DNA of 27,977 nt, from positions 1-27,977 of the IMG/VR virus record IMGVR_UViG_3300020595_000152; one strand, given 5' to 3'. The position numbers and the translations under genes are program-made. Below are positions 1 to 27,977 of this stretch, one piece after another. The first letter of the stretch is position 1. Each line of letters opens with the position of its first letter. A model generated the notes under the pieces. The model saw nothing but the letters and a program-made list of their open reading frames with translations, ran no database searches and was not told where the DNA came from. The DNA comes from a virus.

Positions 1-65
1 AACCGATAGATAGATCTCAGGTGCAATTGGCAGGGGACATCAAGGTGTCAATAGACTTAGGATAA
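1..65 (+). CDS. 3' end of an unidentified gene (partial), possibly small terminase
   Basis: In the third frame, codons are open from position 3 to a TAA at 63-65, giving about 20 residues ending VQLAGDIKVSIDLG. The other two + frames stop within the first 14 bases. An alternating polar/hydrophobic tail of this kind occurs at the end of some phage small terminase subunits, and a position just before a terL-containing cluster would fit. This is only inference from a short fragment; the gene body lies outside the window. Confidence 0.35.
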   Translation, partial: PIDRSQVQLAGDIKVSIDLG

Positions 66-173
66 GGGGGTGGGGGGTCAAAACTCTCGGGTACTAAGTT
101 ATGTTACGTCCCTCACTCACATGATTACTAAAAAAAGCTTGAAAAAATATTTGGATTAAAAAGGGTTTTGTAA
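66..173. other. Non-coding leader before the small-gene cluster
   Basis: About 110 bp without a convincing ORF. The left part is G-rich, with GGGGG and GGGGGG runs at about 66-78. The right part is A/T-rich. A TTGAAA at 139-144 resembles a -35 box, but no good -10 sits at the right distance, so I do not call a promoter. A transcription start for the late operon could lie here. Confidence 0.4.
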
Positions 174-281
174 ATGAGTAGATTTGGTGATAAGGTTCCA
201 GAGACGTTTGATAACAGTGCTGATAATTCTACAGCTAAGAAGGCGTTAAAGAGTAGTGGATATACAAAGGAGACTGAGTGA
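174..281 (+). CDS. Small hypothetical phage protein (35 aa)
   Basis: An ATG at 174 opens a 35-codon frame ending in a TGA at 279-281 that overlaps the next ATG (TGATG). The product starts MSRFGDKVPETFDNSADNST and is polar, with no membrane segment or cysteine. I do not recognise a family. The stop-start coupling with the next gene, and the same coupling repeated through the cluster, supports it being translated. No strong Shine-Dalgarno is visible (AAAAAGGG lies 11-18 nt upstream), so confidence is moderate. Confidence 0.5.
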   Translation: MSRFGDKVPETFDNSADNSTAKKALKSSGYTKETE

Positions 282-472
282 TGTGTGGTGCTATGAGTAA
301 GCTAAGTAAGGATATAGTTAAGGTGACAAAGAAGGAAGATAAGCCTGAGTCTAGTGAGTTACCTTCTTTATCAGTAGATAGTAAAATAAAGCGTGTGTCT
401 TCTGGTGATGCAGCAAAAGATGTTAAGAAGCCTAGGGGTCAAGCGGCTAGGTCACTCTTAATGCCTACATAG
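281..472 (+). CDS. MCGG-type small phage protein, copy 1 (63 aa)
   Basis: The protein begins MCGAMSKLSK and ends AARSLLMPT. It shares a layout with the gene at 490: Met-Cys-Gly start, a central Lys-rich segment with LPSLSVDSKIKR (LPSLAVGDKVKR in the neighbour), and a terminal ARSLLMP. The ATG at 281 overlaps the preceding TGA and lies 8 nt after AAGGAG. An in-frame GTG at 278 would be too close to that site. It is predicted soluble and basic. There is no lipobox or signal peptide, so the N-terminal Cys is not a lipoprotein signal. Function unknown; it is a paralogue of the next gene. Confidence 0.75.
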   Translation: MCGAMSKLSKDIVKVTKKEDKPESSELPSLSVDSKIKRVSSGDAAKDVKKPRGQAARSLLMPT

Positions 473-486
473 AATAAGGAGATTAA

Positions 487-708
487 ATGATGTGTGGTGG
501 TAGTAAGACTACTTCTGTATCAGCAATGACTGAAAAGTTTTATCAGGCTGGCAAGAAAGACTATGGTGACTTACCTTCCCTAGCAGTGGGTGATAAGGTT
601 AAGCGCACTGAGGATGGTATGGCTGACATACCTAAGAAGAAAAAGAAGGACGTTAACAAGTCGGTTGCTAATACAGCTAGATCATTGTTAATGCCGTATG
701 CAAAATGA
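487..708 (+). CDS. MCGG-type small phage protein, copy 2 (72-73 aa)
   Basis: Begins (M)MCGGSKTTS and ends NTARSLLMPYAK, clearly related to the preceding gene and, at the N-terminus, to the protein encoded just before the portal (MCGGGSRRS). The middle contains LPSLAVGDKVKR followed by a KKKKK run. Two tandem ATGs (487 and 490) follow AAGGA at 476-480. Comparison with its paralogues favours 490. Its stop overlaps the next start as ATGA. Function unknown. Tandem paralogues plus a third relative next to terL and the portal make a structural or assembly role an attractive guess. Confidence 0.75.
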   Translation: MMCGGSKTTSVSAMTEKFYQAGKKDYGDLPSLAVGDKVKRTEDGMADIPKKKKKDVNKSVANTARSLLMPYAK

Positions 709-1001
709 GTAAGACTCCAGCATGGACACGTAAAGCAGGGAAGAATCCCAAGGGTGGTCTTAATGAAGAAGGTCGAAGAAGCTATAAGGGTGGCACGCTT
801 AAACGTCCTGTTAAGTCTGGAGATAACCCAAGGAGAGCTTCTTTCTTAGCACGAATGGGTGGTATGAAGGGGCCAGAGCGTGACTCTAAGGGTAAACCAA
901 CTAGACTTCTTCTTAGCCTAAAGGCATGGGGAGCATCGTCAAAAGCTGACGCTAAGTCAAAAGCAGCAGCCATTAGTAAAAGGAATAAAAAGAATGCCTG
1001 A
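705..1001 (+). CDS. DUF6321-like basic phage protein (98 aa)
   Basis: The N-terminus reads KTPAWTRKAGKNPKGGLNEE, followed by RRASFLARMGGMKGP. This combination (AWTRK-GK-P-GGLN plus SF-ARM-GM) is how I recall the DUF6321 family, common in marine phages. The protein is strongly basic, with many Lys, Arg and Gly, and lacks membrane segments, so a nucleic-acid-binding or virion-associated role is possible but undemonstrated. The start ATG overlaps the upstream stop (ATGA), and its TGA lies inside the next gene's start region. The long antisense frame over it is a shadow. Confidence 0.8.
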   Translation: MSKTPAWTRKAGKNPKGGLNEEGRRSYKGGTLKRPVKSGDNPRRASFLARMGGMKGPERDSKGKPTRLLLSLKAWGASSKADAKSKAAAISKRNKKNA

Positions 1002-1431
1002 TAGAAAACGCGAAGGCCAAAATTTTAAGGCTCGTACATTATTAAAAAAAATACAAAAAGAATTAAAGAATACAAAAGGCTATGAAAGTAGATCAATGTT
1101 TACAGGTGATTTTACTACAATAAAAGGTAAAAGAGTTGAAAGGCTTGTGTCTACAAGAAAAGTTGCCAGTGTTATTGCTGCTGGGTTTGATGCTGCTAAA
1201 AGAAAAATTAAAGGCGAAGAAAGCCGTAAGTCTTTATTGCTTAAAGAAAAGAAAATAAAGCATATGATTGGTGACTTAAAAGCTATTGATAGCAAGGTTT
1301 ATATTACTGACAAGGGCGAAAAAGATAGCAAAGGCAAAACTGTTAAAGGAAGAATGTTTGACACAAGAACAAATGCTTCTCCGCAAACAGTTAAAAATTC
1401 TAGACGTAGTGAGCGCGAAAGGATGAAGTAA
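994..1431 (+). CDS. Basic hypothetical phage protein (145 aa)
   Basis: The product begins MPDRKREGQNFKARTLLKKI and ends RRSERERMK. It is highly Lys/Arg-rich, with predicted helices around residues 12-28 and 48-90, and has no cysteine or membrane segment. I do not recognise a family. It overlaps the upstream gene by 8 nt and its TAA overlaps the next ATG (TAATG), so translational coupling is likely. The composition suggests interaction with DNA or with an acidic partner such as the scaffold, but this is inference. Confidence 0.75.
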   Translation: MPDRKREGQNFKARTLLKKIQKELKNTKGYESRSMFTGDFTTIKGKRVERLVSTRKVASVIAAGFDAAKRKIKGEESRKSLLLKEKKIKHMIGDLKAIDSKVYITDKGEKDSKGKTVKGRMFDTRTNASPQTVKNSRRSERERMK

Positions 1432-1580
1432 TGGCTAATGGATTATATGCAAACATGAATGCACGTAAGAAAAAGGGAACAAGTAGATCTAAGAAAAACT
1501 CTACTATCAGCGACAAGGCTTACAAAAATATGAAAGCTGGCTTCCCTAAGAAGAAAACTTTATTGAAAAAGGATAAATAA
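1431..1580 (+). CDS. Small conserved basic phage protein, 'MANGLYANMNARKK' type (49 aa)
   Basis: An ATG overlapping the upstream TAA opens 49 codons. The start MANGLYANMNARKKKG resembles a short, widespread phage protein with a GLYANI-AKRKRI motif usually found near head and packaging genes. The remainder contains ISDKAYKNMKAGFPKKK, so the protein is very basic and soluble. The stop overlaps the next ATG (TAATG). The family has no function known to me. The motif match and tight coupling make it a confident gene. Confidence 0.8.
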   Translation: MANGLYANMNARKKKGTSRSKKNSTISDKAYKNMKAGFPKKKTLLKKDK

Positions 1581-1759
1581 TGGCTTGGACATTTAAAAAT
1601 GGTGACCCATATGTGGGTGACACACACGAATTAGCTGGCAATACTTACTCTGGAAAGACGCGTACTCGCGATTCTAAGCCTCTGCTAGAGGTAAAAGAGG
1701 CAGCAAAGCCTAAGAAAGAACGAAAAACTAGAGCGACACCCTTTAAAAAGGAAAAGTAA
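1580..1759 (+). CDS. Small hypothetical phage protein (59 aa)
   Basis: The ATG at 1580 overlaps the preceding TAA and the frame runs to a TAA at 1757-1759. The product starts MAWTFKNGDPYVGDTHELAG, then NTYSGKTRTRDSK, and ends in a Lys-rich tail. The pattern 'Y-G-THEL-G-TYSGKTRT-SK' is recurrent near terminase genes in marine phages as I recall it. It suggests a small beta domain followed by a disordered basic tail. No function is known. Confidence 0.75.
   Translation: MAWTFKNGDPYVGDTHELAGNTYSGKTRTRDSKPLLEVKEAAKPKKERKTRATPFKKEK
1748..1752 (+). promoter_or_regulatory. Ribosome binding site for a TTG start
   Basis: AAGGA at 1748-1752, inside the last codons of the upstream gene, lies 9 nt before the TTG at 1762. 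It supports the TTG start over the internal ATG about 23 codons downstream. Confidence 0.6.
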
Positions 1760-1761
1760 CC

Positions 1762-1956
1762 TTGAGTTTTCTAAATACATTGCAGCCTAAAGAGCGCGAT
1801 ACACTACGTAGGGTGGTGCGCATAGTACATATGAAGCATCATCCTAAAGATTTTCAGACAGATCACGAAGCTGACAAGATTATTGAGGCTATTGGGCCCG
1901 AAATTGCAGCAAGAATGATTAAAGTTGGCATAGATAATAAGATTTTAGATAAGTGA
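1762..1956 (+). CDS. Conserved small protein upstream of TerL (64 aa, TTG start)
   Basis: A TTG start gives MSFLNTLQPKERDTLRRVVR followed by HMKHHPKDFQTDHEADKIIE. The helical HHPKDF...EADK-IE-IGPE pattern is recurrent immediately before terL in related phages as I recall it. The product is all-helical and soluble, and shorter than usual small terminases (about 130-200 aa), with no evident HTH. I therefore do not call it TerS, although a packaging-associated role fits its place. Its TGA overlaps the GTG start of the terminase (GTGA). Confidence 0.7.
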   Translation: MSFLNTLQPKERDTLRRVVRIVHMKHHPKDFQTDHEADKIIEAIGPEIAARMIKVGIDNKILDK

Positions 1957-3476
1957 TAGATTTTAAATACAGGCCAGATGGCGAAGTTGTTAAGGCGTTT
2001 ATGAAAGACGATACATTCTTCCGTGGCATTCGTGGGCCTGTTGGTTCTGGCAAGTCAGTGTCTTGTTGCGTAGAAATTTTTAGACGCGCATTAGCGCAGA
2101 AGCCTAATAAACAAGGGATACGCCGCAGCAGATGGGCAATAATCCGTAATACAAACCCACAGTTAAAGACCACAACCATAAAAACTTGGCTTGATTGGTT
2201 CCCAGAGGAACAATGGGGCAAGTTTACTTGGTCAGTTCCCTATACACATATGATTAAAAAAGGCGATCTGGAGCTTGAAGTCCTCTTCTTAGCACTTGAT
2301 AGGCCAGAAGATGTTAAGAAATTGCTATCTTTAGAGCTTACAGGCGTATGGGTTAACGAAGCTAGAGAAATTCCTAAGTCAATTATTGATGCATGTACCA
2401 TGCGTGTAGGTCGTTTCCCTTCTATGCGCGATGGTGGAGCTAGTTGGACAGGCGTTATCTGTGATACCAACGCTCCAGAAGAGGATCATTGGTGGCCTAT
2501 CATGTCTGGCGAAGTGCCAGTGCCTGATCATATCCCCAGAGAACAAGCAAAAATGCTAGTAAAACCTGACAACTGGTCGTTTTATACCCAACCTAGTGGT
2601 ATGATCGAGAAGTTTGACGAAGATGGCGAGATAGATGACTACGTTCCTAACGATGTAGCAGAGAACAGGGAGTATATGCGTCAGGATTACTACCCTAATT
2701 TGATACGCGGTAAGACAAAAAGCTGGATTGACGTATACGTTATGAACAAATTAGGCTCTATCCAAGAGGGTAAACCTATCTATCAGATGTTTGCTAGCGA
2801 TATGCACGTAGCAAAAGAAGAAATACCTATCGCTGCTGGGCTTCCCTTATACATTGGTATAGATTTTGGGCTTACACCTGCTGCTACAATGGGGCAAAAG
2901 GTACGTGGTAGGTGGCTAATACAGCAAGAAATCGTTGCATTTGACATGGGTATCGTTAGATTTGCAGAGGTTTTACGCCAAGAGATAGCTACTAGGTTCT
3001 CAACTTGTTCGGAGGTATTTATATATGGCGACCCTGCTGGTGATTTCCGCGCTCAGACTGATGAATCAACGCCCTTTCACATACTGCGTGGTGCTGGTTT
3101 GCGTGCTTTCCCTGCTCCGTCTAATTCTGTTGATCTAAGATTAGAGAGTGTTGCGTCCCAATTACAGAAAATGACAGAAGGAAAGCCAGCATTTCTTATA
3201 GATCCGCGCTGTCAGCAGCTAATAAAAGGCTTTGAAGGTGGGTATCAGTACAGACGTATGGAGGTTTCTGGCGAAAGATACGCAGATAAGCCTGATAAAA
3301 ATATGTTTTCGCACGTACATGATGCGCTACAGTACCAAATGTTAGGTGCTGGAGAGGGTAGAGCCTTAATAAACAACCAGAAACCAGCCTCTGCAACAGT
3401 GGCAAAGGGCAGTTTTAATGTATTTGACAACCGAAAGAAGCCACAGCGTAGACAAGGATTGTGGTCAAGACTCTAA
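1953..3476 (+). CDS. terL: Terminase large subunit (packaging ATPase/nuclease)
   Basis: This 507-residue packaging motor translocates DNA into the prohead and cuts concatemers. The ATPase domain has a Walker A-type GPVGSGKS at residues 28-35 and a Walker B-like LTGVWVNEA near 129-137, followed by the glutamate of NEARE. The C-terminal RNase H-like nuclease shows IGIDFG (Asp near 303), GDPAGD near 359-364 and HDALQYQ near 456-462, supplying the expected acidic residues. The start is GTG at 1953, overlapping the preceding TGA; no ATG gives a full N-terminus. The length is normal for the family. The next gene encodes an MCGG-type protein and then comes the portal. Confidence 0.97.
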   Translation: MIDFKYRPDGEVVKAFMKDDTFFRGIRGPVGSGKSVSCCVEIFRRALAQKPNKQGIRRSRWAIIRNTNPQLKTTTIKTWLDWFPEEQWGKFTWSVPYTHMIKKGDLELEVLFLALDRPEDVKKLLSLELTGVWVNEAREIPKSIIDACTMRVGRFPSMRDGGASWTGVICDTNAPEEDHWWPIMSGEVPVPDHIPREQAKMLVKPDNWSFYTQPSGMIEKFDEDGEIDDYVPNDVAENREYMRQDYYPNLIRGKTKSWIDVYVMNKLGSIQEGKPIYQMFASDMHVAKEEIPIAAGLPLYIGIDFGLTPAATMGQKVRGRWLIQQEIVAFDMGIVRFAEVLRQEIATRFSTCSEVFIYGDPAGDFRAQTDESTPFHILRGAGLRAFPAPSNSVDLRLESVASQLQKMTEGKPAFLIDPRCQQLIKGFEGGYQYRRMEVSGERYADKPDKNMFSHVHDALQYQMLGAGEGRALINNQKPASATVAKGSFNVFDNRKKPQRRQGLWSRL

Positions 3477-3538
3477 ATTGTGCATTGAAAACTTTTCTTT
3501 TCTATGCCAACCAATGTAAAACAACCAAGGAGAATAAT

Positions 3539-3784
3539 ATGTGTGGTGGCGGTAGCAGAAGAAGCCAAGCTGATATAGATCGCGAGGCGAAAGAAGCAGC
3601 GGATGCTCGTATAGCAGCAGAAGATGCGAAACGTAAAGAAGCTGAAGCAAAAGCAGAAAAGAAACGCGAAGACATTGGTGAAGCAGTAGAGTCACGCGCT
3701 GAAAGTAAAGCTATGCGTGGCGGTACAGGTCGCCGTTCTTTATTTAGAGCAGGTGGCGGTGGATTCTTAGATCGGTTTAGTTAA
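3539..3784 (+). CDS. MCGG-type protein before the portal (81 aa)
   Basis: The ATG at 3539 follows AAGGAG (3527-3532) by 6 nt, so I prefer it to upstream in-frame starts that have no such site. The product begins MCGGGSRRSQADIDREAKEA, continues as a charged Ala/Glu/Lys helix (residues 10-55, likely coiled coil), and ends RRSLFRAGGGGFLDRFS. Many podophages carry a short protein with this plan between terL and the portal. Its function is unknown; a portal- or connector-associated role is an inference from position. Its TAA overlaps the portal ATG. Confidence 0.85.
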   Translation: MCGGGSRRSQADIDREAKEAADARIAAEDAKRKEAEAKAEKKREDIGEAVESRAESKAMRGGTGRRSLFRAGGGGFLDRFS

Positions 3785-5325
3785 TGGAAAAAGTTGCCAA
3801 GCAGTACATACAAAAGTATGAGAAAGCCAAGTCCTTTCGCGAGAACTGGGTTCCGTTGTTCGAGGAGTGCTATGAGTATGCACTACCTCAACGTGAGAGT
3901 TTTTACGCTGAAACTGCTGGGCAAAGACGCGATGATCGCATATTTGACGAGACTGCGGTGGTGGGTGTTCAAGAGTTTGCTAGTCGCCTCCAGTCTGGGC
4001 TTGTACCTAATTTTGCTAGGTGGGCTGATCTCATGGCTGGTAGTGAGGTTCCTCCAAATCAGCGTGAATCTGTTGATAACGAGCTTGACGAGGTAACAGA
4101 ATACGTTTTTGAGATACTACAAAACTCTAATTTTAGCCAAGAAGTACACGAATCCTTCATGGATTTAGCTGTTGGTACTGGGGTTTTGTGCGTAGAAGAG
4201 GGCGATGCTCTTAATCCTGTTAACTTTTCTGCGATACCATTGCCTCATGTGGTGCTAGATACTGGCCCTGATGATAGAATTGATCATGTTTTCCGTGAGC
4301 GTAAGGGTGTAAAGTACGATCACTTAGAAATGATGTACCCAAATGGTACATTAGACCCTAAAGTTATGAATTATATGGGGTCAGATAAGACAACAACTGT
4401 ACTAGAAGTTGTGTGCCGTGACTACTCTGCAAAGAATCAGGAAGCATATCTAAGTTATGCGTTCTGTATGACTACGAATACTGTGTTAAACTACAAACAA
4501 ATGGTAGGTAATGGATCAAATCCATTTATTTGCTTCCGTTGGTCTAAATGCGCAGGTGAAGTATACGGACGTGGCCCATTAATTAACGCATTATCTGCTA
4601 TAAAAACTACAAATCTTACCATTGAAATGATACTTGAGAATGCACAGATGGCTATCTCTGGTGTATACCAAATGGAAGATGATGGCGTAATAAACCCAGA
4701 TACAATACAGTTAGTCCCAGGATCTATCATACCAAAAGCTATGGGTTCCAGCGGATTACAGCCTATAAACTCAGCAGGTAGCTTTGATGTAGCCCAGTTA
4801 GTGCTAGGTGATATGCGTCAAAACATTAAACGTGCGCTATATAACGATATGTTGGGCAATCCAGACAAGACACCAGCGTCAGCAACAGAAGTAGCAGAGC
4901 GCATGGCAGACCTTTCTAGGCGTATGGGTGCTGCTTTTGGTAGGTTACAAGCTGAATTAGTACAACCTGTACTACAGCGCGTTATTTACATCCTTAAAAA
5001 GCAAGGACGCATAGATGTACCAACAGTAAATGGACGTGAAGTTAAGATACGTTCTGTATCTCCGCTAGCTCAAGCGCAATCTAACCAAGATATTTCTAGT
5101 GTTGGTAGGTTCTTAGAGATGGTTGCTGGTACATTTGGGCCAGAGATGTTGCAGCTACTAATTGATGGTGAGCAAACAGCTATACATCTAGCTAAAAAGT
5201 TTGGTGTACCTGAAAGCTTGATTCGAGATGAAGAACAGCGTAAACAAATAGCTGCATTAGCGCAACAAATGGCGCAACAACAAGCGCAACAACAACAGGG
5301 TGAGATGGTTGAGCAACAAGGTTAA
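3784..5325 (+). CDS. Portal (T7 gp8-like head-tail connector)
   Basis: The 513-residue protein matches the T7-type head-tail connector family in length and recurring segments: an N-terminal YEKAKSFRENW...YEYALPQR block, an ASRLQSGLVPNFARW segment near residues 65-80, a GRGPLINALSAIKTTN block, TPASATEVAERM near 365, and a Gln-rich C-terminus (QQQAQQQQ). The portal forms the dodecameric vertex ring through which DNA is packaged and ejected, and seeds head assembly with the scaffold. It is translationally coupled to the gene upstream through TAATG. Confidence 0.95.
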   Translation: MEKVAKQYIQKYEKAKSFRENWVPLFEECYEYALPQRESFYAETAGQRRDDRIFDETAVVGVQEFASRLQSGLVPNFARWADLMAGSEVPPNQRESVDNELDEVTEYVFEILQNSNFSQEVHESFMDLAVGTGVLCVEEGDALNPVNFSAIPLPHVVLDTGPDDRIDHVFRERKGVKYDHLEMMYPNGTLDPKVMNYMGSDKTTTVLEVVCRDYSAKNQEAYLSYAFCMTTNTVLNYKQMVGNGSNPFICFRWSKCAGEVYGRGPLINALSAIKTTNLTIEMILENAQMAISGVYQMEDDGVINPDTIQLVPGSIIPKAMGSSGLQPINSAGSFDVAQLVLGDMRQNIKRALYNDMLGNPDKTPASATEVAERMADLSRRMGAAFGRLQAELVQPVLQRVIYILKKQGRIDVPTVNGREVKIRSVSPLAQAQSNQDISSVGRFLEMVAGTFGPEMLQLLIDGEQTAIHLAKKFGVPESLIRDEEQRKQIAALAQQMAQQQAQQQQGEMVEQQG

Positions 5326-5569
5326 TATTGGAGTCGATGGTTATCAGCGAGCAGTAAGTCAAGATCTGCAGATAAGCCAGAATATTGCTGAAATATTTAC
5401 TACCCCTGCTGGTGAGGCTGTCTTAAAGTATTTGCGCTCCATTACTATTGAAATGGTACATGGGCCTAATGTGACTACAGAAGAACTGCGGCATCACGAA
5501 GGTCAACGATACGTTGTTGGCCTAGTTGAACGCCGCATATCACATGCACATAGGAGTAAAAACAAATGA
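5300..5569 (+). CDS. Bbp19-like phage protein (about 89 aa)
   Basis: The frame starts at GTG 5300 or TTG 5309, both inside the portal's 3' end, because no in-frame ATG lies before residue 50. It ends at a TGA that overlaps the scaffold start. The core, FTTPAGEAVLKYLRS followed by EGQRYVVGLVERRI, matches the layout of the Bordetella phage Bbp19-like family (F-T--G--VL--LR ... EG-R-VV--I). Family members lie between portal and scaffold/capsid genes and have no proven function known to me. The N-terminal start is uncertain. Confidence 0.75.
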   Translation: MRWLSNKVNIGVDGYQRAVSQDLQISQNIAEIFTTPAGEAVLKYLRSITIEMVHGPNVTTEELRHHEGQRYVVGLVERRISHAHRSKNK

Positions 5570-6297
5570 ATGACATCCCAACAGAGTCAGAACAATCAAC
5601 ACATGGGGAAACTGCGGAGCGTGACTTTGTAGTTGCTGAAGATACAGCACCAGCTAGACCAGAATGGTTGCCTGAGAAGTACAATAGTGGCGAAGATTTA
5701 GCCAAAGCGTATAAAGAACTAGAGTCTAAGCTAGGCACAAAGGAAGAAGATCTGCGTGCTAAGTTCCAAGAAGAGTATGATTCTACAAAAAATGCTGATC
5801 GACCTGCATCTGCTGGCGAATATGCACTACCAGACTTTGTTAATGACGAAGAAGCTGTAGACAATGAGCTACTCAAATGGTGGGCTGAACAATCATTTGA
5901 CAATGGATTTGGACAAGATAAGTTCGAAAAAGGTATTGAGATGTATCTTCAGACGATGGATGGTTCTGCTCCTGACCTCGATGCTGAAGCTGCAAAACTG
6001 GGGGAAAACTCTGATCAGCGGATTGAAGCGGCATCGATGTTCGCTACTAAGTTTTTCCCCAAAGAAACTATGCCAGCAATAGAGCGTTTATTTGAAACGC
6101 ATGAGGGTATTATAGCTATGGAGGCTATACAAGAAGCTATGAAAGATGGTTCCTTTACTGGAGATGCAACACCTGCGGCTGGAATAAGTGAAGACAGTCT
6201 AAAGGAAATGATGCAAGACCCGAGGTATTGGAGTAAGAATGACCCTGCATTTGTTCGGCAAGTAGAGGCTGGCTTTAAGAAGCTTTATGGAAGCTAA
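5566..6297 (+). CDS. Scaffold / capsid assembly protein
   Basis: This 243-residue acidic protein lies directly before the capsid region, as scaffolds do. It opens with a disordered acidic segment, then PEWLPEKYNSGEDLAKAYKE (residues about 32-51), a motif common in T7 gp9-like capsid assembly proteins. Helical stretches follow, ending in EMMQDPRYWSKNDPAFVRQV and a basic KKLYGS tail that could contact the coat protein. It would act as a transient internal core of the prohead. The ATG overlaps the upstream TGA, and the 3' end overlaps the next gene by 11 nt. Confidence 0.9.
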   Translation: MNDIPTESEQSTHGETAERDFVVAEDTAPARPEWLPEKYNSGEDLAKAYKELESKLGTKEEDLRAKFQEEYDSTKNADRPASAGEYALPDFVNDEEAVDNELLKWWAEQSFDNGFGQDKFEKGIEMYLQTMDGSAPDLDAEAAKLGENSDQRIEAASMFATKFFPKETMPAIERLFETHEGIIAMEAIQEAMKDGSFTGDATPAAGISEDSLKEMMQDPRYWSKNDPAFVRQVEAGFKKLYGS

Positions 6298-6808
6298 GAT
6301 AATAAAGCGTGGTAACTTTTACCTAACACCTTTTACTAAAGATCATGTTGAAGAGGTTATTGCTAACCTAGCACCAGAAAATGTCAGGGAGATAAATCTC
6401 CTTGGCTATCATAATGTCAGAGAATGCATTGAAGAGATGATGAAATACTCTGATTGTTACTTAGTACGCAAAGAAGGTGAAGTATTTACTGCTATATCTG
6501 GCCTTTGGTACGAAGATGGTAGAGAAACACCGCAGTTTTTTGCAATGTTTTCTAAGAATATTAAGAAAAACTTTACATCTATAGCGCGTGGATCACGTAT
6601 GTTAGTTACATTTTTTGATAGAACACAGGACGAAATGTGTATGCGTATATTGAGTGATCACCAGTTTATGTTGGACTGGGCAGCATGGCTAGGATTTGAA
6701 GCAATAGGTGTAACTGAGTTTAATTCTAATCATTATGTTGATTTTGTGCGTTGCATTTCACCACAAAAAAGTGCTTATAGTGAAACATCACGGCCCGTGA
6801 TGCACTGA
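6287..6808 (+). CDS. GNAT-fold protein resembling T7 gp13 (173 aa)
   Basis: The sequence reads like a diverged GNAT acetyltransferase fold: an N-terminal 'ltpFTKDHVEEVIANLAPEN' segment, strands around EVFTAISGLWY (residues 65-75) and PQFFAMFS, a helix SIARGSRMLVTFF, and a C-terminal DWAAWLGFEAIG block equivalent to the 'FLKTIGA' segment of T7 gp13. The acetyl-CoA P-loop (Q/R-x-x-G-x-G/A) is not obvious, so it may be structural rather than enzymatic. In T7 gp13 is needed for virion assembly. Here the gene sits between scaffold and coat, not after the tail genes. The last codons carry a perfect palindrome. Confidence 0.7.
   Translation: MEAKIIKRGNFYLTPFTKDHVEEVIANLAPENVREINLLGYHNVRECIEEMMKYSDCYLVRKEGEVFTAISGLWYEDGRETPQFFAMFSKNIKKNFTSIARGSRMLVTFFDRTQDEMCMRILSDHQFMLDWAAWLGFEAIGVTEFNSNHYVDFVRCISPQKSAYSETSRPVMH
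6786..6802 (+). promoter_or_regulatory. Perfect inverted repeat at the end of the GNAT-fold gene
   Basis: CATCACG (6786-6792), loop GCC, CGTGATG (6796-6802). The 7-bp stem lies in the last codons of the upstream gene, about 85 nt before the capsid start. No T-run follows, so it is not an intrinsic terminator. It could be an RNA processing or stability element for capsid mRNA, or an operator. Confidence 0.5.
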
Positions 6809-6819
6809 AAGGCCCATTT

Positions 6820-6853
6820 GGATACCCTTGTCGATGTGAAGGAACGGATACCC
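6820..6853 (+). repeat. Short direct repeat GGATACCC in the capsid leader
   Basis: GGATACCC occurs at 6820-6827 and again at 6846-6853, 26 nt apart, within the 78-nt untranslated leader of the major capsid gene. The spacing and location may be regulatory, but eight-base repeats can arise by chance. Confidence 0.35.
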
Positions 6854-6886
6854 GAGTAACCGAAACTTTATATTTAGGAAAGAAAA

Positions 6887-7696
6887 ATGGCTAATACAAT
6901 CGACCAAGCTTTTATTAAGCAGTTCGAAACTGAAGTCCACATGGCGTATCAACGCATGGGTTCTAAGCTTCGCAACACAGTACGTTCAACAAATGTATCT
7001 GCATCAGTGGCAAGATTCCAGAAAATCGGAACAGGCACAGCGTCAACCAAAGCGCGTAACGGAGATGTTACAGCGATGGAACTAGCGCACACTAACGTAG
7101 AAGTCACAATGGCTGACTACTACGCAGCGGAATACATTGATAAGTTGGACGAATTAAAGATCAACATCAATGAGCGTCAAGTTGTAGCTCAATCTGCTGC
7201 TGCTGCATTAGGCCGCAAAACAGATGAGTTAATTACAGCAGCTATGGATGCTGGTGCAAACTCAACGCAAATCGCTGACACAGCAGGTGCATTAGTTAAA
7301 GGTGACCTACTAACATTGTTTGAAACAATGGGTACAGCTGACATTCCAGAAGACGGACAGCGTTATATTGCTATGTCTCCAGCTGGATACACTGACTTGT
7401 TCAACATCAACGAGTTCGCATCAAGTGACTATGTTGGGCCACAAAGCCTACCATTTGCTGGTGGTATGACAATGAAAGAGTTCTTAGGATTTAAGATCTT
7501 CTCAACGTCTGCTGTAGCTGGTGGTAAGAACTTTGCTTACCATACATCATCAGTTGGTATCGGTATTAACTCTGATGTTCAAACAGAGCTTAACTATGTA
7601 CCGCAAAAGGTTGCACACCTAGCAACATCAATGATGTCAATGGGTTCAGTAGTAATCGACAACAATGGCGTTTACGAAGTTCTTGACAACAACTAA
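6887..7696 (+). CDS. Major capsid protein
   Basis: This 269-residue protein is preceded by AGGAAAG and a 78-nt leader, and followed by the best terminator of the window. The start MANTIDQAFIKQFETEVHMA, the YYAAEYIDKLDELK segment (residues about 77-90, E-loop/P-domain region), KTDELITAAMDAGA (spine helix) and the FLGFKIFSTSAV stretch near the C-terminus are typical of the short HK97-fold coat proteins of marine podophages. The codon choice is more GC-rich and regular than in its neighbours, consistent with very high expression. Position after the scaffold supports the call. Confidence 0.93.
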   Translation: MANTIDQAFIKQFETEVHMAYQRMGSKLRNTVRSTNVSASVARFQKIGTGTASTKARNGDVTAMELAHTNVEVTMADYYAAEYIDKLDELKININERQVVAQSAAAALGRKTDELITAAMDAGANSTQIADTAGALVKGDLLTLFETMGTADIPEDGQRYIAMSPAGYTDLFNINEFASSDYVGPQSLPFAGGMTMKEFLGFKIFSTSAVAGGKNFAYHTSSVGIGINSDVQTELNYVPQKVAHLATSMMSMGSVVIDNNGVYEVLDNN

Positions 7697-7702
7697 TATT
7701 TT

Positions 7703-7723
7703 AGGGGGCTTCGGCCCCCTTTA
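7703..7723 (+). terminator. Rho-independent terminator after the capsid gene
   Basis: AGGGGGC, loop TTCG, GCCCCCT (7703-7720), then TTT. A 7-bp GC stem with a UUCG tetraloop sits 7 nt after the capsid stop. The T-run is short, so partial termination is likely; this would lower expression of the tail genes relative to coat protein. Confidence 0.85.
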
Positions 7724-7746
7724 ACTCCAATATATAGGTTGAAGAA

Positions 7747-8325
7747 ATGCCAGCAAATACACCAATAAAAGTATGTTCACGCGCTTCCGTCCTTATGGGC
7801 GGTTCTCCTATTTCATCCTTTGATGAAGGTACAGCCGAGGCTGATGTAGTTGACGCAATGTACGAAGACATAGCAAGAGCAGCGTTAACAAGTACACGCT
7901 GGAGATTTGCAACTAACCAACAAGTATTAAATAGATTAGCTGCTGCGCCTACAAGTAGATATGATGCTGCATACCAAATGCCATCAGATCTTCTTATGCT
8001 TAGTGCAGTAACAGTTAACGATGATCCAATTATATATGACACATATGGCGATAAGATATACTGCGATACATCAACCAATGAAGTTGTTGTAGCAGATTAC
8101 ATATACCGCGCTACTGAGGCCACATGGCCTTCATACTTTACACTTGCTGTAGAGTTTCAAGTGGCTGCAATGCTGTCAATATCTATAGCTAGGGATGCTT
8201 CTTTAGGTAGTATGATGGATCAACAAGCTGAAAGACAGATGATAAAAGCTAGACGACTTGACTCGCAGCAGCAAACAACGCGCAAGTTAATGACATCAAG
8301 GTTTATAGCACAAAGGCGTAGCTAA
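7747..8325 (+). CDS. Tail tubular protein A (T7 gp11-like adaptor)
   Basis: This 192-residue protein has the gp11 family layout: an N-terminal 'INVCSRASVLMGGSPISSF'-like helix, DVVDAMYEDIARAALTSTRW, a central YQMPSDLLMLSAV segment, then the long C-terminal helix containing AMLSISIARD and AERQMIKARRLDSQQ. Such proteins form a dodecameric ring under the portal and connect it to the nozzle. The gene is separated from the coat gene by the terminator, and its TAA overlaps the next ATG. Confidence 0.93.
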   Translation: MPANTPIKVCSRASVLMGGSPISSFDEGTAEADVVDAMYEDIARAALTSTRWRFATNQQVLNRLAAAPTSRYDAAYQMPSDLLMLSAVTVNDDPIIYDTYGDKIYCDTSTNEVVVADYIYRATEATWPSYFTLAVEFQVAAMLSISIARDASLGSMMDQQAERQMIKARRLDSQQQTTRKLMTSRFIAQRRS

Positions 8326-10514
8326 TGCAGAAGGTAAGAATCCCACAGAATAGCTTTCAGTACGGAGAAATAAGTGACAATACTGTAATGAGGACTGATA
8401 GTCCTATCTATGCTGCGTCTGCACAAAGCCTAGAAAATATGATTGTATTGCCAGAAGGTGCTGTAAAGAAACGACATGGTGCTAAGTTTCATTACAAAAA
8501 TACACAAACCAATAAGGAGTTGTACTTAGCTCCATTTATATTTGACGATAACGAAGAGTATATAATTGGTATTGGTGAAGCATACATACTGTGCTGGAGA
8601 ATTACTGCTAATAATAATTTAAGTTTAGTAGCTACGATTACACAAGACACACAAAGCAATGTGCTGCCGTTTGATAAAGACTACATACATCAATACAATA
8701 CTGCGCAATATGGTGACGTTATGTTTATATGTCACCCATTGTTTGCGCCACGTATGCTTACAAGAACAAGCCTTACAACATTTGAGGTTAGTGTATTTAG
8801 TTTCGATACAAGCTATGACAATAAAGATACATATCAACCATACAGTGTGTTTCATAGCACTAACCAAACATTAACAGTAAGTTCATATACTGAAGGTAGC
8901 GGTAGAACATTAACCGCTAGCTCCGCTTACTTTGATACAACAGGAAAACATAACAATGTTGTATTGAGATATGGTGGTAATGAAATAAGAATAGATTCAG
9001 TAACATCATCAACGATTGCTACTGGTACTGTAATAAGAGAATTATCTACTAGGCTTACAGTCTCTAACCCATTGCGCACTAGAGATGGGTCAAATGTTAT
9101 TGAGGTTACGCATATAGGTCATGGGTTAACAGGTGGTGCTACTATTGTAGTTGCAGATGCTGTAGCTGTTGGTGGTATTAATGCAAGTAATATCAATGGA
9201 ACTAAATCAATATTATCAATTATAGACGAAAATACATACAGTATTGTTTCTAGCACTACCGCAAATGCTTCTGAAGATGGTGGTGGTTTTGTTAAAATAA
9301 GCTCGAACGCAACGACTACAATATGGGACGAGCAATCTTTCTCTGCATTACGTGGGTATCCAGCTGCTGTTACATTCCATGAAAATAGGCTATGTTTTGC
9401 TGGCACAATAGCTGAACCTGATACAATATTTATGAGTCAGCTAGGTGAGTTCTTTAACTACGATGTTGGCGAAGGTGCTGATACTGACGCTATAAACTTG
9501 GTTGCGGCTACAGGTGATGTAAATGAAATAAGATATATGAGGTCAAATCGTGACCTACAGATCTTTACGCTATCAGATGAGTTATATGTACCAACATATC
9601 TTAACCAAGCTATTACACCTACAAATGCACAGATAAGAAAGCAAACACCATTTGGTACTGAGTTTGTATTACCTACGTCTATTGATGGTGCTACTATATT
9701 TGTTGAGCGTGGTGGTAGAGCAGTACGCGAATACATATACTCTGATGCAGAAGATGCTTACATATCTACAGGTGTATCTACAGTTGCAAGTCATACAATA
9801 GTTAACCCAGTTGATATAGCAGTAGTGCATTCTGGATTTAAAACTCAAGAATCTTATGCAGCTTTAGTTATGGGCAATGGTGACATGGCATTGTTTAGTT
9901 CTAACAGGGCGGAAAAACGTGCAGCTTGGACAAGAGTTACAACGCAAGGCGACTTCTTAGCAACTGCGTCTGTAGGTGATAGGTTATTTTATTATGCAAA
10001 AGATATAAATAATAACTATGTATTGTCAGAGTTTGTAGACGACATAGGCTTAGATAACTATTTATACGTTGCGTATGGTAGTGGCACAGTAGATGTAAGT
10101 AGTTTGTATTCTAGCGGTACAGTAGATGTTATTGGTTACGATGGTACAGATAAGGTTTACTTAGGCGAGTTTACTGTAAGCGGTGGTAATATTACTATGA
10201 CAGCGCACAGTAGCTATACACATTTCTATGTAGGTAAAAAGTTTACATCTAAAGTAATTACTAATCCTGTAGATACTGTGGCTGCAAATGGGCCAGTTAC
10301 AGGCGATGTAAGGGGTATAAGTACAGTTGTACTTAATATGAAAGACTCTACATCTGTTAAAGTAAATAATAGGACTATCAATAATATTACTGGATTTACA
10401 GGCAATAAAGAGGTTAGGCTTTTAGGATATGGTAGAAACCCACAAGTTACTATCGAGCAAGTTGATCCCATGCCATTACAAATTAATGGTTTAATATCGG
10501 AGTTGATTACATAA
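8325..10514 (+). CDS. Tail tubular protein B (T7 gp12-like nozzle)
   Basis: This 729-residue protein begins RIPQNSFQYGEISDNTVMRT and continues to ENMIVLPEGAVKKRHGAKF, the hallmark start of gp12-like nozzle proteins. The interior has the family's TIWDEQSFSALRGYPAAVTFHENRL segment, the DAINLVAATGDVNEIRYM block and a later FVERGGRAVREYIY block. Six copies of the gp12 family form the lower tail tube through which DNA is released and to which fibres attach. The length is close to T7 gp12 (794). It is coupled to its neighbours on both sides by TAATG. Confidence 0.95.
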   Translation: MQKVRIPQNSFQYGEISDNTVMRTDSPIYAASAQSLENMIVLPEGAVKKRHGAKFHYKNTQTNKELYLAPFIFDDNEEYIIGIGEAYILCWRITANNNLSLVATITQDTQSNVLPFDKDYIHQYNTAQYGDVMFICHPLFAPRMLTRTSLTTFEVSVFSFDTSYDNKDTYQPYSVFHSTNQTLTVSSYTEGSGRTLTASSAYFDTTGKHNNVVLRYGGNEIRIDSVTSSTIATGTVIRELSTRLTVSNPLRTRDGSNVIEVTHIGHGLTGGATIVVADAVAVGGINASNINGTKSILSIIDENTYSIVSSTTANASEDGGGFVKISSNATTTIWDEQSFSALRGYPAAVTFHENRLCFAGTIAEPDTIFMSQLGEFFNYDVGEGADTDAINLVAATGDVNEIRYMRSNRDLQIFTLSDELYVPTYLNQAITPTNAQIRKQTPFGTEFVLPTSIDGATIFVERGGRAVREYIYSDAEDAYISTGVSTVASHTIVNPVDIAVVHSGFKTQESYAALVMGNGDMALFSSNRAEKRAAWTRVTTQGDFLATASVGDRLFYYAKDINNNYVLSEFVDDIGLDNYLYVAYGSGTVDVSSLYSSGTVDVIGYDGTDKVYLGEFTVSGGNITMTAHSSYTHFYVGKKFTSKVITNPVDTVAANGPVTGDVRGISTVVLNMKDSTSVKVNNRTINNITGFTGNKEVRLLGYGRNPQVTIEQVDPMPLQINGLISELIT

Positions 10515-10957
10515 TGGCTTTTTTTCAATTACTTAGCGCTGGAATATCAGCATATGCCTCAATACAGGCAGGTAAGGCTAAAGAAGATGCAGCTAGAATG
10601 GATGCATTTAACACTGAGACTGAACGTGAACAGGGTGAAGTGTTAGCACTGCAACAAGCAGCGCAACGCAGATACGAGTACGATATTGCAACAAAAACAA
10701 ATGTAGCAATGTTTGCAGCCAGTGGTCGTGACATAGGATCAGATAGATCAGTTGAAGCATTCTTAGAAAAACAAAAAGAAATAGCCGCTGAAGATCTAAG
10801 CAGATTATCACAACAAAGAAACATGGAGGCTAGCGCAAGAACTAGAGAGGCTATGGCTCTACGCCGCGCTGGTAAAAATGCTAAACGTGCTTCTTTGCTA
10901 CAGGCCGCTGGAACTGTGGCGCAAGGTATACACGATTATCAAAAAACTAAAACATAG
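10514..10957 (+). CDS. Internal virion protein (T7 gp14-like)
   Basis: The 147-residue product starts with a hydrophobic FFQLLSAGISAYASIQAGK segment followed by long Ala/Gln/Glu/Arg-rich helices, with AASGRDIGSDRSVEAFLEKQ near residues 70-90. This matches the small internal virion/ejection protein of podophages (T7 gp14, about 196 aa), which in T7 is proposed to insert into the outer membrane during ejection. The glycine-poor helical C-terminus ends HDYQKTKT. The order gp12-like, gp14-like, then two giant ejection proteins is as in T7. Confidence 0.85.
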   Translation: MAFFQLLSAGISAYASIQAGKAKEDAARMDAFNTETEREQGEVLALQQAAQRRYEYDIATKTNVAMFAASGRDIGSDRSVEAFLEKQKEIAAEDLSRLSQQRNMEASARTREAMALRRAGKNAKRASLLQAAGTVAQGIHDYQKTKT

Positions 10958-10966
10958 GAATAAAAC

Positions 10967-13900
10967 ATGGCTGTTATAAGACAACAAACACAAGTTTTTA
11001 ATAAGCCAGTTGGCGTGCGCAGAATAAACACAGGCGAAGCTGAGTTGTGGGAACAAGTAGCCGCACAAGCAAATGAGTTTAGCAATCGTGCTTTTAAAAG
11101 TGCAGCTGTAGAAGCAAATAAAATTGGTGCGGAAAAAGCTATGTCATTGTCTTCTAGTGACATTGTTGCGTTAGACCCAAAAACAAATCAACCAAAAGTA
11201 TATCAACCACCAGAAGAATATGGACAAATTGCAGCAAGTTCATTTCAAGAAATAATTAATGCACGCTTTGAAGAATCTGTTGACAAAGAGTTAGCTGCGC
11301 AAGGCGCACACTATGCAAAATTTGCAAGAAATGCAGACCATTATAATGAATTAATTAGTAGTCATGTTGCTAGCATGATTAACGCAGATGGAGAAGATAC
11401 TTACTTTAGTCGTTATATAAATGAGTCTGGTACAGCTTATGCGTCTAAAACATATACTTCTATGAAAGCAGAAGAAATAGAAAATAGTAGAAAATCTATT
11501 TTGTTAAATGATCTTACTGTTGGCTATAATCATATGGCTTCAATTAAAGAAGCTGTAACAAGCGGTACAACTTCACATCTTGATGTGTTAGAAAATTTAG
11601 ATATAGAAAGAGCGCGTAGCGAAAGATTAAAAAATACTGGCGGTCTTACATTTCCACAATACACACAAAGAATGGAGAAAATAGACAGCTTACAATTGTT
11701 ATCAGCGCACACATCTTTAGCACAACAATACGCAGAGTTTGATAGCGTGCAACAAAAAGAATTTCTTAGCTTATTAAGTAAACCAGAAACTATACAAAAT
11801 TTTGAATTAAGACAATTAACTATAGATGCACTGTTAGATACTAAACCAGAAACATTAGCTAATGCATTAGAAAATTCTAGCGTTAGAACAGAAGAATATA
11901 TAGAAACTGCAAAAGATAATTATACAACATTATTAATTCCAAAATTAAGTTCAGTAACAACAGTTGAGCAAATAAATGAATTAGTAAAAGGTGTACCTGT
12001 TGATACAAGGGCTGCAGTTAAAGAAGGTTTATTAACACATTATATATCTATGAAAATAGATTTTGCTTCAGATGATGAAGAAAAGATAAACAACCTTCAA
12101 CTTGAATTAAATAAACCAAATCCAGATGTAGTTAGTTTAACTGCATTGCTTGACCAACATCAAATACAAAGAAACGAACTATTTGAAAATACAGGCGAGT
12201 TAGCACAATTTATTATAGATATGGATGTTAAAGGTAGGGGTGATTTAGTAAAATATTTAACAACTAAAGCTACATTTATAAGAACAAGAGATTCTTTAGT
12301 TATAGATAAAGTAGAAAAACAAATACAAAATAATTTAAGAAACATGGCTACATCACAAGACCCTGTAAATGATTATACTAAATTTCAAAAAGCAATATTA
12401 AATGGTAAATTTAAAGATCAACAATCAAAGCTAGATTCTTTAGGTACTATATTTGGTCATACTATGAATAGGTTAGCAAGGCAAAGAGGTGTGTCTTATA
12501 ATGAATTAATAAAAATTAAAGGTATGCTTGAAAATCCAACTCTACACGATGAGGCTGCATTATCTGATGATGGTAAATATGTACTTACAGCTTACAGAAA
12601 TGCATTTGATGACATACCAACAGTGGTAAATAGATCCATACAAGCAAGACTAAATGATATAAAACGTGAAATTGATACAAATTTAACCAATAAAAGATTA
12701 AACATTATTGGTATTACAATGGAAGGCCAAGGCCAAGTACCAGAAGACGATCTTAAATTTTATCAAGATCAAGTTTATGGTGAAAATTTATTAATAAATT
12801 CTAGTAATATAAAAATGTATGAAGAGTTATTTCAAGAGCTTGGTAATAATAATATGTTTCCAGCTGTAAAAACTTATTTTGAAAATGTAGTAAACTCACA
12901 AAATGAAGATGATATAAATACAGCAGCAGGTTTGTGGTCACAATATACAAATGCACAAACAACATCTGCTGGAACACCATATGTAGGTGATAGATTAAAG
13001 AATAAAATTAGCAAAGGTGCTTACAACAAATTAGCAGCTGCCCATTATACAGCAAAAAAAGAAGGCATACTTCCTTCTACAGCAATGTTTGAACTTAATG
13101 CGTATGAAGGAAATGTTGAGCAAGATATATTAATTGATTTGTCAAAAGATAATAAAAAATACAAAAACTTAATTCGTTATTTTGATGATAAAAATATGAG
13201 TGCAAATTACAAAGCGCAAATAATAGCTGGTTTAAAAATGGCTAAAGCTAGAGGAAACATTATAACAGATGAATATGTTAATGAATATATACAAGATTAT
13301 ACAAAAGACATAAGCGCAAAAGCAGATTCTAATGTTATTGCACCAACTATAGATGGAGCAGTTGAGTATGCTATATCTTCACATATAAGCAAAACTGACT
13401 TTTTAGAATCAGTTGGCAATCTTACAGATGCTTTAATTGCTAGTAATCCAGACAGCCCATTGCTAGGAGAAACGACAACTTTTGATCAAGTCAAACAAGG
13501 ATTTAGAGATATACTTGGTATGAATGCTGGTTTGTTAGTTGGCACAGTTTTGGAGTCAATGGGATTTCAAGAAGGTTCTTATGATGCATCTGCAAATTTA
13601 TATAACCAAGAAAGAGTTAGGCAAGGCTATGATACTTTAATTGCGTCTATTGTTTGGAAACCTGACACAGTTTCTTTTGCAAATGGACAACCTAAATATA
13701 TAGCAGGTTTTATAAATGATTTTGATAGATGGGAAGAAATACCTATAAACGGAGAGCAATACACTTTAATTCCGTCAGATGAAGAAGGAAAAGCTAAAGA
13801 TAGATTTGTTACATATCAACAACATGGTAGCGCATTAATGAGTCCTGATTTATCTGTAAGGTCAAAATCTTTTATTGAAGTTTTAGCATCGCGTGAATTT

Positions 13901-14026
13901 TTTAAAAGCTATGAACAGCTTAAACTTCTTGATGAATATCCACAACTTTTGCAGGTTTACACAGAAGAGCAAATTAAAGAAATATTTGATGCAAGAAAAG
14001 AATTATCTTATGGGGACAATAACTGA
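10967..14026 (+). CDS. Internal virion/ejection protein (T7 gp15-like, 1019 aa)
   Basis: A very long, soluble, predominantly helical protein in the position of T7 gp15 (747 aa), preceded by AGGA. The start VIRQQTQVFNKPVGVRRINT resembles the N-termini of gp15-type internal core proteins; the next 200 residues are amphipathic helices (FSNRAFKSAAVEANKIGAEK). I see no catalytic motif. It presumably stacks in the internal core and is ejected to help form the trans-envelope channel. It is visibly more AT-rich than the head genes (many AAA, AAT, TTA codons). The stop overlaps the next ATG (TGATG). Confidence 0.8.
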   Translation: MAVIRQQTQVFNKPVGVRRINTGEAELWEQVAAQANEFSNRAFKSAAVEANKIGAEKAMSLSSSDIVALDPKTNQPKVYQPPEEYGQIAASSFQEIINARFEESVDKELAAQGAHYAKFARNADHYNELISSHVASMINADGEDTYFSRYINESGTAYASKTYTSMKAEEIENSRKSILLNDLTVGYNHMASIKEAVTSGTTSHLDVLENLDIERARSERLKNTGGLTFPQYTQRMEKIDSLQLLSAHTSLAQQYAEFDSVQQKEFLSLLSKPETIQNFELRQLTIDALLDTKPETLANALENSSVRTEEYIETAKDNYTTLLIPKLSSVTTVEQINELVKGVPVDTRAAVKEGLLTHYISMKIDFASDDEEKINNLQLELNKPNPDVVSLTALLDQHQIQRNELFENTGELAQFIIDMDVKGRGDLVKYLTTKATFIRTRDSLVIDKVEKQIQNNLRNMATSQDPVNDYTKFQKAILNGKFKDQQSKLDSLGTIFGHTMNRLARQRGVSYNELIKIKGMLENPTLHDEAALSDDGKYVLTAYRNAFDDIPTVVNRSIQARLNDIKREIDTNLTNKRLNIIGITMEGQGQVPEDDLKFYQDQVYGENLLINSSNIKMYEELFQELGNNNMFPAVKTYFENVVNSQNEDDINTAAGLWSQYTNAQTTSAGTPYVGDRLKNKISKGAYNKLAAAHYTAKKEGILPSTAMFELNAYEGNVEQDILIDLSKDNKKYKNLIRYFDDKNMSANYKAQIIAGLKMAKARGNIITDEYVNEYIQDYTKDISAKADSNVIAPTIDGAVEYAISSHISKTDFLESVGNLTDALIASNPDSPLLGETTTFDQVKQGFRDILGMNAGLLVGTVLESMGFQEGSYDASANLYNQERVRQGYDTLIASIVWKPDTVSFANGQPKYIAGFINDFDRWEEIPINGEQYTLIPSDEEGKAKDRFVTYQQHGSALMSPDLSVRSKSFIEVLASREFFKSYEQLKLLDEYPQLLQVYTEEQIKEIFDARKELSYGDNN

Positions 14027-17000
14027 TGGCAGATATAGAAATTCCATTAGCACCAGTATATTCTCAGACTCAAGGTAAACCAAGAGACATAACAAAAACA
14101 AGTTATGGGCAAGCATTTAACGCACAATCACGTAGACTTTTTTCTGCGCCTTTACAGCAATTAAAATTTTACACAAGTGATACACCTTACGATCCAGATT
14201 CAAATGATAGAATTGAAACATATATTGAAAATAACGATCTTTATTCACAAGACGCACAATATTTAAGAGCGTATGGAATAGGCAGCGAAGAAAACTTTTT
14301 GTCAGCATTAGATTATATTAGCAGAAAAAATAGAGATAAAGAATCTATGAACAATGCTTCTACTTTAACTGCATTTGTAAGTGATCCATTGCTACCAGTT
14401 ACAATAGCTACACCATATGTTGCTGTAAATTTATCAAGAGCAACAGGATATGCTTTATATAAAGGTGGCCTTAAAGGTAGCTTAAAGCAAGTTGCTAGAG
14501 CAAATGCACTGCTAACAGGCAAAAGGTATACAGGTAAAGAGCTATCAAAAATAGCTGCATTAGATGCTGCGGTAACAAGTGGTGCATATAATATAACAAC
14601 AGCATTTACAGATATAGGCGTAAACCCTGATGAAGTAGATGATATTATGTTTGCTGCTTCTCTTAGCACTATGGCTGATACAGCAATCTCAAGTGCATTT
14701 GGCTATGGTCTTGGAAAATATATTGAACGTCCACGAAATGGAAAAGTAAGAGTTAGAAATTATAGTACAAAATATAAACAATTTTTAAATAGTGTAAATT
14801 CAAGGCCAACAAAAGATGGAACTCCATTATCATACACTGGAAAATGGTTTAATGAATCTTGGTTTGGAAAAATGATACCAAGCCCACTAAAAGCAACTGT
14901 TACAGATAAAGATATACCAGATAAATATACTGAAGAAATGTTATTACTTGGTGGTTCTAATGGATTACCATTAGTTGCAAATCAAATGGGTAAAAGTGTT
15001 GGTAATTCTGTGTTTATAAATGCTGGTCGCAGACAAGGCGAATGGTACAAAGCTATGGAAGTAGTTGATAATGGCTATAGAGAAGTAAGCCCTAGAGGAA
15101 AACCAGAAGTTCTTAATGTAAATCTTGCAGGGCCAATTGAAAGTGTAAGAAAAAGAATTGGTATGAGTGCTTTTCCTCCGTCTGAATGGCAAAGCCATAT
15201 TGGTCAATTAATTATGGATGATGTTCCATACGACAAAGTATCTCCACAAGAAGCGCAAGCTATGCAAGCTGTAAGAGGGTATTTTGAGCCATTTGGTAAA
15301 GAGCTTGAAGAAATAGGTTTAATAAATAAACGTGATGTATTTGAAGAATCTTACAATAAAGATTTAGGTAGAGCGTTTGAGGTAATAAGCGTTACTAATA
15401 AAATAATTGATCAAAATAAAAGATGGATGTCTTCTGAAATAGATGCAATGCAAGCTATTATAGATAAGCAAAAAGTAATACAAAGATCAATTATTGCACA
15501 AGAAAGTAATAGAGGTTTAACATCTAAGCAAGTTAAATTAAAAGCTGATGTGCAAGATACAATAACAAAATACCAAGATCAGATTGATAATTTTAACAAA
15601 CAATTTGACACAATTAATAATGCTAAATCTATAGAAGAATTACAATTAGCGCATAGTAAATTAAATTTAACAAAAAAAATGGAAAAAGGTTTAGTTGATT
15701 TAAATACAGCAATTAAAGAAATAAGAGCAAAAATAGACAATGCAGCTGAAGTTATTAAATTTAATGACAAGAAAACTGCAAAAACTAAATATGATTTACC
15801 TAGAATATTTAATAGAAAAAAAATACACAAAGATAGAGATGGATTTAGAAACGCTCTTATAGAGGCATATAAAAAAGATCCTACTGTAATTAGTAAAGAT
15901 GCTAATGGTTTTTATATTATGCAAAAACTAGCAACTGATCCAGATTCATTGTATCGTAGAGCAGAAGAAACAATTGAAAACATTATGGAGGAAACAGAAG
16001 AAGATGCCATTGACGCTATTTTTACTGGTTATGGTCGCAGCGGTCCTCTTGTCTCTAGAAGACTAAGTATACCTAATAAAGATATAAAAAATTATTTAGT
16101 TACTGACGTTAAAGAACTTATGATTAACTATGGTGCAAGAGTTGCGCCAAAACTAGAATATCACAAAGCTAATTTAAATCCTGATAATGGCAAACTTATG
16201 ACATTAGAGGAAAAAATTAATAGATTACGCAATGATATGAAAAAAGATAATGTTCCTCCTAAAAAAATAAATAAGTTTATAAAAAATTATGTGCATACAT
16301 ATGATAGAGTAGTTGGAGCTGCATTAAAACGACCTGATGCTTGGGATACAAAAATAGCAGATTCGCTTAGAACAGCAACAAGCTGGACGTTTCTTGGTGG
16401 TTCTGGTGTAGCAGCATTTGGTGACGCTGCATCTATATTTATGGATCATGAGTTAAATGTGTTAGGTCGTACAGTTATAGGGTTAATGGATGATGTTAAA
16501 TGGGGCGTTGGTGCAAACGAATTAAAATTAGCTGGTGAAGCTTTAGAGTTAAAACAAGGAACTACACACTTAAGGTTAATGGAAAGTTTATCTAATAATA
16601 TGTTTAATAAAACAGTACCTGATAAATTAAACAATGCATTTTTTGTAGCAAATGGACTTGGCCCTGTAACTGTAGGTATGAAAATATTAGACAGTATAGT
16701 CCGCGGTCATACAATTATTGAGTCATCAATTAGATTAACAAAAAATCAAGCTTCAGATTTTGAAAAAGAATTTTTAGCTAGGTATAATATAACTCCAGCA
16801 ATGGCAAAACGTATAAGCAAAATGCCATATCAAAGATCTAAAGGTGGTGACTTGATACAGCCAAACACTGAAGCGTGGACTGACGTAGAGGCAGTAACTG
16901 AATTTAGAAACGCACTTAGATCGGGTGTAATGAATAGAGTTATCATGGGTGGTCCAGAAGATAAACCTATTACTATGGATGGTGTAGCATATATACCAGA

Positions 17001-17616
17001 TCATATAGCTAGAACTTTGCCATACTATGATAAAATGCCAAAAGATTCTAGAGTCCCAGGATATGTTAGATTTGAATCTGGCTTCTTAGCATTACCATTT
17101 ACTTTTTATAGTTTTGTGGTTGGTGCATTAAACAAAATTACAGGTAATATGGCAGCTGGTGCTGTAAGAAATAAAACGGCTCATATAGCTGTAGCAATGA
17201 TACTTGGATATAGTATTACAAAATTCCGCACACCTGACTGGGCTTGGGAAAAAATGGATATAGAAGATAAAGTAATGAGATCTTTTGATATGTCAGGTAT
17301 AGCTGCACTACAAAGCGATATGCTTTATAGAACGCTATCAATGGCACATGAGTTTGGTTTTGATAGTGGTTTTCCAATACAGCCAAAATATAGCGGTGGA
17401 TACGATCCATTAGGTGCAGCAGTAAGTGTAGGTGGCGCACCAGCAGATTGGACATTGGAAATGATGCGATCAATAAAGCTTATGATTGAAGGTGATGTAG
17501 GAGATGGCGCAAAGAAATTTGTAAATATGCTTCCTCTTATAGAAACAGTAGCTACAGGTGATGTAATTAAAGACACGATGAAAGATATTGTAGGGCAATT
17601 ACCTAACAGGCCATAA
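14026..17616 (+). CDS. Large internal virion/ejection protein (T7 gp16 position, 1196 aa)
   Basis: This protein occupies the place of T7 gp16 (1318 aa) and is similar in length. Residues about 110-150 and 1040-1080 contain hydrophobic stretches (LPVTIATPYVAVNLS; FLALPFTFYSFVVGAL; IAVAMILGYS). The middle (about 460-600) is coiled-coil-like. I cannot find the N-terminal lytic transglycosylase ES-x-x motif that T7 gp16 has, so peptidoglycan cutting during entry must come from another protein or from a fold I do not recognise. Like its neighbour it is AT-rich. It is the last gene of the ejection unit. Confidence 0.78.
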   Translation: MADIEIPLAPVYSQTQGKPRDITKTSYGQAFNAQSRRLFSAPLQQLKFYTSDTPYDPDSNDRIETYIENNDLYSQDAQYLRAYGIGSEENFLSALDYISRKNRDKESMNNASTLTAFVSDPLLPVTIATPYVAVNLSRATGYALYKGGLKGSLKQVARANALLTGKRYTGKELSKIAALDAAVTSGAYNITTAFTDIGVNPDEVDDIMFAASLSTMADTAISSAFGYGLGKYIERPRNGKVRVRNYSTKYKQFLNSVNSRPTKDGTPLSYTGKWFNESWFGKMIPSPLKATVTDKDIPDKYTEEMLLLGGSNGLPLVANQMGKSVGNSVFINAGRRQGEWYKAMEVVDNGYREVSPRGKPEVLNVNLAGPIESVRKRIGMSAFPPSEWQSHIGQLIMDDVPYDKVSPQEAQAMQAVRGYFEPFGKELEEIGLINKRDVFEESYNKDLGRAFEVISVTNKIIDQNKRWMSSEIDAMQAIIDKQKVIQRSIIAQESNRGLTSKQVKLKADVQDTITKYQDQIDNFNKQFDTINNAKSIEELQLAHSKLNLTKKMEKGLVDLNTAIKEIRAKIDNAAEVIKFNDKKTAKTKYDLPRIFNRKKIHKDRDGFRNALIEAYKKDPTVISKDANGFYIMQKLATDPDSLYRRAEETIENIMEETEEDAIDAIFTGYGRSGPLVSRRLSIPNKDIKNYLVTDVKELMINYGARVAPKLEYHKANLNPDNGKLMTLEEKINRLRNDMKKDNVPPKKINKFIKNYVHTYDRVVGAALKRPDAWDTKIADSLRTATSWTFLGGSGVAAFGDAASIFMDHELNVLGRTVIGLMDDVKWGVGANELKLAGEALELKQGTTHLRLMESLSNNMFNKTVPDKLNNAFFVANGLGPVTVGMKILDSIVRGHTIIESSIRLTKNQASDFEKEFLARYNITPAMAKRISKMPYQRSKGGDLIQPNTEAWTDVEAVTEFRNALRSGVMNRVIMGGPEDKPITMDGVAYIPDHIARTLPYYDKMPKDSRVPGYVRFESGFLALPFTFYSFVVGALNKITGNMAAGAVRNKTAHIAVAMILGYSITKFRTPDWAWEKMDIEDKVMRSFDMSGIAALQSDMLYRTLSMAHEFGFDSGFPIQPKYSGGYDPLGAAVSVGGAPADWTLEMMRSIKLMIEGDVGDGAKKFVNMLPLIETVATGDVIKDTMKDIVGQLPNRP

Positions 17617-17683
17617 ATTGTGTAAATATTTTGTGCGTTGCGCTTCTGTGCAATCAATGGAAAAAAGAACACAGAGGTGACAC
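17617..17683 (+). other. Intergenic leader of the tail fibre gene
   Basis: Sixty-seven bases between the ejection protein and fibre. It starts TAAATTGTG (including the stop codon), as does the gap after terL at 3474-3482. AT-rich DNA gives way to GAGGTGA at 17674-17680, a strong ribosome binding site 3 nt before the fibre ATG. A promoter could lie here but no convincing -35/-10 pair is visible. Confidence 0.4.
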
Positions 17684-20600
17684 ATGACAATAAACATAGC
17701 TAACAATGACCCAAGAATAAACTACACGGCAACTGCTGGACAAACTGTGTTTACAGTTCCGTTTGAGTTCTTTGATAACACAGACATAAAAGTTTACATC
17801 GAGGGTACACTAAAGACAATTACTACGCATTATACAGTTTCTGGAGGAAATGGCTCTACAGGCACTGTAACTCTAACTGCTGGTGCTACGTTAAATGACG
17901 AGGTAACGCTTGTTAGGGACGTTCCTATGGAGCGTACAACCGATTTAACGTCTAGTTATAATGGTTCGTCTATAGATGCGCAGCTAGATCGCATTGTTGC
18001 CCAGATTGCTGACCTTGATGACAAGGCTTCACGCACGATACAAATTAATGACTATGAGTTGGCAAGTGGTTTACTCCTCCCTGCACTTGACAGCCGCAAA
18101 GGTAAGACTATCCAATTTAACACCAGCACTGGTGCTTTAGAGGTTGGCCCTACTGGCGCGGATTTAACAGCAATCGGATCAGTTACTTCCGAGATTGCTA
18201 CACTAGCTGGTATCAGCAGTAATATTACTACTGTTGCTGGCTCTAACGCACAGGTTGTTGCAGTTGGTAATGCTATGACTAGCATAACTGCAATCAATTC
18301 TGCGCTTACAAACATAAATACAGTAGCTGGTTCTATATCTAACATTAATACAGTTGGTGGATCTATATCTGATGTCAATGATGTAGCTGATTCTCTTGGT
18401 GAAATCTCTGCGGTACAAGCAAAACTAACAAATATAGATACAGTAGCTATTGCTTCTACAAATATAGGTACAGTTGCTGGATCTATATCACAAGTTAATA
18501 GCGTAGCTTCTAAGATTGCTGACGTTACTGGTGTTAATAGTAATATATCAGCAATAACTACAGCCAATGCTAATTCTACTAACATTAACTTAGTTGCTAA
18601 TAATGTAGATGATGTTAATGATGTTGGTAATGTAATTACTAAAGTAACTACTGTTGCTGACAACATTACAAATGTAAATTTAGTAGCACCTAACGCACAA
18701 TATTTATCAGATGTAGCTAACAATATTACAGCTATAAATGCTGTTGCACCTCTTGCAAGTGATTTAACTAATGTTACTGATAATTTAACTGCTATACAAA
18801 ATGCTGGAACAAATGCAACAAATGCTGCAAACTCTGCAACAAGCGCAGCAACAGATGCAACAGCAGCGCAAACAGCTAAGACTGCTGCTGAAACTGCATT
18901 AGATGAATTTACTGATATTTATTTAGGTAGCAAATCTGTTGCACCAACTGTTGATAATGATGGCAATGCGTTAGCAACAGGTAGTATTTATTGGAATACA
19001 GGAGTAGATCAGCTTTATATTTGGACAGGTTCTGCATGGGATGATGCTGCGTTTACTGCATCTGGTGCTGTTACATCGTTTAACACTAGAACTGGTGCTG
19101 TTACATTAAGCTCTGCTGACGTTACTAATGCATCTGGATTGCTTACAACTGGCGGTACAATGACAGGCAACTTGTCATTCGGTGACAACGATAAAGCCAT
19201 CTTCGGTGCTGGGTCTGACTTACAGATTTACCATGATGGGACAAATAGTTACATTAAAGATGCTGGTACTGGTGATTTATTAATACAAGCAACTGACCAA
19301 ATTAAGTTTAAGAAAGCTGACGGAAGTGAGTATCATGCTATATTTGCTGATGGTGGTTCAGTAGACCTTTATTATGCTGGTGTTGAGAAATTTAAAACAA
19401 GCGCCACAGGAATTGACGTTACTGGCACAGTGACTGCTGATGCAGGTTCTTGGTCAGCAGTTATCTCTGGTAATGCTATAACGTTTGACCGAAATGGTGA
19501 AAATAATATTATTGCTGATAGCGGCTCTTCTGCTAATTTAAATCTTACTGCTGGAAATAGAATATTCTATAGTGCGGATGATTATCAGTCTTTTAAAATA
19601 GGTAGCTCTCCAACAGAAAAACTTAGAATACGTTCAACAGGCATTGACGTTACTGGCACAGCCGTAACAGACGGCCTTACAGTTGCAGGTAATGTTTCAG
19701 TAGACGGCGGCACAATCAAGCTAGACGGAAACTATCCTGTTGGTACAGGCAACGTGGCGTTGGGTAATGCTGCGTTAGACAGTGGTTCTTTAAGTGGTGG
19801 TTATAACACAGCAATAGGGCAAGAAGCCTTAAGTTCAAACACTTCTGGTAGTGTAAATACAGCTATTGGTAATGGGGCTTTGTACCTAAACACAACAGGC
19901 GCAAACAATATTTCTGTAGGATCAAACTCTTTAGCTGATAACACTACTGGTGGTAGTAATGTGGCTGTTGGTAGAGATGCTTTAGGTAACAACACCACCG
20001 CATCCGACAACACTGCAGTTGGGTATCAAGCTGGGTATGCTAATACCACTGGTAGTGAAAATGTAGCTTTGGGTAGGTCTGCACTAGCTGCCAATACAAC
20101 CGCCTCTCATGGAACTGCCGTTGGTCGTGAGGCACTCAACTCTAACACTACGGGAGCAGAAAATTCTGCTTTTGGTTCGGGTGCTTTAGTCAATAACACT
20201 ACAGGCTCTAATAATGTGGGCTTGGGTCGTTATGCACTAGCTCTCAACACCACTGGATCAGAAAGCACTGCTGTTGGGTATCAAGCAGGGTATAATAATA
20301 CTTCTGGTCGAATAACTGCAATGGGTAGACATGCTGTTAGAAACAATACAACCGCTGTTGAGGTAACAGGTATTGGCTATCGTGCATTACGAGATAATAC
20401 TACAGGGCAATTTAATACATCTGTTGGTGGGGATGCACTTATGCAAAACACCACCGCAAGTAACAACACTGCCGTTGGGTATCAGGCTATGCTTGCGAAT
20501 ACTACTGGAACTGAAAGTGTAGGCATTGGTAGTAGGGCTTTGGCTTCACAAACCACAGGTAGAAACACGGCTGTAGGTTTTTCTGCTGGTCAAGATATTA

Positions 20601-21742
20601 CTACAGGCAGTAGCAACACAATGCTAGGACAAGAGGCTGGTGAAAACACTACTACAGGTGCTTCAAATGTAGCAGTCGGAACTCAAGCCCTTCGTGCAAA
20701 CTCCACCGCATCCTACAACACAGCAGTTGGTTATCAGGCTCTTTACAGCAATACTACTGGAATAAATAATGCGGCTTTTGGTGGAGAGACTTTAGTTACA
20801 AACACAACTGGCTCTTACAATACAGCCTATGGAAGCATTGCTTTAAGGTATAATACTACTGGTAGTTATAATACTGCCGTTGGTCGTGAGGCTCTTAATG
20901 CAAACACCACCGCATCCGACAACACAGCGGTTGGGTATAAGGCTGGGACTAAGGTGACTACTGCGACAGGCGGTGTTTATCTTGGTAGGTCTTCTGGACA
21001 GGAAAATTTAACAGGAAATAATAACACATTTGTTGGATATGGAGCAGGTGACAAAACAGTATCGGCTAGTAATACTTTTCTTGGATACGCATCTGGGTGG
21101 AAAGTAACATCTGGTGCAAAAAACACCTTTGTAGGTGCTTACAACGGCAACCAAGAAAGCCTAGACCTCCGCACCTCAAGCAACAACATCGTGCTGTCTG
21201 ATGGGGACGGTAATCCTAGGATGCGATTCAACTCAGAAGGTAGAGCGGTAATAGGCACTACTGACCCTGCAAGACATGGGCAAACGACTAAAGTATTGCT
21301 TTATAATGGCTCTACAACGTCAACTGATTTTGCTTTGCATGTAGGTAGAGTTGGTACAGGTTCAGAAAATCAGATATGTATTACTAATGGGTTCGGAAAA
21401 GTAGGGAGTGTTACAACAAGTGGAACATCTACAGCGTTTAACACCTCATCAGATCACCGCCTAAAAGAAAACGTGGATTACACATGGGATGCTACAACTA
21501 GACTAAAGCTACTCAAGCCAGCAAGGTTTAACTTTATTGTTGATCCAGACACTACAGTCGATGGTTTCTTGGCTCACGAAGCACAAGCAGTTGTACCAGA
21601 AGCAGTACATGGAACACATAACGAAGTCGATGATGATGGTAACGCAGTAATGCAAGGCATAGATCAGTCTAAACTTGTACCACTATTAGTAAAAACAATC
21701 CAAGAGCTAGAGGCTCGTATTACAGCTTTAGAAGGAGCATAA
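17684..21742 (+). CDS. Tail fibre with T7-type anchor, YadA-like repeats and S74 chaperone
   Basis: This is a 1352-residue adhesin. Residues 1-145 match the T7 gp17 N-terminal tail-attachment domain (NYTATAGQTVFTVPFEFFD; LVRDVPMERTTDLTSSY). Residues about 160-375 are degenerate I-N-TVA-SI repeats, then an Ala/Thr-rich coiled coil. Residues about 480-690 contain collar-like modules with STGIDVTGT. Residues 690-1154 are about 28 repeats of NTAVG-x-AL-x-NTTG-x. The C-terminus has SSDHRLKENV (S1256, D1257, R1259, K1261, E1262), the peptidase S74 autocleaving intramolecular chaperone, ending in a coiled coil LLVKTIQELEARITALE. The chaperone assembles the trimer and is then released by self-cleavage before S1256 by analogy with endosialidase K1F. 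It probably decides host binding. Confidence 0.95.
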   Translation: MTINIANNDPRINYTATAGQTVFTVPFEFFDNTDIKVYIEGTLKTITTHYTVSGGNGSTGTVTLTAGATLNDEVTLVRDVPMERTTDLTSSYNGSSIDAQLDRIVAQIADLDDKASRTIQINDYELASGLLLPALDSRKGKTIQFNTSTGALEVGPTGADLTAIGSVTSEIATLAGISSNITTVAGSNAQVVAVGNAMTSITAINSALTNINTVAGSISNINTVGGSISDVNDVADSLGEISAVQAKLTNIDTVAIASTNIGTVAGSISQVNSVASKIADVTGVNSNISAITTANANSTNINLVANNVDDVNDVGNVITKVTTVADNITNVNLVAPNAQYLSDVANNITAINAVAPLASDLTNVTDNLTAIQNAGTNATNAANSATSAATDATAAQTAKTAAETALDEFTDIYLGSKSVAPTVDNDGNALATGSIYWNTGVDQLYIWTGSAWDDAAFTASGAVTSFNTRTGAVTLSSADVTNASGLLTTGGTMTGNLSFGDNDKAIFGAGSDLQIYHDGTNSYIKDAGTGDLLIQATDQIKFKKADGSEYHAIFADGGSVDLYYAGVEKFKTSATGIDVTGTVTADAGSWSAVISGNAITFDRNGENNIIADSGSSANLNLTAGNRIFYSADDYQSFKIGSSPTEKLRIRSTGIDVTGTAVTDGLTVAGNVSVDGGTIKLDGNYPVGTGNVALGNAALDSGSLSGGYNTAIGQEALSSNTSGSVNTAIGNGALYLNTTGANNISVGSNSLADNTTGGSNVAVGRDALGNNTTASDNTAVGYQAGYANTTGSENVALGRSALAANTTASHGTAVGREALNSNTTGAENSAFGSGALVNNTTGSNNVGLGRYALALNTTGSESTAVGYQAGYNNTSGRITAMGRHAVRNNTTAVEVTGIGYRALRDNTTGQFNTSVGGDALMQNTTASNNTAVGYQAMLANTTGTESVGIGSRALASQTTGRNTAVGFSAGQDITTGSSNTMLGQEAGENTTTGASNVAVGTQALRANSTASYNTAVGYQALYSNTTGINNAAFGGETLVTNTTGSYNTAYGSIALRYNTTGSYNTAVGREALNANTTASDNTAVGYKAGTKVTTATGGVYLGRSSGQENLTGNNNTFVGYGAGDKTVSASNTFLGYASGWKVTSGAKNTFVGAYNGNQESLDLRTSSNNIVLSDGDGNPRMRFNSEGRAVIGTTDPARHGQTTKVLLYNGSTTSTDFALHVGRVGTGSENQICITNGFGKVGSVTTSGTSTAFNTSSDHRLKENVDYTWDATTRLKLLKPARFNFIVDPDTTVDGFLAHEAQAVVPEAVHGTHNEVDDDGNAVMQGIDQSKLVPLLVKTIQELEARITALEGA
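18163..18810 (+). repeat. Degenerate hydrophobic repeats in the fibre shaft
   Basis: Codes for a run of about 18-23-residue units with the core TNINTVAGSIS-V or close variants; at DNA level ACAGTAGCTGGTTCTATATC and ACAGTTGGTGGATCTATATC recur. This is a trimeric shaft-like repeat seen in several phage fibres. The mirror strand also has a long ORF over it (18052-18723), a by-product of the repeat composition. Confidence 0.75.
19751..21147 (+). repeat. About 28 tandem YadA-head-like repeats in the fibre
   Basis: Units of 16-17 codons (48-51 nt) with consensus NTAVG-x-x-AL-x-NTTG-S. Several units are nearly identical in DNA as well: ACACCACCGCATCCGACAAC recurs near 19993 and 20904, and ACTGCCGTTGGTCGTGAGGC near 20117 and 20875. 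The spacing and G-x-x-AL pattern fit the left-handed beta-roll of trimeric autotransporter heads. Confidence 0.9.
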
Positions 21743-21745
21743 CCC

Positions 21746-21991
21746 ATGGATGACTTAACAGCAGAACAAATCGCACAGAACTACTCAGCAATGGGTGACT
21801 CAGTTGCACTTATCAATGACGTGATAGCAGGTAATGCTATGGCAGATGATGATGCAGAAGATCGACAAGACTGTGTGGATCGTAACGTAGCACACCTAGA
21901 ACTAATGGTTGCTAAAGATTACTGGACATCAGAAGATATGACTGCGGTAAACGCCGCTATCACAGCAGGGAACGGATACACCGCTTCCTAA
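21746..21991 (+). CDS. Small acidic phage protein after the fibre gene (81 aa)
   Basis: Starts MDDLTAEQIAQNYSAMGDSV, and contains ADDDAEDRQDCVDRNVAHLE then AKDYWTSEDMTAVNAAITAG. It is acidic and helical with one Cys and no membrane segment. The DRQDCVDRNVAHLE--VAKDYWT block looks conserved among marine phages as I recall it, and the gene follows the tail fibre, so a fibre-assembly role is possible but unsupported. AAGGAGC lies about 9 nt before the ATG. Confidence 0.75.
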   Translation: MDDLTAEQIAQNYSAMGDSVALINDVIAGNAMADDDAEDRQDCVDRNVAHLELMVAKDYWTSEDMTAVNAAITAGNGYTAS

Positions 21992-22016
21992 ATTAACTTA
22001 ACCAAAGGAGACTACG

Positions 22017-22232
22017 ATGAGTAAAAAAGAAAAGAACCTCATTACAGTCAACGACATAGAATATAATGTTGATGACTTTACTGATGAGCAAAAGGTTATG
22101 TTAAATCATATAAATGATTTGGCTAGAAAATTAGACAACGCTACTTTTAATTTAGATCAATTAAATGTAGGTCGAGAAGCTTTTGTAAATCGTTTAATAG
22201 CATCGCTTGAAACTGAGGAATCTAATGAGTAA
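22017..22232 (+). CDS. DUF6447-like protein (71 aa)
   Basis: The short product has LITVNDIEYNVDDFTDEQKV followed by a helix (LNHINDLARKLDNATFNLDQ) and a Glu-rich end. The 'T-ng-eY---dls-e-k-----i---d-ei-rl' layout matches the DUF6447 family of small phage proteins. It is soluble and probably a hairpin plus coiled coil. AAAGGAG (22004-22010) lies 6 nt before the start. Function unknown. The 3' end overlaps the next gene by 8 nt. Confidence 0.8.
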   Translation: MSKKEKNLITVNDIEYNVDDFTDEQKVMLNHINDLARKLDNATFNLDQLNVGREAFVNRLIASLETEESNE

Positions 22233-22419
22233 CAAAAGAACTATATCTTCTGCGCATGACAGGCTTGATACGCTAGAAAAGCAAGTGGTTGCAATTAAAA
22301 CAGAAGTTAAGATACAATTTAAAGATCTATTTGGTCGAGTTAAACGTATGGAAAGCATTATGATTGCAGCAACAGGCGCGATATTAACCTTACTCGTTGC
22401 GGTACTAATGAAAATGTAA
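22225..22419 (+). CDS. Tail-anchored coiled-coil protein, XhlA-like (64 aa)
   Basis: The ATG at 22225 is preceded by GAGGAA and chosen over an in-frame start at 22207 that has no site. Residues 8-42 form a charged heptad-like helix (HDRLDTLEKQVVAIKTEVKI), then SIMIAATGAILTLLVAVLMKM, a single C-terminal membrane helix. This is the plan of haemolysin XhlA-like proteins and of some holin accessory proteins. It is the first membrane protein of the envelope cluster. A role in holin control or in membrane attachment is plausible but unproven. Confidence 0.7.
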   Translation: MSNKRTISSAHDRLDTLEKQVVAIKTEVKIQFKDLFGRVKRMESIMIAATGAILTLLVAVLMKM

Positions 22420-22420
22420 C

Positions 22421-22975
22421 ATGTTACGAACAATATTAATTGGTTTGTTTATCTTAATCGGCAGCAGTCTTGCTGCTGATGACACAATTTACACTGATAC
22501 TAACAGCACAATAACCTCTGATGGTTCGATGGATACTACTATCAATAGTCCACCACCCTCTGCTATTTCCCCACAGATCAGCGCAAGTAACTCTGACTTA
22601 TGTACTGTCGGTGTTGCTGGTGCAGTACAAACACAGATACTTGGTATCTCTGCTGGTCGTACTGTTAGAGATATGAACTGCGAAAAATTAAAGAACGCCA
22701 AAACCATGTACGATATGGGTATGAAAGTTGCAGCTGTATCTGTGATGTGCCAAGACGAAAGAGTGTTTGAAGCCATGCTCAATGCTGGTACGCCCTGTCC
22801 CAAGGATGGGTTGGTAGGCGATAAAGCTAGGCTAGCATGGGAGATGGAAGCAGTTAAGGAAGAGATCGAGCGTGATCAGAACAATGTAATCAAGAGAGTC
22901 TTTGATAAAAATGGTGAAACAAAAATTGGTTTGGGTGTTATCTTTAGCACTCTTGCCTTCTTACTTGCACTCTGA
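22421..22975 (+). CDS. Exported protein 1: signal peptide, four Cys, C-terminal membrane helix (184 aa)
   Basis: The N-terminus MLRTILIGLFILIGSSLA is a clear signal peptide (cleavage expected before ADDTIY). The mature part has a Thr/Ser-rich stretch, a SPPPSAISP linker, SDLCTVGVAGAVQTQILG, VRDMNCEKLK, VMCQDERVF and GTPCPKDG: four cysteines, so two disulfides possible. A charged helix (about 130-160) leads to KIGLGVIFSTLAFLLAL, a terminal membrane segment. This would leave the body in the periplasm, anchored in the inner membrane. The SPPPSAISP---SDLCTVG block recurs in marine phage genomes as I recall it; no function is known to me. Its last 65 nt overlap the next gene. Confidence 0.85.
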   Translation: MLRTILIGLFILIGSSLAADDTIYTDTNSTITSDGSMDTTINSPPPSAISPQISASNSDLCTVGVAGAVQTQILGISAGRTVRDMNCEKLKNAKTMYDMGMKVAAVSVMCQDERVFEAMLNAGTPCPKDGLVGDKARLAWEMEAVKEEIERDQNNVIKRVFDKNGETKIGLGVIFSTLAFLLAL

Positions 22976-23774
22976 TCCCTATAGTTATGGGGCTACAGGA
23001 AACGCAGCATCTAGCTCTCTTAGCTGGGGAATGGCTGGTGTTTTGCCTGACGTTACTGGCATAGATATAAATGGTTTGATCTATAGGTACACCACAGTAA
23101 AGAACACTGAAGATGATATGCTGGTACACGTTGGTAATAAGAACGCGAATGGCAACGGTTATATATTTAGAGAGACAGATGATTGGTCTGGTGTGCCAAG
23201 CAATACAATCGTTAAGTCTTTTAATCTTAGCAACATACCAGCAACAAACTGGGGTACAGGATCTATTGAAGTAGAGGGAAAAGGCAGCGTTAAAGATGCT
23301 GTTGTTATTTACAACTACAGAATAGATAGATGCTTTGACCCACAGTCTGACCCTACTTGTGCTGGATATGTAAAGCCTATGCCTGTGTTACCAGAGGTAG
23401 TGGTTTATGATGCGCTAGAGGATGATGCTGTTGTTGAAACATTAGAAGCTGATGAGTTTCAGTATGATGAAGATGGTAATCTAATTCTTAGTGAAGAAGA
23501 GGAAGAAGAAGAAACTAAAATTGAGATGGGGCTAACTGCATCTGCCAATGCGCTGACCCTATTCAAGACACAAGGACAAGATGATATTATTATGGCTATT
23601 AATCAACAGACTAATATAGCTATGTACTACAATGCATCTATCAATGGTGGCGTTTATGCTGACGCTGCTGGTCTTGCTGATTCAGAAATACTTGATAACA
23701 AGAAAGCCTTGCGTAATAACTTAGCACAACAAATACTGCATGAACAAATGGTTGATATGCAATACAACAAATGA
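22911..23774 (+). CDS. Exported protein 2: signal peptide, acidic linker, two Cys (287 aa)
   Basis: The ATG at 22911 gives MVKQKLVWVLSLALLPSYLHS as signal peptide, then DPYSYG. The first domain (to about 150) contains INGLIYRYTTVKN and GNGYIFRETDDWSG, beta-rich; a Cys pair follows in RIDRCFDPQSDPTCAGY. Residues about 175-220 are very acidic (EEEEEEE near 201-207). The C-terminal 60 residues are helical (LAQQILHEQMVDMQY). An in-frame TTG at 22902 is a possible alternative start. The INGLIYRYTTVKN...DDWSG pattern looks like a family common in marine phages. Secreted or periplasmic; role unknown. Confidence 0.85.
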   Translation: MVKQKLVWVLSLALLPSYLHSDPYSYGATGNAASSSLSWGMAGVLPDVTGIDINGLIYRYTTVKNTEDDMLVHVGNKNANGNGYIFRETDDWSGVPSNTIVKSFNLSNIPATNWGTGSIEVEGKGSVKDAVVIYNYRIDRCFDPQSDPTCAGYVKPMPVLPEVVVYDALEDDAVVETLEADEFQYDEDGNLILSEEEEEEETKIEMGLTASANALTLFKTQGQDDIIMAINQQTNIAMYYNASINGGVYADAAGLADSEILDNKKALRNNLAQQILHEQMVDMQYNK

Positions 23775-23776
23775 GG
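23773..23776 (+). promoter_or_regulatory. Ribosome binding site deciding the start at 23783
   Basis: GAGG at 23773-23776 lies 6 nt before the ATG at 23783. The alternative ATG at 23771, overlapping the upstream TGA, would place this site inside the coding region. Confidence 0.5.
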
Positions 23777-23782
23777 TTTAAT

Positions 23783-24271
23783 ATGAAATATTCTTTGGCA
23801 ATACTTTCACTCTGTGCATTACCAGCATACGCTGATGTAGATATAACAGGTAACGTGGAAGCTAAGTGTGTAATACAGACAACTAAGAGTGGTGTGTATG
23901 GCAATCCAATAGCTAGCAAGTTAAGCACTACCCCTGCTGATGGTGGTGTCTTACCTGTTATTAGGTTTGATGTAGCTCTTGCTAATTACTACACAGCAAA
24001 CATAACACATCCAACATCATTCAGTTCTTCACCAGCACTATCTGATACAGTCGCATGGACAGGCAGCACTAGTGTCACGCAAACAAGTGACGCTGGTATG
24101 TCAGGGTATGATGCAGCCAAAGTTGTATACGATAATACTACTGTGTTTGATCTAACTGTTGCAGGATCTACTTGGTTTAGCACAGCATCAAGTGCCACCT
24201 ATGCAGCATCAAAGCCTTTTGTTGGTGGAGTATACACTGCAATAGTACAGGCTAGTTGTGTTGCAAAATAA
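23783..24271 (+). CDS. Exported protein 3: pilin/spore-coat-U-like beta protein (162 aa)
   Basis: MKYSLAILSLCALPAYA is a signal peptide ending in an AxA site, followed by DVDITGNVEAKCVIQ. The mature chain is beta-rich (Thr, Ser, Val, Gly) with exactly two cysteines, at the start (AKCVI) and at the very end (QASCVAK). An early Cys after 'ITGNVEAKC' and a final beta strand YTAIVQASC are reminiscent of pilin subunits of chaperone-usher systems or SCPU-type proteins, but here the disulfide would link the two ends. This is a similarity of pattern, not a proven family. Confidence 0.8.
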   Translation: MKYSLAILSLCALPAYADVDITGNVEAKCVIQTTKSGVYGNPIASKLSTTPADGGVLPVIRFDVALANYYTANITHPTSFSSSPALSDTVAWTGSTSVTQTSDAGMSGYDAAKVVYDNTTVFDLTVAGSTWFSTASSATYAASKPFVGGVYTAIVQASCVAK

Positions 24272-24647
24272 GCTGATAATATTTTTTTTGGTATGGGCAT
24301 TTTCAACCCATGCACATGAGATGACACCAGCTTATCCTATAGTTAAACCATCTCACGTTACTGGTGTGGTCAAGGTTGACTTGTCTTTGTTTAACTCAAG
24401 GGAAGAGATCAAGTATTACGAGATCGGTTTGTTTGATTTGAACTGGGATAGTATTCCCTTCTCTGCAACGTACAGAATAATTAAAGTAGCATACCAGACT
24501 CGAAAGAACTTCAGTGTATACATTCGTAAGTCAGACATGGATGAAGCCACCTATGTATGCACAACATCTAAGGTTAAAAAGCAGCTCGAATCAAAGACAC
24601 TAGTGTCATCTAGGATTTGCTCTCGACTAGATGGAATGCCAGCATGA
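24258..24647 (+). CDS. Exported protein 4: beta-sandwich protein, possibly PapD-like (129 aa)
   Basis: Starts at GTG 24258 or TTG 24261, overlapping the upstream gene's end; no ATG precedes the signal peptide NKLIIFFLVWAFSTHA. Mature: a Pro-rich start (MTPAYPIVKPSHVTG), then VVKVDLSLFNSREEIKYYEIG, DWDSIPFS-like turn, RIIKVAYQTRKNFSVYIRKS, and two Cys (YVCTTS, RICSRL). The alternation of strands with 'slfN-r-e-i-yYei' and 'k-fsVyIrks' resembles the N-terminal Ig-like domain of periplasmic pilus chaperones, but the protein is about half their length. The next gene starts within its stop (ATGA). Confidence 0.75.
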   Translation: MLQNKLIIFFLVWAFSTHAHEMTPAYPIVKPSHVTGVVKVDLSLFNSREEIKYYEIGLFDLNWDSIPFSATYRIIKVAYQTRKNFSVYIRKSDMDEATYVCTTSKVKKQLESKTLVSSRICSRLDGMPA

Positions 24648-25036
24648 GATTAGCTGCGCTCTTATGTATTCTATCTAGCTCTGCCTTTGCTGAGAGTAGC
24701 TCACTTGCTTTGTCACTGCCTAGTCCACCTATGAACTACCAATCAGATAGTTTCTCTGCAAATAATTTACGTTGCAGCAATGCGGTAGGTGGTGGAGTTA
24801 ACCTTGAGTATGGTATTACTGGTGTTCTATCTGGATTAGAAACAAGCAGCAGAGGTAAAGACATAGGTGTGTATGCTCGTATAGTTATACCGCTAGACAA
24901 ACCTAAGTCTCGCATTAACTGTGATGATCTATACCAAGTAGAGCTAGCCCAGCGTAGGCTAGAGATACAAAAGCTGCGTGATGAACTGGAAGCACTAAAG
25001 AATTTATCTAGTGATAGTATGGACTTTGAAAACTGA
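24644..25036 (+). CDS. Exported protein 5: signal peptide, two Cys, C-terminal coiled coil (130 aa)
   Basis: MRLAALLCILSSSAFA is a signal peptide before ESSSLALSLP. The mature domain has NNLRCSNAVGGGVNLEYGIT, KDIGVYARIVIPLDKPKSRI and NCDDLYQVELAQRRLEI, with two cysteines, then a heptad-type helix to the end (LEIQKLRDELEALKNL). The GVYARI-IPL...R-NC--LY-LE---RLE pattern looks like a small family I recall from marine phages. It may oligomerise in the periplasm through the coiled coil. The ATG at 24644 overlaps the preceding TGA. Its own TGA overlaps the following ATG. Confidence 0.82.
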   Translation: MRLAALLCILSSSAFAESSSLALSLPSPPMNYQSDSFSANNLRCSNAVGGGVNLEYGITGVLSGLETSSRGKDIGVYARIVIPLDKPKSRINCDDLYQVELAQRRLEIQKLRDELEALKNLSSDSMDFEN

Positions 25037-25515
25037 TGGTAGATCTTACAGAATTTGATAGCCTTGCTGATAAGAAAGTCAGTGCTGGTGGTTTCAAACT
25101 ATCGGCTGCATCTGTCTTTGCAATCATAACATTTATATCTACTGTAGTTGCTGGCCTGTATGGTGGGTTCGTCATGTACCAGAAGATAGAAGAGGTAGCT
25201 GGCTTAGACCTAGGAGAATACCAACAGCAAATGGATTTGATGGATGCGCAGGTACAACAGACAGTTGAGTACACACGCGACATTAAGAATAATTTACGTG
25301 ATGATCTTCTTAGAGTTGAGCAGCAATCAGATCGTGTCGAGTCTTTGGTGCGAAAGACAGAAGAGAAGGTACGCACTATGATAGATGCAGCAGATCTTAG
25401 ATTCGAATCGCAACGTGAACGCTTGCGATCAAATCAAGATGCTGAGATGAAAGACCTTGAAGATAAGTTGATGGATAAATTACAGAGGGCATTGGATAAT
25501 CCTCTGGCTGATTAG
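25036..25515 (+). CDS. Membrane-anchored coiled-coil protein (159 aa)
   Basis: The first 20 residues are polar (VDLTEFDSLADKKVS), followed by one membrane helix (SAASVFAIITFISTVVAGLYGG, shown as two parts: SAASVFAIITF and ISTVVAGLYGG, residues about 23-44). The remaining 110 residues form a long charged helix with heptads (EQQSDRVESLVRKTEEKVRT). With an N-in topology the coiled coil would lie in the periplasm, the plan of an inner-membrane spanin, but it lacks a recognisable partner lipoprotein. It could also be a structural link for the exported proteins upstream. Start coupled by TGATG. Confidence 0.75.
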   Translation: MVDLTEFDSLADKKVSAGGFKLSAASVFAIITFISTVVAGLYGGFVMYQKIEEVAGLDLGEYQQQMDLMDAQVQQTVEYTRDIKNNLRDDLLRVEQQSDRVESLVRKTEEKVRTMIDAADLRFESQRERLRSNQDAEMKDLEDKLMDKLQRALDNPLAD

Positions 25516-25524
25516 GAGAATAAC

Positions 25525-25836
25525 ATGGATGAGTTTAAAAAATTTGATGTCAATGGTGATGGCGCAATAGATAAAGCAGAGTGGGATGCACTTGAGTACG
25601 AGGATCGTAAGCGTAGGCTAGAGGATGAAGACGCTCAACGTGATGCACAACGTAAGATGACATGGTTCGCCCTGTCAGGAATGCTCCTGTACCCCTTAGC
25701 GGTGGTGCTAGCAGATCTCTTGACTTTGATTGAGGCTGCTAAGATACTCGGCAGCATGGCAAGTGTGTATTTTGTCAGTGTTGCTGGCATAGTGGCTGCG
25801 TTCTTTGGAGCGTCAGCGTTTACGAAAGGAAAGTAA
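25525..25836 (+). CDS. EF-hand protein with two membrane helices (103 aa)
   Basis: Residues 8-19 form a canonical EF-hand loop, DVNGDGAIDKAE, with ligands at positions 1, 3, 5, 7 (backbone), 9 (Asp) and 12 (Glu), preceded by a short helix DEFKKF and followed by a charged helix WDALEYEDRKRR. Two hydrophobic helices follow: about 46-70 (TWFALSGMLLYPLAVVLADL) and 74-99 (ILGSMASVYFVSVAGIVAAF), ending in a basic KGK. AGGAG lies just before the start. Its place between coiled-coil protein and holin suggests a calcium-sensing membrane protein tied to lysis or envelope. Alternative: a second holin/antiholin. Confidence 0.85.
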   Translation: MDEFKKFDVNGDGAIDKAEWDALEYEDRKRRLEDEDAQRDAQRKMTWFALSGMLLYPLAVVLADLLTLIEAAKILGSMASVYFVSVAGIVAAFFGASAFTKGK

Positions 25837-25837
25837 T

Positions 25838-26185
25838 ATGCTTGGACTTAGTTTAGTAGGTAAGGTAGCTGATCTAGCTGGTAGTTACATTGATGGTAAG
25901 ACTGCTGTGAAGAAAGCAGAAGCTGAAACTAATATGAAGATTGCAACTGGTGAGATTAGTTGGGAGCAAGCAGCTATCAAAGCAAGTGACAACTCTTGGA
26001 AGGATGAAGCTTGGACTGTGTGTTTCATTGCAATCGTTGGGTGTTCTTTTGTACCACCGCTGCAGCCCTATATGAGGGAGGGCTTTGCTAATCTCGAAGC
26101 CGCACCGCAGTGGTTTCAATGGTCGTTGTATGCCAGTATAGCTGCAAGCTTTGGTATCCGTACCATGAAGGGATTTAAAAAATGA
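25838..26185 (+). CDS. Holin, GTA_holin_3TM-like (115 aa)
   Basis: The ATG at 25838 follows AAGGAAA by a normal spacing; upstream in-frame codons give no better start. The N-terminal helix LVGKVADLAGSYIDGK, an Ala/Glu/Lys helix, ASDNSWKDEAWTVCFIAIVG and the final LYASIAASFGIRTMKGF match the gene-transfer-agent-type 3TM holin family (SWKDE--T...P-W......ASFGIR). Hydrophobic segments lie at about 58-75 and 92-108. It would form the inner-membrane lesion that releases the endolysin coded by the next gene, with which it overlaps (ATGA). Confidence 0.88.
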   Translation: MLGLSLVGKVADLAGSYIDGKTAVKKAEAETNMKIATGEISWEQAAIKASDNSWKDEAWTVCFIAIVGCSFVPPLQPYMREGFANLEAAPQWFQWSLYASIAASFGIRTMKGFKK

Positions 26186-26805
26186 CTGAAGCTATGAAGA
26201 TATTGCAGGATCGTATCGGTGCAACAGCTGATGGTAACTTCGGGCCCAACACAGCAAGAGCGATCGTTGATTACTTTGGATTGAATCGTAAGCGTGGCGC
26301 ACACCTGCTTGGTCAAGCAGCACATGAGTCAGGTATGTTTCGTTTAACCAGAGAGAATCTTAATTATTCTGCTGAGTCTATGATGCGTGTGTGGCCTAAA
26401 AGATTTCCAACTATGGAATCGGCTGCACCTTATGCGCGTAACCCAGAGGCATTAGCTAACAAGGTGTACTCTAATCGCATGGGCAATGGAGATAATGAAG
26501 GAGCGTTGTGGGTCGGGCGCGGCTTCATCCAGTTGACAGGCAAGGCAAACTATAGATCTTTTGCTAGTGATATGGGGCTGCCTGATGTAATGACTGACCC
26601 TGATCTTGTTGCAACTGAGTATGCATTTGAATCTGCCATGTGGTTCTTTGAATCCAATGGCTTGTTTGAAATGGCTGATGATGGTGTAAATGATTCAGTT
26701 ATTACTAGCATAAGTAAGCGTGTGAATGGTGGAACACATGGGCTTGATGATCGTATGGAGCAGACAAAGAAAATACATTCTTGGATTGCACACGTTGGCG
26801 TTTAA
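26182..26805 (+). CDS. Endolysin, glycoside hydrolase family 19 type (207 aa)
   Basis: Residues 8-34 (LQDRIGATADGNFGPNTARA) form a peptidoglycan-binding-like N-terminus. The GH19 core begins with LLGQAAHESGMFRLTRENLN: E49 of HESG is the expected acid catalyst and E58 the second glutamate. NYSAESMM, ALWVGRGFIQLTGKANYRSF and a late VITSISKRVNGGTHGLDDR complete the family signature. It has no signal peptide, so it depends on the holin. It cleaves the glycan strands of peptidoglycan at lysis. It is the last + strand gene of the late module. Confidence 0.95.
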   Translation: MTEAMKILQDRIGATADGNFGPNTARAIVDYFGLNRKRGAHLLGQAAHESGMFRLTRENLNYSAESMMRVWPKRFPTMESAAPYARNPEALANKVYSNRMGNGDNEGALWVGRGFIQLTGKANYRSFASDMGLPDVMTDPDLVATEYAFESAMWFFESNGLFEMADDGVNDSVITSISKRVNGGTHGLDDRMEQTKKIHSWIAHVGV

Positions 26806-26820
26806 GTATATATCTTTCTG

Positions 26821-26839
26821 GCGGAGCTTAATGCTCCGC
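26821..26839. terminator. Stem-loop between convergent genes
   Basis: GCGGAGC (26821-26827), loop TTAAT, GCTCCGC (26833-26839). It lies 16 nt after the endolysin stop and spans the TAA of the - strand gene. Neither side carries a clear T-run, so it may act as a weak bidirectional terminator or protect 3' ends. Confidence 0.6.
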
Positions 26840-27268
26840 ACGAAGAAGATCCGCTATCCTTGGTTGGCTAGAAAATTTTGAATTAAAACCAGGGAGTGGT
26901 GTGCGTTTATTCTTTGCAGCTTGAGTTAATTCAAACTCATGTAGCACAAACCCATAGGTAATTTCTTTTCTTTCTGCTGCTGTCTTTGCAGTCTTGAGTA
27001 TCTCTTTGTACTGGTCATATCTGTTGCGCTGAACAGTTGACTTATAGATTAGTTCTTTCTCTTCATACTCTTTGTCTGTTTGATTTCTAAACGCACGCTC
27101 CGCGCCTGTTGTGTAGCCTGTTGTAAACTTTACATCGTAGCGTTCAACAGCCACCCTGATTGCATGGCGTGGTATGCCATAGATTCTGTTGGCTTGTGAT
27201 TTAGTCATGCCATTATTTGCATAGAATCTGATGCGTTCAATTAGTTCTGGTGTGATTGGTACAGTCAT
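26828..27268 (-). CDS. HTH protein (146 aa) convergent with the lysis genes
   Basis: GGAGG lies a few bases before the start (CACGGAGGACTTATG on the - strand). Residues about 6-40 show a helix-turn-helix pattern: ITPELIERIRFYANNGMTK, SQANRIYGIPRHAIRVAVER. The rest is basic and helical (YDQYKEILKTAKTAAERKEI), with a C-terminal NKRTPLPGFNSKF segment. It may be a DNA-binding regulator of the switch between the two transcription units or a homing-type DNA-binding module. The family is not recognised. It is the last gene of the - strand unit. Confidence 0.75.
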   Translation of the reverse strand: MTVPITPELIERIRFYANNGMTKSQANRIYGIPRHAIRVAVERYDVKFTTGYTTGAERAFRNQTDKEYEEKELIYKSTVQRNRYDQYKEILKTAKTAAERKEITYGFVLHEFELTQAAKNKRTPLPGFNSKFSSQPRIADLLRAEH

Positions 27269-27285
27269 AAGTCCTCCGTGTGTGA

Positions 27286-27301
27286 GCGAGCCGAAGCTCG
27301 C
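27286..27301 (-). promoter_or_regulatory. UUCG-capped hairpin between the two - strand genes
   Basis: On the - strand GCGAGC-TTCG-GCTCGC (27301-27286), placed 9 nt after the DUF736-like stop and 17 nt before the HTH start. There is no T-run, so it is a poor terminator; it may modulate mRNA stability or translation of the HTH gene. Confidence 0.55.
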
Positions 27302-27310
27302 CCTTGTTAA

Positions 27311-27706
27311 TTAAAATGGTATGGTGTCATCATCGACATCGAGGTGAGCAGTGCTAACCTGTTGTGCCTGTTGTTGACCGCCATGTTTCTGACTGATCTG
27401 CATAGAAAGATAATTGTTATCATCCTTCTGTTTCTTCCAGCCAGCAATTTGCATTTGTGTTCTTGCAGCGTAGTCTTCCATTGGCCCAGAATAATCTGGG
27501 GCATTTTCATTACCACGTTTGTCGTTCTCAAACAACACACCTACCTTCTGATAAACCTCAATGATCTTCATGCCACTCTTGGTTGTATCTGCTACGAGTA
27601 CGACTTTACGATCATTACCCTCTAGGTTTATCTTACCTTGCAATATCATCTTCATGCTATCGAAAGGTTTGAATGCTGCGCCTGTATTTGTGTTATCATA
27701 TGCCAT
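27311..27706 (-). CDS. DUF736-like protein with SSB-type acidic tip (131 aa)
   Basis: AAGGAGCC precedes the ATG. Segments KVGVLFENDKRGNENAPDYSG and MQIAGWKKQKDDNNYLSMQI resemble DUF736 (ndkk-enAPDy ... AGWKK ... YLSv), a small beta family frequent in alphaproteobacterial plasmids and phages. The C-terminus is Gln-rich then HLDVDDDTIPF: an acidic, D-D-x-I-P-F end like that of bacterial single-stranded DNA-binding proteins, which recruits replication and repair enzymes. I infer an SSB-like function; the DNA-binding fold is not proven. It is adjacent to a Rad52-like annealing gene. Confidence 0.8.
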   Translation of the reverse strand: MAYDNTNTGAAFKPFDSMKMILQGKINLEGNDRKVVLVADTTKSGMKIIEVYQKVGVLFENDKRGNENAPDYSGPMEDYAARTQMQIAGWKKQKDDNNYLSMQISQKHGGQQQAQQVSTAHLDVDDDTIPF

Positions 27707-27726
27707 GCTTCTGGCTCCTTTAATTA

Positions 27727-27977
27727 TTACCAGCTACCGCTAGTAGGTTTCTTGCCGCTATCTGCAGCGTACTTATTGCCATCCATCTCACCTAGGAACA
27801 CGTCAGCGTTACATCCTAGATGTGATAAGGCTTTGGTTAGGCCATCAGTGACAGCCATCTTAGGTGCATCCTCGGCTAGTCTGCCTTTGGTTGCATCAAA
27901 GAACTTACGACACCCAGTGAAGGGGCCGAACATATTCATTTGCTCGCCATGCCAAACAGATATGTGTGCTAGTATAC
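27727..27977 (-). CDS. Rad52-like single-strand annealing protein (partial)
   Basis: The frame is open to the window edge, reading WHGEQMNMFGPFTGCRKFFD upstream of an internal ATG at 27939, so the start lies outside. The segment DAPKMAVTDGLTKALSHLGC followed by NADVFLGEMDGNKY matches the 'eAvTDgLkrAL--fG' core of Rad52/22-type annealing proteins and their phage relatives. It would anneal single strands in replication and recombination, with the SSB-like neighbour as partner. It ends at a TAA at 27727-27729. Confidence 0.8.
   Translation of the reverse strand, partial: ILAHISVWHGEQMNMFGPFTGCRKFFDATKGRLAEDAPKMAVTDGLTKALSHLGCNADVFLGEMDGNKYAADSGKKPTSGSW

Follow-up and report, generated by a model that had tools for sequence, protein, structure and literature searches.

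Overlapping genes for two exported proteins of a marine podovirus and its relatives: a predicted membrane anchor and a signal peptide read from the same DNA

Introduction

Overlap of two genes for exported proteins raises the question of whether one and the same stretch of DNA can be maintained by selection as two targeting signals read in different frames, or whether the hydrophobic character of one reading simply follows from that of the other. The locus considered here belongs to a virus contig from IMG/VR (27,977 bases), analysed over its whole length and referred to below as the window, which carries a podovirus set of head and tail genes (terminase, head-tail adaptor, major capsid, tail proteins, and internal virion protein). 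A run of genes for exported proteins follows the tail fibre-like gene (17684-21742) and precedes the endolysin gene (26182-26805), and the first two genes of this run, p1 and p2, are the subject of the present work. Five signal-peptide genes follow one another within 22421-25036 with successive overlaps of 65, 4, 14, and 4 nt, and for genes 3-5 of the row the PHROG matches are weak or unnamed only. The adjoining product (25036-25515) combines a membrane helix with a coiled coil, shows a weak Rz-like match (PHROG 214, E 0.005), and has the C-terminus NPLAD; similar NPL ends are found in small proteins encoded directly 3′ of p2 in Pelagibacter phages. Scanning of the segment from approximately 21500 to 26000 for promoters and terminators gave signals at background level. 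Assignment of a host by matches to metagenome-assembled genomes was rejected, the matches being spread across many taxa and resembling binned phage contigs. Here, we addressed if the shared hydrophobicity of the p1 and p2 readings exceeds chance expectation, if the overlap is conserved among homologues, and if both frames bear traces of selection.

Results

Architecture of the Overlap and Properties of the Encoded Proteins

The gene p1 (ORF1; 22421-22975, plus strand, as are the p1 and p2 features of the window described below) encodes an exported protein of 184 aa, homologous to PHROG 20531, with an N-terminal signal peptide MLRTILIGLFILIGSSLA (22421-22474; predicted by eye and lacking a lipobox), four conserved cysteines, and a hydrophobic C-terminal tail KIGLGVIFSTLAFLLAL (22922-22972), which forms helix 167-183 of the AlphaFold2 model at a local pLDDT of about 80. 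The gene p2 (ORF2; 22911-23774), whose frame is opened by the ATG at 22911-22913, encodes an exported protein of 287 aa, and its predicted signal peptide MVKQKLVWVLSLALLPSYLHS (22911-22973) overlies the p1 tail in the +1 frame. The end of p1 and the start of p2 share a dual-coding overlap of 65 nt (22911-22975), in which position 2 of the p1 codons corresponds to position 1 of the p2 codons, and the p2 reading frame is open for 83-86 nt 5′ of the p1 stop. This stop (TGA, 22973-22975) supplies in the p2 frame the last base of Ser21 and the first two bases of Asp22 (TCT|GAT) and hence spans the predicted junction Ser21|Asp22, so that in the window the p1 terminus coincides with the predicted S|D cleavage site of p2. 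A sequence-only reading of the window had proposed the 65-nt overlap and the origin of tail and signal peptide from the same DNA in different frames; open reading frames, frames, and coordinates were all confirmed.

Profile comparison related residues 38-135 of p1 to PHROG 20531, a family of unknown function (E 8.5e-14), and the AlphaFold2 model of p1 is of low confidence (pLDDT 64.7). Its tail is short, with a median uncharged run of 16 residues across homologues. For p2, the model consists of a beta-sandwich (24-139, pLDDT mostly >90), an acidic segment, a long helix (195-233), and a C-terminal helix. The sandwich appears jelly-roll-like, with the best Z of 8.4 to viral coat proteins and with BcsB (cellulose-synthase) and sugar-binding folds close behind; such matches suggest the common jelly-roll type and are not diagnostic. 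Pfam and NCBIfam searches with p1 and p2, and Pfam searches with every member of the alignments, yielded nothing convincing; neither p2 in a collection of phage records nor the p1 profile among solved structures found a match. The lipobox is absent from p1 and p2 of the window, and its pattern occurs in 4/177 p1 and 1/177 p2 homologues. A functional hydrophobic anchor at the C-terminus of p1 appears probable from hydropathy and the predicted helix, and we infer that both products are envelope proteins acting in the infected cell, with p1 attached to the membrane via its C-terminus.

Position of the p2 Start

In most relatives p2 begins at an ATG located 6 nt 5′ of the ATG of the window, which extends the overlap to 71 nt, and this codon follows an AGAGG-type Shine-Dalgarno site at a distance of about 6-7 nt. 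The corresponding triplet of the window (22905-22907) is ATA, and the ATG at 22911 lies 12 nt from the Shine-Dalgarno-like motif AAGAGAG inside p1 (22892-22898), which is a weaker one. The ATA at 22905 and the weaker Shine-Dalgarno site are seen in the window's clade, where initiation of p2 has seemingly been shifted 6 nt downstream. Since the upstream ATG is replaced by ATA in this clade, ATG 22911 is the likely start in the window, with ATA 22905 or an in-frame TTG further upstream (22902-22904, giving a 74-nt overlap) as alternatives. Initiation at 22911, as supposed earlier, is therefore likely for the window itself, but not for most relatives, which initiate 6 nt further upstream. Among 171 relatives with an in-frame tail, p2 has an ATG start in 163, and a Shine-Dalgarno-like motif precedes it in 133 as compared to 20% at random places of p1. 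A start downstream of 22975, named by the sequence-only reading as an observation that would speak against it, would delete a conserved and constrained signal peptide.

Shared Hydrophobicity in a Single Genome

When the p2 protein was kept fixed and its codons were shuffled synonymously according to phage codon usage, the p1 frame remained open in 31% of shuffles, and in 8% of these open ones the p1 tail was as hydrophobic as the real one (shuffle mean 1.6 versus 2.4 in the window); for 24 relatives, shuffling usually gave a mean hydropathy just somewhat under the observed one. In the reverse shuffle, with the p1 tail fixed, the p2 frame was open in 1.6% of cases. Judged from a single genome, the overlap is only moderately unusual. 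Frameshifted sequences in general keep their hydropathy, which is a property of the genetic code (PMC7084103). Thus, of the earlier assertion that both readings must be hydrophobic, the hydrophobicity itself stands, but the shuffles show it to be largely automatic in this frame relation. With the chance argument being moderate and hydropathy being preserved by the code, the case rests on the comparison of homologues.

Conservation of the Overlap Among Relatives

An IMG/VR scan based on p2 collected 80 relatives of 75-97% identity, and the overlap is kept in 80/80 of them, the p1 stop falling at the identical p2 codon as in the window. The search based on p1 reached a far wider family of marine phages, including the cultured Pelagibacter phages HTVC033P, HTVC202P, HTVC115P, HTVC023P, Baldr, and Mosig as well as the roseophages CRP-207 and CRP-810. 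Of the 242 distinct p1 homologues at the loci collected, 177 encode the hydrophobic tail in frame and 43 encode it in the -1 frame; the other 22 have it in neither of these frames. Where the tail is in frame, p2 occupies the +1 frame relative to it in 171/173 cases (two are unassigned), the median length of the overlap being 71 nt. A tree built on the p1 core places the in-frame tail together with the overlap in one clade (support 97), within which apparent tail losses mostly correspond to the group with -1-frame tails; an independent-pairs test of overlap against tail comprised only two pairs and was scored before the -1-frame tails had been recognised.

The p1 protein of HTVC115P (gp54) is 38% identical to that of the window, with homology found by tblastn, and both phages have the hydrophobic tail and the overlap, gp54 ending in NIIPMVITALAFGVAF and gp53 beginning with the signal peptide MIKSKSLSIILSLWLLLLLLLVSPSKA. 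In this genome (L086:4371-4447) ATG 4371 yields the full gp53 signal peptide and overlaps gp54 by 77 nt. The GenBank start of gp53 (GTG 4434) falls within the signal peptide, that is, too far downstream, and the export signal is thereby hidden. HTVC033P gp46 is likewise homologous to the p1 core of the window by tblastn, but its end is charged and p2 is nearly separate. Homologues with separate genes and without the helix, which the sequence-only reading had set out as evidence against itself, do therefore exist: in HTVC033P and S28C10 the tail is absent and the p1 and p2 genes are nearly separate. Since tail and overlap are missing there together, the coupling of the two is not refuted. The roseophages have overlaps of 77-161 nt yet a polar p1 end, and the case of CRP-207 implies that overlap alone is not what makes the anchor.

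Two further arrangements deserve mention. HTVC202P (L082:5366-5479) and HTVC023P (L087:4423-4524) contain unannotated small hydrophobic ORFs (MIWLILFIGVMGYAVYRINTFADDINPYNF... and MIWLTIMIIGAAYAIYRINKFADDINPYNF...) whose starts lie on the p1 stop. They run over the p2 signal peptide in the frame relation seen for the tail, and may possibly represent a split version of the p1 tail. In another group (L328, L325, L313, L273, L311, and L312) p1 terminates in a motif resembling YEFPDEYENYD or YEFPDEYNYGD, and no recognisable slippery site would give access to a hydrophobic tail; this is an apparent case of true tail loss.

Selection on Both Frames

Comparison of the variation in the overlap with that in the rest of both genes, proposed along with the initial observation, revealed reduced third-position change in both frames. 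Parsimony changes were counted on a tree of 78 distinct sequences of the window's clade, sites being taken as independent. Third positions of p1 underwent 3.9 changes per site in the overlap versus 9.8 outside (Mann-Whitney P = 1.4e-6), and those of p2 underwent 2.3 versus 9.0 (P = 6.7e-9). The pairwise ratio of synonymous rates in the overlap and in the rest of p2 ranged from 0.22 to 0.70 in the same clade, clear by codon-bootstrap; the p1 ratio by the same procedure was 0.51-1.08 and not significant there, but it reached significance in two additional clades (0.00-0.54 and 0.36-0.83), and one further clade was signal-poor.

Composition of the signal peptides points in the same direction. Among the last 12 codons of the p2 signal peptide, 68% start with T versus 29% in the non-overlapped signal peptide of p1 itself (in the frameshift group described below the p2 value is 65%), and alanine plus glycine make up 7% versus 20%. 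The p2 residue at the boundary set by the p1 stop is serine in 109/177 homologues. As position 1 of p2 is position 2 of p1, the bias to T-starting codons fits the demand for a hydrophobic p1 tail, and the frozen third positions together with these codons argue for translation of both frames and for selection on each. As judged from the sequences compared, the overlap and its conservation, like the dual selection, are almost certainly genuine. The earlier idea of a T-rich stretch encoding two targeting signals at once and binding the two genes to each other agrees with homologue conservation and with the substitutions.

-1-Frame Tails in a Related Subclade

In one subclade the in-frame p1 ORF stops early with a charged end, and a conserved hydrophobic tail (for example, GWINGVGILVGVAGMFFGVPLFF) is encoded in the -1 frame, which stays open across the acidic linker leading up to it. 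Here too, the tail shares its DNA with the p2 signal peptide, p2 being +1 relative to it. The loci concerned include L110, L131, L138, L148, L166, L255, L259, L275, L324, and L327. Within this group p2 is +1 to the tail in 37/40 cases (two are unassigned, and Mosig is non-overlapping), with a median overlap of 75.5 nt. In Mosig EXVC030M (L089, ~1985-2076), A_AAA_AAG lies 39 nt 5′ of the p1 stop and the -1 tail WITIPLMLFFGVAF terminates just 5′ of the p2 start, making it a frameshift candidate without overlap. In the window the p1 tail is in frame, and -1 slippage is not used there.

An in-phase X_XXY_YYZ heptamer is present in the possible shift window of 43/43 sequences versus 1.6 expected from its frequency elsewhere in p1. 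The sites are represented by A runs of at least nine in 32/43 (exactly nine in 31 and ten in one), by A_AAA_AAG or C_CCT_TT[TA] in ten, and by A8 in one. Since A9 forms such a heptamer in any phase, for these cases the argument rests on the rarity of A9, which is encountered elsewhere once in 197 kb and in 0/177 in-frame homologues. The -1 linker 5′ of the p2 overlap displays codon periodicity (differences 0.14, 0.15, and 0.33). No RNA structure was found downstream of the slippery sites (mean z -0.11); a stimulatory structure at this place is not obligatory for a -1 shift and is unexpected if slippage on A9 is transcriptional. Assembly or homopolymer errors might be suspected behind the -1 tails, the sequences being metagenome contigs and the A9 run being error-prone. 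It is hardly compatible with 31 distinct sequences from many samples having exactly nine A’s and always the -1 relation, with ten sequences having non-homopolymer sites, or with the codon periodicity of the linker, and this explanation is quite improbable. Programmed -1 slippage, either transcriptional or ribosomal, is very probably the source of soluble and anchored p1 in this subclade, as far as can be judged from the conserved sites.

Discussion

We consider p1 and p2, with a probability of roughly 0.88 for the account as a whole, to be an overlapping-gene pair for Sec-exported envelope proteins with DNA shared between anchor and signal peptide, supplemented by slippage in a subclade. In this marine podovirus, ribosomes translating p1 would pass the p2 ribosome-binding site and start codon and terminate about 22 codons into this gene, the same 65 nt giving rise to a hydrophobic C-terminal anchor of p1 and to a cleavable signal peptide of p2. 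T at position 2 of the p1 codons would make the tail hydrophobic and confine p2 to codons beginning with T (Leu, Ser, Tyr, Cys, Trp, and Phe), which would still suffice for a functional signal peptide cleaved at Ser-X-Ser and would hold the frame relation, with purifying selection acting on both readings. In the subclade, -1 slippage on A9, A_AAA_AAG, or C_CCT_TT[TA] would reach the tail and provide p1 in both soluble and anchored forms. Membrane insertion, signal cleavage, and frameshifting in vivo are what we infer from the sequences. Translational coupling and a joint function of p1 and p2 at the cell envelope are somewhat favoured. The chances are slightly better than even that the pair constitutes a widespread envelope module of marine phages with the anchor permanently out of frame on the next signal peptide, where p1 would be anchored always or, by slippage, in a set fraction, slippage also deciding the passage of p1 ribosomes over the p2 start.

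One competing view takes the p1 tail for a passenger, p1 running into p2 until a chance stop and the hydrophobicity being a neutral by-product. That p2-only synonymous shuffles already give a hydrophobic tail on average, and that frameshifted hydrophobicity is generally preserved (PMC7084103), would be in line with it. Its probability is nevertheless low, because third positions of p2, free if the p1 frame were irrelevant, show fourfold fewer changes within the overlap, because p2 signal peptides avoid Ala and Gly in favour of T-starting codons, and because a whole subclade retains slippery sites to reach the -1-frame tail. Still less credible is a p1-p2 fusion made by frameshift, with p2 devoid of its own initiation: the p2 frame is indeed open for 83-86 nt upstream of the p1 stop, but the p2 ATG (163/171) and the Shine-Dalgarno-like site (133/171 versus 20% background) are conserved, the signal peptide would end up internal, and no conserved slippery site was noted for the +1 frame in which p2 lies.

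The vicinity of the endolysin gene invites comparison with overlapped two-component spanins, such as P2 LysB/LysC and the embedded lambda Rz/Rz1, for which the +1 frame is frequent and starts are often misannotated (PMC6139136). As in these outer-membrane lysis proteins, an upstream envelope-protein gene contains, in a different frame, the export signal of the downstream protein, and the layout of p1 (N-terminal signal and C-terminal membrane domain) resembles a unimolecular spanin. Against p1 and p2 being an overlapped spanin pair stand the absence of a lipobox from both proteins (its pattern occurring in 4/177 p1 and 1/177 p2 homologues) and a separate Rz-like candidate at 25036-25515 (PHROG 214, E 0.005). 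A two-component overlapped spanin needs a lipobox lipoprotein partner, and p2 lacks one; p1 of the window has the C-terminal hydrophobic tail of a unimolecular spanin and no lipoprotein signal. Without lipoboxes, p1 and p2 fall outside the definition of spanins given in PMC6139136, and their assignment to this class is unlikely. They differ from spanins also in that the part of p1 lying in the overlap is itself a hydrophobic tail, whose end coincides with the cleavage site or lies close to it, and in that some relatives have slippery sites.

For the reading of p1 and p2 as a pair sharing anchor and signal peptide, partial parallels are available. The signal peptide of arterivirus GP2 overlaps the E protein reading frame (PMC13278558) and similarly shares nucleotides with the frame of another small envelope protein; however, this is an unrelated positive-strand RNA virus with another mode of expression and with no C-terminal anchor of an exported bacterial-envelope protein. 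Lambda gpG/gpGT tail-assembly chaperones exemplify conserved -1 slippage near the gene end (PMC5009743), which, as supposed for the p1 relatives and not for the window, equips a fraction of the product with an additional C-terminal domain. Unlike gpG/gpGT, p1 is exported, the added domain is a hydrophobic tail over the signal peptide of another gene, and the site is often A9. No prior description of the p1/p2 overlap was found in the literature searched, a weak indication given its thin coverage of subscription journals.

The p1/p2 pair provides an unusually clear natural example, with deep sampling, of DNA shared by two targeting signals; the codon logic is visible in it, the overlap dictating the amino acids permitted in the signal peptide. 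It has a practical side, as gene annotation misplaces the start of p2 and hides its export signal even in a SAR11 phage that is in culture. The evolutionary series, from genes separate or nearly so, through overlap without hydrophobic tail, to in-frame and -1-frame tails, may be used for studying the origin of overlaps and frameshifts, and the subclade with slippery sites represents a candidate conserved family of phage frameshifts outside tail assembly genes.
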